Below, piece after piece: positions 1 to 64,000 of a stretch of 64,000 bases of DNA (position 1 is the first letter of the stretch; the number at the start of each line of letters is the position of its first letter). Below the pieces are notes generated by a model. That model was not told the origin of the DNA and made no database searches. It was given only the letters and a program-made list of their open reading frames with translations. The DNA is from Leptotrichia hongkongensis. GTDB lineage: Bacteria; Fusobacteriota; Fusobacteriia; Fusobacteriales; Leptotrichiaceae. The stretch covers positions 806,001 to 870,000 of the forward strand of contig NZ_AP019846.1 of NCBI RefSeq assembly GCF_007990635.1. The letters run 5' to 3'. A program made the position numbers and the translations under genes.

Positions 1-2
1 AA

Positions 3-116
3 ACAAAAAATGGTCCTAAAAACGTAGAAGTTATAGAAATAAATGATAAAGATTTAAAAAATGAAACTAACATAAAAAATAACAGTAGTGACACAGAAAC
101 AAATAAGAGACATTAA
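3..116 (+). CDS. C-terminal end of an unidentified protein (5' truncated by window edge)
   Basis: An open frame runs in from the window edge and stops at TAA 114-116, giving 37 residues rich in Asn, Lys, Thr and Ser and ending TETNKRH. It reads like a disordered hydrophilic tail. No family can be named from so short a piece. The frame is open from the first complete codon, and the next gene (mltG) follows in the same direction after about 190 bp, which supports a real gene end; chance openness in such AT-rich DNA cannot be excluded. Confidence 0.45.
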   Translation, partial: TKNGPKNVEVIEINDKDLKNETNIKNNSSDTETNKRH

Positions 117-303
117 TTATAATAAATAATTATCAAATTTTACTGTATACTATTTGACAAGCTTAAAATTTATACATTGTTTTAAAATCACACTTTAAAA
201 TTATTCCCGTAAAATATTTTACTTAAAATATAAGTTTTAAAAATATAAAAAATTTCAATTTAATTATATAACAGAATATAAAAACAAATATTTAGGAGAA
301 AAA

Positions 304-1254
304 ATGAAAAATACACTAAAAATTGTCTACACAATATTATTTTTAATATTGTTTATGTGCCTAACACTTTTTTATAATTTCTTTTTTGCTAAAAGAGAAT
401 ATAAAAATGTTAATATAAATATAAAAAAAAGAACAAATTTCGCACAGATATACAAAGATTTAAAGTTAAAATATGGAATTGTAGATAAAATATATTTAAA
501 GTTAAATGGTGGAAATATAAAATTAAAAGTAGGAACTTATAAATTTAATGGAAAATTCTCAAAATATGAAATTATAAAAAAAATTAAGAGCAGTGAAACT
601 AATGGAATTAGATTAACAATACCTGAAGGATTTACTTCAAAGCAAGTATTTGCAAGAATGGAAGCATTAGAACTGGGGAACAGAGAAGAAATAAACAAAG
701 TCCTTAGTGAAATGGATTTTCCATATCCGCATGAAAATAATAATTTTGAAGGATATTTTTATCCTGAAACTTATATTTTTTCTGAAAATGTTACAACCAA
801 ACAGGTTATCCAAACTATTTTAGGTGAATTTTTGAAAAAATTTCCACCTGAAAAATATCCTGATAAACAAAAGTTTTATGATAATTTAAAAATGGCTTCA
901 ATAGTGGAAGCGGAAGTACCTGATGCTGTAGATAAGCCAAAAGTTGCGGGAATATTTTTGAAAAGATTGGAAATTGGAATGAAATTGGAATCAGATGCAA
1001 CTTTGAAATATGAACTGGGAAGACAAGCATCAAGAAATGAATTAAAATCTCAAAATACACCGTATAATTCATATAAAGTCAAAGGGTTGCCGCCAACACC
1101 GATTGGAAATCCACCAATAGAAACTTTCAAGGCAGTTTTAAATGCAGAAAAGACAGATAATCTATTTTTCTTTACATATAAAGGAAAAACATATTATTCA
1201 AAAACACATGAGGAACATTTAAAAAAACGTCGTGAAAGCGGACAGTTAAAATAA
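304..1254 (+). CDS. mltG: Endolytic murein transglycosylase MltG (YceG family)
   Basis: Inner-membrane lytic transglycosylase that cuts nascent peptidoglycan strands and so limits glycan chain length. The 316-residue protein has one N-terminal membrane segment (about residues 7-28), a LysM-like region, and the YceG catalytic domain. The motif ASIVEAE holds the likely catalytic Glu202 and is followed by the family signature RLEIGMKLESDATLKYELG. The ATG has a good ribosome site (AGGAG at 294-298). It is followed in the same direction by tilS and ftsH with short gaps, so the three are probably co-transcribed. Confidence 0.93.
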   Translation: MKNTLKIVYTILFLILFMCLTLFYNFFFAKREYKNVNINIKKRTNFAQIYKDLKLKYGIVDKIYLKLNGGNIKLKVGTYKFNGKFSKYEIIKKIKSSETNGIRLTIPEGFTSKQVFARMEALELGNREEINKVLSEMDFPYPHENNNFEGYFYPETYIFSENVTTKQVIQTILGEFLKKFPPEKYPDKQKFYDNLKMASIVEAEVPDAVDKPKVAGIFLKRLEIGMKLESDATLKYELGRQASRNELKSQNTPYNSYKVKGLPPTPIGNPPIETFKAVLNAEKTDNLFFFTYKGKTYYSKTHEEHLKKRRESGQLK

Positions 1255-1284
1255 AATTGAAAATCAAGATTAGGAATAAAATTG

Positions 1285-2773
1285 ATGGAAAAAGTAAAAA
1301 AAATTGAAAAAAAAATATTAAAAAAATTAGAGGAAGCTATAAAGGAAGGGATGATATCTGAAAAAGACAAGATTCTTATTGCCTTTTCTGGAGGACCTGA
1401 TTCAGTTTTTCTTTATCATTTTCTTAATTTACTAAAAAATATAATTTCAATAGAGATTTCAATAGTTTATATTAATCATAACTTACGTCATGATGTTGAA
1501 AACGACTTGAAATTTATAAATGATTTTTCAAATTCCAATAATGTTAACTATTATATCGAAAGTGTTGATGTAAAAAAGTATGCAACAAAAAATAAAAAGT
1601 CAATAGAATTGGCAGCAAGGGAATTGAGATATGAGGCTATTGAGACTATTAGAAAAAAGATAGGATATAACAAGATTGCTACAGGCCATAACTTGGATGA
1701 TAATGTAGAGACCTTTATTTTCCGTCTTTTAAGGGGTACATCAGTAACAGGATTAAAAAGTATTCCGAAAATAAGAGAAAATATAGTAAGACCAATTTTA
1801 GATTTTGAAAAAAGTGAAATTTTATCTTTTTTAAAAAATAAAAATTACAAATACATAATTGATTATACTAATAATAAAAATGACTATACAAGAAACTTTA
1901 TCCGAAATAAAATTTTTCCTGATTTCGAAAATATTAACCCTAATTTTAGGCAAAAAATAGATTCTCTGATAAAAGAAATTAATGAAAAAGAAAATTGTAA
2001 ATTGACATTTTCTAATGTTTATGAGAAGACTATAAATCATAAAGATGAATTAATTCAACTTCTGAAGCAAAATAATGTAGAAATCTCAAGAGAAAAAATT
2101 AATCAGATTTACAAAAGTCTTTTTTTGGAAAATGGGAAATTACAAAATGAAGGTTCAAAAGAATTTTATTTAGGTAAAAATAAAGTTTTGCAAAATATAT
2201 ATGGGGAATTAAAAATTGTTAATACTTTAGATAATAACCTGTAACAAGCGATAAAAATAGTAAAATCTTTGATAAAATCAAAATTTTAAAGGGAAATCAA
2301 AGTATTGAATGGTATAATTACGAGATAATCTTATATGAAAATATTCAGGATTTTAAAACTTATTTTATAAACAAAAAAATATAAACTATACTTTTTATAA
2401 ATTTGATGATGAAAAAATAAAAGATAGAAAAATTATTGTCAGAAGTCGAAAAGATGGGGATAGAATTTTTCTAAAAAATTTGGGACATAAAAAAGTTAAA
2501 AAAATTCTTATTGATGAAAAGATTATGAAATGGGAGAGGGATTTTATTCCCATTGTAGAGATTGAAGATGTTCAAGTTTTGGAAAATTTAGAAACTGAAA
2601 TTAGTGAAATAGAAATTGATAAGAATAAAAAAATAAAAGAAATATTAGCAATTTCAGATATAAAGTTTTCAAAATTTTTGGAAAAAATCTCAAATAAAGA
2701 TATTGAAAATTTAGAAAATAGCAATAAAAGTAAACTATTAATAATAGGGAGGAAAAATGGCAGAAAGAGATAA
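1285..2773 (+). pseudogene. tilS: tRNA(Ile)-lysidine synthase TilS, read as three frames (two -1 frameshifts)
   Basis: TilS converts C34 of tRNA-Ile(CAU) to lysidine, which is essential for AUA decoding. The first frame (ATG 1285, ribosome site AGG at 1272-1274, stop 2242-2244) has the N-type ATP pyrophosphatase loop SGGPDS at residues 35-40 and the ATGHNLDDNVET motif. Homologous sequence continues in another frame from about 2238 to a stop at 2382-2384, then in a third frame from about 2384 to 2773. The third part carries the TilS C-terminal substrate-binding signature (RKDGDRIFLKNLGHKKVKK). Each junction is explained by one missing base: near the CC at 2238-2239 and in the A7 run at 2373-2379. 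The gene end overlaps ftsH by 17 bp. A sequencing error is more likely than loss of function. Confidence 0.85.
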
Positions 2774-5075
2774 AAACGATATTAGAAAACGACTGGAAGA
2801 ATTACGAAAAGATAATAATAGAAAAAATAATAGACAGGATAATGGAGATAAACCACCATTTTCAGGATTTCTTTTTTTTGTTTTTGTAGTACTGCTGGTA
2901 GTTTTTACAGCGATATTCCATCGTGATATACAAACTGCTTTTCAAAATAAAAAGGAAATTTCTTATACAGAATTTGTAGGTAAGACACAAAAAGGTGATT
3001 TTACTGAAATCAACGAAAAAGATGATAAGTTAATTGCACAAGTAAAGGAAGATGGCAAGGAAGTACTTTATTTTACAAAAAAAATAACAGATAGAGTTGG
3101 AAATGAGCCAATAATTATCAATGCAATTGCACAGAAACGTGTTAAGTTAAATTCATTGCAACCTTCTGGCGGGAACTTTTTCTTGCTGTTATTAGGTCAA
3201 TTTTTACCAATGATTATAATGATTGGGCTTATGGTATATCTTGCTAGAAAGATGGTTGGCGGATCTCAAGGTGGAGGACCTGGAAATATCTTTGGGTTTG
3301 GAAAATCAAGAGTAAATAAGATCGATAAAAAACCAGATGTAAAATTTGATGATGTTGCAGGAGTTGATGGAGCAAAAGAAGAGCTGAAAGAAGTTGTTGA
3401 CTTTCTTAAAAATCCTGAAAAATATACAAAGGCTGGAGCAAGAGTTCCAAAAGGAGTACTTTTGCTAGGTAGACCGGGAACAGGTAAAACATTACTTGCA
3501 AAAGCAGTGGCAGGAGAATCTGGAGCATCGTTCTTTAGTATTTCAGGTTCGGAATTTGTAGAAATGTTTGTTGGTGTTGGAGCATCACGTGTAAGGGATT
3601 TGTTTGAAAAAGCAAAAGAATCAAGTCCTTCAATCATATTTATAGATGAAATTGATGCCATTGGTAGAAGAAGAAGTGTTGGGAAAAATAGTGGAAGCAA
3701 TGACGAACGTGAACAAACGCTAAATCAATTGTTAGTTGAAATGGATGGATTTGAAACAGATACAAAAGTTATCGTGCTTGCGGCAACAAATAGAGAAGAT
3801 GTATTAGATCCTGCATTATTGCGTGCTGGACGTTTTGACAGACGTGTTACGGTTGATGCTCCTGATTTACAAGGGCGTGTTGCAATATTGAAAGTTCATT
3901 CAAGAAATAAAAAACTTGATAGCGATGTAAGACTTGAAGATATTGCTAAAATTACACCAGGATTTGTTGGAGCTGATTTAGCAAACTTATTAAATGAAGC
4001 GGCAATTTTAGCAGCAAGAAGAGCAAGTGACACGATAAAAATGACTGATTTAGATGAAGCTGTGGATAAAATTGGAATGGGACTTGGTCAAAAAGGTAAA
4101 ATTATTAAACCAGAAGAGAAAAAACTATTAGCTTACCATGAAGCTGGTCATGCTATTATGACTGAATTGACACCAGGAGCTGACCCTGTTCATAAAGTAA
4201 CAATAATTCCTAGGGGAGATGCTGGTGGATTTATGATGCCACTTCCTGAAGAAAAGTTAGTAACTACAAGCAGACAAATGCTAGCTGAGATAAAGGTGCT
4301 GTTTGGTGGGCGTGCAGCTGAGGAAATTGGACTTGATGATGTAAGTACAGGAGCTTATTCTGATATAAAACGTGCTACAAAGGTAGCAAGAGCTTATGTT
4401 GAAAGTGTTGGGATGAGTAAGAAATTAGGACCAATTAACTTTGAAAACTCAGATGATGAATATTCATTTGCTCCAAATAAAAGTGATGAAACAGTAAGGG
4501 AAATTGATCTTGAAATAAGAAAAATTTTAACAGAAGAGTATTTAAATACTTTAAACACTTTACAGGATAACTGGAGCAAACTAGAAGAAGTAGTAAAATT
4601 ATTACTGAAAAAAGAAACAATTACTGGAGATGAAGTTAGAAGAATTATCAAAGGAGAGACTTCAGAGCAAATTTTGAAAGCTTCTGAAAATATTGAAGAA
4701 GATAGTAATAACTTGAATATTGATGAAGAAAAAAAATCTGAAGAAGAAAATACAGAAAAGGTATCAGAAAAAAAATTGATAGAAAAAGTTGAAGAGTTAG
4801 AAGAAAAAATTAAAACTCAAAACTCATCTGAAGGAACAATAGAGAGTGCTGAAAAAACAGATGAAGTATCGGTTGATGAAAAACATAATTCTTCTGAAAG
4901 TGAACTGGAAAAAGTTACAGAAAATAAAGATAAAAAGGATAATGATGATAATCCAAATGATTCTTCAGAAAATAACGATAATGATTCTGATTTAGGAAAT
5001 GAAGATATAAATGAAAAATCTGAAAACAGTGAAAAGAAAAAAAGTAATTTTAAATTACCAAGTTTTATGGAATAA
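2757..5075 (+). CDS. ftsH: ATP-dependent zinc metalloprotease FtsH
   Basis: Membrane-anchored AAA+ protease that degrades unassembled and regulatory proteins. The 772 residues contain two membrane segments (about 36-54 and 140-162), the AAA module (Walker A GRPGTGKT at 238-245, Walker [15 protein letters not shown] region ending GRFDRRV) and the zinc site HEAGH at 461-465. Position 2 of the P-loop is Arg where most FtsH proteins have Pro. After about residue 640 comes a tail of some 130 residues, acidic and Lys/Ser/Asn rich, ending FKLPSFME, so the protein is longer than the usual 610-650. The ATG follows GGGAGG and overlaps the tilS end. Confidence 0.96.
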
Positions 5076-5100
5076 AATATAAAAATTAATTTGTATATTT

Positions 5101-5150
5101 AAATAGAAAGTTGACATTAATTTTAAATTTTTGTTATCTTTCTATTTTTT
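5101..5150 (+). terminator. Intrinsic terminator after ftsH
   Basis: A 10-bp inverted repeat (AAATAGAAAG at 5101-5110 with CTTTCTATTT at 5138-5147) is followed by a T run. It sits 26 bp after the ftsH stop and before a new promoter at 5215, so it fits the end of the mltG-tilS-ftsH transcript. Confidence 0.7.
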
Positions 5151-5214
5151 TTAATCTAATAAACAGTTAATTCATTACCATAAAAATAAGCATAAATATA
5201 ATTTAAAAAATATA

Positions 5215-5243
5215 TTGACTTTTTTAAAAAGGTGTTGTATAAT
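5215..5243 (+). promoter_or_regulatory. Sigma-70-type promoter for the lipoprotein gene at 5309
   Basis: TTGACT (5215-5220) and a perfect TATAAT (5238-5243) are separated by 17 bp, about 65 bp before the start codon. Confidence 0.75.
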
Positions 5244-5308
5244 TATGTTGTAAAATAAAAGAGAAAATCAATTACCGTAAAAATTTAAGAGTTGAAAGGG
5301 ATAATTGT

Positions 5309-5557
5309 ATGAAAAGTAAAATTAAAATCGGAATTATGATTTTTGTGATGATGTTTAGCGTTAACAGTTGTACATTAATTTATAATGCAGCAGCACTAGG
5401 ATTCGCTGGAATAGCTGGAGCAGCTGCGTGGGCAGATAAAAAAAGTGGAAAAACCAAAACATATAAAGGAACAAAGAGAGTATGTACTGCATATTCTGAC
5501 AGTTATGGCGGAGTTAGACAATGTCTTAACTGGTCAAATGAACCAGTTTATGAATAA
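5309..5557 (+). CDS. Small predicted lipoprotein
   Basis: An 82-residue protein with a hydrophobic signal sequence and a lipobox ending SVNSC (Cys21), so it is probably lipid-anchored after cleavage. The mature part starts with an Ala/Gly-rich hydrophobic stretch (AALGFAGIAGAAAWA) that could be a glycine-zipper-like segment, followed by a short basic, Tyr-rich, Cys-containing tail. I do not recognise the family. It has its own promoter at 5215-5243 and opens a series of exported-protein genes reaching to 10.9 kb. Confidence 0.75.
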   Translation: MKSKIKIGIMIFVMMFSVNSCTLIYNAAALGFAGIAGAAAWADKKSGKTKTYKGTKRVCTAYSDSYGGVRQCLNWSNEPVYE

Positions 5558-5666
5558 ACAGAAGTTACATGTGTATCTTTCTTTTGATAAATTGTATGGT
5601 ATACTATAATGTAGAGAATAAAAATTGTAAGATAAAAATTAAAAATATTAAATGGAGGAGATTTAT

Positions 5667-6185
5667 ATGAAAAAGATAATATTAACAATAATAGTATTAA
5701 TCGCTGGAATTATTGGATGTTCAAAATCTTCAGAAAATAAATCATTTGAGAAAAAAATTGATGATAAACAGACAGTTTCCAATATTTCTGAAAATAATGT
5801 ACAAAATCAGAATAGCAATAAGAACTATGAAATAAGCCTAAAAAAAAGAATAGAGGATATTCAAAAAGAGGTTCAGCCAGGACTAGATAGCGGTGTAACA
5901 GCAGATATGAATAATGCGGTTTCAAAACAGGAAGAACTTTTGGAAGCAGAAATGAAAAAAGTTTATGGATTGCTTGAAGCAAAATTATCTGATAGTGAAA
6001 AGGCAAAATTGAAAAAAGAGCAGGAAGATTGGAAGAAAGAAGTAGAAAAGAATGCCGATGAAGCTACCAAAGAAGTAGAAGGTGGAACAATATCAGGGGT
6101 TATGGGAGGAAACGCTTGGGTAACTAAAACAGAGGAAAGAGCTTTGGAACTTGCAAAAAGGTATGATTTATTAAATAATAAATAA
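5667..6185 (+). CDS. Lipoprotein with LprI-like (DUF1311) domain
   Basis: A 172-residue lipoprotein: signal peptide with lipobox IIGC (Cys about 18), a hydrophilic linker, then an LprI/DUF1311-type helical domain (GLDSGVTADMNNAVSKQEELLEAEMKKVYGLL ... LKKEQEDWKKE). Members of that family in other bacteria include inhibitors of lysozyme, but I infer no activity here. I prefer ATG 5667 to the upstream ATG 5652 because the ribosome site TGGAGGAG (5653-5660) is then well spaced and the signal peptide starts at MKK. It resembles the two proteins at 8807 and 9272, especially the ALELAKRYD(R/L)LN ending. Confidence 0.82.
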   Translation: MKKIILTIIVLIAGIIGCSKSSENKSFEKKIDDKQTVSNISENNVQNQNSNKNYEISLKKRIEDIQKEVQPGLDSGVTADMNNAVSKQEELLEAEMKKVYGLLEAKLSDSEKAKLKKEQEDWKKEVEKNADEATKEVEGGTISGVMGGNAWVTKTEERALELAKRYDLLNNK

Positions 6186-6225
6186 TATTTATAGATTAAA
6201 AAATAACGAAGGAGAGATATTATCT

Positions 6226-7434
6226 ATGAAAAGCAAAATTTTTAAAATATTTCTAATTATGATTTTAGTAGCAAATGTAAGTTATGCAGGAAATAATCCA
6301 AAAATAGATAAAGCAACATTTCAGGAAATAACTGCTACATATTCAAAAGATAAGAATGGAGTTTATGTTTGGGAAAATACAGGATGGAAAAAATTAGAAG
6401 AGCTAGATCCAATTACTTTTCAAATTATAAATGTTAGCGGAAGTGTACATCAATATCTAAAAGATAAAAATGGAATTTACAGTATCATTTACAGTATGGA
6501 TGGAGATAGCGATAATTTGGTACTGGAAAAATTACCATATGATAGTCAAACTTTTGAAGTGATAAACAAATTATATACGAGAGATAAAAATAATATTTAT
6601 TACTCAGGTAGAAAAATAATAGGAGCAGATTTATCTACATTCCAAATAGGAAGTGACGGTTTTTCAAAAGATAAAAATAATATTTATTTGGAAGGTAAGA
6701 GGATATTGGGTATTGATAAAGATACTGTTAAGATAATAGAACTTCCTTATATAGAGGATAAAAATAATGTTTATTATAGAAATAAAAAAATAGAAGGAGC
6801 AGATAAAAACACATTTGAATTAACATATGATTTTAAATCTGTAGTAAATAATTATTATTCAAAAGATAAAAACAATGTCTATTATGAAAACAAGAAATTA
6901 AAAGGTATAGATGTAAAAACATTTAAGAAAGTAAGCAGATTAGTTGACAATTTTCTTATAGAAGATAAAAATGGATTTTACATTGTTGAGGAAGATGGAA
7001 GTGTAGCTCCAATAGATAGTAAGGAAGTGGATATTGAAAATCTTTCACAGTTAGCAGTCAAAACTAATTTGTATCATGATAAGGACAGTATGTATTTTGT
7101 AAAAAATCATAAACTTGTAAAAATAAAAGACGCTCCTAAAGTTGATCCGTATAATTTATCGACATATAATGACAAGTATATAAATAAGTATGATGTAGTT
7201 TATTACTTAGACACAGATGAAGGTGCATTTAAAAAACTTGAAAAAGCAGAAAGCCATGAGTTTCGTGCATATGGCGATACAGAATATGCAAAAGGAAGAA
7301 GAAATGTCTATTTTAAAGGTAAAGTTCTGACAGGTGCTGATTATGAAAGTTTTGATATGAAATATAATCATGAAAAAGGTGTATATGAAATAAAAGATAA
7401 AAATAAAATTTATGAAACAGTAAAAGCAGACTAG
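6226..7434 (+). CDS. Secreted DKNYY-repeat protein
   Basis: A 402-residue exported protein: signal peptide (about 1-21, ending SYAG), then about ten degenerate repeats of the DKNYY type, each with a core like KDKNNVYYxxKKIxGADxxTF (clearest around residues 110-225). These repeats are known from uncharacterised surface or periplasmic proteins of many bacteria; function unknown. The ATG has a good ribosome site (AAGGAGAG). It lies 40 bp after an LprI-like lipoprotein gene and may be co-transcribed with it. Confidence 0.85.
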   Translation: MKSKIFKIFLIMILVANVSYAGNNPKIDKATFQEITATYSKDKNGVYVWENTGWKKLEELDPITFQIINVSGSVHQYLKDKNGIYSIIYSMDGDSDNLVLEKLPYDSQTFEVINKLYTRDKNNIYYSGRKIIGADLSTFQIGSDGFSKDKNNIYLEGKRILGIDKDTVKIIELPYIEDKNNVYYRNKKIEGADKNTFELTYDFKSVVNNYYSKDKNNVYYENKKLKGIDVKTFKKVSRLVDNFLIEDKNGFYIVEEDGSVAPIDSKEVDIENLSQLAVKTNLYHDKDSMYFVKNHKLVKIKDAPKVDPYNLSTYNDKYINKYDVVYYLDTDEGAFKKLEKAESHEFRAYGDTEYAKGRRNVYFKGKVLTGADYESFDMKYNHEKGVYEIKDKNKIYETVKAD

Positions 7435-7528
7435 AAAAAATAAGAAGTAAAAGAAAAACTCTCATTTTTCTTTAATAAAATTATGATATATTGTTAGTAG
7501 AAAAAATAAAAAATTGGAGGAAATAAAA

Positions 7529-8005
7529 ATGAAAAAAATTATTATGGCATTATTGTTATTAATAGGGGTTATTGGGTTTTCAGAAGAAGAATTTAGTTAC
7601 AAAGGCTATGATTTACCTTTTACAAGTGATGGAAAATTGCATGAGGAAATATTACTGAAAAGAGAGATAACTGCTGATGATACTTCGATAGAAATTAAGA
7701 AATTAAAAAATGGGAAGTATCAATTCTGGAATTACGCTTCTGATACTGGAGATGAAAATGAACCACCACTAATTTCAGATGCAGTTAAGGAAAAAAATGT
7801 TCTTTGTGATGAATATATCTGTGTTGGATACGATACAAAATTAAAAGAACCAGTAATTTTGAATAGAAAAACGAAAAGAATAATCAGTATTGTACGTGAT
7901 GAAAACTACGATAAAGTTGATGATCCTGAAACTTTGAGAAGATTCCCTGAGGATAATCCTGAAATGTATAAATTATATCGTGATTATTATAAATTATACA
8001 AATAA
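7529..8005 (+). CDS. Secreted protein of unknown function
   Basis: A 158-residue protein with a clear signal peptide (MKKIIMALLLLIGVIGFS) and a hydrophilic mature part containing two Cys close together (VLCDEYICVGYD), which might form a disulfide outside the cytoplasm. The ATG at 7529 is chosen over the in-frame ATG 7514 because TTGGAGG (7514-7520) is the natural ribosome site. No family recognised. It belongs to the exported-protein cluster at 5.3-10.9 kb. Confidence 0.75.
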   Translation: MKKIIMALLLLIGVIGFSEEEFSYKGYDLPFTSDGKLHEEILLKREITADDTSIEIKKLKNGKYQFWNYASDTGDENEPPLISDAVKEKNVLCDEYICVGYDTKLKEPVILNRKTKRIISIVRDENYDKVDDPETLRRFPEDNPEMYKLYRDYYKLYK

Positions 8006-8069
8006 ATTGTGATTAAAAAATGAAAAATTATTAAATGATAAATTTAAATAGAAAGAGCAGGTAATAATT

Positions 8070-8714
8070 ATGAAAAAAATATTATTTTTAATTATGGCGT
8101 TAGCTGCAATACCAGCATTTGCAGTAAAGGTTACTACAGATGGAAAACATAATTTGGAGAAGGCGGCAGGAAAATATCAAGGTATTGAAATATTTAAAAA
8201 AAATGAAAAATGGTACATAACAAAAATACATGACGGATTTGACGCAACAGAAACAGTTCCTATAGTAATTGAAAAAAATGGAAAATTTTCAGCAAATTAC
8301 AAAAAACATGAAAAAGAAACTTATGCTTATGATACAAAAATGAAAACTTTAGTAACCCTTGCTAAAAATGATACAGATCAGATACTTTTTATTGAACTGC
8401 CTGAAAAAACAAAAGCAACAGTAGATACAAACTTTAATATGAATAAAGTGAAGGGATACTGGTGTGATCAATTATTTGAAATTGTTCAGAAAAATGGAAA
8501 GTGGTATTTACATGGTGAGGATGACGACGGATGGGACGAACTTATAACTGTAGCAAAAAATGGATTTACCGTTGAATATGGAACTAAAGATACTGAAGAT
8601 GACAGAAGATTTACTTTTGATACAAAACTTCAAACAATGGTTGAAATTGATAAGGACGGGAATATAATTCTTCCATATATATTAAAAGATTATTGTCCAA
8701 CAGGATATAATTAA
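8070..8714 (+). CDS. Secreted protein of unknown function with two internal similar halves
   Basis: A 214-residue exported protein with signal peptide MKKILFLIMALAAIPAFA. The mature part seems to hold two related segments: KYQGIEIFKKNEKWYITKIHDGFD ... YAYDTKMKTLVTL and GYWCDQLFEIVQKNGKWYLHGEDDDGWD ... FTFDTKLQTMVEI. Each ends in a (Y/F)xxDTKxxTxV motif, suggesting a duplicated small beta domain. A similar YDTKLKEPVIL string occurs in the preceding protein (7529-8005), so the two may be related. Function unknown. The ribosome site is moderate. Confidence 0.75.
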   Translation: MKKILFLIMALAAIPAFAVKVTTDGKHNLEKAAGKYQGIEIFKKNEKWYITKIHDGFDATETVPIVIEKNGKFSANYKKHEKETYAYDTKMKTLVTLAKNDTDQILFIELPEKTKATVDTNFNMNKVKGYWCDQLFEIVQKNGKWYLHGEDDDGWDELITVAKNGFTVEYGTKDTEDDRRFTFDTKLQTMVEIDKDGNIILPYILKDYCPTGYN

Positions 8715-8739
8715 TATCTGAATTTTATTTAAAATTAAG

Positions 8740-8768
8740 TTGACTAAAAAAAGAGTTTATGATTTAAT
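8740..8768 (+). promoter_or_regulatory. Promoter for the LprI-like gene at 8807
   Basis: TTGACT (8740-8745), 17-bp spacer, TTTAAT (8763-8768), about 40 bp before the start codon. Confidence 0.55.
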
Positions 8769-8806
8769 ACAAAATATAAAAAAATAAAAATAGGAGTTGA
8801 TAAAAA

Positions 8807-9238
8807 ATGAGAAAATTACTAATAGCAGGATTATTACTTGTAGGAGCAGTTGCATTTGCTGGAAATTATGAAAATGAAATGACAGAAAGAATGAAAGCTG
8901 CAGAAGAAAAAGCACAAGCTGGATGGGATAGCGGAGTAAGAGCTGATATGGTTAATGCTTCAGTAGATTTAGATGATGCATGGGAAAAAGAAGTGAATAA
9001 AGTGTATGATTTAATTTTGAAAAAATTACCAGCAAAAGAAAAAACAAAATTTAAAGCTGAGCAGCAAAAATGGATAAAAGATAGAGAAACAAAAACAACT
9101 AAGGCTTATAATAACTATGTTGCCGAACATGGAGAAAGAATGGCGGGAGAATTGTCGGCTAATAATAGACTAGATATAACAAAAAATAGAGCTTTGGAAC
9201 TGGCTAAAAAATACGATAGATTAAATAAAAGTAAATAA
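8807..9238 (+). CDS. Secreted LprI-like (DUF1311) protein, first of a tandem pair
   Basis: A 143-residue exported protein: signal peptide MRKLLIAGLLLVGAVAFAG without a lipobox Cys, then an LprI-like helical domain (KAQAGWDSGVRADMVNASVDLDDAWEKEVNKVYDLILKKL ... AEQQKWIKDRE) and the ending ALELAKKYDRLNKSK. It is a close paralogue of the next gene (9272-9691): the block NKVYDLILKKLPAKE is identical, as is VGAVAFAG in the signal peptide. This points to a recent tandem duplication. Likely periplasmic or released; activity not inferable. Confidence 0.82.
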   Translation: MRKLLIAGLLLVGAVAFAGNYENEMTERMKAAEEKAQAGWDSGVRADMVNASVDLDDAWEKEVNKVYDLILKKLPAKEKTKFKAEQQKWIKDRETKTTKAYNNYVAEHGERMAGELSANNRLDITKNRALELAKKYDRLNKSK

Positions 9239-9271
9239 AATATAACATTTATATTTTAGGAGGAGAAATTT

Positions 9272-9691
9272 ATGAAAAAAATATTATTAATAGCAGGAAT
9301 GTTGCTTGTAGGAGCAGTTGCGTTTGCTGGAAAATATGAAGATGGGTTAAAGGAACGTATGAAAGTTGCGGAAGAAAAACTTGAATCAAAATTTGAAGGA
9401 ACGACAGCAGATATGTTGAATGCCAGCTCTGAATTAACAGATGAATGGGAAAAAGAAATGAACAAAGTGTATGATTTAATTTTGAAAAAATTACCAGCAA
9501 AAGAACAGTCAAAATTTAAGGCTGAACAGGCAAAATGGCTAAATGACAGGAAAGCGGCTATAAAAAAAGCACTGAATGATGAAGAGGATGGACCTAAAAT
9601 GGCTGTGTTTGGAGCAGCTGGAACTGGACTTTCTATGACAGAAGAAAGAGCTTTGAAGCTTGCAAAAAGATATGACAATCTTTCTAAATAG
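9272..9691 (+). CDS. Secreted LprI-like (DUF1311) protein, second of a tandem pair
   Basis: A 139-residue paralogue of the preceding protein, 33 bp downstream, with its own strong ribosome site (AGGAGGAG). It has a signal peptide (MKKILLIAGMLLVGAVAFAG) and an LprI-like domain containing MNKVYDLILKKLPAKEQSKFKAEQAKW; it ends ALKLAKRYDNLSK. It differs from its neighbour mainly in a Gly/Ala-rich insert (MAVFGAAGTGLS). Probably periplasmic; function unknown. Confidence 0.82.
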   Translation: MKKILLIAGMLLVGAVAFAGKYEDGLKERMKVAEEKLESKFEGTTADMLNASSELTDEWEKEMNKVYDLILKKLPAKEQSKFKAEQAKWLNDRKAAIKKALNDEEDGPKMAVFGAAGTGLSMTEERALKLAKRYDNLSK

Positions 9692-10164
9692 TATTTAGAA
9701 TATTAGGTTAAATTAAAAAAGGATTTTGATTTATTGTAAAAAAGTTGATTAAAATGAAATAAATTAATAGTTATGGAATAAATACACAACAAAATAACTT
9801 TGAGGATTTCACTGTTAAAGAAAGTTAGGTATATTTCATAACTATTTTTATTTGTTCTACTAAAATTTGCTTAAAACCGAACTTAAAAAATATGAGTATT
9901 TTACTAAAGCCTTTAATTCATATAATTTTTATTAGTTAAATTTTAAATAAGTTTGAGTACAATTTAAAAATTAAATATTAATACTAATACTATTAGAAAC
10001 TATATGCGATTCAAAATTTGTTAAACATATACTATAAAAAGTAATTCTGCAAAATTATTATAAATTTGGCAAAAAATATAAAAGAAGAAAAAAATGTGTA
10101 AAGCAGGAAAAAGTGTTTGCACTTTTTAAATGATATGGTATAATATTATTAGTGAGGTATAAAA
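9692..10164. other. Intergenic region with a diverged family-A repeat
   Basis: About 470 bp without a supported gene. Positions 9857-9960 resemble the dispersed repeat family A (ACTTAAAA...TATGAGTATTTTACT ... CATATAATTTTTA ... GTTTGAGTA) but are more diverged than the copies at 24.0, 44.1 and 47.5 kb. The promoter of the ankyrin gene lies at its end (10117-10144). Nothing else recognisable. Confidence 0.5.
10117..10144 (+). promoter_or_regulatory. Promoter for the ankyrin-repeat gene
   Basis: TTGCAC (10117-10122), 16-bp spacer, TATAAT (10139-10144) with an extended -10 TGG just before it; 20 bp before the GTG start codon. Confidence 0.7.
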
Positions 10165-10929
10165 GTGAAAAAGTTTTTTTTAATTAAAAAAAATAAAATG
10201 ATTTTTATTATGATTTTGGTAACTTTCAGTCACATAATGTTTCCTTTAAATTTTAAATACAATACTGGAGAAAATCTTGTGACAAAAAAAAGGGAGGCAG
10301 ATGAAAAAGAAAGACATCTAAAATCAGTTCTTGATGCTATACGTGGCCATAATAATAAATATGTACAGTTTTTTCTTGCAACAGAAAGAAATATTGCAAA
10401 TCGTAAAAGAGTGACAGATGAGATTGTAAATAGGCCTGTGGGAGTATATGGAGTTAATATAGATGAATCATTATTATTTGAAGGTGGAGGAAAACTGATT
10501 GATGTCAATGCAAAGAGTCAGGATGGGTATACTCCAATTATTGTCGCTATTGAAGCGAAGAATCAGGAAATTTTAAAACTTCTGATAGAAAATGGTGCGA
10601 ATCTTTATGAAACACATCCAATTTTTAACAGAACAACTCTTGGAACAGCTGCATACTACGAAAATGAAGAAGCTGTGGAAATTTTATTAAAAAAAGATTC
10701 TAGACTTGTAAATATTGGAAGTACTATTGATGGGTGGACTCCGCTTGAGGATGCAACATTGAAAGCAAATGCAAAAATTGTAAAAATGCTGTTGCAATAC
10801 GGTGCAAATCCTACAATTACTGATAAACATGGAGGAACTCCGATGGATATGGCAACAAAATTTGGAAAAGGTGAAATTGTTAAGATATTGAGGGATCATA
10901 TAAAGGCTAATCGAAGTAAATATTATTAG
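10165..10929 (+). CDS. Exported ankyrin-repeat protein
   Basis: A 254-residue protein starting at GTG 10165 (ribosome site GTGAGG at 10152-10157). A basic N-terminus and hydrophobic stretch (about residues 11-26) suggest a signal peptide or anchor. The C-terminal half has about four ankyrin repeats: DGYTPIIVAIEAKNQEILKLLIENGANL, TTLGTAAYYENEEAVEILLKKDS, DGWTPLEDATLKANAKIVKMLLQYGANP and GGTPMDMATKFGKGEIVKIL. Such repeats mediate protein-protein contact; the partner is unknown. It has its own promoter and is followed by ptsI. Confidence 0.85.
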   Translation: MKKFFLIKKNKMIFIMILVTFSHIMFPLNFKYNTGENLVTKKREADEKERHLKSVLDAIRGHNNKYVQFFLATERNIANRKRVTDEIVNRPVGVYGVNIDESLLFEGGGKLIDVNAKSQDGYTPIIVAIEAKNQEILKLLIENGANLYETHPIFNRTTLGTAAYYENEEAVEILLKKDSRLVNIGSTIDGWTPLEDATLKANAKIVKMLLQYGANPTITDKHGGTPMDMATKFGKGEIVKILRDHIKANRSKYY

Positions 10930-11018
10930 TTATGAAATATTTCAAATATAAAAAAATATATGAGAAGCCACTTTAAATTTGTTTGTAATAAAAAAAATTA
11001 TATATAGAGGAGAAAAAA

Positions 11019-12722
11019 ATGAAACGAATGACAGGAATTGGTGCTTCAGAAGGAGTATCTATAGGTAAAGTATTACTTTTTATCGCAGAGGAAATTGTTA
11101 TCCCAGAAACTAAAGCTGAGAATTCAACAATTGAGGCTGAATTAGCGAAATTGAGAGATGGATTGAAACAATCTAAAATACAATTAATCGCAATTAGAGA
11201 AAAAGTAAAGGAAAAAATGGGAGAAGATAAAGCAGCAATTTTCGATGGTCATATTATGCTTCTTGAAGATGAAGATTTAATTATGGAAGTTGAGGATAAG
11301 ATTAAAGGGGAAGGTCTTCCTGCTGCAAAAGCGCTGCATGATGGAATTAATGAATATTGTGATATGATTTCAAAATTGGATGATCCGTATTTAAGAGAAA
11401 GAGCTGCTGATTTACAAGATATTGGTAAAAGATGGCTTAAAAACTTGTTGGGAATGAAAATACATGACCTAAGTAATTTAGAGCCAGGAACAATAGTTGT
11501 AACAGAGGATTTGACACCATCTGACACAGCTCAATTAGATTTAGAAAACTGCATAGGATTTATTACAGAAATTGGAGGGAAAACAGCTCACTCTGCGATT
11601 ATGGCAAGATCACTTGAATTACCAGCAGTAGTTGGAGTAAAAGGGATTCTTAGTGAAGTTAAAGATGGAGAAGTTGTTGTTATGGATGGAGAAACAGGTG
11701 AATTATACTTGAATCCAACAGAAGATTTAGTAAAGGACTATATCAAAAAACAAGAAGAATTGAGAAAAGAAAAAGAGGAATTGAAAAAATTAATTCATGA
11801 AGATGCAGTAACTCTTGATGGTAGAAAAGTTGATATTTGGGGGAATATTGGTAGCCCTAATGATGTTGACGCTGTAATTGAATCAGGAGCTACAGGAATT
11901 GGATTGTATAGAACAGAATTCTTATTTATGAACTCTGATCATTTCCCAACAGAAGAAGAACAATATCGTGCATATAGAGTAGTTGCTGAAAAAATGCAAG
12001 GAAAACCTGTAACAATAAGAACAATGGATATTGGTGGAGATAAAGAATTACCTTATTTAGACTTGCCAAAAGAATTAAATCCGTTTTTAGGATATAGAGC
12101 AATCAGAATTTCGTTAGAAAATAAAGATATGTTCAAAACTCAATTAAGAGCTATTTTGAGAGCTTCTCAATATGGACAAATTAAAATTATGTATCCAATG
12201 ATAAGTTCAGTTAATGAAATCAGAAAAGCAAATGCTATTTTGGAAGAATGTAAAAGAGAACTTGATGAAATTGGAAAAATTTATGATAGAAATATAAAAG
12301 TAGGAATAATGGTTGAAACTCCTTCAACAGCAATTATTGCCTATAAATTTGCAAAAGAAGTTGACTTCTTCTCAATAGGAACTAATGACTTGACACAATA
12401 TTTCCTAGCTGTAGATAGAGGAAATGAAATGGTTGCAAACTTATACAATTCATTCAATCCTGCAGTATTAGAAGCTATTCAAAAAGTAATTGATGCTGCG
12501 CATGGAGCTAATATAAACGTTAGTATGTGTGGAGAGTTTGCCGGAGATAAAAGAGCGACTAAATTATTGCTAGGAATGGGACTTGATTCATTCAGTATGA
12601 GTGCATCGTCAGGATTGACTATCAAAAAGATAATTAGAAACAGTAATTATGCAGATGCAAAAAAATTTAGAGATTTAATTTTACAGCAAGATACACCTGA
12701 AGAGGTTGTAGAAAAATTATAA
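11019..12722 (+). CDS. ptsI: Phosphoenolpyruvate-protein phosphotransferase (PTS enzyme I)
   Basis: Cytoplasmic enzyme that takes phosphate from PEP and passes it to HPr, powering PTS sugar uptake. The 567 residues match the family length. The phospho-histidine motif GGKTAHSAIMAR puts the active His at 191; the PEP-binding domain shows TGIGLYRTEFLFM, the GTNDLTQY motif and the catalytic Cys in NVSMCGEFAGD. No ptsH is adjacent, so HPr must be encoded elsewhere. Start ATG 11019 with ribosome site GAGGAG. A strong terminator follows. Confidence 0.97.
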   Translation: MKRMTGIGASEGVSIGKVLLFIAEEIVIPETKAENSTIEAELAKLRDGLKQSKIQLIAIREKVKEKMGEDKAAIFDGHIMLLEDEDLIMEVEDKIKGEGLPAAKALHDGINEYCDMISKLDDPYLRERAADLQDIGKRWLKNLLGMKIHDLSNLEPGTIVVTEDLTPSDTAQLDLENCIGFITEIGGKTAHSAIMARSLELPAVVGVKGILSEVKDGEVVVMDGETGELYLNPTEDLVKDYIKKQEELRKEKEELKKLIHEDAVTLDGRKVDIWGNIGSPNDVDAVIESGATGIGLYRTEFLFMNSDHFPTEEEQYRAYRVVAEKMQGKPVTIRTMDIGGDKELPYLDLPKELNPFLGYRAIRISLENKDMFKTQLRAILRASQYGQIKIMYPMISSVNEIRKANAILEECKRELDEIGKIYDRNIKVGIMVETPSTAIIAYKFAKEVDFFSIGTNDLTQYFLAVDRGNEMVANLYNSFNPAVLEAIQKVIDAAHGANINVSMCGEFAGDKRATKLLLGMGLDSFSMSASSGLTIKKIIRNSNYADAKKFRDLILQQDTPEEVVEKL

Positions 12723-12732
12723 TAAATTGTAA

Positions 12733-12763
12733 AAAAGGCTAGTTAGTTTTATTAGCCTTTTTT
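12733..12763 (+). terminator. Intrinsic terminator after ptsI
   Basis: AAAAGGCTA (12733-12741) pairs with TAGCCTTTT (12753-12761) around an 11-base loop, followed by more T residues; 11 bp after the ptsI stop. Confidence 0.85.
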
Positions 12764-12856
12764 CGCCTTAAAAATAGAATTATTATTTGTTTCTTTATTG
12801 ATATTGAATATTAACAAATAACCGTTTTTCGAGTTTATAGTTTAGGAGTGAAAGAT

Positions 12857-13417
12857 ATGAAAAATAGAAAAGTGGCAGTATTTTTAGCAAACGGATTTGA
12901 GGAGATTGAAGCAGTTACACCAATTGATTTACTTCAAAGAGCTGAAATTACTGTAGATACAATTTCAATTACAAAAGAAAATCTTGTAGAAAGTGCAAGA
13001 AAAATGAGAATATTGGCAGATAAGATAATTGATGAAATTAATTTTTCTGAATATGATATGTTGATATTACCTGGCGGTCCTGGGGTAAAAAATTATTTTA
13101 ACTCTCAAAAACTTTTAGATAATATACTAAAATTTTCAAAAGATGAAGAAAACAAAAAAATTGCGGCTATATGTGCAGCTCCGACTGTATTAGCAAGTCT
13201 TAAAATATTGGAGGGGAAAAAGGTGGTATGTTTTCCAGCTTGTGAAGAGGATTTGCTAAAGAGCAAGGCTATTTTGGTAAAAGAAAGAGTAATTACAGAT
13301 GGAAATGTTGTAACGAGCAGAAGTGCTGGAACGGCAATGGACTTTTCACTTATGATTATTAGTGAACTTTTGGGTGAAGAAAATGCTGAAAAAGTTTCAA
13401 AGGAAATTGTGCTTTAA
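12857..13417 (+). CDS. DJ-1/PfpI family protein
   Basis: A 186-residue DJ-1/ThiJ-like cytoplasmic protein. The conserved acidic residue Glu18 (ANGFEEIEA) and the nucleophile Cys106 in AAICAAPTVLA are both present, together with the LPGGPG loop. Relatives act as deglycases, glyoxalases, chaperones or oxidative-stress proteins, and the exact activity cannot be told from sequence. I place the start at ATG 12857 because AGGAG (12844-12848) sits 8 bp upstream; the in-frame GTG at 12848 is badly spaced. Confidence 0.88.
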   Translation: MKNRKVAVFLANGFEEIEAVTPIDLLQRAEITVDTISITKENLVESARKMRILADKIIDEINFSEYDMLILPGGPGVKNYFNSQKLLDNILKFSKDEENKKIAAICAAPTVLASLKILEGKKVVCFPACEEDLLKSKAILVKERVITDGNVVTSRSAGTAMDFSLMIISELLGEENAEKVSKEIVL

Positions 13418-13652
13418 AAAGTTGTAAAACAAAAAATAAAAAATTTAAAAAGTTATATGGAAAAAATAAGAAAAGTGTGGTAAAATGTTTCAGTAATTAT
13501 GAAATAAATAAAATAATTTGATAATTAATGAGATTGTAACTATTGATTCAATGAAATTATATTAATAATGAATGTTAAAATTTTAGAATTAATTTCAAGG
13601 AGTTTTGTATAAAATTGAACTTCATAATTAAAAATATTTAAAGGAGAATTTT

Positions 13653-14576
13653 ATGGAATACCATAAACCTGTGTTGTTTGATGAAGTGATAGAAAATATA
13701 ATAACAGATAATGATGCAGTTTATGTTGACTGCACGCTTGGTGGTGGTGGGCATACAGAAGGTATCCTAAAAAAATCTTCTGAAAATTCAAAAGTTATTG
13801 CAATTGATCAGGATATACAGGCGATTGAATTTGCTAAAAAAAGACTTGAACAGTATGGAAATAAACTCCAGATATTTCAAGATAATTTTAGAAATATCGA
13901 CACGGCTGTTTACCTAGGAGGTTTTGAAAAAGTAGACAGGATATTGATGGATATAGGAGTTTCCTCAAATCAATTGGATAACGCTAAAAGAGGGTTTTCA
14001 TACAGGTTTGAAGCAAAGTTGGATATGCGGATGGATAATAACTTGGAAATAAGTGCTTATGAAGTTGTTAACGATTTTTCTGAAAAGGAAATAGCTGATA
14101 TTATTTATAAATATGGTGAAGAGCCAAAATCAAGAAAGATTGCTAAAAAAATCGTAGAATATAGAAAAAATAAGTCGATTGAAACTACAACAGAGCTTGC
14201 AGATATTGTTATAAAATCAATAGGAAAAAGCATGAAGCGACATCCTGCCAAAAGAACATTTCAGGCTATCAGGATTTTTGTAAATAAAGAACTTGAAGTT
14301 TTAAATGAAACATTGGATAAGGCAGTAAAACTGCTTAATAAAAATGGCAGGCTTTTAGTAATTACTTTTCATTCGCTGGAAGATAGAATTGTGAAGGAAA
14401 AATTTCGTGAATATGAAAATCCATGTACTTGTCCAAAAGACATACCAATATGTGTATGCAACAAAAAAAGTCTAGGAAAGATAATTACAAGAAAGCCAAT
14501 TATTGCTAAAGAATCAGAGTTAGAAGAAAATAACAGAGCACATTCAGCAAAATTAAGAATTTTTGAAAGGAGTTAA
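13653..14576 (+). CDS. rsmH: 16S rRNA (cytosine1402-N4)-methyltransferase RsmH
   Basis: SAM-dependent enzyme that N4-methylates C1402 in the 16S rRNA decoding centre. The 307 residues begin YHKPVL and have the SAM-binding motif DCTLGGGGHTEG (Gly-rich loop at 30-37), DNFRNID, MDIGVSSNQLD and HSLEDRIVK, all typical of MraW/RsmH. Start ATG 13653 with ribosome site AAAGGAG. It is followed 8 bp later by an ftsL-like gene, the usual division-cluster arrangement, but ftsI and mur genes are absent here. Confidence 0.96.
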   Translation: MEYHKPVLFDEVIENIITDNDAVYVDCTLGGGGHTEGILKKSSENSKVIAIDQDIQAIEFAKKRLEQYGNKLQIFQDNFRNIDTAVYLGGFEKVDRILMDIGVSSNQLDNAKRGFSYRFEAKLDMRMDNNLEISAYEVVNDFSEKEIADIIYKYGEEPKSRKIAKKIVEYRKNKSIETTTELADIVIKSIGKSMKRHPAKRTFQAIRIFVNKELEVLNETLDKAVKLLNKNGRLLVITFHSLEDRIVKEKFREYENPCTCPKDIPICVCNKKSLGKIITRKPIIAKESELEENNRAHSAKLRIFERS

Positions 14577-14584
14577 TAAAGATT

Positions 14585-15004
14585 ATGAATGGTGTTTCAA
14601 AAAACAAAAAAATGCAAATGGAAATACTTGATGTTCCAAAAATTACAAATACAGCAAGATCTCATGAAGATGCAAGAAGAGAAAGAATAGTAGCTCCTAA
14701 AGGAATTAAAAGAAAGCTTTCTAGAACTGCAGGACTTGATAAAAAGGTTATAAAAACTGTTTTGTTTTATGTTACAATTGTAACTGCAGTAGCATTGTTA
14801 AGAGCTTTTGTTGGATATGATGTAGCTAATTTGGGTAGAAAAATACAAAAAAAAGAATTGCAGTTGAAAGAATTGAAAAAAGAAGTTGAGAGACTAGATA
14901 ATAAGTATGTCAATAGCGATGATTTGAAAACGAAAGAACAAAAAGCAAAAGAAAAAGGATTTTCTATTCCAAATAATCCAACATATATAGATTTGAAAAA
15001 TTAG
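14585..15004 (+). CDS. FtsL-like cell division protein
   Basis: A 139-residue bitopic membrane protein: basic cytoplasmic N-terminus (about 1-54), one transmembrane segment (about 55-74), then a short heptad-like coiled coil (about 80-108, KIQKKELQLKELKKEVERL). This topology, the size and the position directly after rsmH are those of FtsL, which links division proteins at the septum. Sequence identity in this family is low, so the assignment rests mainly on context and architecture. Confidence 0.7.
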   Translation: MNGVSKNKKMQMEILDVPKITNTARSHEDARRERIVAPKGIKRKLSRTAGLDKKVIKTVLFYVTIVTAVALLRAFVGYDVANLGRKIQKKELQLKELKKEVERLDNKYVNSDDLKTKEQKAKEKGFSIPNNPTYIDLKN

Positions 15005-15083
15005 TAGTAAAAAAAAATAGCATAATTTAAGAGTGTTATATTTTTTTATACGAGAAAGAGTTGTAAAATATAGGAATAAAGGC

Positions 15084-15112
15084 TTGACAATAGCCCAAAA
15101 AATTGATAACAT
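15084..15112 (+). promoter_or_regulatory. Candidate promoter of the V-type ATPase operon
   Basis: A perfect TTGACA (15084-15089), 17-bp spacer and TAACAT (15107-15112); a TATAAT at 15119-15124 is also present but too far from the -35. The leader to the TTG start at 15216 would be roughly 95 nt. Confidence 0.6.
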
Positions 15113-15215
15113 AATATATATAATGACTAATAAGTCAATTTGTTTTTGTGTTTTTATTTATAAAAAAATAAAACATTTGGTAATAGTAAAAATAATTTAC
15201 GAAGGAGGTTATATC

Positions 15216-15527
15216 TTGGCAAAAGAAGTTTTAGAAAAAATAAAAAATGCTGAAAGTGAATCGGATAGAATTATTGCTGATGCAAATGAAAAAGCAAAAG
15301 ATATTTTGAAAAATATTGAGCAAAAGATAAAAGATGACAGCGATAAAATAATTTCTGAAGCCAGTATTGAAGCTGAAAATCTAAAAAATCAGTCAATAGA
15401 GGATGCTGAAAAAAAAGTGAACTCCCTCTTGAATAGTGAAGAGGAGGATGTAAACAGGATTCTTAATATTGATGAAAAGAGAATAGATGAAGTTGTTAAT
15501 TTATTAGCGGAGAGGATTGTGAAATAA
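15216..15527 (+). CDS. ntpF: V-type ATPase subunit G/H-like peripheral stalk protein
   Basis: A 103-residue, highly charged and mostly helical protein (coiled-coil pattern: AESESDRIIADANEKAKDILKNIEQKIKDD...), first gene of the V-ATPase operon and so the likely partner of subunit E in the peripheral stalk (NtpF in E. hirae naming). I choose TTG 15216 because a very strong ribosome site AAGGAGG (15203-15209) precedes it; the open frame upstream of that is not protein-like. The stop overlaps the next start by one base (TAATG). Confidence 0.82.
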   Translation: MAKEVLEKIKNAESESDRIIADANEKAKDILKNIEQKIKDDSDKIISEASIEAENLKNQSIEDAEKKVNSLLNSEEEDVNRILNIDEKRIDEVVNLLAERIVK

Positions 15528-17499
15528 TGGCAATAGTTAAAATGAGTAAATTTGAATTAGTTGTTTTCGCAGAACAAAGAGCTAAAATATTGAAGGCACT
15601 TCAAAAATTCAAGGAAGTAAATTTTGTTGATATTAAATTACATGATGAAAATGGAGAAATAGACAAGGATGCAGTTGAAGGTGTTACAAAATATGTGAAC
15701 AACGAAGAATTAACACATATTGACGAAAGACTTTATCAGTTGAATAATGCAATTTCTCTTATTAAAAAGTACGATGAGAGAAAAACACGTTTAAGAGATA
15801 TTATTCATGGAAATGATAATTATACTTTTGATACATTGTCTAAAAAGGCATTGGATTATGACTGGAAAAAAATTTCTTCAGAATTGAATTCGATTGGAGT
15901 GCAGTATTCACAGATAAAATCAGAAATTTCAAAAAAATACGCACACTATGATGAAATAGAGTTATGGGAACGGCTAGATGTAAATCCTAAAGAGTTAAAA
16001 AGTCTGAAAAAGGTAAATACATTTTTAGGAACAATACCAATAAAGCTCAAAGGTAACTTTATTGAAGGAATTTCTGAACTTGATAAGATTTATTATGAGG
16101 AACTAAGAATTTCTAAAGATGAAGTCTATTATCTTGTAATTTCAAGTAATGACGAAAACGAAAAGGAAAAATTATCTGAAATTTTTAGAAATAATAGTTT
16201 TAGTGTGGAAAATCTTGATATTGATGCAGTTCCACGTGAATATAAAGTTAAGTTGCAAAAAGAAATAGAAGAGCTGAAAAAACAAAAACGTAAATTAAAA
16301 TCTCAAATTAAAACTTATAGTGAAGATTTGAACGATTTACAAGCGGTTTATGAATATTTACAAAATAAAAATTGCGTATTGTGGAATCAGAAAAATTAGC
16401 ACAAACTGAAAATACTGTTTTAATAAAAGGATGGATTCCAGAAGAAAAAATAGAGGAATTTGAAAAAGTTGTAAAAAGTGAAGCGGATGATAATTATTAT
16501 CTAAAAGTTACAGAAGCAGATAAAAATGACGAGACAGTGCCGATTAAGTTAAAAAATGGAAAGGTTGCAACTGTATTTGAAAATTTGACAGGGATGTATG
16601 CTTATCCAAGATATAATGAAATCGATCCAACGCCTTTATTTACACCATTTTATATTTTATTCTTTGGGATGATGGGAGCAGATGTGGGTTACGGGCTTGT
16701 GTTATTGCTTGCAACAATATTTGTTTTAAAAGTAGTTAATTTAAGTTCTCAAATGAGAAAATCTGTTAAATTTTTCTTTTATTTAAGTTTTTCTGTTATT
16801 TTCTGGGGAATTTTGTATGGTTCGTATTTTGGTGCAGAAATAAATGGAGTATGGCGACTTGTAAATCCTGCAAAACAATATAATAGCTTATTAATTGGCT
16901 CAATTATATTTGGTGTAGTTCATATATTTATTGGGCTTGGAATAAAGGCGTATCTATTGATTAGAGATGGAAAATCGCTGGATGCAGTTTATGATGTGCT
17001 ATTCTGGTATATGGCACTTATGGGCGGAATGGTGTATTTAATATTCAAATTGATGAATTTATCGCCTATTGTAACAAGTATTTCGATGTGGATTATGATT
17101 GCTGGAATGGTCGGAATTGTACTTACTGGTGGACGTGAGGCTAAAGGAGTTGGTGCAAAATTAGGTGGAGGACTTTACAGCCTTTACGGAATTTCAAGTT
17201 ATGTAGGTGATTTTGTATCGTATTCAAGACTTATGGCTTTAGGCCTTTCTGGTGGATTTATCGCATCGGCCATAAATATGATTGCTGGAATGATTAGTGG
17301 AAATTGGTTTGGAATGATATTTGTACCAGTAATATTGATAGGTGGGCATCTATTTAATATGTTCTTATCTTTCTTAGGAGCTTATGTCCATACTTCAAGA
17401 CTTATGTATGTTGAATATTTTGGTAAGTTCTACGAAGGTGGAGGAAAACCATTTAAGGACTTTAGAACAGAAAGTAAATATATAAACATGGATGATTAA
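15527..17499 (+). pseudogene. ntpI: V-type ATPase subunit I (stator membrane subunit), split by one frameshift
   Basis: Subunit I holds the stator in the membrane and forms the ion half-channels beside the c-ring. The first frame (15527-16399) carries the cytoplasmic coiled-coil half; the second (from about 16372 to 17499) continues with IVESEKLAQTENTVLIKGWIPEE and the membrane domain with several transmembrane helices, including the conserved PRYNEIDPTPLFTPFYILFFGMMGADVGYG and FVSYSRLMALGLSG. One missing A in the A5 run at 16367-16371 accounts for the shift; restoring it joins ...YLQNKK to LRIVESEK. The intact protein would be about 657 residues, the normal length. Both halves are well conserved, so an assembly or read error is likely. 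Confidence 0.88.
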
Positions 17500-17575
17500 T
17501 TTAATAATGAATTTATTTTAATTGAATAAATTTTGTTTGTGAAAAATAAAAAATTAAGTTAAATTGTTAAAATAA

Positions 17576-18077
<502 letters not shown>

Positions 18078-18141
18078 TTTTATTTTATAAAATAAACAGA
18101 TAGAGTGTAAATATGACATAAAAAACGGAAAAGGAGTAAGT

Positions 18142-18693
18142 ATGTCTAATTTAGATAATTTAACATCAAAAATAATAACTGATGCTAAATCGAAAGCAGA
18201 TGGAATCATAAAAGATGCTGAAGAAAAAGCAAAGCAAAAATATGATTTGGAAATAAAAAAAGTTGATGCGAAAAAACAAACATTACTTGAAAATGCAAGA
18301 AGAGAACGTGAACTGCTTTCAGATAGAATTAAGTCAAGTGCAAACTTAAAGTCTAGAAATGAAAAATTGAAGGCAAAACAGACAGTAATTAACAAAGTTA
18401 TAGATAAACTAAAAGCAAAACTTGTTAATATGAATGAGAATGACTACATCAATTATTTGAATCAGAATATTGATAAAAATTCTATAGTTGGAAAAGAGTT
18501 AATTGTAAAAAAAGAATTTGTAGATAAAGTGAAACAAGAGTTTTCAACTGCAAAAGTTAAGGAAAATGAGTTTGTAAGTTCAGGATTTATCATTGAAGAA
18601 AATGGAATTCAGGAAAATTATACTTTTGAAGTAAAATTGGATTTTATGAGAGATGAACTGGAAGTCGAAATTTCCAGACTACTTTTTTCATAA
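18142..18693 (+). CDS. ntpE: V-type ATPase subunit E
   Basis: Peripheral-stalk subunit that ties the catalytic A3B3 head to subunit I. The 183 residues show the family pattern: a long charged N-terminal helix (SKADGIIKDAEEKAKQKYDLEIKKVDAKKQ) and a compact C-terminal domain with a VKKEFVDKV segment. Start ATG 18142 has AAGGAG well spaced. It lies between ntpK and ntpC, exactly as in the E. hirae ntp operon. Confidence 0.9.
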   Translation: MSNLDNLTSKIITDAKSKADGIIKDAEEKAKQKYDLEIKKVDAKKQTLLENARRERELLSDRIKSSANLKSRNEKLKAKQTVINKVIDKLKAKLVNMNENDYINYLNQNIDKNSIVGKELIVKKEFVDKVKQEFSTAKVKENEFVSSGFIIEENGIQENYTFEVKLDFMRDELEVEISRLLFS

Positions 18694-18787
18694 TTTAAAT
18701 AAAATTTATAAAAATTTAAGTTTTATGACTGTTTTTATAAAATAAATTTTATAATTAACTGGAATTTGTAATTAAAGGGAGAAAAAA

Positions 18788-19786
18788 ATGGATAGAATGG
18801 ATTACGGACAAAGTGTCGTAACTATTAGAATACTGGAAAAAAGGCTTTTGACTAGAAATAGGCTGGAACGAATGATAGAAGCCCAGACTCCCGAAGAAGT
18901 GCTAAAATTACTGGGAGAAACAGAATATTCTCAAGATATGGCTGATATTCATGGAAGCCAGGATTATGAAATAATCTTAAAAAGAGAAACAGAACGTGTA
19001 TTTTCAATTGTAAGAAATATGATAAAAAATACTGGAATTGTTGACATTTTATCTCTTAAATATGATTATCATAATTTAAAAGTGTTGTTAAAAAGTAAAA
19101 TAACAGGAAAAGATTTTTCAAGTTTGCTTATGCAGGCTGGAATGATTGATGCTAGTAAATTTAAGGCAAAATTTGAATCACAAAGCAACGACTTGCCACA
19201 AGAAATAATGGAGGCAATTGCTGAAGTTCAGAAGGATTTTGAAGAAAATCATAATCCTCAGAGAATTGATATAATTGTAGATAAACATTATTTTAGAAAT
19301 CTATCAAGGCTTGCAAAGGAAATTGACGTAAAAGTAATTACTGATTATGTAGAAGGATTGATAGACTTTCAAAATATGATAACTCTATTTAGAGTTCAGA
19401 AGCAAAAACGTGATGCAAGATTTCTCGAAACTGTTATTTTTGAAGGTGGGACAATTTCAAAAAATAAAATTGTTGCATCAATAAATGATAATACAGACAC
19501 TATCTTGAATAAGTTTAAGAAAGAAAAACTGGGGACATATCTAGTAAAAGGATTAGAAGCATTTAGCGAAACAAAAAGATTGTCAGAACTTGAAAAAATT
19601 TCAGATAATTACCTGATGGAATTAAATAAAGAATCAAAATATGTTGTATTTGGACCAGAGCCATTATTCACATATCTAGTTGCAAAAGAGCGTGAAATCA
19701 ATGCAGTTAGAATGATAATGGTAAGCAAAATAAACAACATAAGTTCAGATAAAATAAGGGAAAGGTTGCGTGAAACTTATGCATAA
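18788..19786 (+). CDS. ntpC: V-type ATPase subunit C (d-type, central stalk to c-ring connector)
   Basis: Funnel-shaped cytoplasmic subunit that couples the central stalk to the c-ring. The 332 residues match the AhaC/NtpC family: an N-terminal YGQSVVTIRILEKRLLTRNRLERMIEA, then the conserved LKYDYHNLKVLLKSK and, near the end, PLFTYLVAKEREINAVRMIM. Start ATG 18788 with AAAGGGAG. The end overlaps the start of ntpG, suggesting translational coupling. Confidence 0.94.
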   Translation: MDRMDYGQSVVTIRILEKRLLTRNRLERMIEAQTPEEVLKLLGETEYSQDMADIHGSQDYEIILKRETERVFSIVRNMIKNTGIVDILSLKYDYHNLKVLLKSKITGKDFSSLLMQAGMIDASKFKAKFESQSNDLPQEIMEAIAEVQKDFEENHNPQRIDIIVDKHYFRNLSRLAKEIDVKVITDYVEGLIDFQNMITLFRVQKQKRDARFLETVIFEGGTISKNKIVASINDNTDTILNKFKKEKLGTYLVKGLEAFSETKRLSELEKISDNYLMELNKESKYVVFGPEPLFTYLVAKEREINAVRMIMVSKINNISSDKIRERLRETYA

Positions 19787-20087
19787 AATAGGTGTAGTTG
19801 GAGATAAGGATTCTATTTTATCGTTTAAGGCACTAGGAATTGATGTATATCCTGTTGTTACAAAGGAAGAGGCAAGAAGTACGATTGATGAGATGGCAAG
19901 TAATGACTATGGTATTATCTTTGTGACTGAACAAATTGCCGCATTAATTGAAAATACCATCGAAAGATACAACCGTGAAGTGCTTCCAGCTGTTATTTTG
20001 ATTCCGAATAATCAGGGAAGTTTGGGAATTGGGCTTAAAAAGATAGATGAGTATGTTGAAAAAGCGATAGGATCTAATATATTTTAG
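19779..20087 (+). CDS. ntpG: V-type ATPase subunit F (central stalk)
   Basis: A 102-residue Rossmann-like central-stalk subunit (F in general naming, NtpG in E. hirae). It begins [26 protein letters not shown] and has IIFVTEQIA, both typical of the family. The ATG at 19779 overlaps the end of ntpC by 8 bp; the in-frame GTG at 19770 is possible but would add three residues not usual for the family. Part of the ATPase operon. Confidence 0.92.
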
Positions 20088-20104
20088 ATGAAAGGAGAAA
20101 TTCA

Positions 20105-21877
20105 TTGAAAACAGGAAGAATAATAAAAGTTTCTGGACCTCTTGTTGTTGCAGAAGGTATGGAAAATGCCAATGTATATGATGTGGTAAGAGTTTCGGAG
20201 AAAAAATTGATAGGTGAAATTATTGAAATGAGAGGCGATCAGGCTTCTATTCAAGTATATGAAGAAACATCAGGAATTGGGCCAGGAGAAGAGGTTTTCA
20301 CAACTGGAGAGCCTTTGAGTGTTGAATTGGGACCTGGACTTATTGAAGCGATGTTTGATGGAATTCAACGTCCACTAAAGGAATATCAGGAAATAGCAGG
20401 AGACTTTTTGGAAAAAGGAATAGAAGTAAAACCTTTAAATAGAGAGAAAAAATGGGAATTTGAACCTGTGCTATCGGTTGGAGCAACAGTTGAAACTGGG
20501 GATATATTAGGAACTGTTCAGGAAACTTCTGTTGTAAATCATAAAATTATGGTTCCAGCTGGAATTAAAGGAACGTTGAAAACTATTAAAAGTGGAAGTT
20601 ACACAGTAGTTGACACAATTGCAGTAATTGAAACTGAAAAAGGTGAAGTAGAAGTTCAAATGATGCAAAAATGGCCAGTAAGACGTGGAAGAAAATATAA
20701 ACAAAAATTAAACCCGGAAGCTCCATTAATTACAGGACAAAGAGTAATTGACACATTCTTCCCTGTAACTAAAGGTGGGACTGCATGTGTTCCAGGACCT
20801 TTTGGATCTGGAAAAACAGTTGTACAACACCAAATGGCTAAATGGGCAGATGCTGAAATTATAGTTTATGTAGGATGTGGAGAACGTGGAAATGAGATGA
20901 CGGACGTTCTTATGGAATTTCCAGAAATTATAGATCCAAAAACTGGACAATCATTAATGAAAAGAACTGTACTTATAGCAAATACTTCAAATATGCCAGT
21001 TGCAGCCAGAGAAGCTAGTATTTATACTGGAATCACAATTGCAGAATATTTTAGGGATATGGGATATTCAGTGGCAATAATGGCAGATTCTACTTCAAGA
21101 TGGGCAGAAGCTCTTAGGGAAATGTCTGGACGGCTTGAAGAGATGCCAGGGGATGAAGGATACCCAGCTTATCTAGGTTCAAGAGCTGCTGAATTTTATG
21201 AAAGAGCAGGAAAAGTAATTTGTCTTGGACAAGATGGAAGAGAAGGGGCATTGACAGTTATTGGAGCGGTTTCTCCTCCAGGTGGAGATATTTCAGAGCC
21301 AGTATCTCAGGCTACACTTCGTATTGTTAAAGTATTCTGGGGATTAGATGCCAATTTGGCATATAGACGTCATTTCCCAGCAATTAACTGGTTAAATTCA
21401 TATTCATTGTATCAAGGAAAAGTTGATAACTGGATGGATCAGAATGTAGGGCCTAAATTTTCTAAAAATAGAGCACGTGCAATTTCATTACTACAAGAAG
21501 AAAATAGTCTACAGGAAATTGTTAGGCTGGTTGGTAAGGACACTTTGTCAGAAAAAGATCAGCTTAAGCTTGAAATTGCAAAATCAATAAGAGAAGATTA
21601 CTTGCAGCAAAATGCGTTTATGGAATCAGATACTTATACTTCGCTTGAAAAACAGGATAAAATGCTTGACTTAGTATTGAAGTTCTATGATGAAGGATTA
21701 AGAGGGCTTGAAAATGGAGCTTATTTAAATGAAATCGTTGCAATGCCTGTAAGAGAAAGAATCGCAAGAGCAAAATATTTACCTGAGGCAGAGTTAGGTA
21801 AAATTGAAGAAATAGCAAAAGAATTGGAAGAAGAAATTGACGAACTTGTAAATAAAGGAGGTGTAGCAAATGCTTAA
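20105..21877 (+). CDS. ntpA: V-type ATPase catalytic subunit A
   Basis: Catalytic, nucleotide-hydrolysing subunit of the A3B3 head. The 590 residues contain the V-type-specific 'non-homologous' insertion after the N-terminal barrel, the P-loop GPFGSGKT at 231-238 and the catalytic Glu in [16 protein letters not shown]. The start is TTG 20105, with ribosome site AAAGGAG at 20091-20097; no ATG or GTG fits the conserved beginning [14 protein letters not shown]. The stop overlaps the ntpB start by 8 bp. Confidence 0.97.
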
Positions 21878-23249
21878 GGAATACAAAACTATTAAGGAAA
21901 TAGTAGGGCCGTTGATGGTTGTTGAAGGTGTTGAAGGAATAAAATACGAGGAACTTGTTGAAATTGAAACACAAAACGGCGAACTTCGTCGTGGACGTGT
22001 ACTTGAAGTAAATGGTGATAAGGCAGTAGTACAGCTATTTGAAAATTCAGCTGGAATTAATTTAAAGGATTCAAAAGTAAGATTTTTGGGTAGACCTTTG
22101 TCACTTGGAGTATCAGAAGATATGATAGGGCGTGTATTTGATGGATTGGGTCGACCAAAAGATAATGGACCAAAAATAATTCCTGAAAAAACATTGGATA
22201 TAAATGGAACGGCTATAAATCCAGTTGCACGTGATTATCCGTCAGAATTTATTCAAACGGGAGTTTCTGCGATTGATGGACTAAACACCCTTGTTAGAGG
22301 TCAAAAATTACCAATTTTCTCTGGTTCAGGGCTTCCACATGCAGAATTAGCACTTCAAATTGCAAGACAGGCAAAAGTTTTGGGAACAGATTCAAAATTT
22401 GCAGTAGTGTTTGGAGCGATTGGAATTACCTTTGAAGAAGCTCAGACATTTACGGAAGATTTTGTAAAAACAGGAGCAATTGACAGGGCAGTATTGTTTA
22501 TGAACTTGGCTGACGATCCTGCAATTGAACGTTTGTCTACACCAAAAATGGCACTTACTTGTGCAGAATACTTGGCATTTGAGAAAGGAATGCACGTACT
22601 TGTAATTTTGACTGACTTGACTAACTATTGTGAAGCGTTAAGGGAAGTTTCAGCAGCAAGAAAAGAAGTTCCTGGAAGAAGAGGATATCCTGGATACTTG
22701 TATACTGACTTATCCACAATTTATGAAAGAGCAGGAAGAATTAAAGGGCGTGAAGGTTCAATTACGCAAATACCAATTTTGACAATGCCAGAAGATGACA
22801 AGACACATCCGATTCCAGATTTGACTGGATATATTACAGAAGGGCAAATAATCTTGTCAAGAGATTTATACAAACAGAACTTAATGCCTCCAATAAATGT
22901 TTTACCATCACTTTCAAGATTGAAGGATAAAGGGATTGGAAAAGGAAAAACTAGAGAAGATCATGCAGATACAATGAACCAATTATTTGCAGCTTATGCA
23001 ACTGGTAAGGAAGCAAAGGAACTTGCTGTAATTCTAGGAGAATCAGCATTATCTGAAACTGATAAAGCATTTGTTAAATTTACAACTGCATTTGAGGAAC
23101 AATATGTAGCTCAAGGGTTTGATAATAACAGAACTATTGAAGACACTTTAAATTTAGGATGGGATTTACTAAAAATATTACCAAGAACAGAGTTGAAAAG
23201 AATTAGAGACGAATATTTGGAAAAATATTTGCCTGCAGGAGATGAATAG
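21870..23249 (+). CDS. ntpB: V-type ATPase subunit B
   Basis: Non-catalytic nucleotide-interface subunit of the A3B3 head. The 459 residues begin [18 protein letters not shown] and show [19 protein letters not shown] in place of a canonical Walker A, followed by [35 protein letters not shown], hallmarks of subunit B. The ATG overlaps the ntpA stop and is preceded by AAAGGAGGTG. Neighbouring genes complete the soluble V1 part. Confidence 0.97.
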
Positions 23250-23252
23250 ACT

Positions 23253-23891
23253 ATGGCAAGATTAAATGTAAATCCTACAAGAATGGAGCTGAGCCGTTTA
23301 AAAATACGTCTAAAAACTGCTAAAAGTGGACATAAACTGTTAAAGGACAAGCAAGACGAACTTATGCGTCAATTTATTATTTTAATAAAACAGAATAGAA
23401 AATTGCGTGAAGAAGTGGAAGGAAAATTACAAAATTCATTTAAGGATTTTTTACTTGCAAGAGGAGTAATGTCTGATGAAATGCTAGAAAATGCTATTGC
23501 ATATTCGGAAGATAAACTTTTAGCAAATATAAAAACTAAAAATGTAATGAGTGTAATTGTGCCAACAATGACTTTCAATAGAGATATAGAAAATGCAGAA
23601 GTATCTTATCCCTACGGATATGCTCAAACATCTGCTGATTTAGATGATGCTGTTGATGGCTTGAATCGAGTAATGAAAGACTTGCTGGAACTGGCAGAAA
23701 CCGAAAAGGCATGTCAGCTTATGGCAGATGAAGTCGAAAAAACAAGACGGCGTGTAAACGCACTGGAATATATGACAATTCCTCAGCTTGAAGAAACAAT
23801 CCGTTATATTCAGATGAAACTTGATGAAAATGAAAGATCAAGTATCACAAGGCTTATGAAAGTTAAGGATATGATGGCAGAAAAAGCATAA
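23253..23891 (+). CDS. ntpD: V-type ATPase subunit D (central rotor shaft)
   Basis: Long coiled-coil rotor shaft turning inside the A3B3 head. The 212 residues begin with the family signature [38 protein letters not shown] and end in a second long helix ([42 protein letters not shown]). It starts 3 bp after the ntpB stop and is the last operon gene; a terminator follows. The E. hirae ntpH and ntpJ genes are not present here. Confidence 0.96.
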
Positions 23892-23922
23892 AATTATAAA
23901 TTTATTTTGAAATAAAAAAATA

Positions 23923-23947
23923 GAGTCGCTTAATTGCGGCTCTTTTT
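23923..23947. terminator. Bidirectional terminator between ntpD and thrC
   Basis: GAGTCGC (23923-23929) pairs with GCGGCTC (23936-23942) with one G-U pair. It is flanked by A runs upstream and TTTTT downstream, so it can end both the ATPase operon on the plus strand and thrC transcripts on the minus strand. Confidence 0.75.
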
Positions 23948-24038
23948 ATAGTAAAACTACTTTAAAACAAAACTCAAAAGTTATGACTATTTTACTCAAA
24001 ACCTAAATTTATATAATTTTTAGTAGGTTTGAGTATAT
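23947..24038 (+). repeat. Dispersed repeat family A, copy 1
   Basis: About 92 bp beginning TATAGTAAAAC and ending GGTTTGAGTATATA. It contains ACTCAAAACC (24 bp upstream of the centre) and GGTTTGAGT as inverted arms. The same segments, in the same order, recur at 44089-44195 and inverted at 47449-47551. Confidence 0.7.
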
Positions 24039-24073
24039 ATTGAATATTTTTTAAAAATCTCCTTTTGATTTCT

Positions 24074-25567
24074 TTACTTTAAATCTTTTATATATTTTTT
24101 CACAAAATCTTGAATATCAGTCTTATTAATTACATTCGAAAATCTTATTTCTGAATTTCTGACTTCTGTTAATTTTTCTGGAAATTTTACCCCAGTAGTT
24201 TCTGATATTTCATCTAAAATTGTATAAGGATCTTTTGTTTCATCAATTCCCAATGCTTTTGCAATTGGAGTTGGGAATTTGAATGGGTGTGCTGTTGACA
24301 TTATTACAGTGTGAGTGTTTTTGTCTAAATTACTATTATCTAATTTTTCATAAACAGAATAAGCAACTGCTGTGTGAGGATCCATTAAATAATGATAATT
24401 TTCATACACACTCTTAATTGCATTTACAGTTTCATCGTCATTTGCAAACTCTCCATAAAATTCATTTTGAATATTTTTCAATTCCTCTTCATTTACAGAC
24501 AACTCTCCTCCTGAAAGCAAGTTTGTGATTAATTCATTTACTCTTTCAGAGTTTTCGTTTAATGCGTAATATAGATATCTCTCAAAGTTTGATGAAAGAA
24601 GAATATCCATTGATGGAGAATTTGTTGCATAAAAATCTCTATTTTTATTGTATATTCCAGTTTGGAAGAAGTCAGCTAGAACTTTATTTTTGTTTGAAGC
24701 CGAAATAAATTTTTTGATTGGTATCCCAAGTTTTTTAGCAATAAATCCAGCCAAAATATTTCCAAAGTTACCAGTTGGAACTACAACATTAAATTCCTCA
24801 TTAGGTTTAATTGTTCCAGCCTTTACCAAATTTACGTAAGTCGATACATAATATATAATTTGTGGGAATAATCTTCCGATGTTGATTGAGTTTGCACTGG
24901 AAAACATTACATTATGGTCGTTTGCGTATTTTTTAAATTCTTCACTTGAAAAAATGACTTTTATGGCACTTTGAGCATCGTCAAAATTTCCGTTTATTGC
25001 GACTATTTCTACATTGTTTCCAAGCTGTTTTCGCATTTGTTCTTCCTGCATTGGGCTAACTCCGTTTTTAGGATAAAATACGACAATGTTAATTCCGTCA
25101 ATATCTTTGAATCCTTCAAGTGCAGCTTTTCCAGTATCTCCAGAAGTTGCAGCTAAAATCAATATTTTTTTATCTTCTTTTTGTTTTTCTTTACTTAAAA
25201 GCAGTAAATACGGGAATAATGAAAGAGCTAAATCTTTAAATGCCAATGTTCTTCCATGAAACAGTTCTCCGAAACTCACTTTTTCATTTAGTTTATGTAT
25301 AGGAACAATATTTTCATCATTGAAAGTAGAGCTATTATAAGCACTATTAACAGCTTTTTTTATTTCCTCATCTGAAAATTCGGTAAAAAATAGTTTTATA
25401 ATTTTTTCTGAAAGTTCTTGATAAGATAAATTTTTCAGTTCATCATAAGTCAATTTCACTTCTGGCAATTTTTCAGGAATATAAAGCCCTCCGCCGTTTG
25501 CAAGTCCATGTAATGTCGCAAAAGTAGAGCTTTGTAACTCGCCGCCTCTTGTACTTTTATAATTCAT
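24074..25567 (-). CDS. thrC: Threonine synthase
   Basis: PLP enzyme that converts O-phosphohomoserine to threonine. The 497 residues begin MNYKSTRGG, as in the longer bacterial class, and have GELFHGRTLAFKDLALSL with the PLP-binding Lys at 111, LAATSGDTGKAALEGF and PTGNFGNILAGF. Start ATG 25567 (ribosome site AGAGGTG). It stands alone, without hom or thrB beside it, with its own promoter at 25604-25632. Confidence 0.96.
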   Translation of the reverse strand: MNYKSTRGGELQSSTFATLHGLANGGGLYIPEKLPEVKLTYDELKNLSYQELSEKIIKLFFTEFSDEEIKKAVNSAYNSSTFNDENIVPIHKLNEKVSFGELFHGRTLAFKDLALSLFPYLLLLSKEKQKEDKKILILAATSGDTGKAALEGFKDIDGINIVVFYPKNGVSPMQEEQMRKQLGNNVEIVAINGNFDDAQSAIKVIFSSEEFKKYANDHNVMFSSANSINIGRLFPQIIYYVSTYVNLVKAGTIKPNEEFNVVVPTGNFGNILAGFIAKKLGIPIKKFISASNKNKVLADFFQTGIYNKNRDFYATNSPSMDILLSSNFERYLYYALNENSERVNELITNLLSGGELSVNEEELKNIQNEFYGEFANDDETVNAIKSVYENYHYLMDPHTAVAYSVYEKLDNSNLDKNTHTVIMSTAHPFKFPTPIAKALGIDETKDPYTILDEISETTGVKFPEKLTEVRNSEIRFSNVINKTDIQDFVKKYIKDLK

Positions 25568-25603
25568 AATTACACCTCTTTTTAATTATTTTGTTTATAA
25601 AGT

Positions 25604-25632
25604 ATTATAACATAAAAAAATACCCCAATCAA
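25604..25632 (-). promoter_or_regulatory. Promoter of thrC
   Basis: On the minus strand, TTGATT (25632-25627) and TATAAT (25609-25604) are 17 bp apart, about 37 bp before the ATG. A short inverted repeat (AATACTC with GGGTATT, then a T run) overlaps the -35; it lies upstream of the expected transcription start, so it is not an attenuator for thrC. Confidence 0.7.
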
Positions 25633-25671
25633 TTGAAATAGAGTATTTTTTCACTTTTATTTCTTATAGTA

Positions 25672-25699
25672 TTGACTTTTTATATAAATATGGTATAAT
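25672..25699 (+). promoter_or_regulatory. Promoter of the secreted-protein gene at 25758
   Basis: TTGACT (25672-25677), 16-bp spacer, TATAAT (25694-25699) with an extended -10 TGG. Confidence 0.75.
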
Positions 25700-25757
25700 A
25701 TTTACTGTAAAATATACAAAGTAAAAAAAATACAAAAATATTTTAGGAGGAATTTTT

Positions 25758-26225
25758 ATGAAAAAGATTTTATTAGGTTTATTTTTAGGATTAACAGCAT
25801 TATCATTCTCAGCACCAAGTTTTGTAAACGTGAAAGAGATAGAAAGAAAAAATTATAATATTATTGCTGATATTGATGAGGTATTGTCATATTATAAAAT
25901 ATTTGAAGATGGAGCAGTAGAAACAGTAACACATGTTTATGATCAAAATTCAAGTGCAAAAGATATTAACGATATGTTTAAGAGTGAAATTATAAATGAG
26001 AATGTAAAATCTCAAGATTTTTTTGAAACTAAAAAATATTACATTAGCAAATACTATGATTCAAGCGAAGAAATGTACATTTATCTTATCACAGGAAAAA
26101 ATTCTAAAGTAAAAAATGGCTATACTTCAATTCTTTATGTGACAGAGTTGAATCTTAACAAGGAAAATTTGGGAAATAAGGCAAATATATTCTTTAATGA
26201 AGCAGAAAGCTATTTGAAAAAATAA
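25758..26225 (+). CDS. Secreted protein of unknown function
   Basis: A 155-residue protein with signal peptide MKKILLGLFLGLTALSFSAPS and a strong ribosome site (AGGAGG). The mature part has alternating hydrophobic and charged strands (YKIFEDGAVETVTHVYD, KYYISKYYDSSEEMYIYLIT) and no Cys. I recognise no family. It is a single gene with its own promoter, facing away from thrC. Confidence 0.75.
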   Translation: MKKILLGLFLGLTALSFSAPSFVNVKEIERKNYNIIADIDEVLSYYKIFEDGAVETVTHVYDQNSSAKDINDMFKSEIINENVKSQDFFETKKYYISKYYDSSEEMYIYLITGKNSKVKNGYTSILYVTELNLNKENLGNKANIFFNEAESYLKK

Positions 26226-26401
26226 TCGTAAGTATATTCTAAATATTGGTAAACTTAGAATCGATATAATTTATAAAAATGGATATAAATTTTAAAAATA
26301 AAAAGTGAGCTTTTAGAAATTTGATTTTACTTACGGATAACGGATTGACTTTTATAAGAAATGAGAGTCAATCCTTTTAAATTTAATAAAAATATATATA
26401 C

Positions 26402-26430
26402 TTGTATTTTTTTTCTGAAAATGGTATCAT
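26402..26430 (+). promoter_or_regulatory. Candidate promoter for the DUF1003 gene
   Basis: TTGTAT (26402-26407) and TATCAT (26425-26430) are 17 bp apart with an extended -10 TGG, about 35 bp before the TTG start. Confidence 0.5.
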
Positions 26431-26465
26431 ACAGATGGAGAGTGTAGAAGGAGGGAAGTAAAAAA

Positions 26466-27116
26466 TTGAAAAGTGATATTGAAGAACAAAAGAGTAAGAC
26501 AAGAAGTGAAAATATAGCATCAAATATAGAATCAAACCAAAAAAAAATAAAAAATGGAAAAGAAGAAACACTAAAAGATATGTTAAAGGAAGTGGATGAT
26601 GAGGTAAAAAGAGAAGAAATTATCCACATGCTGCTAGAACAGAAAGTTTCTAAAGTTATAAAAGAAGAAGAAGAGGAAAAAAGAAAATTTTCATATAAAG
26701 TTTCAAATTTTGCAGGAAGCAATAGATTTATTCTTTTTGTGATAATATTTGTTTCAGTGTGGATTGTAGCAGATGTATTCTTTTTTTTAAAAGGTCGATT
26801 TAATCCGTATTCGTTTGTAATAATGAATGCTATTTTATCTTTTATTATGTTAATTTTTTGTTCAATTATAATTTTTAATCAAAATAAAAAAAAGAAAATT
26901 GACGAAAAAAAGTCTGAAAATGATTATAAAGTTAATTTAAAAAATGAGATTATAATAGAAGATATGCATTATAAACTAGATGATTTAATTGAAAAGCAGG
27001 ATGAGATTGTAAAACGTGTTCAAGAACTTGAAAAAAGGCGAAAAGTTCCGCCAATCAAAGAAAAAAAAGAATATAAATTTATTGATATTTCTGAAAAGGA
27101 TAGAAATAAGCATTAA
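26466..27116 (+). CDS. DUF1003 family membrane protein
   Basis: A 216-residue protein with a charged N-terminal region (about 1-80), two membrane helices (about 92-113 and 122-142) and a C-terminal helix. The block FNPYSFVIMNAILSFIMLI...QNKKKKIDEKKSENDYKVNLKNE...MHYKLDDL matches the DUF1003 pattern, an uncharacterised family of small membrane proteins. The start is TTG 26466, supported by AAGGAGGG at 26448-26455. Followed closely by a cupin gene and another membrane protein, likely one transcript. Confidence 0.8.
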   Translation: MKSDIEEQKSKTRSENIASNIESNQKKIKNGKEETLKDMLKEVDDEVKREEIIHMLLEQKVSKVIKEEEEEKRKFSYKVSNFAGSNRFILFVIIFVSVWIVADVFFFLKGRFNPYSFVIMNAILSFIMLIFCSIIIFNQNKKKKIDEKKSENDYKVNLKNEIIIEDMHYKLDDLIEKQDEIVKRVQELEKRRKVPPIKEKKEYKFIDISEKDRNKH

Positions 27117-27145
27117 TAATTTTATTTTCTGTTTTTTAGAAAGAA

Positions 27146-27505
27146 ATGGGGAAAATGAATATTTTTGATTTAAAAGATTTGTCTGAAAAAGAGGAAGTTG
27201 TAAGGATTTTGACTGAGAATGAAAATGTTAAAATTGAAAAAATTATTTCAACTGGACAGACTACGGATTGGCAGGAATCAGATAAAAATGAATTTGTAAT
27301 TTTAATTCAGGGTAAAGCTGAAATTGAGTATTTTAAAAACAATGATTATAAAAAAAATATAATGAAAAATCAAAGAAATACTAATAATAAAAAACTACAA
27401 TTAGTAAGAGGAGATACTGTATTAATCAATAAGGGAGAACGGCACAGGGTAAGTTACACAAGTAAAGAACCTTGTTGTGTGTGGATTTGTATCTTTTTTC
27501 ATTAA
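27146..27505 (+). CDS. Small cupin-domain protein
   Basis: A 119-residue single-domain cupin. The first motif area (STGQTTDWQESDKNEFVILIQGKAEIEY) lacks the usual two His of the metal site, and the second has LVRGDTVLINKGERHRVSYT with one His. Metal binding or catalysis therefore cannot be assumed. It is close to small cupins of unknown function. Starts ATG 27146 and ATG 27155 are both possible; neither has a strong ribosome site. It lies between the DUF1003 gene and a membrane-anchored protein. Confidence 0.75.
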   Translation: MGKMNIFDLKDLSEKEEVVRILTENENVKIEKIISTGQTTDWQESDKNEFVILIQGKAEIEYFKNNDYKKNIMKNQRNTNNKKLQLVRGDTVLINKGERHRVSYTSKEPCCVWICIFFH

Positions 27506-27536
27506 AAATTGAAATTAAAAGAAAAGAGGAATGAAT

Positions 27537-28370
27537 ATGATGCTATTTGTAATATTTGCATTGGTTATTGTTGTTGCGACAGGAATACCAGTTGTAAAAA
27601 AAATGATTGAAAATAAAAAATTAATGAAAGAATATATGGATGAGCAAGCACTTGGAAAACATGAAGCAATTGGGAAAATAAAGGATACGAAGACAACTAA
27701 TGATAAAGTTATTGAAGGATTATTCTACTTGTCGCTTATAGCTTTGCTTGGAGGAGGATTTTATAGCTTTTATTTATATGAAAATGAAAATTCTGACAAT
27801 ATGCGAGTTCAACAGCAATCTGAAAGAACAATGGCTCAAATTACAACAGATCAGAATCAGCAAGGCCAAAATCAGCAGAATCAAGGAACACCAGTTATTC
27901 AGAATAATATAATCTCAAATCCAAATGATGCACAAGTTCAGGAAAATGTAAAAAGAGAACAAGCTAGAATTGATAAGATGTTTTCGGATAGTCAAAAAGA
28001 TACAGAAGGCTTATTAGAAATGTTAAAAAAAAGTTTGGAAAAGCAAGATACAAATTCTGGAATTAAAAATGGAGAAAAAGCTTTAGAAAATGTTAAAAAG
28101 TCTAATAATTTATTTAAAAAAGCAAAATGTAATCCAACTGGAGATGCCACTTTTGATAAAGAATGTCCGAAACTGCTTGAAAAAGGTAAGGAACTGTATT
28201 CTTCAAAACAAATTGATGTTGAGAAAATGCTGGATGTGTTAAAAAATATTGAAAAAGGTATAAATGACGTAAAAAATAGTGAAATTGGACAGCAGGCTGT
28301 TCAAGAAGGAAATAAACTATGGGATAGCCTTATGAAGAAAGTTGATGATTTTCAAAAGAAATCAAAATAA
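27537..28370 (+). CDS. Membrane-anchored protein of unknown function with Gln/Asn-rich linker
   Basis: About 277 residues: an N-terminal membrane helix (MMLFVIFALVIVVATGIPVV), a short charged cytoplasmic part, a second helix (GLFYLSLIALLGGGFYSFYLY), then a Gln/Asn-rich linker and a long helical, probably coiled-coil C-terminal domain with two Cys (KAKCNPTGDATFDKECPK) that could form a disulfide outside the membrane. No family recognised. I prefer ATG 27537 (or the adjacent ATG 27540) to 27531 because AGAGGA ends at 27530. Confidence 0.72.
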   Translation: MMLFVIFALVIVVATGIPVVKKMIENKKLMKEYMDEQALGKHEAIGKIKDTKTTNDKVIEGLFYLSLIALLGGGFYSFYLYENENSDNMRVQQQSERTMAQITTDQNQQGQNQQNQGTPVIQNNIISNPNDAQVQENVKREQARIDKMFSDSQKDTEGLLEMLKKSLEKQDTNSGIKNGEKALENVKKSNNLFKKAKCNPTGDATFDKECPKLLEKGKELYSSKQIDVEKMLDVLKNIEKGINDVKNSEIGQQAVQEGNKLWDSLMKKVDDFQKKSK

Positions 28371-28802
28371 ATTATAGATTTTTACTCTAATTCAAGTGGA
28401 TTGACTATAAATACAAAATAAAAAATGATACTGATTAAAGGAATTATTTCTACTTTATGGAGATAGTTCCTTTTGCTTTTTATAAGTTAGTTAACAATTT
28501 AATATTAGATTATTTTGCTTGATAACAGCATTTATTATTTTGGGTTATTTAAACTAATTTTTAGTAATAAGAAAGTTTGTAATAAATTTATTATTTAAAT
28601 AAAATTTGGTATCAGATAGAATATTCATAATTTTCATTCTAATTTTTAAGAAGTTTTACTATAAAAATTTTCCTTAGAAAAACAATAGCAAGTTACAAGA
28701 ATTTTTAAGGAAAAAAACAAAAAATTAACAAAAATATAGGGTATAATATCAAAGAGTATAGATATACAATTAGAGAAATTTGAATTAAAAGGAGGACTCA
28801 CT
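28371..28802. other. Intergenic region: terminator, repeat-like DNA, promoter
   Basis: About 430 bp without a supported gene. It holds the terminator at 28437-28474, then AT-rich DNA in which 28555-28615 resembles repeat family B (AAGTTTGTAATAAATTTATTATTTAAATAAAATTTGGTAT), and a TATAAT at 28742-28747 preceded by GGG, the likely -10 for the gene at 28803. Confidence 0.5.
28437..28474 (+). terminator. Intrinsic terminator after the membrane-protein gene
   Basis: AAAGGAATTATTTC (28437-28450) pairs over 14 bp, with G-U pairs, with the segment 28460-28473 ending TTCCTTT; a T-rich stretch follows. Confidence 0.7.
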
Positions 28803-29345
28803 ATGAAAAATATAGGAAATATAGTGCTTGGAGCTTTGATTAGCTTAGTTGGACTTGTGATTTTGACTGAAAGTAATGATAATCATATTGATATAAAAAT
28901 TGCAGATAAGGAAAATTTGAGTTTAGATAATATAAAAAATGTAACAGCAGTAACAGAGAAAAAAGGTTCTGGAAAAAAGGTGAAGGCTGTAATTATTGAA
29001 TTTGATAAAACAATAAAAAGTGAAAAATTATCAAAAAATGCAGTTACTGTTACTCAAAAGAGCATTTCCAAAAATAATATCGGAGATGAAGAAGATGAGC
29101 CAATAGTTAATACAACTGAAACTAAGATAAATAGAGAAGTTTCAAAAATATACACAAGTGACAAGATAGATGACAATGTAGAAGCAAAAAATGGGAAATA
29201 TCTTTATTTAGAACTTGCTGAAGATAAAAATTCTAATAAGGAATCTGCACAGGAAAACCTTGAAAGTATAAAAATATCAATTTCACAAGATAAAGCAAAT
29301 TATTTTACAAATAGTAAAAGTTTTAATGTAAACAGTAAATCATAG
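28803..29345 (+). CDS. Exported or membrane-anchored protein of unknown function
   Basis: A 180-residue protein with one N-terminal hydrophobic segment (IGNIVLGALISLVGLVILT) and no lipobox or obvious cleavage site, so it may stay anchored. The rest is hydrophilic, rich in Lys, Asn and Ser, with beta-like stretches (KVKAVIIEFDKTIKSEKLSKNAVTV). No family recognised. Strong ribosome site (GGAGGA). It ends 34 bp before the DUF4300 lipoprotein gene and is probably co-transcribed with it. Confidence 0.68.
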   Translation: MKNIGNIVLGALISLVGLVILTESNDNHIDIKIADKENLSLDNIKNVTAVTEKKGSGKKVKAVIIEFDKTIKSEKLSKNAVTVTQKSISKNNIGDEEDEPIVNTTETKINREVSKIYTSDKIDDNVEAKNGKYLYLELAEDKNSNKESAQENLESIKISISQDKANYFTNSKSFNVNSKS

Positions 29346-29379
29346 AATAATATAAAAAAACTAATAGAATGGTGATAAA

Positions 29380-30341
29380 ATGAAAAATAAAAGATTGGTA
29401 TTAATCTTAACATTAATGGCTGTACTCACTGTAGGATGTTCTAAAAAAAATGATAGTAAGATTAATAATTTGAAAAGTCAGAATATATCTAAAAACGAAA
29501 AAGTTACAGAAAATTTGACAAAAGAGTATTTAAAAAGTATAAATTATTCAAATTTAGCAGATAAAGATACTCAGCAAAAAGTTAAGGAAAGTTTAGAAAA
29601 TGCTGGAATTGATTCAAATAGTATAAATCTCTTTTTCAAAAGTGTGAATTATTATAATGAGGCAACGCAAAATGAAGGGCTTATAAAATCAGGATTTATT
29701 AATTCTAACAATATAAATCCGACCTATGATGAAGTTGCTATACAGAAAATTTGGGATAAAAAAAATAAAAACTTTCAGGATTTAATTGTAGAATAACTGC
29801 ATTTACTTTTATGAAAGATTATGTAAAAGTAGAAAAACCTGTTGTAAAAACTGGAGAAATGCTTTTTATGGATGTAGAATCGCTAAAAAATATGCCATTT
29901 GAGTTATTTTCTAAAAATGAAAAAGACAAATTTGTTAATTTATTTTCAGAAATTCCTACGAAAGCTACTAAAGATGTGAAAGTTCACGTTGAAAATGTAA
30001 AAAATGTTTGGAAAGAGCGAGGAGTTACATTTGATAAAAATAGTAAAATATCAATGATTTCTGTGTTTTTCCATTTTAATGATGAGCCGCAAGAAAATAT
30101 TTTATTTATTGGGCATGTTGGAATTTTGATTCCTGAAAAGGATGGAAAATTAATGTTTATTGAAAAATTGGCATTTCAGCAACCTTACCAAGTATTGAAA
30201 TTTAATAATAGGACAGAATTGAATGATTATCTTATGAATAAATACGATACTGCTTGGGGACAGCCAGTTGCTAGACCATTTATTATGGAAAATGATGAAT
30301 TGTTAAAGGAATATAGAAATAATCCAAATAATAAAAGTTAG
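29380..30341 (+). pseudogene. DUF4300 family lipoprotein, split by one frameshift
   Basis: The first frame (29380-29796) is a lipoprotein start (lipobox TVGC) with the DUF4300-like LKSINYSNLADKDTQQKVKESLENAGI and FFKSVNYYNEA. The second runs to 30341 with ITAFTFMKDYV ... FMDVESL ... FIGHVGILIPEKDGKLMFIEKLAFQQPYQ. Adding one T to the TTT at 29773-29775 fuses them through KNFSGFNCRITAF, which fits the conserved NCRITAF motif of the family. The whole protein would be about 320 residues. The family is uncharacterised and surface-lipoprotein-like. The break is a probable base-calling error. Confidence 0.82.
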
Positions 30342-30359
30342 AAATAATAAAAAATAAAA

Positions 30360-30392
30360 ACTCAGAAAACAAATTTATCTTCTGAGTTTTTT
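30360..30392. terminator. Bidirectional terminator between the DUF4300 gene and the helicase
   Basis: ACTCAGAA (30360-30367) pairs with TTCTGAGT (30380-30387). A T run follows on the plus strand and, because A residues precede the stem, also on the minus strand. It serves two convergent genes. Confidence 0.85.
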
Positions 30393-30397
30393 TGATA

Positions 30398-32089
30398 CTA
30401 TTTTTTAGTTTTTTTATCTTTTTTGCTATCTTTCTTTCCTTTTGATGACTTTTTATCGGAAGATTTTTTTCTTCCTTTTCTATCTCTTCTTTTATCTGAT
30501 TTTTTGCTAGACTTTTCTCCACCGTTTCTTCCCCCTGTAGCTTCTTCAACAAGTGGTTTGGCATCTTTTTTGGAATTTAAAGCACGCATTATGTATTCTG
30601 CTTCTTGTAATGGAACTGTAATAAAAGAATATTTATCCATAATTTTTACATCTTTTACTTTTCTTCCTGGTGTTTTTGCTTTTTTATTTAATAAGTCAAG
30701 CAATCTTCCTACATTGTAGCCATCTTTACTTCCAAGTGCAATAAACAGTCTTGTCTTATCATTAATTTTGACTTTTACATCTTCGATTTCATTATAATTA
30801 TCAGGCAAGAATTCATCTTCGTAAACATGTCTTAATACAGAAGCAAGAACTTGTTTTGGATCTCTTCCATCTATTAATTTTTCAGCTAGTTCTGAGTATG
30901 TATCAAAATCGTTTTCTTTAATGATTTCATCTACATAAGCAATTAATGCTTCTTTTTTTGCTTCTAAAATTTCTTCTACGTTTGGAATATTTTCTCTCTT
31001 AATGTCTGTTTTTGTGATACGTTTAATTTGAGCAAGCTTGCTAGCTTCTCTTGGAGTTACAAATGTTATTGCGATACCTTTTTGACCGGCACGACCTGTT
31101 CTACCAATTCTATGAACATAAGACTCAGCTTCTTGTGGGATAGAATAGTTAATAACGTGTGTCAGATTACTTACATCAATTCCACGTGCAGCAACATCTG
31201 TTGCAACTAATATTGTTAATATTTTTTTCTTGAATAAATCAAGTGCTTTTTGTCTAAGTGCTTGAGTAATATCTCCGTGAATACATTCAGCATCATAGTT
31301 TCTAGCTTTTAATTTGTTTGTAACATCATCTACTTCAGATTTTGTACGGCAAAATACAATTCCATAAAAATCTTGTTCATAATCAAGAACTCTGCATAAA
31401 GCTTCAAATTTATCTTCCTGTTTTACCTCATAGTAAATTTGTTCAGTCAAATTAGTAGTAAGTTCTTTTTTCTCAACTTTTAATAATTTGTGTTCTGGCA
31501 TAAATCTTTTGGCAATCGCCATAATTGCTTTAGGAATTGTTGCTGAGAAGAATAGCATTTTTTTCTCATCGTTAGTTTTTTCTAAAATCGCTTCGATGTC
31601 TTCCAAAAATCCCATATTTAGCATTTCATCGGCTTCATCCAATACAAAATAATCTAAATTGTCAACTTTTAGTACTTTTTTTCTCATTAAGTCCATTACA
31701 CGTCCAGGTGTTCCAACAACAATATCTATTCCAGATTTTAATTTTTTTATCTGGTTTTCTATTGAAGCCCCACCATAAACAGCAAGCACTTTTAAATCCT
31801 TTGTTCCTTTCAATGAATAAATTTCATCGGCAACTTGATTGGCAAGTTCTCTTGTTGGAGCTAAAATTAAAGCTCTAACTGTTTTATCAGCTTCAATTGT
31901 TTCTAAAATTGGAATACCAAATGCGGCTGTTTTTCCTGTTCCTGTCTGAGCTTGTCCTATTAAGTGCGTTCTTTCCTTTAATAATTCAGGAATTACCAAT
32001 TTTTGTATTTCACTTGGCTCCTCAAATCCTTTTTTACTTAAAGCGTTAAGCATCTCTGTACTTAATCCAAAATCTTCAAATCTTTGCAT
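30398..32089 (-). CDS. deaD: DEAD-box ATP-dependent RNA helicase (DeaD/CshA type)
   Basis: RNA helicase of the cold-shock and RNA-turnover type. The 563 residues show AQTGTGKT (47-54), PTRELA, TPGR, VLDEADEMLNMG, SAT, and HRIGRTGRAGQKG. A DbpA-like RNA-binding domain follows (LFIALGSKDGYNVGRLLDLLNKKAK ... GRKVKDVKIMDKYSFITVP), then a Lys/Ser/Gly/Arg-rich tail of about 45 residues. Whether it is best called DeaD or CshA cannot be settled here. The ATG is at 32089; an extended -10 (TGTGGTATAAT, minus strand 32170-32160) is the probable promoter. Confidence 0.94.
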   Translation of the reverse strand: MQRFEDFGLSTEMLNALSKKGFEEPSEIQKLVIPELLKERTHLIGQAQTGTGKTAAFGIPILETIEADKTVRALILAPTRELANQVADEIYSLKGTKDLKVLAVYGGASIENQIKKLKSGIDIVVGTPGRVMDLMRKKVLKVDNLDYFVLDEADEMLNMGFLEDIEAILEKTNDEKKMLFFSATIPKAIMAIAKRFMPEHKLLKVEKKELTTNLTEQIYYEVKQEDKFEALCRVLDYEQDFYGIVFCRTKSEVDDVTNKLKARNYDAECIHGDITQALRQKALDLFKKKILTILVATDVAARGIDVSNLTHVINYSIPQEAESYVHRIGRTGRAGQKGIAITFVTPREASKLAQIKRITKTDIKRENIPNVEEILEAKKEALIAYVDEIIKENDFDTYSELAEKLIDGRDPKQVLASVLRHVYEDEFLPDNYNEIEDVKVKINDKTRLFIALGSKDGYNVGRLLDLLNKKAKTPGRKVKDVKIMDKYSFITVPLQEAEYIMRALNSKKDAKPLVEEATGGRNGGEKSSKKSDKRRDRKGRKKSSDKKSSKGKKDSKKDKKTKK

Positions 32090-32159
32090 TACTTTTTTAT
32101 TTACCTTCTTTCATTTTATATTTATACTCATTATTTTTAAAAAATTTTTTGTACATACT

Positions 32160-32170
32160 ATTATACCACA
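32160..32170 (-). promoter_or_regulatory. Extended -10 upstream of the helicase gene
   Basis: On the minus strand TGTGG followed by TATAAT (32165-32160), about 70 bp before the ATG; no clear -35 at 17 bp. Confidence 0.5.
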
Positions 32171-32364
32171 TTTTTTGCCTTTTTGTACTTATTTTTAAAA
32201 TTTATTTTTTCCATTGTAAAAGCATTTTTAAAAATAAACTTAAATTCTTGGATAATTTTTTAAAATTTTAGGTTTAATAGATTAAAAAAAATTCAGTAAT
32301 GTTACTGGTATGGATTTAAGTGTTGATATGTTGAAAAATAATTTTAAAAATTTTCAAAAAAGAC

Positions 32365-32393
32365 TTGAAAAATTTTCAAAAATGTATTATTAT
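32365..32393 (+). promoter_or_regulatory. Promoter of groES-groEL
   Basis: TTGAAA (32365-32370), 17-bp spacer, TATTAT (32388-32393); TATATT at 32391-32396 is an alternative -10. The CIRCE operator begins within 5 bp of the -10, a normal arrangement for HrcA repression. Confidence 0.65.
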
Positions 32394-32397
32394 ATTG

Positions 32398-32424
32398 TTA
32401 GCACTTAAAGTTAAAGAGTGCTAA
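32398..32424 (+). promoter_or_regulatory. CIRCE operator (HrcA-binding inverted repeat)
   Basis: TTAGCACTT, 9 bp, GAGTGCTAA: one mismatch from the consensus CIRCE arms TTAGCACTC and GAGTGCTAA with the standard 9-bp spacing. It lies 43 bp before groES, over the expected transcription start. By established knowledge HrcA binds CIRCE and represses the chaperone operon until heat shock; hrcA itself is not in the window. Confidence 0.95.
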
Positions 32425-32467
32425 AAATAAAATTGAATTAAAGATTAAAATATTTTAGGAGGGAAAA

Positions 32468-32731
32468 ATGATAATTAAACCATTGGGAGAAAGAGTTTTA
32501 ATAAAACAGACAGAACAGGAAGAAGTTACAAAAAGTGGAATTGTATTGCCAGGTACAGCTTCAAAGGAAAAACCGATAATTGGAGAAGTTTTAGCCGTTG
32601 GTTCAAAAATTGAGGAAGTTAAAGTTGGAGATAAAGTAATTTTTGAAAAATATTCTGGAACAGAAGTTAAGGATGGGGAAGAAAGCTACTTAATTTTAGA
32701 AAAAGACAATGTTTTGGCAATCGTTGAATAA
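32468..32731 (+). CDS. groES: Co-chaperonin GroES
   Basis: Heptameric lid of the GroEL folding chamber. The 87-residue protein begins IIKPLGERVLIKQTEQEEVTKSGIVLPG, with the mobile-loop region (VTKSGIVLPGTASKEKP) and the usual GEVLAVG and VGDKVIFEKYSGTEV. It is slightly shorter than the common 94-97 residues but complete. Ribosome site TAGGAGGG. First gene of the CIRCE-controlled pair; 168 bp separates it from groEL. Confidence 0.97.
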   Translation: MIIKPLGERVLIKQTEQEEVTKSGIVLPGTASKEKPIIGEVLAVGSKIEEVKVGDKVIFEKYSGTEVKDGEESYLILEKDNVLAIVE

Positions 32732-32896
32732 TAAAAATTTAAAAAAATAAATTTGTATGGAAATTAAATGTATAAAAAATAAGACAGACATTACAAAACA
32801 AGTAATTTTGATTTCTTATTAAAATAAAAATTATATTATTAAATTACGAAAGAATTTTGTAATAAAAAATTTACAAATTTTAGAAGGAGATGATAA

Positions 32897-34522
<1,626 letters not shown>

Positions 34523-34544
34523 TCTATGAAATCTAATAAAATAA

Positions 34545-34575
34545 GGGGTAGTCATTATAGACTACCTCTTTTTTT
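34545..34575. terminator. Bidirectional terminator between groEL and mvaA
   Basis: GGTAGTC (34547-34553) pairs with GACTACC (34560-34566) and is followed by TCTTTTTTT. On the other strand the stem is followed by a T-rich stretch and lies just past the mvaA stop. Confidence 0.85.
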
Positions 34576-34583
34576 CTGCTATA

Positions 34584-35876
34584 TTATTTTTTAATTTTCA
34601 TTTCTTCTAAAATTGTCTTCACATTTTCCAAATTAATACTTTTTCCGCTTTCCAAAAGCCTTTCTACGACAATATCAATTTCTTTGCCTTTTGCACCAGC
34701 AAAAAGTGCCAATGAACGAGCCTGTAACTTCATGTGTCCATGCTGTATTCCAGTTGTAACAAGTGCTTTTACTGCGGCAAAGTTCTGAGCGAGTCCTACT
34801 GATGTAATAATGCTTGCCAGTGTCCTTGCGTCAGGATTTCCTAAAATATTAAATGCAGCTTTTACGCTTGGATTTAGTCCTATTGATCCACCTACACTTG
34901 CAATTGGCATTGGAAGGGTAAGTTCTCCCTTTAATTTATTTGTGCTTTCATCAAAAGTCCAAGTTGTAAGTCCTTCATATTTGCCATTTTTCACGGCGAA
35001 GGCATTTCCTCCAGCTTCAATTGCACGCCAGTCGTTTCCAGTAGCGATTACCACAGCGTCAATTCCATTGAAAATTCCTTTATTATGCGTTGTTGCACGG
35101 TAAATATCAAGTTTTGCAAATTTGCTCGCAAGTTCTATTTTTTTTGCAGTTTCAATAGATGTTTCCATTGAGCTGCTAAGAAGTTTTACATTTACTTCAC
35201 ATTCGGCTTTTACTAGAGATTCAGTTGCATAATTTGATAAAATTGCCATTAGGCTTTTTCCGTTTGTAATATTTTCAAGCGGCATTTTTATTGACTCAAG
35301 CATTGTATTCAAAATATTTGCCCCCATGGCCTCCTTTACATCGGCAATTAGATAAACAATTAAAAATTCATCAATATTCTTCACTTCAATATTAATTGCT
35401 CCACCACCACGTCCTACAATTGAAGGATGAGCCTCATTTGCAATTTTTAAAATCTCATTTTTATTTTCTAAAATCATCGAAATAGCATTATCAAAGTCCA
35501 AAATATCATATAACGCAACTTGTCCAATCATTTTCCTGTCTAAAATTTTTGTCGAAAAACCACCAGATTTTCCTATAATTTTAGCTGCGTAACTGCACCC
35601 TGCTACAACAGATGGTTCTTCTGTAACCATTGGCACAGCATAATCTTTTTTATCAATAACAAAGTTTGGAGCAACGCTGAATGGCAAGGCAAATGTTCCA
35701 ATTCCATTTTCAGCCATTTGATTTGCAGTTTCTAGTGGCAAGTTCTCGTTTTTTTTCAGAAGTTGTTCAAATTCTTCAGTTAAAAAGCCATTATCTTTTA
35801 ACATTTGTATTCGTTCAGTTCGTTCTTTTTTTTGAAAGCCAAGCCAATTTAATTTTTTTTGATTTTCTTTTTTCAT
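34584..35876 (-). CDS. mvaA: Hydroxymethylglutaryl-CoA reductase, bacterial class II type
   Basis: Reduces HMG-CoA to mevalonate in the mevalonate route to isoprenoids. The 430 residues have the class II layout: EEPSVVAGCSYAAK with the catalytic Glu, the dimerisation and substrate region, THNKGIFNGIDAVVIATGNDWRAIEAG with the catalytic Lys, and the C-terminal GIQHGHMKLQARSLA with the catalytic His. It is the last gene of a minus-strand group after mvaS and an acetyltransferase. Confidence 0.95.
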   Translation of the reverse strand: MKKENQKKLNWLGFQKKERTERIQMLKDNGFLTEEFEQLLKKNENLPLETANQMAENGIGTFALPFSVAPNFVIDKKDYAVPMVTEEPSVVAGCSYAAKIIGKSGGFSTKILDRKMIGQVALYDILDFDNAISMILENKNEILKIANEAHPSIVGRGGGAINIEVKNIDEFLIVYLIADVKEAMGANILNTMLESIKMPLENITNGKSLMAILSNYATESLVKAECEVNVKLLSSSMETSIETAKKIELASKFAKLDIYRATTHNKGIFNGIDAVVIATGNDWRAIEAGGNAFAVKNGKYEGLTTWTFDESTNKLKGELTLPMPIASVGGSIGLNPSVKAAFNILGNPDARTLASIITSVGLAQNFAAVKALVTTGIQHGHMKLQARSLALFAGAKGKEIDIVVERLLESGKSINLENVKTILEEMKIKK

Positions 35877-35974
35877 ATTTGAAATCAGTTCCTTTCATTT
35901 TGGGGTTATAATAAAACTCAAGCACTTAAAAAATTGTCAATTTCTAATGCTTGAGTGAAAATATAGTTTAAATT

Positions 35975-36565
35975 TCAAGGTTTATAGCCAGTTTTATCTT
36001 TTTCTGTTATTTTTCTGATAACTTTGCACGGCACTCCTGCGGCAATTACATTATCTGGAATATCTTTTGTAACAACGCTTCCAGAGCCAATAATAGTGTT
36101 GTTTCCAATTGTAACTCCTTGATTAATGTGGACTCCTGCACCAATCCAGACATTATTTCCGATTTTTACAGGCTTGGCATAACATCCTCCGTTTATTCTT
36201 TCTTCTGCATCAATGCTGTGATTGGAAGTATAAATTCCTACTCTTGGACCAAAAAGAACATTATTTCCAATTTCAATTCCACCACCGTCAAGCATTACAC
36301 AGTCAAAATTTGCATAAAAGTTATCTCCTATTGAAATATTAAATCCAAATTCACATCGGAATGTTGGTTCAAAATGCACATTTTTACCAATTGATTTTAA
36401 AAGATTTTTTAGGATTGCTTCTCTTTCTGATGACGTTTTTCCAAAACTTTCATTATATTTATTTGTTAAAAAAACAGTATTTTCTCTAGCTTTTATAAGC
36501 TCTGGAGTTAAATCATTGTAAACTTTTCCAGATAAAATAAACTGTCGTTGTTCTTCTAAATTCAT
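35975..36565 (-). CDS. Maltose/galactoside O-acetyltransferase family (LacA/Maa type)
   Basis: A 196-residue left-handed beta-helix acetyltransferase. N-terminal Mac domain-like part (EEQRQFILSGKVYNDLTPELIKARENT), then hexapeptide repeats ending NVWIGAGVHINQGVTIGNNTIIGSGSVVTKDIPDNVIAAGVPCKVI, with the family His in TSNHSID. By family it transfers acetyl from acetyl-CoA to a sugar; the substrate is unknown. ATG 36565 follows AAAGGAG. It sits between mvaS and mvaA although it has no known role in the mevalonate pathway. Confidence 0.9.
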   Translation of the reverse strand: MNLEEQRQFILSGKVYNDLTPELIKARENTVFLTNKYNESFGKTSSEREAILKNLLKSIGKNVHFEPTFRCEFGFNISIGDNFYANFDCVMLDGGGIEIGNNVLFGPRVGIYTSNHSIDAEERINGGCYAKPVKIGNNVWIGAGVHINQGVTIGNNTIIGSGSVVTKDIPDNVIAAGVPCKVIRKITEKDKTGYKP

Positions 36566-36595
36566 ATTAATTAGCTCCTTTAGGATAGATTTAGT

Positions 36596-37810
36596 TTATT
36601 TTTTTGTAAATTCTTTTAAATACGCATTTTCCACTTTTAAGTCCAACGCAAACGCATTATCACTTTCTTGAATAAGTTTGCTATTTGAAAAATCACAATT
36701 TCCTTCATTATCTAAAATTATTTTTTCAAAAAATAAATTTTCATATTCATTTATTGATAATTGCTTTCTATTGTCAAAATCGTCTAATCTATCGTGCCTT
36801 AGATGATTTTTAAAGTCTTCTGCAAGGGTTAGATTAAAAAATTCACAAACAGCACCACTTCCATAACTATACATTCCAATATTGTCACCAGCTTTCAAGC
36901 TATCACAGTTTTCAAGTAATGAAAGCAAACTTAGATAAAGAGAGCCTGTGTAGATATTTCCGACTCGTTTTCCATAAATTATTGAAGTATGAAATTTTTC
37001 CAAAAATTTATTTTTTGTTTCTTTTTCCACATTTTTTTCTAAAAGTGAATTAATCGCTTTTAATCCAAGTTTTGGAAATGGTAAATGAAAACAGAAAGCA
37101 TCAAAATCGGATAAATCTTGATTATATCTTTTTTTGTATTCATCAAATGTCGTTGTAAGGCAGTCAAGATACTGCTTTGTTGAAAAATGTCCGTCTACTA
37201 TTGGAAAATTTGAGTAGTTAGGACGCCAGAAGTCCATAATATCACGTGTTTGACATACACTTTCATCATTTATTACAGCAATTTTGGGGTCTTTTTTTAT
37301 TAGCATTGCGATACTTCCTGCTCCCTGTGTAGATTCTCCAGGAGTGTCAATTCCGTATTTTGCAATATCTGAAGCAATTACGAGAACTGAGGCATTTTCG
37401 TTTTTTTCAATATAGTTTTTGGCAAAACTTAAAGCGGCAGTTGCCCCGTAGCAGGCTTCCTTAATCTCAATACATCGTGCAAATGGCTGGATATTAAGCA
37501 GATGATGGATGAAAACAGCAGAAGCTTTGCTTTGATCAATTCCAGATTCTGTTCCAACAATAACCATTTCAATATTTTTTTTATCTTCTTCATCTAAAAT
37601 TTTTTCAGCCGCACTTGCCCCAAGCGACACAATATCCTCTGTTACAGGTGCAATGCTCATTTCGCTTTGCATAAGACCTTTCACAAACTTATTTTCATTT
37701 TCATTTCTTCCAAGTGCTAAATCTCGTATATCTAAAAAGTATTTTGGCATTGCAAATCCAATTTTATCTATTCCAATTTTGATTTTTTTTCCTATTTCTT
37801 TTATTTTCAT
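36596..37810 (-). CDS. mvaS: Hydroxymethylglutaryl-CoA synthase
   Basis: Condenses acetyl-CoA with acetoacetyl-CoA to HMG-CoA, the first committed mevalonate step. The 404 residues have the thiolase-fold features: EIKEACYGATAALSFA with the catalytic Cys at about 120, FCFHLPFPKLG with the catalytic His, and YTGSLYLSLLSLLEN. Likely the first gene of the mvaS-acetyltransferase-mvaA group. Start ATG 37810 preceded by AAAGG. Confidence 0.95.
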   Translation of the reverse strand: MKIKEIGKKIKIGIDKIGFAMPKYFLDIRDLALGRNENENKFVKGLMQSEMSIAPVTEDIVSLGASAAEKILDEEDKKNIEMVIVGTESGIDQSKASAVFIHHLLNIQPFARCIEIKEACYGATAALSFAKNYIEKNENASVLVIASDIAKYGIDTPGESTQGAGSIAMLIKKDPKIAVINDESVCQTRDIMDFWRPNYSNFPIVDGHFSTKQYLDCLTTTFDEYKKRYNQDLSDFDAFCFHLPFPKLGLKAINSLLEKNVEKETKNKFLEKFHTSIIYGKRVGNIYTGSLYLSLLSLLENCDSLKAGDNIGMYSYGSGAVCEFFNLTLAEDFKNHLRHDRLDDFDNRKQLSINEYENLFFEKIILDNEGNCDFSNSKLIQESDNAFALDLKVENAYLKEFTKK

Positions 37811-37972
37811 AAAATTCGGACCTTTCTATTAAATATTTTTTGAAGGAATCGTAAATTATACTTAAAATAAGATGTGAAAATTAATAAACATAAAAGTTTT
37901 AAGTATATCTACACATATTGTACTATAAAAAAAATGAAATAGCAACGGCTACAATCAAAAAGAAATATTTAA

Positions 37973-38794
37973 TTATTTATTTAGTGCATATTTTCTAATT
38001 GCTTTTGCTACTCCGTCATTTTCATTGCTGTCAGTTCTGTATTTTGCAGCTTTTGCAGCAAGTTCTGTGGCATTTTCCATTGCAACACTGTAATTGGCAT
38101 ATTCAAACATTTCAACATCGTTATTTCCATCTCCAATTGCCATAACTTCTTCCTGTTTTATTCCTAGCTTTTCTGCAAGTTTTTTTAAACCTGTTCCTTT
38201 ATTGTTATTTTTGGGTAATACTTCATACACGTATGGCTGGCTTAACACTCCACTATAACTATCTTTTAATATATTTTCACATTTTTTTTGAAAATTTTCC
38301 ATTTCTTTAGGATTTCCAAGAAACAATACCTTGATTATTTTATATTTTCCACTTTTTGCTTCTTCAAGACTTATTTCTGTAATATCTGAAAAGACAAATT
38401 TTGCATCCATAATAAGTTCATCTGTAGGTTTTCTGCCTATATTAAAATAATGTGTATCGTCAACCAGTGTAAAATTTATATTGTATTCTTCAGAAAATTT
38501 ATATAAATAATCAATATCGTCAGGTGTAATTTCTGCCCAGTCAATTAATTCCCAGTCTTTTGTCCTATGAATTGAACATCCGTTATTTAAGATAACGTAA
38601 CCTTCTAAGTCAAGTTCATGAAGTCCAAGCTCTTTATAGAATGGCAAAATACCGTATAAAGGTCTTCCAGTGCAAAGTACAATTTTTATCCCTACTTCTA
38701 TTGCTTCATGAATTGCCTCCTTTTGTGCTTTATCAATATGCTTTTTCTCATTAAGCAAAGTTCCGTCCATATCAATTGCAATTAGTTTTATCAT
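37973..38794 (-). CDS. Cof-type HAD-superfamily phosphatase
   Basis: A 273-residue sugar-phosphatase-like HAD hydrolase with DMDGTLLN (nucleophile Asp about 8), a C2B cap domain, and GDGNNDVEMFEYANYSVAMENA near the end, the Cof/YidA pattern. The substrate is not inferable, though relatives dephosphorylate sugar phosphates or pyridoxal and flavin phosphates. Single gene with a good ribosome site (GAAAGGA). Confidence 0.93.
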   Translation of the reverse strand: MIKLIAIDMDGTLLNEKKHIDKAQKEAIHEAIEVGIKIVLCTGRPLYGILPFYKELGLHELDLEGYVILNNGCSIHRTKDWELIDWAEITPDDIDYLYKFSEEYNINFTLVDDTHYFNIGRKPTDELIMDAKFVFSDITEISLEEAKSGKYKIIKVLFLGNPKEMENFQKKCENILKDSYSGVLSQPYVYEVLPKNNNKGTGLKKLAEKLGIKQEEVMAIGDGNNDVEMFEYANYSVAMENATELAAKAAKYRTDSNENDGVAKAIRKYALNK

Positions 38795-38979
38795 AATTCT
38801 ATCCTTTCTTTTGTTAAGTTTTCGTTATTAGTATATCTTAATTTAAAAGAATATTCAATATATTTAATATGAATCTAATTTTATATTGCAATAAAAAATT
38901 TTTAATAATACTATTTTGTTTGTTTTTTCTAATAATGAAATATTTTAGTAAGAAAATATTAAAAAATTTAAGAAACTCC

Positions 38980-39008
38980 TTGAACAATTTAACAAATTGA
39001 AGTAAAAT
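38980..39008 (+). promoter_or_regulatory. Promoter of deoD
   Basis: TTGAAC (38980-38985), 17-bp spacer, TAAAAT (39003-39008), about 63 bp before the ATG. Confidence 0.6.
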
Positions 39009-39071
39009 ATAGTAAGTAAAAACTTTTTAGAAGAAATAAAAATAATTATAAAAAATTTAGGAGGTAATGTA

Positions 39072-39782
39072 ATGGGAACACCGCATATTGGAGCAAATAG
39101 AGGAGATGTTGCAGAAACTATACTATTGCCAGGAGACCCGCTTAGAGCAAAATATATTGCAGAAACATTTTTAGAAGACGTTGTTCAGTATAATAATGTT
39201 AGAGGAATGTTAGGATTTACCGGGACTTATAAAGGGAAAAAAATATCTGTTCAAGGAACTGGAATGGGAGTGCCTTCAATTGGGATTTATTCACATGAAC
39301 TGATAACTGAATTCGGAGTAAAGAACTTGATTAGAATTGGTACAGCTGGTTCTTATCAAGAAGATGTGAAAGTTAGAGATGTTGTTATTGCAATGTCAGC
39401 TTCGACTGATTCTGCTATTAACAAATTGAGATTTAATGGAGCAGACTATGCGCCTACAGCAAGTTCAGATTTAGTTTTCAAGGCTTATGAAATTGCTAAG
39501 GCAAAAGGATTGAATGTAAAGGCTGGAAATGTATTTACAAGTGACACTTTCTATGGAGATGATCCTAATGCTTGGAAAAAATGGGCTGAATTTGGAGTAT
39601 TATGTGTGGAAATGGAGACAGCACAACTTTATACAACAGCGGCAAAATTAGGAGTAAATGCATTAACTTTACTTACAATAAGTGATTCATTCATTACTCA
39701 CGAAGTTACAAGTGCTGAAGAAAGACAGACAACTTTTAATGAAATGATAGAAGTAGCCTTAGAAACAGCATTACAACTTTAA
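39072..39782 (+). CDS. deoD: Purine nucleoside phosphorylase (DeoD type)
   Basis: Phosphorolyses purine ribo- and deoxyribonucleosides for salvage. The 236 residues begin [28 protein letters not shown] and have the conserved [23 protein letters not shown] and [13 protein letters not shown], typical of hexameric DeoD enzymes; the LLTISDSF segment holds the catalytic Asp. Strong ribosome site (TAGGAGG). A tiny ORF follows at 39820. Confidence 0.97.
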
Positions 39783-39819
39783 AATAATTAAAGAAAATAA
39801 CTAAAGGGAGAAAAAATTA

Positions 39820-39969
39820 GTGGAATTTTATAAAAGATTAGTTATAAAAATTTTGGAACGTAGTTCAGTTGGCTCTGAAAATAGAATTTTGAAAAAGTTA
39901 AAAAGCGGGTATGACTTGACACAGAGAGAAATGTCAGAGCTTGAAGAATTACTGGAAAATATTTTATAA
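39820..39969 (+). CDS. Small protein of 49 residues, unknown function
   Basis: GTG 39820 has a good ribosome site (AAAGGGAG at 39803-39810) and opens a 49-codon frame: MEFYKRLVIKILERSS, VGSENRILKKLKSG and YDLTQREMSELEELLENIL. The peptide is charged, predicted helical, with a plausible helix-turn-helix-like spacing, and codon use is like its neighbours. It lies 37 bp after deoD and ends before a hairpin. I do not recognise the family; the good start site and position make it likely real. Confidence 0.6.
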   Translation: MEFYKRLVIKILERSSVGSENRILKKLKSGYDLTQREMSELEELLENIL

Positions 39970-40001
39970 ATAAAGATATTTAAGAAATCTTTATCTTTGA
40001 G

Positions 40002-40022
40002 ACAAGGGGGTTATCCCCTTGT
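40002..40022 (+). terminator. Hairpin between the small ORF and pepD
   Basis: ACAAGGGG (40002-40009) pairs with CCCCTTGT (40015-40022) around GTTAT. The stem is strong but the following sequence (TGTTAATTT) is only weakly T-rich, so termination is probable, not certain. Confidence 0.6.
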
Positions 40023-40054
40023 TGTTAATTTAAACTAAAAGAAAGGAAAATAAA

Positions 40055-41539
40055 ATGAAAATAGAAAATTTATATCCTGAAAAAGTTTTTCACTATTTTA
40101 GTGAAATTTCAAAAATACCAAGAGGTTCAAGAAAAGAAAAAAAGATTAGTGACTGGATTGTTGAATTTGCCAAGAAAAGAAATCTGGAAGTTATTCAGGA
40201 CAAGGCATTAAATGTATTAATAAGAAAGCCTGCAACAGCTGGATACGAGGAATACTCACCACTTATCCTGCAAGGACATATGGATATGGTTTGGGAAAAA
40301 AATAAAAATACACAATTTGATTTTGAAACACAAGGAATTGAACTTGTTGTGGAAGATGGATACCTAAAGGCAAATGGAACAACACTTGGGGCAGATAATG
40401 GAATTGCTGTGGCTTATGCACTTGCGATACTTGACAGCAATGACTTGAAACATCCGGCACTTGAAATTATCATCACAACTGACGAAGAAGACGGAATGAG
40501 CGGAGTTAATAACCTTGACTTTGGAATTTTTTCTGGAAAGACACTTATAAACTTAGATACTGAAGAATATGGACAAGTTTATGTGAGTAGTGCAGGTGGT
40601 GCGAGAATCCTTAATGAGTTTAATTTTGATGCTGAAAAATTAGAAGAAGACGATACTGTAATAAGTGTTGATGTGAAAGGGCTTTTAGGTGGGCATTCAG
40701 GTGCTGAAATTCATTTAGGATTAGGAAATTCAAATAAAATTTTGGCAGAAGTTCTGAATCATTTAAATAAAAAATACACTCTTGCAATAATGGATATTGA
40801 CGGTGGAGAAAAAACTAATGCAATACCGAGAGAGGCTGTGGCGTTACTAGCTGTAAAACTTGAAGATGAAAAAGTCAGTGATTTTGAAAAATTAGCAAAC
40901 CTTGCTTTTGGAAATATAATAAAGGATTTTAAAATTATTGATAAAAATCCAGTTATTGAAGTGAAGGAAGTTAAGAAAGAGGAACTAAAAAATCAAGGGA
41001 AATTATCAATTTCCAACACAAATGCCGTTATTTCATTTTTCCACGAATTTCCAAATGGAGTTATCTCAATGAGCAAAGATATCGAGGGACTTGTAGAAAC
41101 TTCAATAAATCTGGGAGTTATAAAAACTGAAAATAAAGATGGAAAAATTGTTATAAAAATTCAGGCATTGCCAAGAAGTTCAGTAAATAAATCACTTGAA
41201 AAATTACTAAATGATGTGAAGGAACTTTCTGAAAAATACGAAGTGGCAGTAAAAATAAATTCTCCATATCCATCTTGGGAATATCGAAAAGATTCAAAGA
41301 TTCGTGAAATAGTTGTAAACTCATTTAAAAAAATAACAGGAAAAGATGCTGAAATTAAGGCAATTCACGCTGGACTTGAATGTGGAATTTTTGACAACAA
41401 TATGGAAAATGTTGATATTGTTTCAATTGGGCCTAATATTTACGGTGCACACACACCTGAAGAAAGAATGGAAATAGATTCAGTTGGAAAAACTTGGGAA
41501 TTATTGCTAAAAGTGATGGAAGATTATAACATTAAATAA
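40055..41539 (+). CDS. pepD: Aminoacyl-histidine dipeptidase (PepD, M20 family)
   Basis: Cytosolic zinc dipeptidase cleaving Xaa-His and related dipeptides. The 494 residues begin LYPEKVFHYFSEISKIPRGSRKEKKISDWI, with the zinc-ligand motifs LQGHMDMVWEKN, TTLGADNGIAVA, TTDEEDGMSGV, INLDTEEYG and the C-terminal CGIFDNN...GAHTPEERM. Length and motifs match PepD. Start ATG 40055 with AAAGGAAA. Confidence 0.94.
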   Translation: MKIENLYPEKVFHYFSEISKIPRGSRKEKKISDWIVEFAKKRNLEVIQDKALNVLIRKPATAGYEEYSPLILQGHMDMVWEKNKNTQFDFETQGIELVVEDGYLKANGTTLGADNGIAVAYALAILDSNDLKHPALEIIITTDEEDGMSGVNNLDFGIFSGKTLINLDTEEYGQVYVSSAGGARILNEFNFDAEKLEEDDTVISVDVKGLLGGHSGAEIHLGLGNSNKILAEVLNHLNKKYTLAIMDIDGGEKTNAIPREAVALLAVKLEDEKVSDFEKLANLAFGNIIKDFKIIDKNPVIEVKEVKKEELKNQGKLSISNTNAVISFFHEFPNGVISMSKDIEGLVETSINLGVIKTENKDGKIVIKIQALPRSSVNKSLEKLLNDVKELSEKYEVAVKINSPYPSWEYRKDSKIREIVVNSFKKITGKDAEIKAIHAGLECGIFDNNMENVDIVSIGPNIYGAHTPEERMEIDSVGKTWELLLKVMEDYNIK

Positions 41540-41564
41540 AAAATAAAAACAAAAGGAATATTAA

Positions 41565-42146
41565 ATGAAAAAAGAGCCAAATAAACAAAAAGAAAAACTA
41601 AAAATAAATGAAATTATAGTTGTTGAAGGGCGAGATGACATAACAGCCATAAAACGAGTTGTAGATGCACATATTATCGCCTTAAACGGCTTCTCCGCAT
41701 TATCTAAAAAAACGATAAATAAAATGATTGAATTGTCAAAAACTAATGATTTAATTTTATTTACAGATCCTGATTTCGCAGGGAAAAAAATTCGTGATAC
41801 ATTAAAAAGATATATTCCGAGCATAAAGCATGCTTTTGTAAGTCAGAAAGATGCAACTAAAAATGATAATATAGGAGTTGAAAATGCCAATGACAAAGCA
41901 ATTTTAGAGGCATTAAAAAATGTTATTACAGCTAGTCAAAATATTGAAGATAGATTTAATATCAGTGACTTGATTGATAATGGGCTTATTTCTGGAAGTA
42001 ATGCAAAAGAACGTAGAATAATGCTCGGAGATATTTTAAAAATTGGCTATTATAATGCAAAACAACTTTTAAAGGCTCTTAATTCATTTAATATTTCAAA
42101 AGAACAGTTTGAAGAAGCTGTTGAAGAAATAAATAGTTTATCTTGA
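41565..42146 (+). CDS. rnmV: Ribonuclease M5 (5S rRNA maturase)
   Basis: Toprim-fold nuclease that trims 5S rRNA precursor ends. The 193 residues have the Toprim motifs IIVVEGRDDITAI (catalytic Glu) and LFTDPDFAGKKIRDTL (DxD-type metal site), and the C-terminal part NAKERRIMLGDILKIGYYNAKQLLKALNSFNI typical of RnmV. It follows pepD by 25 bp and may be co-transcribed. Confidence 0.93.
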   Translation: MKKEPNKQKEKLKINEIIVVEGRDDITAIKRVVDAHIIALNGFSALSKKTINKMIELSKTNDLILFTDPDFAGKKIRDTLKRYIPSIKHAFVSQKDATKNDNIGVENANDKAILEALKNVITASQNIEDRFNISDLIDNGLISGSNAKERRIMLGDILKIGYYNAKQLLKALNSFNISKEQFEEAVEEINSLS

Positions 42147-42161
42147 TAATTGAAATTCGAG

Positions 42162-42200
42162 AAGCGGGGTTGTAAGGGCATGGCGTTTGATGCCCTTACG
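42162..42200 (+). repeat. 39-bp hairpin repeat (family C), copy 1
   Basis: It begins AAGCGGGG, contains the arms GTAAGGGCAT (42172-42181) and ATGCCCTTAC (42190-42199), and ends in G. The copy at 63021-63059 differs at one base in the loop. It lies between the convergent genes rnmV and tag and could act as a terminator, though no T run follows. Confidence 0.85.
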
Positions 42201-42269
42201 ATAAATTATTAAAATGTCGCAATTAATATTGCAATTTATGTTATTAAAAAAGCAAAAACTATATTTTAA

Positions 42270-42833
42270 TTATTTAGCTGATTTTTTATAAGGACAACTG
42301 ATTAAGTGGTCATCGACTATTCCGATTGCCTGTAAGAAAGAATAAACGATTGTAGAGCCAACGAATTTAAAGCCACGTTTTTTCAAATCTTTGCTGATTT
42401 TATCAGATAATTCTGTAGTAGCAGGTGCTTCTGATATTTCTTTCCAGTTATTGATAATTTGCTTGTTATCTGTAAAATTCCAAATGTACTTGTCAAATGA
42501 GCCAAATTCTTTTTGTACTTCCATAAATGCAAGAGCGTTTTTAACAGAAGCGGATATTTTTAATTTATTTCTCACAATTCCTTCATTTTGAGCCAGTTCA
42601 GCCAATTTAGTTTCATCATATTTTGCAATTTTTTTATAATCAAAATTATCAAAAGCCTTTCTAAAATTTTCTCTTTTATTCAAAATAAGATTCCAGCTAA
42701 GTCCTGCCTGAAATCCTTCCAATATTAGCATTTCAAAAAGATAACTATCATCGTGGGAAGGAACTCCCCATTCGGTATCATGATAGATAATGTCGTTTTC
42801 AGATTTTGCCCATGGACATCTAGTTTTTTTCAT
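42270..42833 (-). CDS. tag: DNA-3-methyladenine glycosylase I
   Basis: Base-excision enzyme removing 3-methyladenine from alkylated DNA. The 187 residues begin RCPWAKSENDIIYHDTEWGVPSHDDSYLFEMLILEGFQAGLSW, with Cys and His zinc ligands completed by VDDHLISCPYK at the end, and the glycosylase helix-hairpin-helix region. Start ATG 42833 with GAAAGGA. It follows prfB on the same strand by 64 bp. Confidence 0.96.
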   Translation of the reverse strand: MKKTRCPWAKSENDIIYHDTEWGVPSHDDSYLFEMLILEGFQAGLSWNLILNKRENFRKAFDNFDYKKIAKYDETKLAELAQNEGIVRNKLKISASVKNALAFMEVQKEFGSFDKYIWNFTDNKQIINNWKEISEAPATTELSDKISKDLKKRGFKFVGSTIVYSFLQAIGIVDDHLISCPYKKSAK

Positions 42834-42897
42834 ATTCCAATCCTTTCAATTTTTTTAGTTATTGTAAGTAAAATTGTTTTAAATTTTAAACATGTTA

Positions 42898-43993
42898 TTA
42901 GGATTTAGCATATTTTAAATATTCGTTTATAAATAAGTCAATGTCTCCATCCATAACTTTTTCCACATTTCCTTCTTCTGCCTTTGTTCTGTGATCTTTT
43001 ACCATTTTATAAGGTTGGAAGACATACGAACGGATTTGGCTTCCCCATTCGATTTTTGATTCTGTTCCCTTTAATTCTGCCATTTCCTTCTCACGCTTTT
43101 CCAGTTCCAGCTCGAATAATTTTGATTTTAATATTTTCATTGCAGTTTCACGGTTTTTTAGCTGTGAACGTTCATTTTGGCATGTAACTACTGTATTTGT
43201 AGGAATATGGGTAATTCTAACGGCTGAGTCTGTTGTGTTTACGTGCTGTCCGCCTGCGCCACTTGCCCTGTAAGTATCAATTTTCAAGTCCTCTGTACGA
43301 ATATCAATTTCAACGTCATCTTCTATTTCTGGAGTAACATTTACTGCGGCAAATGAAGTATGCCGTCTGGCATTAGAGTCAAATGGAGAAATTCTGACAA
43401 GTCTGTGTACACCTTTTTCTCCTTTTAAATATCCATAAGCGTAATTTCCTTTTATATTTAATGTTACACTTTTTATTCCAGCTTCTTCTCCAGCAAGGCT
43501 ATCAAGGATTTCAACTTTGAAATCATGCCGATTTGCCCATCTGTCGTACATTCTGTAAAGCATTTCAGCCCAGTCACAAGCTTCAGTTCCACCAGCCCCT
43601 GAATTTATTGTAAGAATCGCATTATTCATGTCGTATTCCTCATCTAGAAGTAATTTTGTCTTAAAATTATCAATTTCATTTGTCAAATCTTGTGCCTTCT
43701 GTTCAAGCTCATTTTCAAACGAATTGTCCCCCATCTCAATAAACTCAATAATAGTGGAAACATCTTCAAAAAGCCCATTTAAATTCTCGTATTCTTCAAG
43801 CAACTTTTTCTTTGCACTAATAGTCTTTAATATTTCCTGACTGTTCTCATTATTCCAGAAATCTGCTTCAAATGTCTTTTTTTCCAAGTCATCAATTTCA
43901 TTTTTTAAATTTTCAATGTCAAAGATGCCTCCTAATTTCTTCAATGTTAATTTCATTTATTTCGTTTTGTTTTTTTATTTCAAATAAATCCAT
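42898..43993 (-). CDS. prfB: Peptide chain release factor 2, with programmed +1 frameshift
   Basis: RF2 terminates at UGA and UAA. The main frame (42898 to about 43920) has the GAGGQHVNTTDSAVR motif and the anticodon-like RF2 region. The true start lies upstream in another frame: ATG 43993 (ribosome site AAAGG at 44007-44003) gives 24 codons ending ...IRRHL, then TGA at 43921-43919. The site reads AGGAGG, CAT, CTT TGA C, the classical RF2 recoding signal (internal Shine-Dalgarno three bases before CTT TGA C). A +1 slip on CTT continues with Asp into IENLKNEIDD. Full length is 364 residues, the normal size. The ATG at 43956 in the main frame is not the real start. Confidence 0.95.
43918..43933 (-). 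promoter_or_regulatory. RF2 autoregulatory frameshift signal
   Basis: On the minus strand: AGGAGG (43933-43928), CAT, CTT (43924-43922), TGA (43921-43919), C (43918). Low RF2 lets the ribosome pause at UGA and slip +1 with help from the internal Shine-Dalgarno. This is established for prfB in most bacteria and is seen here directly. Confidence 0.93.
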
Positions 43994-44088
43994 ATTTTTA
44001 AACCTTTCTTTATACATTCAAATTTTTATCTTTAACTACAAGTAAAATTTTTTTCAAGAAAAAAAAATAATTGTTAATTAAATAAATT

Positions 44089-44195
44089 TATAGTAAAACT
44101 TATTTAAAACTAAACTCAAAAGCGATGACTATTTTACTCAAACCATAAATTTATATAATTTTAGCAGTTTAATTTAAAATAGGTTTGAGTATATA
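44089..44195 (+). repeat. Dispersed repeat family A, copy 2
   Basis: Same order of blocks as 23947-24038: TATAGTAAAAC, AACTCAAAAG, TGACTATTTTACTCAAA, AAATTTATATAATTTT and GGTTTGAGTATATA, with about 15 bp extra before the last block. It lies between prfB and the dehydrogenase gene. Confidence 0.75.
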
Positions 44196-44249
44196 ATACA
44201 AAAAATCTTTTGAATTGAGACTTTAAGTATTTTTAGGAAAATATTAAAA

Positions 44250-44273
44250 GAAGCTGCTTTTTAAAACAGCCTC
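44250..44273 (-). terminator. Intrinsic terminator of the D-lactate dehydrogenase gene
   Basis: On the minus strand GAGGCTG (44273-44267) pairs with CAGCTTC (44256-44250) with one G-U pair, followed by TTTTAATATTTT. It lies about 50 bp after the stop codon. Confidence 0.65.
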
Positions 44274-44323
44274 TCGTAAAGTTTTCTGATAGTAAAACTT
44301 TATATCAAAATTTTAAATAATAA

Positions 44324-45364
44324 TTATTTTTGAACTCTGACACCTTCAACGATTTTATCATTTTCTTCATCGTACCAAACTTCATTTTGTAAAGTTTCTT
44401 CTTTTACATAAGATAAAATGTTGTTAAATGTAGCTTCGGCAATGTTATCTAATGCTTCATTTGTTAAGAATGCTTGGTGAGATGTCAATACTACATTGTT
44501 GAACGATAATAATCTTGCTAAAACATCATCTTCTAATACTTGGCTAGATTTGTCGTCAAAGAAGTAGCTTGATTCATTTTCATAAACGTCAAGTCCAACT
44601 CCACCAACTTGTTTAGATTTTACAGCGTCAAGCAAGGCTTCTGTCTCAATTAATCCACCACGTGCAGAGTTTATAATAATAACCCCTTTTTTAACTTTTG
44701 CAAGGCTTTCGGCATTGATAATATGTCTAGTTTGCGGTGTTAATGGGCAATGAAGTGAAAGAACATCAGCTTTTTCAAGCACCTCATCCAAAGTTGTGTA
44801 AGTAAAGTTTTCTTCTTTTGCAGCTTGTTCATTTGGATATAAATCGTATGCAATTACATTCATTCCAAGTCCATTTAAGATTTTTATAAAAATTCTTGCG
44901 ATTTTTCCAGTACCGATAATTCCAGCAGTTTTACCATGCAAGTCAATACCAGTTAATCCAGCAAGACTGAAGTTTCCTTCACGAGTTCTATTATATGCTT
45001 TATGCGTTTTTCTATTTACAGTCATAAGTAATGCTAAAGCATGTTCAGCCACAGCAAATGGTGAGTAAGCAGGTACTCTTAAAACAGTAATTCTGTTTTC
45101 ACGGGCAGCCTTTAAATCGATATTGTTATAACCAGCACATCTTGCGGCAATAACCCTTACACCATTTTTTGCAAGTATATTTAATACTTTTGCATTTAAG
45201 TCATCATTTACGAAAGTACAGACAACATCTTGATATTTCGTAAGCATTACATTTTTTAAACTTAATTTTTCTTCAAAATATGTAATATCCGCCCCAAATT
45301 TTTCATTCCATTTGTCAAAAAATTCAATGTCATAAGGTTTCGCATCGAAAACTACGATTTTCAT
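44324..45364 (-). CDS. ldhA: D-lactate dehydrogenase (2-hydroxyacid dehydrogenase family)
   Basis: NADH-dependent reduction of pyruvate to D-lactate, a main fermentation end step. The 346 residues have the family pattern: AARCAGYNNIDL, YSPFAVAEHALAL, the Rossmann loop GIIGTGKIARIF, INSARGGLIET (substrate Arg), DVYENE (catalytic Glu side) and LTSHQAFLTNEAL (catalytic His). The long N-terminal part and YSPFAVAEHA favour the fermentative LdhA group over other hydroxyacid dehydrogenases. ATG 45364 follows a strong AGGAGG; own promoter and terminator. Confidence 0.92.
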   Translation of the reverse strand: MKIVVFDAKPYDIEFFDKWNEKFGADITYFEEKLSLKNVMLTKYQDVVCTFVNDDLNAKVLNILAKNGVRVIAARCAGYNNIDLKAARENRITVLRVPAYSPFAVAEHALALLMTVNRKTHKAYNRTREGNFSLAGLTGIDLHGKTAGIIGTGKIARIFIKILNGLGMNVIAYDLYPNEQAAKEENFTYTTLDEVLEKADVLSLHCPLTPQTRHIINAESLAKVKKGVIIINSARGGLIETEALLDAVKSKQVGGVGLDVYENESSYFFDDKSSQVLEDDVLARLLSFNNVVLTSHQAFLTNEALDNIAEATFNNILSYVKEETLQNEVWYDEENDKIVEGVRVQK

Positions 45365-45411
45365 TTTTACATTCCTCCTAAAATTTATAATCTTTTTATC
45401 TTATTAAATTT

Positions 45412-45441
45412 ATTATAGCAAAAAAAAATAGGCTAAGTCAA
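45412..45441 (-). promoter_or_regulatory. Promoter of the D-lactate dehydrogenase gene
   Basis: On the minus strand TTGACT (45441-45436), 18-bp spacer, TATAAT (45417-45412), about 47 bp before the ATG. Confidence 0.7.
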
Positions 45442-45623
45442 ATGATTTTACAAGATTTTTATTATTTATTTGAAATTTTTGATTCTTTGTTATTGTAATA
45501 AATGAAATGAAAAAAATTATATAAATATATAAAAAACGATAGCAAATTTGGGAAAAATATGATATAAGTATATTTGAGGAAGAAATCTAAACAAATTAAA
45601 AACTAAAAGAGAGGATTGATTTG

Positions 45624-47273
45624 ATGAACGGAGTAGCAGTTAGTGCAATCAACTATCAGCAGATGGCGTTTGGATTCCTGGGTGGACTGGGACTATTCCT
45701 ATTTTGTATAAAATATATGGGGGATGGTCTTCAAATGGCAGCTGGAGATAGACTTAGATATATTTTGGATAAATATACCACATCACCATTTTTAGGAGTT
45801 CTAGTTGGAATTCTAGTAACAGCTTTGATACAATCGAGTTCAGGAACAACAGTTATTACAATAGGGCTGGTTGGAGCAGGGCTACTGACTTTAAGGCAGG
45901 CTATTGGAATTGTTATGGGAGCCAATATTGGTACAACAATTACGACTTTCATAATTGGGTTTAATATAACGCATTATGCTTTGCCGATACTGTTTTTAGG
46001 AGCAGCATGTCTATTTTTTGTAAAACATAATTTCATAAATAATTTGGGTAGAATTTTATTTGGTTTTGGAGGAATATTTTTTGCATTGACATTAATGTCG
46101 AGTGCAATGGAGCCACTTAAACATTTACCGGCATTTACAGAATTAACAATAAAATTAAGTAATAGTCCAGTTTTAGGAGTATTTATTGGAACAATGATTA
46201 CAGTGCTGGTTCAGGCTTCAAGTGCTACAATTAGTATTTTACAAAATGTGTATCAGGAAAATCTTATAACATTAAAAGCGGCATTGCCTGTACTTTTTGG
46301 AGATAATATAGGAACAACAATAACAGCGATAATTGCAGTAATAGGAGCAAATACCTCAGCAAAAAGGCTTGCTTTGTCACATACAATGTTTAATGTTATA
46401 GGAACAATAATTTTTATGATTTTATTGTCACCGTTTACAATGTTTGTACAAAAAATGGCGGAGATTCTGCATTTGAATCCAAAAGTGACAATAGCATTTG
46501 CACACGGATCATTTAATGTTATGACAACAATTTTATTATTTCCATTCATTAGAGTTTTGGAATACGTTGTTGTAAAATTGATTAGGGAAAAAGATGAAGA
46601 TCAAGTTGAACATAAACCAAAATATTTAGATTCAGCATTGATTTACACACCTTCAATTGCATTAGGACAGGTAAAACAGGAAATGCTTTCAATGATTTCA
46701 ATAGCATTAAAGAGCTTAGGAAGAGCAGTTGAATTTTTCCATGAAAGAAATGAAAAATTAGCGGAAAAAGTTGAGAAAAGAGAAGAAGCAATAAATAATA
46801 TCGATCAGGAAATTACAAAATATTTAACTTCATTGTCACAAGAACATATAACTGAAAAAGATGGAGAGGAAATCAGCATGTATCTTGATATGTGCCGTGA
46901 TGTAGAACGTATAGGAGATCATGCGATTGGAATTGTACGAGATGTACGGTATGAAATTAAGAAAAAATTAGTATTTACTGAAACAGCTCATGAAGAAGTG
47001 CAAAAATTATACTTAATTTCAAAACAAATCATTGAAACGGCTGAAGAAGCTCTTAAAAACAATGATTCAGAAAAAGCTTTTGCAGTAGTAGATTTACACA
47101 ACAAACTTTACGCAAAGGAGAAGGAAGTAAGAAAAGCACATATAAGCCGTGTAAGCAAACAAGAATGTGACATAAAATCAGGGCTTTATTATATAGATGT
47201 TGTATCTCACTTTACAAGAATCGGAGACCATGCTAGAAACTTGGTTGAAAAAATGATTGAAAGTAGAGGATAA
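45624..47273 (+). CDS. Na+/phosphate symporter family protein with PhoU-like domain
   Basis: A 549-residue membrane protein of the Na/Pi-cotransporter II (NptA/YjbB) family. Two inverted repeats carry the signature motifs ALIQSSSGTTVITIG and VLVQASSATISIL in a membrane domain of about 8-9 helices. A cytoplasmic PhoU-like helical domain follows (MYLDMCRDVERIGDHAIGI ... VVSHFTRIGDHARNL). It probably moves phosphate with sodium, matching the sodium-type ATPase, but the direction is not inferable. ATG 45624 is preferred to TTG 45621 because of GAGAGGA at 45609-45615. Confidence 0.92.
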   Translation: MNGVAVSAINYQQMAFGFLGGLGLFLFCIKYMGDGLQMAAGDRLRYILDKYTTSPFLGVLVGILVTALIQSSSGTTVITIGLVGAGLLTLRQAIGIVMGANIGTTITTFIIGFNITHYALPILFLGAACLFFVKHNFINNLGRILFGFGGIFFALTLMSSAMEPLKHLPAFTELTIKLSNSPVLGVFIGTMITVLVQASSATISILQNVYQENLITLKAALPVLFGDNIGTTITAIIAVIGANTSAKRLALSHTMFNVIGTIIFMILLSPFTMFVQKMAEILHLNPKVTIAFAHGSFNVMTTILLFPFIRVLEYVVVKLIREKDEDQVEHKPKYLDSALIYTPSIALGQVKQEMLSMISIALKSLGRAVEFFHERNEKLAEKVEKREEAINNIDQEITKYLTSLSQEHITEKDGEEISMYLDMCRDVERIGDHAIGIVRDVRYEIKKKLVFTETAHEEVQKLYLISKQIIETAEEALKNNDSEKAFAVVDLHNKLYAKEKEVRKAHISRVSKQECDIKSGLYYIDVVSHFTRIGDHARNLVEKMIESRG

Positions 47274-47287
47274 AAATATAAATTTTA

Positions 47288-47320
47288 AAAATGGGTATTA
47301 ACTTAATATACCCATTTTTT
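47288..47320 (+). terminator. Intrinsic terminator after the Na/Pi symporter gene
   Basis: AAAATGGGTAT (47288-47298) pairs with ATACCCATTTT (47308-47318), followed by further T residues. Confidence 0.85.
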
Positions 47321-47448
47321 GATATTGATAAGAATATGTTAATTTTATTTTGGATATATCTGTCTTTAATCCATCATTTTTATGTTATTTTTATTTTAAT
47401 ATCTAAGAGAATTCTATTTCTCATTTAAAAAGCAAAAATTATATTTTA

Positions 47449-47551
47449 CACTCGAACCCATTTAAAATTGAACTGATAGAAATTATATAATTTAGGGTTT
47501 GAGTAAAATAGTCATAATTTTTGAGTTCTGTTTTAAACTAGTTTTACTATA
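47449..47551 (-). repeat. Dispersed repeat family A, copy 3 (inverted)
   Basis: The minus strand reads TATAGTAAAAC ... AACTCAAAAAT ... TGACTATTTTACTCAAACCC ... TATATAATTTC ... GGGTTCGAG, the same block order as the copies at 23947 and 44089. Confidence 0.7.
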
Positions 47552-47574
47552 ATTATTTAGAAAAATAGGTTGCT

Positions 47575-47620
47575 ATTCCTCTTGGAAAAAGTCTATAATA
47601 AATTCGCTATTTAAACGGAG
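47575..47620 (+). repeat. Dispersed repeat family B
   Basis: A half-element with CTATAATAAATTCGCTATTTAAAC followed by GGAGTTTAGTATTAAT. The same end (TATTTAAAT then GGGGTTTAGTATTAGT on the minus strand) occurs at 53917-53896; weaker matches are at 28555-28615 and 63205-63235. Confidence 0.55.
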
Positions 47621-47809
47621 TTTAGTATTAATTACAATTTTTTGTTAACAAATGAAATTTTATAAATGTGTTAGATTTTAAGAATAAAAAGAATAAAAAA
47701 ATTTGAAAATGACATAATTTTGTCAAAAAAAAATGATATTCTATGAAATAAGTGTTATAATATATTTTAATAAGAAATAAGCTGTTTATTCTAGAAGAAA
47801 GGAGATTAC

Positions 47810-49087
47810 ATGGTTGGGATATTTTTGAATTTTAAAAATAGTAAGATACAGATTTTATCAGCATTATTTACATTTAGTGCGGTGAGTTTTGCAGTTAATG
47901 TGGATGATTTGATTTCTCAGTATGAAAAAAATTCATATACGACAAAAATTAATGAAAAAAATATGAGAAAGTTTGATATAAAAGAGAAATCTTTGAAAAA
48001 TGGGGAGTGGAATGAAGTCAGTATAACTTCAGATAATAATTATACATTACACGTAACAGCAAATGGACTAACTATGCAAAATAATGTAAAGTATGGAATG
48101 CTTTATTACAGAAATGAATATAATTTTAGAAGTAGTGAGCTTACAGAAAATAAAATTGGTATTTCTAAAACTTTAAACGATTATTTTGGATATAGTGATG
48201 TAAATTATAATAAAAAAACTAATCAAATTTCACGAAATATACAGAAAATTAACGATGAAACTACTAAAAATTCTGAAATACGTGATTTGATTGATTTATA
48301 TAAAAATTATAAGAATAAACAGAAGGAAATTGAACAGGAAGCGCTTACCTTAGAAGATACTAAAAAAGATTATGCTATTCAGGCAAAAAAATATGAGCTG
48401 GGGACAGCATCGCAGTATGATTATGAACTAGCAAAAACAGAATATGAAAATTCTCAGCTGAAATATGAAAATCTTGGTCGGGAACTGCAAATTTTAGGAG
48501 AACGATTTACAGTTTACAATGTGACTTTACCTGAAAAAGAGAAGCTTGATGACCTGAAAAAAATTGAACTGAAAAAGGATGATTTTTATGCTCTTAGACT
48601 CTCAGAAGCTGAAACAATAGAATTGAATTCGCAGCTTAACAGTGAACAGCTAAGAAAGGAAAATATTGATTACAAGTATCCTAAATTATCAGGAGATATT
48701 GGATATTCCTTAAAGGATCATTCTGTTGTTGTCGGATTATCTGTGTCAAAAACTTTCAAAAGATATAATGATACTGTTGAAGATTTGAAAAATGAAGCAG
48801 ATAAATTGAGATTACAATATGAACAGAAAAAAAATGAACTAGTGTCAAATGCAGGACAGCAGATGATAACTTACACAACCTATCAGACAAATGAATTAAC
48901 AGCACAAAATACAATGAATATTAAGAAAAAAGAATATGAAATTTATGCTAAGAAGTACGAGCTGGGAGTTGACACGTATTCCAACTATGTGGAAAAACGG
49001 AATAACTATAAGAAAGCTGTAATAGATTACGAAACAGCCAAAAATGAACTTGCAGCATTTACTAAAAAAATAAAATATTATAAATAG
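47810..49087 (+). CDS. TolC-family outer-membrane efflux protein
   Basis: A 425-residue exported protein: signal peptide (about 1-35, ending SAVSFAVN), then the helical pattern of TolC-like proteins, with two similar halves each containing a YxxKKYELG-type repeat (KKDYAIQAKKYELGTASQYDYELAKTEYENS and KKEYEIYAKKYELGVDTYSNYVEKRNNYKK). This is the exit duct of a tripartite pump whose other parts (adaptor and MacB-like ABC transporter) follow directly, implying a double-membraned cell. Start ATG 47810 with AAAGGAG. Confidence 0.88.
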   Translation: MVGIFLNFKNSKIQILSALFTFSAVSFAVNVDDLISQYEKNSYTTKINEKNMRKFDIKEKSLKNGEWNEVSITSDNNYTLHVTANGLTMQNNVKYGMLYYRNEYNFRSSELTENKIGISKTLNDYFGYSDVNYNKKTNQISRNIQKINDETTKNSEIRDLIDLYKNYKNKQKEIEQEALTLEDTKKDYAIQAKKYELGTASQYDYELAKTEYENSQLKYENLGRELQILGERFTVYNVTLPEKEKLDDLKKIELKKDDFYALRLSEAETIELNSQLNSEQLRKENIDYKYPKLSGDIGYSLKDHSVVVGLSVSKTFKRYNDTVEDLKNEADKLRLQYEQKKNELVSNAGQQMITYTTYQTNELTAQNTMNIKKKEYEIYAKKYELGVDTYSNYVEKRNNYKKAVIDYETAKNELAAFTKKIKYYK

Positions 49088-49137
49088 AAATTATTAATAT
49101 GAAAAATAAAAACGAAAATTAAGAAAGCGGTGATTTT

Positions 49138-50493
49138 GTGGAAATAAATACAGAATTTTCTGAAATAGCTAAAACTATTGAATCAAAGAGGAAAGAGTCA
49201 AAAAATAAAAATTATTTTTATAAATTTATGACAATATTTGCTGTAATATTATTTGCTACAGTTTCATGTGGAAAAAAAGAAGCTGAGCCTGAATATGAAG
49301 TAACAACTGTTGATAGGGGAGATATTTCGCTATCAGTTTCAAAGAATGGACAAGTTGTGTCAGATAATGCGGTTTCAGTATTTACAACTTCAAGTCAAAG
49401 AGTAAACAAAGTGTTCTTTAAAAAAGGAGACAATGTGAAAAAAGGTGATGTAGTGCTGACATTTTATCCAGTTGATAAAAATGAAACTTTGAGAAAAATA
49501 CAAATGAAAACTTTGGAAATTCAAAAATATGAAAGAAATATAGCTGATGCTCAAGGTTCACTTAGAAGAAAAAAAGAATCGAAAAGTTTAGAAATTCAAC
49601 AAAAATCAAGAGATTTGCATAACGCAGAAGAGCTATATAAAGTTGGTGGGGAAACAAGGGTTAATGTAGATGATGCAAGAAAGACTCTAAGAAATTCAAG
49701 GCTGGATTTAGATACGGTTGACAGTGAGCAGAAGGCGAGCATTGAAGATGCAAGAACATCATTAAAGACAGCAAAATTAGAATTGGCAACATTACAAGAA
49801 GATCTGGCACTTATAAAAGATGAAATAACAAGTCCAGTTGACGGTGTTATTACAGAAATGACTGCAGATGAAAATTATCGTGTAAATACTGAAACGACTT
49901 TATTTAAAGTATCGGATTCAACAAACATGAGGGTAGAGGTAAATCTTTCAGACAATGAGGTAAAAAATATTCAAGTTGGGCAAAGAGTTGAAATTACTTC
50001 GGATTCATTGCCAGATGGAGAAAAAATAGAAGGCTCTGTTTTGCAAATTTCTGGAGTGGCTGAAAAGAGTTCGTCTCTTGATGAAAGTAACACTACTGTA
50101 AAAATTCAGATAAATGAAACTAAGGGATTGAAGCCTGGTGCTACGATAACAGCGACTATTTTTTACAAAGAAAGTAAAAATGTACCAAGATTTCCATATA
50201 GTTCAGTTATAAATGAAAATGGTAAATATTATGCTTTTGTTGTAGGAAAAGGTAATAAAGTTTCAAAAAGAGAAATTAAAGTTGGAATGAATGATGATAC
50301 ATTTTATGCTGTGGAATCTGGTGTATCAGTGGGAGAAAGAGTGATCACTGTTGCGGATGAGAGATTGAAAGATGGACAAAAAATAAAAATTGCCGATCCG
50401 TCAAAACAGAAAGTAGCTCCTAATGGTGTAATGTTTAAGGAAGAAAAACCGGCAGGAAATGCTGGAGGGCCTGATGGGCCACCGCCAAGATAG
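49138..50493 (+). CDS. macA: Periplasmic adaptor (membrane fusion) lipoprotein, MacA type
   Basis: Links the MacB-like ABC transporter to the TolC-like duct. The 451 residues contain an unusual 29-residue cytoplasmic leader before a hydrophobic segment and lipobox ATVSCGKKE, then a barrel-lipoyl half (SVSKNGQVVSDNAVSVFTTSSQRVNKVFFKKGDNVKKGDVVL), a helical hairpin, the lipoyl return (DEITSPVDGVITEM) and beta-barrel and membrane-proximal domains. It ends with a Gly/Pro-rich tail. GTG 49138 is used; a shorter start at the Met before TIFAVILF is possible and would give a standard signal peptide. Confidence 0.88.
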   Translation: MEINTEFSEIAKTIESKRKESKNKNYFYKFMTIFAVILFATVSCGKKEAEPEYEVTTVDRGDISLSVSKNGQVVSDNAVSVFTTSSQRVNKVFFKKGDNVKKGDVVLTFYPVDKNETLRKIQMKTLEIQKYERNIADAQGSLRRKKESKSLEIQQKSRDLHNAEELYKVGGETRVNVDDARKTLRNSRLDLDTVDSEQKASIEDARTSLKTAKLELATLQEDLALIKDEITSPVDGVITEMTADENYRVNTETTLFKVSDSTNMRVEVNLSDNEVKNIQVGQRVEITSDSLPDGEKIEGSVLQISGVAEKSSSLDESNTTVKIQINETKGLKPGATITATIFYKESKNVPRFPYSSVINENGKYYAFVVGKGNKVSKREIKVGMNDDTFYAVESGVSVGERVITVADERLKDGQKIKIADPSKQKVAPNGVMFKEEKPAGNAGGPDGPPPR

Positions 50494-50526
50494 AAAAATA
50501 AACTTTAACTTTAGAGGTAAATTTTT

Positions 50527-51219
50527 ATGATAAAAGTGAGCGATATAGTAAAAATATATAAAAATGGAAGCATGGAATTAAAAGTTTTGAAAGGGCTTAA
50601 TCTTTCTGTAAGTGAAGGGGAATATGTGGCCTTTATGGGACCTTCAGGAAGTGGAAAATCTACTCTTATGAATATTTTAGGCTGTCTTGACAGCCTTACC
50701 TCTGGAACTTATATATTGGATAATCAAGATGTTTCAACTATAAAAGGAGATGCACTTGCTGAAGTAAGAAACAAAAAAATAGGGTTTGTATTCCAAACGT
50801 TTAACTTACTTCCAAAGATGACGGCAGTTGAAAATGTGGCTCTTCCAGCTTTGTATGCAGGAGTAAAGAAAGCCGAAAGGATAAAAAGAGCAACTGAAGC
50901 ATTGGAAAGTGTGGGACTTGGTGAAAGAATTCATCATAAGCCGAATGAGATGTCAGGGGGACAAAGACAGAGAGTGGCAATAGCAAGAGCGATAATAAAC
51001 AATCCTAAAATACTTCTTGCAGATGAGCCAACAGGAAATCTAGATTCAAAATCTGGAGAAGAGGTTTTAGAAATTTTTAAAAAACTGAACGATAACGGGA
51101 CAACGATAGTAATGGTTACGCATGAGGAAGATGTGGCAGAGCATTGTAAAAGAATTATCAGATTAAAAGACGGTGTAATAGAAAAGGATGAAATTGTTCA
51201 GCATCGGAGAGGAGTGTAG
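50527..51219 (+). CDS. ABC transporter ATP-binding protein, MacB/LolD type
   Basis: A 230-residue ATPase: Walker A GPSGSGKS, Q-loop GFVFQTFNLLPKMTAVENV, signature MSGGQRQRVAIARAI, Walker B ILLADEPTGNLD and H-loop MVTHEEDVA, the LolD/MacB/FtsE-type pattern. Here the ATPase and permease of a MacB-type transporter are separate genes: the permease starts 5 bp later. Probably exports a peptide, drug or lipid; the substrate is unknown. Confidence 0.95.
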   Translation: MIKVSDIVKIYKNGSMELKVLKGLNLSVSEGEYVAFMGPSGSGKSTLMNILGCLDSLTSGTYILDNQDVSTIKGDALAEVRNKKIGFVFQTFNLLPKMTAVENVALPALYAGVKKAERIKRATEALESVGLGERIHHKPNEMSGGQRQRVAIARAIINNPKILLADEPTGNLDSKSGEEVLEIFKKLNDNGTTIVMVTHEEDVAEHCKRIIRLKDGVIEKDEIVQHRRGV

Positions 51220-51224
51220 TGTAA

Positions 51225-52439
51225 ATGGATTTTATGGAATTACTAAAATTGTCAGTATCAAATTTATTTAGCTATAAGGTACGTTCCTTCTTGACAATGC
51301 TTGGAATAATAATTGGAATATCTTCGGTTATAATGATGTCTTCATTAGGAGCAGGAGTTAAGGAAAATATTACGGGAGATTTGAATAAGCTTGGAGTATC
51401 AAATTTTCAAATATCAATTGACACTTCTCCAGGACAGACCTATAAATCGCATGATTTACTTACAAAAAAAGATATTGAAAAAATAAAGAGTATAGAAGGT
51501 ATTGAAGCGGTTACTCCAACTTCAAGCACATTTGCCAGAATATCAATGAGCAATGGCTCGGATATGATGCTTTCAGGCACAGGAGTGACAGAAGATTATT
51601 TTAAAATGTCAAACTATACGGTAATAAAGGGAAGAAAATTTTTGCCAAACGAATACAGAAAAGATGGAAAATATATAATGATTGACAGTACAACGGCGGA
51701 TCAATTATATCCTGGACAGAATCCTATAGGGAAAAAAATGATTTTAAACTTTAAAAAAAATAGTCAAACTGTAACAATTGTTGGAGTATTTAAAAATCCG
51801 TTTGCTAGTTTAGGTGGTGGTGGAGATGGAATGGCTGCTTTAGCACTTTTTCCCAATAATTACTTGAATTATCTGGAAGGAAATGAACAAGAGAAATTTA
51901 TGGCATTACAGGCAAAGGCAAGAGATGCCAACGAAATGAACAGAGTAATGGAAGTGGTAAAAAATTTATTGAAAACAAGGGGAAGTGAACCTAATATTTA
52001 CAATGTATATTCAACAAGTCAAGGCTTGGATGAATTTAATAACATTCTTAACATGCTTTCACTTTTCATAAGTGGAGTTGCTGCAATTTCGTTATTTGTA
52101 GGTGGAATCGGAGTTATGAATATAATGCTTGTAAGTGTTACCGAGAGAATAAGGGAAGTTGGACTAAGAAAGGCTATTGGAGCCAAAACAATACACATTC
52201 TTATACAATTTTTGATAGAAGCTGTCATTTTGACATTTTTTGGTGGTATAATTGGAGTTGTAATTGGATATTCATTAGCACTTCTAGTTGGCATGTTTAT
52301 ACAGGCATCGCCAATATTAAGTCCAGTTATAGTGTTTGTGTGTATATTTGTTTCTACAATGATAGGATTAGTTTTTGGAGTTTATCCAGCGAAAAAAGCT
52401 GCTGCATTGGAGCCAATGGAAGCGCTGCGAACAGATTAG
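51225..52439 (+). CDS. macB: MacB-type ABC transporter permease
   Basis: A 404-residue permease: an N-terminal membrane helix (LFSYKVRSFLTMLGIIIGISSVIMMSSLG), a large extracytoplasmic MacB core domain, and three C-terminal helices (NMLSLFISGVAAISLFVGGIGVMNIMLVSVTERIREVGLRKAIGAK ...), ending PAKKAAALEPMEALRTD. These are MacB/FtsX features. Translationally coupled to the ATPase gene; a terminator follows. Confidence 0.94.
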   Translation: MDFMELLKLSVSNLFSYKVRSFLTMLGIIIGISSVIMMSSLGAGVKENITGDLNKLGVSNFQISIDTSPGQTYKSHDLLTKKDIEKIKSIEGIEAVTPTSSTFARISMSNGSDMMLSGTGVTEDYFKMSNYTVIKGRKFLPNEYRKDGKYIMIDSTTADQLYPGQNPIGKKMILNFKKNSQTVTIVGVFKNPFASLGGGGDGMAALALFPNNYLNYLEGNEQEKFMALQAKARDANEMNRVMEVVKNLLKTRGSEPNIYNVYSTSQGLDEFNNILNMLSLFISGVAAISLFVGGIGVMNIMLVSVTERIREVGLRKAIGAKTIHILIQFLIEAVILTFFGGIIGVVIGYSLALLVGMFIQASPILSPVIVFVCIFVSTMIGLVFGVYPAKKAAALEPMEALRTD

Positions 52440-52467
52440 AATTAACAATTTGATAAAAATAAAAATT

Positions 52468-52507
52468 GATTATCTTAAAAATATTAAATTAGGATAATCT
52501 TTTTTTA
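52468..52507 (+). terminator. Intrinsic terminator of the efflux operon
   Basis: GATTATCTTA (52468-52477) pairs with TAGGATAATC (52490-52499) with one G-U pair, followed by a T8 run. Confidence 0.85.
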
Positions 52508-52525
52508 TAGATTTTGAGAAAAGTG

Positions 52526-52534
52526 TGATATAAT
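52526..52534 (+). promoter_or_regulatory. Extended -10 of nspC
   Basis: TGA followed by TATAAT at 52529-52534; no clear -35 at the usual distance. About 74 bp before the ATG. Confidence 0.5.
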
Positions 52535-52607
52535 AAGGAATAAATTTTAGATATATTTGAATTACATATTAATAAAAAGTGTAAAGTATAAAAGGAGATG
52601 ATAAAAA

Positions 52608-53795
52608 ATGTCAAAAAATAAATATCTTGATATGGATATAACAAATTTGCCAACACCAGCCTTTATAGTCGATGAAAGGCTGTTAAAAAGAAATCTTAAA
52701 ACATTAAAAAGTGTAATTGATAGAACAGGATGTAAAATATTGCTTGCACAAAAGGGATTTTCAATGTTTTATTTCTATCCGTTAATTAGTGAATACTTAA
52801 ATGGAACGACTGCAAGCTCCCTATTTGAGGCAAGACTTGGCTATGAGGAAATGGAGCTAAAAAATCCTGACAAAAAATTGGAAACACATATTTTTAATCC
52901 GTCTTACAGGGATGATGAGTTTGATGAAATAATGGAAATAACAAATCATATTGTTTTTAATTCTTTCAATCAATGGAAAAAATTTAAAAGTAAAGTAAAG
53001 GAATTTGAAGAAAAAAATGGTAAGAAAATTAGCTGTGGACTTCGATTAAATCCAGAATTTTCAGAAGTTGAAACTGAGATTTATAATCCAGCGGGAAGAT
53101 TTTCGAGATTTGGAGTAACACTTGAAAATTTCAAGGAAGATGAACTTGAAGGATTGGATGGATTTCATTTTCACGCACTTTGTGAACAAAATTCGGATGC
53201 CCTTGAAAATGTATTAAAAATTTTTGAAGAAAAATTTGGAAAATATTTACATAATATGAAATGGCTTAATTTTGGTGGGGGACACCACATTACAAGAGAA
53301 GATTATGATATTGAAAAACTTGTAAATTGCATAAATTATATAAAAGAAAAATATGATGTGGAAGTGTATTTGGAGCCAGGAGAAGCGGTTGCTCTGAATA
53401 CAGGATTTTTAGTTTCAGAAGTTTTAGATATTACAAAAAATGAGATGGATATATTGTTAATGGATACTTCAGCTTCGTGTCATATGCCTGATGTAATCGA
53501 AATGCCATACCGTCCATTTATTTTCGGCTCAGGAATGCCAAATGAAAAGAAATACACTTATAGATTGGGAGGGCCTACTTGCCTTGCTGGAGATGTAATT
53601 GGAGATTACTCTTTTGATGATCCTGTAAAAGTAGGAGATAAGCTGATTTTTACTGATATGGCACATTACAGCATGGTGAAGACGAATACTTTCAATGGTA
53701 TAAATTTGCCTGTGATTGCAGTTTATACAGAAAAAGGTGGAGTTGAGGTTATTAGAAAGTTCGGATACGAGGACTTTAGAAATAGATTGTCATAA
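52608..53795 (+). CDS. nspC: Carboxynorspermidine/carboxyspermidine decarboxylase
   Basis: PLP enzyme of the alanine-racemase fold that makes spermidine or norspermidine by decarboxylating the carboxy-polyamine. The 395 residues begin LPTPAFIVDERLLKRNLKTL, with the PLP Lys in LLAQKGFSMF, the family block FHFHALCEQNSDALE, NFGGGHHITREDYD, and the C-terminal GPTCLAGDVIGDY with its catalytic Cys. The partner dehydrogenase (carboxynorspermidine synthase) is not adjacent, so the pathway is split. Own extended -10 and strong ribosome site. Confidence 0.94.
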   Translation: MSKNKYLDMDITNLPTPAFIVDERLLKRNLKTLKSVIDRTGCKILLAQKGFSMFYFYPLISEYLNGTTASSLFEARLGYEEMELKNPDKKLETHIFNPSYRDDEFDEIMEITNHIVFNSFNQWKKFKSKVKEFEEKNGKKISCGLRLNPEFSEVETEIYNPAGRFSRFGVTLENFKEDELEGLDGFHFHALCEQNSDALENVLKIFEEKFGKYLHNMKWLNFGGGHHITREDYDIEKLVNCINYIKEKYDVEVYLEPGEAVALNTGFLVSEVLDITKNEMDILLMDTSASCHMPDVIEMPYRPFIFGSGMPNEKKYTYRLGGPTCLAGDVIGDYSFDDPVKVGDKLIFTDMAHYSMVKTNTFNGINLPVIAVYTEKGGVEVIRKFGYEDFRNRLS

Positions 53796-53805
53796 TTGAA
53801 ATAAA

Positions 53806-53848
53806 AAATATTCCTAGATATTTGATATTATTTAGGGGTATTTTTTTA
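53806..53848 (+). terminator. Intrinsic terminator of nspC
   Basis: AAATATTCCTA (53806-53816) pairs with TAGGGGTATTT (53833-53843) with G-U pairs, followed by a T run. Confidence 0.7.
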
Positions 53849-53867
53849 ATTTAGTCAATATTACAAA

Positions 53868-53893
53868 AAAGATAGTCATTTCTAACTATCTTT
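53868..53893 (-). terminator. Intrinsic terminator of the trp operon
   Basis: On the minus strand AAAGATAGT (53893-53885) pairs with ACTATCTTT (53876-53868), followed by a T run (plus-strand A run at 53865-53870). It is the first terminator after trpA. Confidence 0.8.
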
Positions 53894-53895
53894 AC

Positions 53896-54010
53896 TAATA
53901 CTAAACCCCATTTAAATAATGAGCAATTCTACGAAAATAAAAATGAAAAAATATTTATTAATCAAAATATCTAAAAAAATATTCCTATTTTTAAACGGGA
54001 TTTAGTATAA
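53896..54010. repeat. Palindromic repeat, family B, two facing copies
   Basis: ACTAAACCCCATTTAAA (53900-53916) and TTTAAACGGGATTTAGT (53990-54006) form inverted arms about 70 bp apart, close to the trpA stop. Each arm matches the end of the half-element at 47575-47620. Confidence 0.6.
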
Positions 54011-54014
54011 ATAT

Positions 54015-54788
54015 CTATTTAAAAAGTTCATTAATTTTTTGAATCACATAATCCACATCATTTTTCTGGGTAAACTCAACAATACTCGTTCCAACAATCA
54101 CCCCATCCGCATATTTTCTCATCGTATTCACATTATCGTTATTTTTTATTCCAAAACCTAATGAAACTGGCAAGTCTGAAACTTCTCTAATTTCATTAAT
54201 AAAAGACTCCAAACGTGGTAAATCAACTTGTTTTGAACCTGTTACCCCAAGAGATCCGATTGCATAAATAAAGCCGTTACCTTGAGAAATAATTTTTTTC
54301 ATTCTGCTTCCAGAAGTAACGCTTACAAGAGGGATAAGAGCGATATTGTTTTCCTTTAATTTTTCTGACATTTCAAAGGCTTCTTCGTAAGGCAAGTCTG
54401 GAATGATTATTCCTTTAATATTAGTTTCACAGCATTTTTTGATAAATTCATCAATTCCATAAGCAAAGACTAAATTGTAATAAACTAGAAAAATTAGAGG
54501 TTTTGAAATATCATTTTTTACTTCTGTTAATAATTTAAAGACTGTATCGGTAGTAACTCCAGCTTCTGAAGCAAGAAATGAAGAGTGTGAAATCAATTTT
54601 CCATCAGCTAGGGGGTCGGAGTAGGGAATTCCGATTTCAAGCATATCAAGAGCTGTATTATCCAAATTTTGTAAAAATTGTTTTGTAAAATCAACACTTG
54701 GATAGCCTGCGACAATATAACCAATGTTTACTTTTTCTTTTTCTCTAAAAATATCAATAATTTTTTTATCTAAATTTTTTTCACTCAT
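54015..54788 (-). CDS. trpA: Tryptophan synthase alpha chain
   Basis: Splits indole-3-glycerol phosphate to indole and G3P. The 257 residues have the catalytic Glu in [17 protein letters not shown] (Glu about 52), the catalytic Asp in [12 protein letters not shown], and phosphate-binding VSLGFGI and [10 protein letters not shown]. Its start overlaps the trpB end by 8 bp. Last gene of the operon. Confidence 0.97.
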
Positions 54789-56028
54789 TTTCTAAACCTC
54801 CATTTAACTCATAAATTCCGTTTTTTCCGTCAGTTTCCTTATCTTTTAGTACAGAAAAAACAGTATGCATATCTTTATCTCCACGTCCAGATACATTTAC
54901 AATGATAGTTTCTCTCTTGTCTTTAGAAAGAGTAGGACATAATTTTTCAAGATAGGCTAACGCATGGGAACTCTCAATTGCTGGAATAATCCCTTCTTTT
55001 CTTGTAACAAGCATTAACGCCTTCATTGCTTCATCATCAGTAATCGGCGCGTAAGTTGCTCTTTTTGTATCAAATAGATGTGAATGTTCGGGACCTACTC
55101 CTGGATAATCAAGCCCAGCTGAAATTGAGTGAACTGGGCTTATTTGTCCGTATTTGTTTTGAAGAACATAAGTTTTCATTCCGTGGATAATTCCAGGTTT
55201 TCCAAGTGTCAATGTGGCAGCGTGCATATCTGTGTCAATTCCATATCCTCCAGCTTCGACTCCGTAAAGTTTTGTTGAGCTATCTTCTAAAAATGCACTA
55301 AAAATACCAATAGCATTACTTCCTCCACCAACACAGGCAATCACATGATCAGCATGCTTTCCAAGTTCCTCCAGCTGTGCTTTTGCTTCGTAACCGATAA
55401 TTGACTGAAAATCACGCACGATAGTCGGATATGGATGAGGTCCTACAACAGAACCGATTACATAAAACACAGTTTCTATCTCTGCAACCCAAGACTGAAT
55501 AGCCGCAGTTGTAGCTTCCTTCAAAGTTTTAAGCCCATCTTCAATGGAAATAACTCTCGCACCCAAAAGTTCCATTCTAAAAACATTTAATTTTTGCCGT
55601 TCAATGTCAACAGCCCCCATGTAAACATCACACTCCAAACCTAATAGAGCGGCGGCAGTAGCAGTAGCAACTCCATGCTGTCCAGCCCCAGTTTCAGCAA
55701 TAACTTTCTTCTTTCCCATTTTTTTAGCAAGCAAAACCTGTCCAAGTGCATTATTAATTTTATGAGCACCAGTATGATTCAAGTCTTCTCTTTTCAAGTA
55801 AATATCGTGGTTATAATGTTCACTCAAATTTTTGGCATAATAGAGCGGAGTCTCACGCCCAACATAATTTTTTAGCAAATTATCAAATTCTTCAAAAAAT
55901 TCCTTGTCATTCTTTAGCTTTTCATATTCGGTTTCCAGTTCCGATAAAGCAAACATCGCAGTTTCAGGTACAAATTGTCCACCAAATTGCCCAAAATATG
56001 CCTTTTCATTAAAATGTTTATTTTCCAT
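54781..56028 (-). CDS. trpB: Tryptophan synthase beta chain
   Basis: PLP enzyme joining indole and serine to tryptophan. The 415 residues begin [18 protein letters not shown] and carry the PLP Lys in [37 protein letters not shown] and the conserved C-terminal [10 protein letters not shown]. It belongs to the TrpB1 class. Tightly coupled to trpA; 37 bp after trpF. Confidence 0.98.
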
Positions 56029-56065
56029 ATTTTTTTCCTTTCATATCAATCTTTTTAAATTATTA

Positions 56066-56791
56066 TTATTTCTTTTTTACCAAATTTACAACATTTTCAA
56101 CTAATTCCTTACTTTTTCTATTATTAACTTCAACTTTGCTGTTTATATCCAAAATGGCAGGATTGTAGTCAAGCGCTTTTTGAATATTCTCAAGCGACAG
56201 CCCTCCAGCCAGTACAAATGAATATTTCTCCAATTTTTTCAAAATATCCCAGTCAAAGACAATTCCGTTTCCCCCACGATTTACTCCTTTTGCATCAAAT
56301 AGAGGATATTCAATATATGGCTTGTAGTCAGTAATATTCGGAAGTTCATCAGTCACGCCAAAAACTTTCCAAAGCTTCGTTTTAGCAGGGAAATTTTTAC
56401 GTTTTCTAAAACAATTTTTTTCGTACAATTTTTCTAATTTTTGAGTAAGTTCCATGCAATATTCTACTGACTCATCTCCATGTAGCTGAACGACATCAAT
56501 ATCTGTTTCTTCCACAATTTTTACAATATTCTCAATCATCGCATTTACAAATACTCCAACTGTCTTTTTCCCATGCCTATGTGCAATCCGTGTAATTTTA
56601 GCGGCAAGTTCACTATCCACTTGCCTTTGACTTTCTGCAAAAATACATCCAAAATAGTCAATATCCAAAGTTTTCAATTCATTAATTTCAGTAATGCTCC
56701 TAATTCCACAAACTTTTAATTTGGTAGTATTTTCTGCAAGATTATCAGTTGCTACATTATTTTCTTTTTTCTCCAATTTTTTTCCTTCCAT
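56066..56791 (-). CDS. trpF: Phosphoribosylanthranilate isomerase
   Basis: Amadori rearrangement of phosphoribosylanthranilate. The TIM-barrel motifs LKVCGIRS (catalytic Cys), VGVFVN, VVQLHGDES, FVLAGGLSLENI and ILDINSKVE are present. At 241 residues it is longer than the usual 200-210: about 25 residues extend the N-terminus and a Lys/Arg-rich insert (LEKLYEKNCFRKRKNF) lies after the catalytic strands. The start is uncertain: ATG 56791 has no clear ribosome site, while TTG 56776 is preceded by GGAAGGA. Confidence 0.93.
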   Translation of the reverse strand: MEGKKLEKKENNVATDNLAENTTKLKVCGIRSITEINELKTLDIDYFGCIFAESQRQVDSELAAKITRIAHRHGKKTVGVFVNAMIENIVKIVEETDIDVVQLHGDESVEYCMELTQKLEKLYEKNCFRKRKNFPAKTKLWKVFGVTDELPNITDYKPYIEYPLFDAKGVNRGGNGIVFDWDILKKLEKYSFVLAGGLSLENIQKALDYNPAILDINSKVEVNNRKSKELVENVVNLVKKK

Positions 56792-56892
56792 AAATTTAAA
56801 GTTATTTTTCTAAGACCAGTTTAACAACCTAAGTTTTTTATTTTCTCAAGGATCTTTGACTCCTTGTTTCAGAATATTTATTTTATCAAATT

Positions 56893-57618
56893 CTAAAGAA
56901 GTCCTTTCATAAGTGCCTCTCCAATTAGTAGTCCATCCACGTTCAATTTTTCTGCATATTTCACATCTTCTTTTGACAAAAATCCACTTTCACTTACAAT
57001 AGTCAAATTTTTCAAAACATCGTTTGGAATTTCATTTATCAGTTTTTCCGTAGTTTTAATATCAACTTCAAAAGTATTCAAATTTCGGTTATTTATCCCC
57101 AAAATCTCCAAATTTGGAATCTTCAAAGCTCTTCTTATTTCCTCTTCATTATGAGTTTCCACCAGAACATCCATTTCCAAATCCTGTGCCAGCTTATGAA
57201 GGTCCAAAAGTGTCTTATCATCTAACATTCTCACAATCAGCAAAATCGCTGAAGCCCCTAAAAATTTAGCATGAGCCACCTGAAACGGAGTATAAATAAA
57301 ATCCTTTCTCAAAATCGGCATTTCTGGAAATTTTTCCCTTACAACTTTTATAAAATCATTCTCTCCTTTAAAATATTCCTTTTCTGTTAATATCGAAAAA
57401 GCGGAAATTCCTTTATCCACATAACTTTGTGCCTGTTTTAACAAATCAAAATCATCTTTCGCAATTTTTCCATTCGATGGAGAAGCCCTCTTAATTTCCC
57501 CAATAATCTGAATTCCCTTTTGATTAAGTGCCTTTTTTAAAGATGGTTGTTCAAAAGACTTTAATTCATCTTCAAGCTGTATATCTCTTTTAATTTTTAT
57601 TTTTTCTAAAATATCCAT
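56893..57618 (-). CDS. trpC: Indole-3-glycerol phosphate synthase
   Basis: Closes the indole ring of carboxyphenylaminodeoxyribulose phosphate. The 241 residues include IGEIKRASPSNGKI, LRKDFIYTPFQVAHAKFLGASAILLIVRML, VETHNEEE, LGINNRNLNTF and VSESGF, the full TrpC signature. I place the start at ATG 57618 because AAGGAG (57628-57623) is 4 to 5 bp upstream; the longer in-frame start at 57660 adds 14 unrelated residues. Confidence 0.96.
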   Translation of the reverse strand: MDILEKIKIKRDIQLEDELKSFEQPSLKKALNQKGIQIIGEIKRASPSNGKIAKDDFDLLKQAQSYVDKGISAFSILTEKEYFKGENDFIKVVREKFPEMPILRKDFIYTPFQVAHAKFLGASAILLIVRMLDDKTLLDLHKLAQDLEMDVLVETHNEEEIRRALKIPNLEILGINNRNLNTFEVDIKTTEKLINEIPNDVLKNLTIVSESGFLSKEDVKYAEKLNVDGLLIGEALMKGLL

Positions 57619-57634
57619 ATTTCTCCTTTTGTTT

Positions 57635-57964
57635 TTAAATATTTGGTATGAAAATTTCATTTTTTACTAAACTGACATAGATACTAAACATTATTAAATT
57701 TATTAAAAAAATTACTAATTTTAATTTATTTTTAGATTTTTTTCTTTTTTCTTCATCTTTAACTTTATTTATTTTGTTTAATTTTATCGAACTTAAATAC
57801 ATTGCTATTATTTTAAACAAAATATAAATTAAAGGAATATTTCCAATAACAAAAAAATAAAAATTCTAACATAGGATAGAAAAAATTGTAACTAATAAAA
57901 GCAATATTATGTCAGGTACTATAAAATATCTTAAACAATGTTCCCTATATAAAGTTTTTATCAT
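57635..57964 (-). pseudogene. Remnant of a small membrane protein interrupted by an in-frame TAG
   Basis: On the minus strand a single frame runs from ATG 57964 (MIKTLYREHCLRYF...) to the stop at 57637-57635, broken only by TAG at 57868-57866 (codon 33). It would encode about 109 residues with membrane-like segments IIILLLLVTIF-type near the start, VIGNIPLIYILFKIIAMYL in the middle and LKLVIFLINLIMFSIYV near the end. The frame is otherwise open for 330 bp and ends just before trpC. A nonsense mutation, a base-calling error or chance openness are all possible. No family recognised. Confidence 0.45.
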
Positions 57965-58025
57965 ATTCGCATTATTCTTTCTAAAAATTTTAATTTATAA
58001 ATATTTTCAGTTTCTTTTTAGTCTT

Positions 58026-59228
58026 TTAATAAAAATCAATAATATTCAAATGTTTTATTCCGTTTCTTGACATATCAAACCTGTCCATAGAAATTACATA
58101 TTTAGGATAATTATCATTAATTTTTTCAAATGGTAAAAATTCCCTTTTTATAGTGTCTTCAGATGCAAGTAAATATGCCACCTGAATATAAATTTTCTCA
58201 TTATTTGTTTTTGTACAGACAAAATCTATTTCTAAATTATTCAATTTTCCAATTTTTATGTTATAGCCTTTTCGCAATAATTCCATATATACAATATTTT
58301 CAAAAATTTGATTTATATCTCTTTCGTTTGTTTCTAAAATTGCTTCTCTTATTCCATGGTCTGCAATATAATATTTTTCACTCACATTTAGAACTTCTTT
58401 ACCTTGTATTTCGTAACGAGGGACTTTGTGAATCAGAAATGCGTTTTCACAGGCTTTTATGTAATTTAGCACAGTATCTACTGCAACTTTTCTATTTTCG
58501 CTTTTAAAATATTTTGAAATTGAATTTGCAGAAAATGTATTCCCAATGTTCATTACAAGGTAATTGATGATTCGCTCTAATAATTCAGTATTTCTTATAT
58601 TGTTTCTTTGAGTAATATCTTTTAATATTATTGATGAATATATATCTTTTAAATATTGCATGCTTGATTCCACTTCATAATTCAAATTATGTAAAAATGG
58701 CATTCCACCTAGTTTGACAAACTTTTCAAACATTTCTTCTTTTGAAATATTTTGATTTATATTTTGGTATATTGAACAAAACTCTTTAAATGAAAAAGGA
58801 TAAATTTCAACTTCAACATATCTTCCTGCAAGGTAAGTTGCAAGTTCTCCTGATAATAGTTTAGCGTTGGAACCTGTTATATAAATATCAAATTGCTTAT
58901 CTTCTGTTCTTAATGAATTTATACACTTTTCCCATTCTTTTACTTCCTGAATTTCATCCAAAAATAAATAGCATTTTTCTTGAATATTTTCTGCTTTTTC
59001 CAATATATATTCATTCAATGTATCCGCATAGCAAAGATGTCTATTTCTTAAATTTTCAAAATTGATATAAATAAATTGATTTTCATCAACACCGTTTTTT
59101 TTCAATTCTTTCATAATCAATTTTAACATTACAGATTTACCGCTTCTCCTAATTCCAGTCAAAACTTTAATAATATCTTTATCTATAAAGGGTTTAATTT
59201 TTTCAAAATAAATTTTTCTTTCTATCAT
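58026..59228 (-). CDS. AAA-type ATPase with DUF4143 domain
   Basis: A 400-residue ATPase of the AAA_14 plus DUF4143 type: P-loop GIRRSGKS at 25-32, Walker B YLFLDEIQEV, ITGSNAKLLSGELATYLAGR, then a winged-helix-like region and a C-terminal PD-(D/E)XK-like segment (LNNLEIDFVCTKTNNEKIYIQVAY). This family is very abundant in host-associated anaerobes and its role is unknown. It interrupts the trp operon between trpGD and trpC, on the same strand, which suggests insertion of a mobile or dispensable gene. Confidence 0.9.
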   Translation of the reverse strand: MIERKIYFEKIKPFIDKDIIKVLTGIRRSGKSVMLKLIMKELKKNGVDENQFIYINFENLRNRHLCYADTLNEYILEKAENIQEKCYLFLDEIQEVKEWEKCINSLRTEDKQFDIYITGSNAKLLSGELATYLAGRYVEVEIYPFSFKEFCSIYQNINQNISKEEMFEKFVKLGGMPFLHNLNYEVESSMQYLKDIYSSIILKDITQRNNIRNTELLERIINYLVMNIGNTFSANSISKYFKSENRKVAVDTVLNYIKACENAFLIHKVPRYEIQGKEVLNVSEKYYIADHGIREAILETNERDINQIFENIVYMELLRKGYNIKIGKLNNLEIDFVCTKTNNEKIYIQVAYLLASEDTIKREFLPFEKINDNYPKYVISMDRFDMSRNGIKHLNIIDFY

Positions 59229-59352
59229 AAAATCACCTCTATAAATATTTTATCATACTTACAACTAATAAAAAAGATATTTTTGAAATTTTTATCAGTT
59301 ACAATCTATAAAAAATTACAAATTAGTAATTTTATCAATTATATCCAAAAAA

Positions 59353-60999
59353 TTATTTTGTGATTTTCACATAATCTTTATAAAACTCATAAACCTTCCC
59401 ACTCTCAATCGCTTCTAAAACCATATCCTTTGCTTTCGCAGGGTGATCTACTACATCCGCAGTATAAAGTGCGAACATTGCATTTAATACAACAATATCA
59501 AATTTTGCTGATTTTTCTTCACCTTTTAAGATTTTTATCAAGATTTCAGCATTTTCTTCTGGAGTTCTGCCTTCAATTTCAGAATGGAAAGCACGCTTAA
59601 AGCCAAAACTTTCAGGAGATATTGTATATTCAAGAATTTGATCTCCTTTTACTTCGATAATTTTTGTATCATCGCAAATCGTGATTTCATCAAGTCCATC
59701 ATTTCCACGAACAACTAAGGCATGTTCTCTTCCCAGTAATTGTAATGTTTCAGCGTACAATCTGTGTACAGGCTCGTGATAAAGTCCAACCAATTGGTAT
59801 TTTAATTTTGTATTTGGATGAAGCAGTGGACCTAAAATGTTAAATACTGTTCTTATTCCAAGACGGCTTCTAACTTCTCGAACTTCTCCAACTAATTTGT
59901 GGAAAAATGGGGCATGAAAGAAAGCAAGATTTTTTACGTGTAGTTTTTCAATTTGATTTGCAAGTGAGTTTTCAAGCGGTACTCCTAGTTTATCAAGCAC
60001 ATCACTGCTTCCGCTTTTACTTGAGATTGCACGGTTTCCGTGTTTTGCCACATTTACTCCCATTGCTCCTAGAATAAATGCGACAGCTGTTGAAATATTT
60101 ATCGTCTTGAATCCATCGCCACCAGTCCCGCAAACATCAATCATATCAGAATCATCTTCAAAAGTTGTACTGTATTCCAGAATATTTTTCACAAATGCTG
60201 TAAGCGATTCAGGATAAAGGCTTTTTTCTGAAATTAGTACAAGCAAGGCTCCAAGCTGTACAATGTCATAATTTTTGCTATCAATAATTTTGCAGATTTC
60301 ACGAAAATCAGTATCTGTTAATGCAATATTTTCCTGTAATTTTTTTAAATATTTATTCATATCTATAAAGTTTCCTTTCTCGTTAGTATTATTAGAATTT
60401 TCATCATTTTGCAAAGTTTCTGAAACTTCAATACTTAAGAAGTTTCGTATCATATTTTTTCCATATTCAGTAAAAATTGATTCTGGATGAAACTGTATTC
60501 CAAAAATATTTTTACTTTTGTGTTCCACAGCCATTGCAACCCCATCCTCAGATTTTGCCGTAACTTCAAGATTTTCTGGAATATCGTCAACATAAAGTGA
60601 ATGATATCTCATAACTTTAAATTTTTTTGGCAAGTTTTTAAATAATACAGAATTCTCGGATAAAACTGTAATTTCTGAAGTTTTACCATGTAATGGGTTT
60701 TCAAGCCTTTTTATTTCTCCGCCAAAATTCATTCCAATTGCCTGATGCCCAAGACAAATTCCTAAAATTGGAATATTCCCTAGTTCATCAGTATTATTTA
60801 AAATTTCTAGGCAAATTCCGCTGTCCTTTGGATGTTTTGGACCTGGAGAAAAAATTATTTTACTAGGATTCATTTTTTTTATATCATCAATTGTTATTGC
60901 GTCATTTCTAACAGTAATAACTTCATCATCAGTCATTTCCTTCAAATACTGCTCAACATTAAATACAAAAGAATCATAATTGTCAATCATCAAAATCAT
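59353..60999 (-). CDS. trpGD: Fused anthranilate synthase component II / anthranilate phosphoribosyltransferase
   Basis: Two enzymes in one 548-residue chain. Residues about 1-190 are the glutamine amidotransferase: GICLGHQ with nucleophile Cys82, and FGIQFHPESIFTEYG. Residues about 215-548 are TrpD: DVCGTGGDGFKT (290-296), NISTAVAFILGAMGVNVAKHGNRAISSKSGSSDVLDKLG and RSRLGIRTVFNILGPLLHP. A Ser/Asn-rich linker of about 20 residues joins them. The start codon follows the trpE stop directly (TAA ATG), so translation is coupled. Confidence 0.97.
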   Translation of the reverse strand: MILMIDNYDSFVFNVEQYLKEMTDDEVITVRNDAITIDDIKKMNPSKIIFSPGPKHPKDSGICLEILNNTDELGNIPILGICLGHQAIGMNFGGEIKRLENPLHGKTSEITVLSENSVLFKNLPKKFKVMRYHSLYVDDIPENLEVTAKSEDGVAMAVEHKSKNIFGIQFHPESIFTEYGKNMIRNFLSIEVSETLQNDENSNNTNEKGNFIDMNKYLKKLQENIALTDTDFREICKIIDSKNYDIVQLGALLVLISEKSLYPESLTAFVKNILEYSTTFEDDSDMIDVCGTGGDGFKTINISTAVAFILGAMGVNVAKHGNRAISSKSGSSDVLDKLGVPLENSLANQIEKLHVKNLAFFHAPFFHKLVGEVREVRSRLGIRTVFNILGPLLHPNTKLKYQLVGLYHEPVHRLYAETLQLLGREHALVVRGNDGLDEITICDDTKIIEVKGDQILEYTISPESFGFKRAFHSEIEGRTPEENAEILIKILKGEEKSAKFDIVVLNAMFALYTADVVDHPAKAKDMVLEAIESGKVYEFYKDYVKITK

Positions 61000-62334
61000 T
61001 TATTTCACATCCTTTCCACTTTTATTTTCATTGTTTTTATTTTTTTCTTCATTACAGAATTTTTTAAAAATATTTAGCACAGATGCTCTTTTATGGCAAA
61101 TTTCATCATATTCCTTCTCTTTCACAGAATCAAACACAATTCCTGCTCCAGCTTGAATAAATACATTCCGAACCTCATCAACTTTATTCAAGTCATAATT
61201 TTTATTTTCAAAAAATGCAGTACGAATAATAATCGCAAGTTGAACATCACCATTAAATCTCAAAAATCCAATTCCGCCAGCATAAACATTTCTTTTAAAT
61301 GTCTCAAGTTCTGAAATGATTTGCATAGCACGAATTTTTGGCGATCCAGAAAGCGTTCCCGCTGGAAGAGCCTGAGCGATAACTTCAAATATCGACACAT
61401 CTTTTCTCTTTTTCCCATAAACATCAGTTACAATGTGCATTACATGTTCATAATTCTTAATATGCATAAGATTTTTTACAACAACTGAGCCACTTTCTGC
61501 AAATTTCCCAATATCATTTCTAGCCAAGTCAACAAGCATCCTATGTTCAGCACATTCTTTTTCATCATTTAATAAGTCGTTTGCTAAAAATGCGTCTTCG
61601 TTGGCATCTTTTCCTCTGGGACGAGTTCCAGCGATAGGAGCGATATAAATATTATCCGATGAAATATCAACCAGTATTTCAGGACTAGAACCAACAATAT
61701 CTCCATATTTCGTAGGAAAATGGTACATATATGGACTCGGATTTGCCTTTGACAATTTTTCATAAAAATCAAGAGAATCCATATTTGACGTAAGTTTTAA
61801 CTGCTCGCTTAGTACAACTTGAAAAATATCTCCAGACTTAATATATTCCTTTGCTTTTTCAATAATTCTATAATAATGTAATTGTTCCTCTTCAAAATCT
61901 GTTTTTATATCATAAAATAAATCAGAATCATTAAATTTTTCAGAAATTTCATCATTTAAAAAACTAAAATATTTTTCTTCATCTCCATAAAATGAAAATT
62001 CTTTACTAGTCTTTGAATAGTGTAAATATGCCTTTGCATTGGCAAAAATAAACTGTGGAAATTTAAACTGCTCTTTTTCAATTTTTCCAATTTTTTCAAA
62101 AAAATGTATCGACTCATAAGCAAATGTTCCAAAAAGTCCTACAAAAGGGGAAAGTCTTTTCTGTTTTACAAAAGAATTGTATATTTTTTTTAACGAGTCA
62201 TAACTGTATTCATTAGAATCAAAATATTCACAGTCAATCCCAATAATAACTTGCCTTTCATCTTCAGCAAAATAGGAATTGCTAAATTTTTTTCTGATAA
62301 TAGAGTAGTAATAAGTAGGTTTGTTTGTTAACAT
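61000..62334 (-). CDS. trpE: Anthranilate synthase component I
   Basis: Converts chorismate and ammonia to anthranilate with the TrpG domain. About 444 residues; the chorismate-binding core is clear: SGDIFQVVLSEQ, NPSPYMYHF, GSSPEILV, PIAGTRPRGKD, ERRM-type DLARNDIG, LPAGTLSGSPKIRAMQII and GGIGFLRFNGDVQLAIIIRTA. The N-terminal Trp-feedback motif LLES of many TrpE proteins is not evident (NSYFAEDE there). GTG 62346 opens the frame, but ATG 62334 is better placed after AAGTGAG. It starts the structural operon and probably needs the leader at 63.25-63.5 kb or a closer, unclear promoter. Confidence 0.93.
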   Translation of the reverse strand: MLTNKPTYYYSIIRKKFSNSYFAEDERQVIIGIDCEYFDSNEYSYDSLKKIYNSFVKQKRLSPFVGLFGTFAYESIHFFEKIGKIEKEQFKFPQFIFANAKAYLHYSKTSKEFSFYGDEEKYFSFLNDEISEKFNDSDLFYDIKTDFEEEQLHYYRIIEKAKEYIKSGDIFQVVLSEQLKLTSNMDSLDFYEKLSKANPSPYMYHFPTKYGDIVGSSPEILVDISSDNIYIAPIAGTRPRGKDANEDAFLANDLLNDEKECAEHRMLVDLARNDIGKFAESGSVVVKNLMHIKNYEHVMHIVTDVYGKKRKDVSIFEVIAQALPAGTLSGSPKIRAMQIISELETFKRNVYAGGIGFLRFNGDVQLAIIIRTAFFENKNYDLNKVDEVRNVFIQAGAGIVFDSVKEKEYDEICHKRASVLNIFKKFCNEEKNKNNENKSGKDVK

Positions 62335-62529
62335 AAAATATCTCACTTTCTATATTATTGTATTTTTCTTTATTTATACTATTTTACAATCTATCCAACT
62401 ATTAAATTATTCTTTAATTAAATTTTATCATCAAGTATTTATATAAGAATTCTTATTTAAAATTTGAAAAACTGCTTACTGTTAATAAATGTTTTTTCAT
62501 AATTTCATGTTTTTTCTTTTTATATAAGC

Positions 62530-62555
62530 AAGGGAAATCAATCGCCATTTCCCTT
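62530..62555. terminator. Hairpin, possible terminator on the plus strand
   Basis: AAGGGAAAT (62530-62538) pairs with ATTTCCCTT (62547-62555); TTTATTT follows on the plus strand. No gene on the plus strand leads into it, so its role is unclear. Confidence 0.4.
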
Positions 62556-63020
62556 TATTTCGCAATAAAAGTTATTTTAACATCTTTAAATAATGGTATA
62601 TTAAAGAGAATGGCGAAAGTGCTATGCACTAACCCTGGCTCGTCTAAGCATTTTTTTGAAATATTCCCAAATTTTATTTGGGAAAGTAGTCTAAACATTT
62701 ATATTTGGATAAACTTGAATTACTACGAAAACGAAACTCACTAACACTCACTTTTGCAAATAAATAATTAGAACAACTCTATAAAATATATCTGCTATAA
62801 AGGTTCTAGCGAAAGAAACACATAAATGTGTTTAGTCGTTTTCATTTCAAAAAAAATCACGACATTCTATATTAAATTATAAAGATTATTATATTTAAGT
62901 TTTAGGTTTTTACATTTTGAAAATACTAAATAAGCAAAATTTCGTTAAAGGAAAAATAACTGTTTGAGCATAGTTTTACGAAGCGAGTTTTATTTTTTCT
63001 TTATAAGAAAGTTTTGCGTA

Positions 63021-63059
63021 AAGCGGGGTTGTAAGGGCATGGTGTTTGATGCCCTTACG
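63021..63059 (+). repeat. 39-bp hairpin repeat (family C), copy 2
   Basis: Identical to 42162-42200 except T for C in the loop. It forms the same 10-bp stem GTAAGGGCAT / ATGCCCTTAC. Confidence 0.85.
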
Positions 63060-63250
63060 TTACAAAAAACTTGAATAAAAAAATAAAAGAACTATTATTA
63101 ACCATACTATTTATAAATAAAATTATAAAAGTCTTTAAGAGGGATACTTAAAAATTAGATTTAATTTTTTTAATTAAGATTATAAAATTAATTGTTATAG
63201 AATTTTATTTCTATTTTCTAAATGAGGTTTAGTGTTAGTTGAAATTTATA

Positions 63251-63289
63251 AAAAAAATTCTCTTAAATCGTTTTACCGACTAAGAGAAT
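63251..63289 (-). terminator. Attenuator terminator of the trp leader
   Basis: On the minus strand ATTCTCTTA (63289-63281) pairs with TAAGAGAAT (63265-63257), followed directly by seven or more U (63256-63251). It lies 100 bp after the leader-peptide stop. A separate hairpin (63330-63301) precedes it. Confidence 0.85.
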
Positions 63290-63300
63290 TGTATAAAATA

Positions 63301-63330
63301 AAAGCATTGATTTTGTTTCACCAATGCTTT
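63301..63330 (-). other. Second hairpin of the trp leader
   Basis: On the minus strand AAAGCATTG (63330-63322) pairs with CAATGCTTT (63309-63301), with TTATTTTAT after it. It could be a pause or anti-terminator element or an additional terminator; a structure excluding the next hairpin is not obvious by eye. Confidence 0.65.
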
Positions 63331-63389
63331 TCTCACAATATTTAATAATAGTAATTACAATAAATTTCAACATAGCTGGCAAAAAAATA

Positions 63390-63437
63390 TTAAATTGTAT
63401 TTAATTTTTTCCACCAAATCCAAGTTTGTTTAATCAT
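63390..63437 (-). CDS. trpL: Trp-rich leader peptide of the trp operon
   Basis: Fifteen codons, MIKQTWIWWKKLNTI, with Trp at positions 6, 8 and 9 (TGG ATT TGG TGG), starting at ATG 63437 and stopping at TAA 63392-63390. The ribosome site AAGGAG (63451-63446) is ideally spaced (8 nt). The gene sits about 38 nt after a predicted transcription start and is followed by two hairpins, the second with a U run. Such a peptide is the sensor of transcription attenuation: scarce charged tRNA-Trp stalls the ribosome on the Trp codons. It is unusually far (about 1.1 kb) from trpE. Confidence 0.8.
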   Translation of the reverse strand: MIKQTWIWWKKLNTI

Positions 63438-63482
63438 TGTAATCACTCCTTAAAATTTTATTTATTATTTTACTCTACAAAT

Positions 63483-63511
63483 AATATACCACAAAAAATG
63501 TATTTTGTAAA
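63483..63511 (-). promoter_or_regulatory. Promoter of the trp leader
   Basis: On the minus strand TTTACA (63511-63506), 17-bp spacer, TATATT (63488-63483), about 46 bp before the leader ATG. Confidence 0.75.
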
Positions 63512-63602
63512 ATATATTTTATTAATTTAACCATAACTTTTATTAATGATTAAAATGATTTTTTCAGTATTTGAACTTCTAATAAAACACAATTAAATGG
63601 AA

Positions 63603-63908
63603 CTATTTAAGCAAATTTAAGGCTTGATCCAGTACTTTTACCCCGTTCATCATTCCATAGTCAACCATATTAATCACATCTATATTAATATTATTTTCTT
63701 CAGCAATTTTTTTTGCTTCAGGTAAAGCATATTTAACCTGTGGTCCCAATAGGACAACATCTGCTTTTTTAAATTCTTCTTTTGCTTTATCAAGAGGCTC
63801 TGCCCAGATTTTAGTTTCAATCCCTCTCTTTTCAGCCTCAGCTTTCATTTTGTTTACTAATAGACTAGTAGACATTCCTGCTGCACAGCATAATAAGATT
63901 TTTTTCAT
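63603..63908 (-). CDS. PTS lactose/cellobiose-type EIIB component
   Basis: A 101-residue phosphocarrier of the lactose/chitobiose PTS family: MKKILLCCAAGMSTSLLVNKM with the phospho-Cys (Cys8) in the P-loop-like CAAGMSTS, and the typical KKADVVLLGPQVKYALPEAKKIAEE. It passes phosphate from EIIA to the sugar during EIIC-mediated uptake. Its EIIA and EIIC partners are not in the window and may lie beyond it. Ribosome site AAGGGTGA. ptsI of the same system is at 11.0 kb. Confidence 0.94.
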   Translation of the reverse strand: MKKILLCCAAGMSTSLLVNKMKAEAEKRGIETKIWAEPLDKAKEEFKKADVVLLGPQVKYALPEAKKIAEENNINIDVINMVDYGMMNGVKVLDQALNLLK

Positions 63909-64000
63909 TTTTAATCACCCTTTCTTCTCTTGCCAAAAAATTTACTTTTAAATATATTTTCATTGTTTTGTTCTGAATAAGGTTAACTTTTACATTCATA

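Follow-up and report, generated by a model that had tools for sequence, protein, structure and literature searches.

A PDC-S01-type ATPase gene as a probable exchangeable passenger cassette in the trp operon of Leptotrichia

Within the tryptophan operon of Leptotrichia hongkongensis, a gene for a DUF4143 ATPase lies on the operon's own strand between trpGD and trpC. Does it serve tryptophan synthesis, or does it merely lodge there? We consider it fairly probable that it lodges there as a passenger: a self-contained cassette, putatively defensive and controlled by an array of upstream sites, in a part of the operon that serves as a slot for cargo exchanged between species. We found no sign of a role in tryptophan synthesis.

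The ATPase gene and its position between trpGD and trpC

In the window, that is, the whole 64,000-nt stretch analysed, the minus-strand open reading frame at 58026-59228 encodes 400 amino acids without internal stops and is intact. Its product carries AAA_14 (residues 20-151, E 2.7e-39, 134.6 bits against a cut-off of 27) followed by DUF4143 (residues 203-351, E 5.5e-21, 75.4 bits against 28.1), the domain order of the AAA_14-DUF4143 family, and is the only DUF4143 match in the 2.28-Mb genome (G000). Its Pfam-assigned neighbours, all on the minus strand, follow the order trpE-GD-C-F-B-A: trpE (61000-62346), trpGD (59353-60999; GATase and Glycos_transf_3), trpC (56893-57618; IGPS) and trpF-trpB-trpA (54015-56791). 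The trpC frame opens at 57660, and its conserved start, MDILEKIKI, is at 57618, so that the gap from the end of trpGD at 59353 measures 1.73 kb. The earlier note had placed a DUF4143 ATPase gene here and the trp genes 1.7 kb apart, in agreement with both annotation and measurement. Besides the ATPase, however, the gap holds features absent from that note: a resident membrane-protein gene (57638-57964, minus strand), here a frameshifted remnant with a premature TAG after codon 32 and open in 12 other genomes, and an array of control sites; in some other species the cargo itself is different.

The note also expected the operon to be transcribed through the insertion or restarted behind it. No intrinsic terminator was found in the gap, a weak test given 0.2 expected from shuffles, and read-through into trpC is therefore possible; a promoter-like region precedes the ATPase, but none clearly precedes trpC. 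An Rfam search of 53800-64000 at gathering thresholds returned no match. As to traces of insertion, the slot contains no transposase- or integrase-sized ORF and no boundary repeat clearly left by an insertion event, and the target-site duplication for which the note had suggested looking did not turn up in convincing form. The closest candidate, a 22-nt near-repeat (18/22; 86% in another alignment) linking the ATPase leader with the membrane-gene start, was reached by 2 of 3000 leader shuffles but chosen post hoc; since it also shares bases with the cassette's promoter-like region, of which other addresses have counterparts, we do not call it a duplication. Another candidate, TTTTTGGA, common to both cassette edges and the empty site, was read by eye as a T-run plus ribosome-binding site.

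The PADLOC profile PDLC04787 matches the protein over nearly its entire length (E 2.2e-163; residues 1-399 of 400, profile positions 10-405 of 412), which assigns it to PDC-S01. The Walker A (GIRRSGKS) and Walker B (FLDEIQ) motifs are those of a STAND-type P-loop NTPase, with G30, K31, S32, D91, E92 and Q94 invariant in 22 sequences. An AF2 model built on this 22-sequence alignment (pLDDT 88.8, pTM 0.88) has an AAA core and a helical region, then a winged helix at residues 214-288 and, last, a C-terminal domain. The best VIA-align match is SSO1545 (2fna; Z 17.9 over 266 residues, rmsd 3.2), followed by PABY2304 (17.7), plant NLRs (RPP1, 16.2) and CED-4 (15.5), with EfAvs5 at 12.8; by these matches the model has the STAND arrangement of a NOD core with a winged helix behind it. 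The first Foldseek match was Cdc6/Orc1 on DNA (2qby), and the wing region of a paralogue scored above the Pfam cut-off for FUR, a winged-helix family. No PDB chain was matched by sequence at E 0.01. The predicted fold is thus a STAND/SSO1545-type NTPase with a winged helix.

In the DUF4143 domain, most relatives keep the ExD motif, and Q-x-(A/S/T/C) occupies the ExK strand, which was placed by eye on Q349, a residue invariant in the 22 sequences. No aligned relative has a lysine two residues after Q349, which leaves the active PD-(D/E)XK catalytic set incomplete. Because the ExK lysine is absent, we expect an ATPase without canonical nuclease activity. The fold search barely covered residues beyond 307, and the assignment of 305-395 to the PD-(D/E)XK class is taken from PMC12988326.

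Variable cargo in the trpGD-trpC gap and its exchange between species

We surveyed 13 Leptotrichia genomes, 12 of which (all but G010) have trpC, comparing 20-kb stretches of the 11 others with the window. The ATPase occupies the trpGD-trpC gap in six of the twelve (G000, G002, G003, G004, G006 and G008), an alternative module in four (G001, G005, G007 and G012), and neither in two (G009 and G011). The alternative module has four genes, for DUF5301, DUF3990, 86-aa and DUF3791 proteins, with domains assigned on the G001 copy; in G001, PADLOC labels it PDC-M13 through its A, B and C models and leaves the DUF5301 gene unmatched. As a side observation, the DUF5301 gene, the first of the M13-type cargo, begins inside the 3' end of trpGD (L078:11626-12117, L077:7770-8186), so that trpGD sequence, read in another frame, codes for its N terminus. 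The gap is thus variable, with alternative cargo in different species. The note's proposal of an insertion unrelated to tryptophan is supported by this distribution, and the ATPase is far from being conserved at this position in all relatives, the finding that would have told against the proposal.

A gene for a small membrane protein (110-126 aa; weak TerC, AgrB and 4TM matches) stands directly before trpC in all twelve genomes and is frameshifted only in the window genome. Among 98 Fusobacteriota genomes it was matched in those twelve, in G078 and, weakly and with four stops, in G056. In G078, which belongs to another genus, it is open and is the sole gene of the gap. Apart from G078, the family genomes of other genera that have trpC (G079, G080, G081, G087, G088 and G090) all have the aligned ends of trpGD and trpC only 18-65 bp apart, which answers the note's question about adjacency in relatives. 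The ATPase is therefore not a conserved operon member, being found in 6/12 trp operons within the genus versus 0/7 in the rest of the family. Judging from gap contents across genus and family, trpGD and trpC were likely close together in the ancestor; the membrane gene would have arrived first and the cargo afterwards.

Between species, the cargo has diverged far less than the trp genes around it. Between G001 and G007, dS is 0.08-0.12 for the M13-side genes versus 0.94-1.66 for the trp genes, and each of the four M13-side genes falls below each of six trp genes in all six carrier pairs. Pooled dS of the ATPase is 0.102 (bootstrap 0.071-0.132) versus 0.193-0.298 for the trp genes, and is the lower value in 15/15 pairs (14/15 for trpC). 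The membrane gene behaves likewise: the G012 and G007 copies are identical over their aligned part while trpB has a dS of 1.42, and the G001 and G078 copies share 97.3% of their DNA (dS 0.11, versus 0.89 for trpC). Identity profiles were drawn for 11 pairs; in the G012-G007 profile, identity starts at 65-76% over the 750 bp that open trpGD, rises to 90-95% at its 3' end and to 95-100% across the cargo and membrane gene, and declines to 75% within trpC. Cargo therefore passes from species to species, and parts of the trp genes on either side travel with it. Since it is less diverged than the trp genes and the identity tracts reach into the flanks, we infer that cassettes spread by homologous recombination with trpGD and trpC sequences as arms. 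The ATPase is under strong purifying selection in its six carriers (dN/dS 0.07); the membrane gene has values of 0.37 and, over 12 genomes with G000 left out, 0.43.

PDC-S01-like genes have further fixed addresses within the genus. Full-length copies lie between hisD and hisC in 7 of the 12 genomes with hisD, with a remnant in G008; the window genome has no hisD match. At the hisB-hisH address, on the opposite strand, the gene is intact in G003 and in pieces in G002, G004, G008 and G010. In 6/13 genomes the cobalamin operon carries a copy, flanked by cbiD and the methylase gene that follows, which we read as cbiL. Upstream of deoC, a copy is found in five (G005, G007, G009, G011 and G012), in four of them with a YefM/YoeB pair on the far side; at this address the G011 ATPase is broken, G007 has deoC in pieces, and in G012 a distance of 1.6 kb separates deoC from the copy. 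The G010 copy adjoins a SIS-domain gene (murQ-like by our own reading), and a non-operon address beside a SemiSWEET-like gene, again our own reading, is occupied in 5/5 genomes checked. In the tree, the trp, deoC, his and cob copies form four clades (support 1.0, 1.0, 0.999 and 1.0), suggesting that copies spread at one address rather than hop between addresses.

Several observations concern the surroundings of these copies. In the cobalamin slot of G010, a GmrSD/HEC-06-like gene stands beside the PDC-S01 copy (L185:2443-4734); antiviral activity has been reported for HEC-06 (PMC12988326). The CbiC and CbiD proteins are 99.7-100% identical among G001, G002 and G003 and 72-76% identical to those of G000 and G004 (L184, L186 and L187 versus L214 and L182), which shows allele replacement in the cobalamin operon too. 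The Leptotrichia his operon holds several variable extra genes between his genes (L090 = G003:C5:908000-926000, L091, L193-L200), among them genes for 221-230-aa proteins without a Pfam match, PDC-S01 copies and others. A second AAA_14/DUF4143 subfamily is located beside hsdS-like genes (own reading) in G008 and G010 (L189, L190). Finally, in a Bacilli MAG (L134:4928-7191), a 42% identical relative with the perfect dyad AGTTTTACGGTTACAACCGTAAAACT upstream directly follows rplU/rpmA-like genes and precedes an obgE-like gene (own reading).

Near-palindromic sites at 40-bp spacing upstream of the ATPase genes

Between the trpGD stop and the ATPase start, the leader contains near-palindromic, TTTTATCAGTTATAACTGATAAAA-like sites 39-40 bp apart, all given here on the minus strand. 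Directly after the trpGD stop, operator-like copy 1 (59330-59345) matches GTTATAACTGATAAAA at 14 of 16 positions. Copy 2 (59290-59313) matches a 24-bp palindrome at 20 of 24 positions, a score reached by 0/300 shuffles, and contains the only exact RTTRTAACTGATAAAA match of this genome. The third copy (59248-59265) is weak, which counts against the array reading. It is overlapped by a promoter-like sequence, TTTTTT-17-TAAAAT (59247-59275), with a poor -35 element; a consensus promoter scan returned 10 sites versus 16.9 in shuffles, this one not among them. Counterparts read by eye as TTGATT/TTTTTT-17-TATAAT occupy the same position at the deoC and murQ copies. The ribosome-binding site of the ATPase as read from the sequence, GAGGTGA (59233-59239), is kept in all six carriers. 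At the deoC copies the sites stand at -104/-105, -65 and -25, followed by GAGGTGA.

Arrays of this kind are found upstream of each of the subfamily's 12 copies in the genus, and also of some relatives in Fusobacteriota and Spirochaetia. Across the 13 genomes there are 13 exact RTTRTAACTGATAAAA sites, 11 of which lie at most 120 bp upstream of an ATPase, one in each genome with a trp or deoC copy (11/11). The remaining two, in G005 and G011, are found about 0.1 kb before YefM/YoeB at the deoC address, where both toxin-antitoxin pairs (L085:7118-7773 and L086:9272-9925) adjoin the PDC-S01 gene. No exact site occurs in G001, which lacks a subfamily ATPase, or in G010. With one mismatch allowed, the 13 genomes yield 103 sites, most of them elsewhere, against 39 for a reversed control pattern, and only the exact form is therefore specific.

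Outside the genus, the genus consensus was applied to 23 held-out ATPase upstream regions, which are the 27 loci minus L113 (a genus member) and L133, L137 and L138 (partial or broken); many of them are close relatives of one another, and the counts are not independent. At least 14/16 positions matched in 5/23, versus 0/163 upstream regions of other ORFs in the same loci (those overlapping the ATPase leader were dropped); on the opposite strand the counts were 7 versus 0, as expected of a palindrome, and at a threshold of 12/16 they were 12/23 versus 8/163. Shuffles were added because the controls are less AT-rich (62% versus 71%). The score for the 24-bp palindrome, written after L129 and the genus copies had been seen, was reached by at most 4 of 300 shuffles in 15 of the 23 regions and by at least 11 in the other eight. 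L129 (Spirochaetia) has the perfect 24-bp palindrome, and most clostridial relatives have a single site near -100 and no array.

A search for the palindrome with at most one mismatch in 98 Fusobacteriota genomes matched six. In G012, G032 and G049 it stands before an ATPase of 70-72% identity; two of these cases were new, and both have further copies beside it at exactly 40 bp. Genes for HKD-SNF2 helicases of 1061 and 1073 aa follow three copies spaced at 40 bp in G043 and G045; the two helicases, which PADLOC labels C3a139, share 27% identity. No PDC-S01 match exists in G043, and G045 has a single one, of 41%, elsewhere. The helicase loci (L229:3422-6810, L230:362-3786) share the same neighbourhood in both genomes. 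G048 has two lone palindromes without an ATPase or helicase behind them (L227:2958, L231:3428), one between efp-like and aminotransferase genes and one intergenic, in a genome without a PDC-S01 match.

Among 88 sequences totalling 1,182,032 bases, a set without the short duplicate loci and the viral loci, site pairs with at most six mismatches occur 24 times at 40 bp and 8 times at 39 bp, versus at most three times at any other spacing from 22 to 75, in a set enriched by six loci (L227-L232) that were picked by palindrome, though not by spacing. The 39-40-bp pairs come from 18 ATPase sequences (17 places, since L113 repeats L076) and the two helicase loci. With 200 shuffled palindromes, the mean was 1.54 and the maximum 22 pairs, and none reached 32. 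Six viral contigs contain the palindrome: in L234 it lies 77 bp before a 58% identical ATPase, and the other five have no ATPase match. Three of the six (L233, L235 and L238) show 39-40-bp pairs at the same mismatch limit without an ATPase, in repetitive AT stretches and among pairs at several other spacings.

Taken as a plain dyad, the operator was rejected, since in 10 of 14 upstream regions at least 20 of 60 shuffles reached the score; dyads that beat their own shuffles were those of L129 and L134 (0/60), L117 (1/60) and cob (2/60). A de novo best-repeat search gave scores reached by 41 of 100 shuffles for trp, 3 for deoC, 1 for murQ, 27 for his, 98 for cob, 8 for the SemiSWEET side and 10 for hisB-hisH. 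Single-site dyads being mostly not above shuffles, the evidence consists of the shared motif and its spacing. The top self-similarity lag was 39-42 at all seven genus addresses, although with fresh permutations that of murQ became 32. In the 23 outside upstream regions, the mean z peaks weakly at 39-40 (0.88 and 0.85; 0.83 at 49), and this signal is due largely to L136 (8.3) and L129 (6.4). The his, cob, SemiSWEET-side and hisB-hisH subfamilies have other motifs, and their self-similarity still peaks at 40-42 bp. None of 189 AT-rich control upstream regions reaches the signal of these four or of trp, whereas the deoC and murQ lag-40 signals are not exceptional alone, being reached by 9 and 14 of the 189. 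Alignments of seven his and six cob upstream regions contain conserved blocks, and in the cob regions a GGATTACATTCC/GGAATATATTCC-type palindrome occurs three times at about 40 bp. A constant spacing with a subfamily-specific motif is what self-recognition by each ATPase would give.

A putative defence cassette and its alternatives

The following scenario would account for these features. The ATPase may have entered the trp slot once and spread afterwards through homologous recombination, with trpGD and trpC as anchors. It would be expressed from its own promoter, which may also feed trpCFBA by read-through. The STAND-type NTPase would bind its own array through the winged helix and keep its own level low until some cue, such as a phage, a plasmid or stress, led to release or oligomerisation, with defence against phages or mobile elements as the outcome. 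The cassette is probably self-contained and autoregulated. The defensive outcome is suggested by the PADLOC label, the fold class and the company of such genes (PDC-M13, HEC-06-like and HKD-SNF2 genes in equivalent positions), which make the ATPase a candidate only; PDC-S01 and PDC-M13 are both unproven defence candidates.

The main fact that pure autoregulation leaves unexplained is the presence of arrays before the helicase genes of G043 and G045, which lack a close ATPase; evidently an array can persist without the ATPase. Cargo replacement that left relic arrays behind, or else a shared regulator, could explain this. According to the latter explanation, a host regulator rather than the ATPase binds the array and holds several defence genes, and the cassettes behind it, under common control, which would also suit the exact single sites before YefM/YoeB in G005 and G011. 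We regard this as possible but rather unlikely: the trp, his and cob copies of one genome (for example, G002) differ in motif at the same spacing, which one regulator does not explain, G001 has neither the subfamily nor an exact site, and arrays left behind after cargo replacement account for the helicase cases equally well. It is less likely still that the cassette is a selfish element kept by mobility or addiction, with the array as a landing or homing site and not an operator. Spread between species, the persistence of arrays beside other cargo and relatives on 249 plasmid and 18 phage records (all below 60% identity) would fit such an element, but the slot lacks both a transposase- or integrase-sized ORF and a clear target duplication, the address-specific clades point to homologous recombination and not hopping, and the promoter-like sites come after the arrays.

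A functional position in the operon, with the ATPase tuning tryptophan synthesis or trpC expression, would agree with the shared strand, the failure to find a terminator in the gap and a mid-operon promoter-like region that could alter trpCFBA expression. Yet the gene is missing from half of the twelve trp operons of the genus and from 6/6 in the rest of the family (7/7 with G078), its close relatives reside near deoC or murQ, and paralogues sit in his and cobalamin operons, all of which makes this explanation very improbable. An old, useless insertion decaying like the membrane gene of the window is hardly credible: broken copies do exist (the deoC copy of G011, the pieces at hisB-hisH), but the dN/dS of the six carriers and the intact Walker motifs of the aligned copies speak against decay.

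We thus retain the passenger cassette as the preferred reading and compare it with known systems. PDC-S01 has been reported to rank fourth by frequency among the defence candidates of all prokaryotes and is described as a fusion of an ATPase with a PD-(D/E)XK member, found by guilt-by-embedding and presented as unvalidated, anti-phage activity included (PMC12988326); PDC-S01 and PDC-M13 were also abundant in a rumen study (PMC13356809). The Leptotrichia protein matches the PDC-S01 profile over its full length and would share this fusion of domains. Unlike PDC-S01 as described, its gene sits in a slot of a biosynthetic operon behind an array of palindromes spaced at about 40 bp; no such array is described in PMC12988326, from which the terms palindrom, promoter and operator are absent. 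Among the literature matches listed, no description of slot or array was found, which is weak evidence of absence. With SSO1545, PABY2304, NLRs, CED-4 and EfAvs5 the protein shares an NB-ARC-like core and winged helix, but its 400 residues are too few to accommodate a large repeat sensor or a TIR/SIR2 effector, and it ends in a DUF4143 domain without the ExK lysine. The mycobacterial IniR is likewise an SSO1545-like ATPase, which binds a promoter and controls transcription; unlike the protein considered here, IniR has 818 aa, a MalT-like sensor and a separate DNA-binding domain, and acts on another operon (PMC5760070).

The exchange of defence genes at fixed chromosomal places is reported for the core defence hotspots of Pseudomonas aeruginosa (PMC10250203) and the defence-island repertoire of E. 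coli (PMC10121019), whereas in Leptotrichia a single gene or small module is exchanged between two genes of the same biosynthetic operon. Other bacteria, too, have unrelated genes lodged among their trp genes (PMC2395257), but the passages of that paper do not describe exchangeable cargo in one slot.

If the case can be generalised, and here we see the chances as evenly balanced, PDC-S01 proteins, one of the commonest uncharacterised families of prokaryotes, would be self-controlling STAND ATPases, each with an array spaced at about 40 bp and a motif that varies by subfamily, and the trp, his and cobalamin operons of Leptotrichia would be exchange slots whose core genes serve as homology arms for defence cargo between species and genera. 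The array gives work on PDC-S01 something concrete to start from: a DNA ligand to go with a predicted binding domain, and designs for reporters. The slot illustrates how small cargo may be exchanged without visible mobile-element machinery, with conserved biosynthetic genes as recombination arms, and suggests that defence candidates should be sought inside housekeeping operons as well as in islands.
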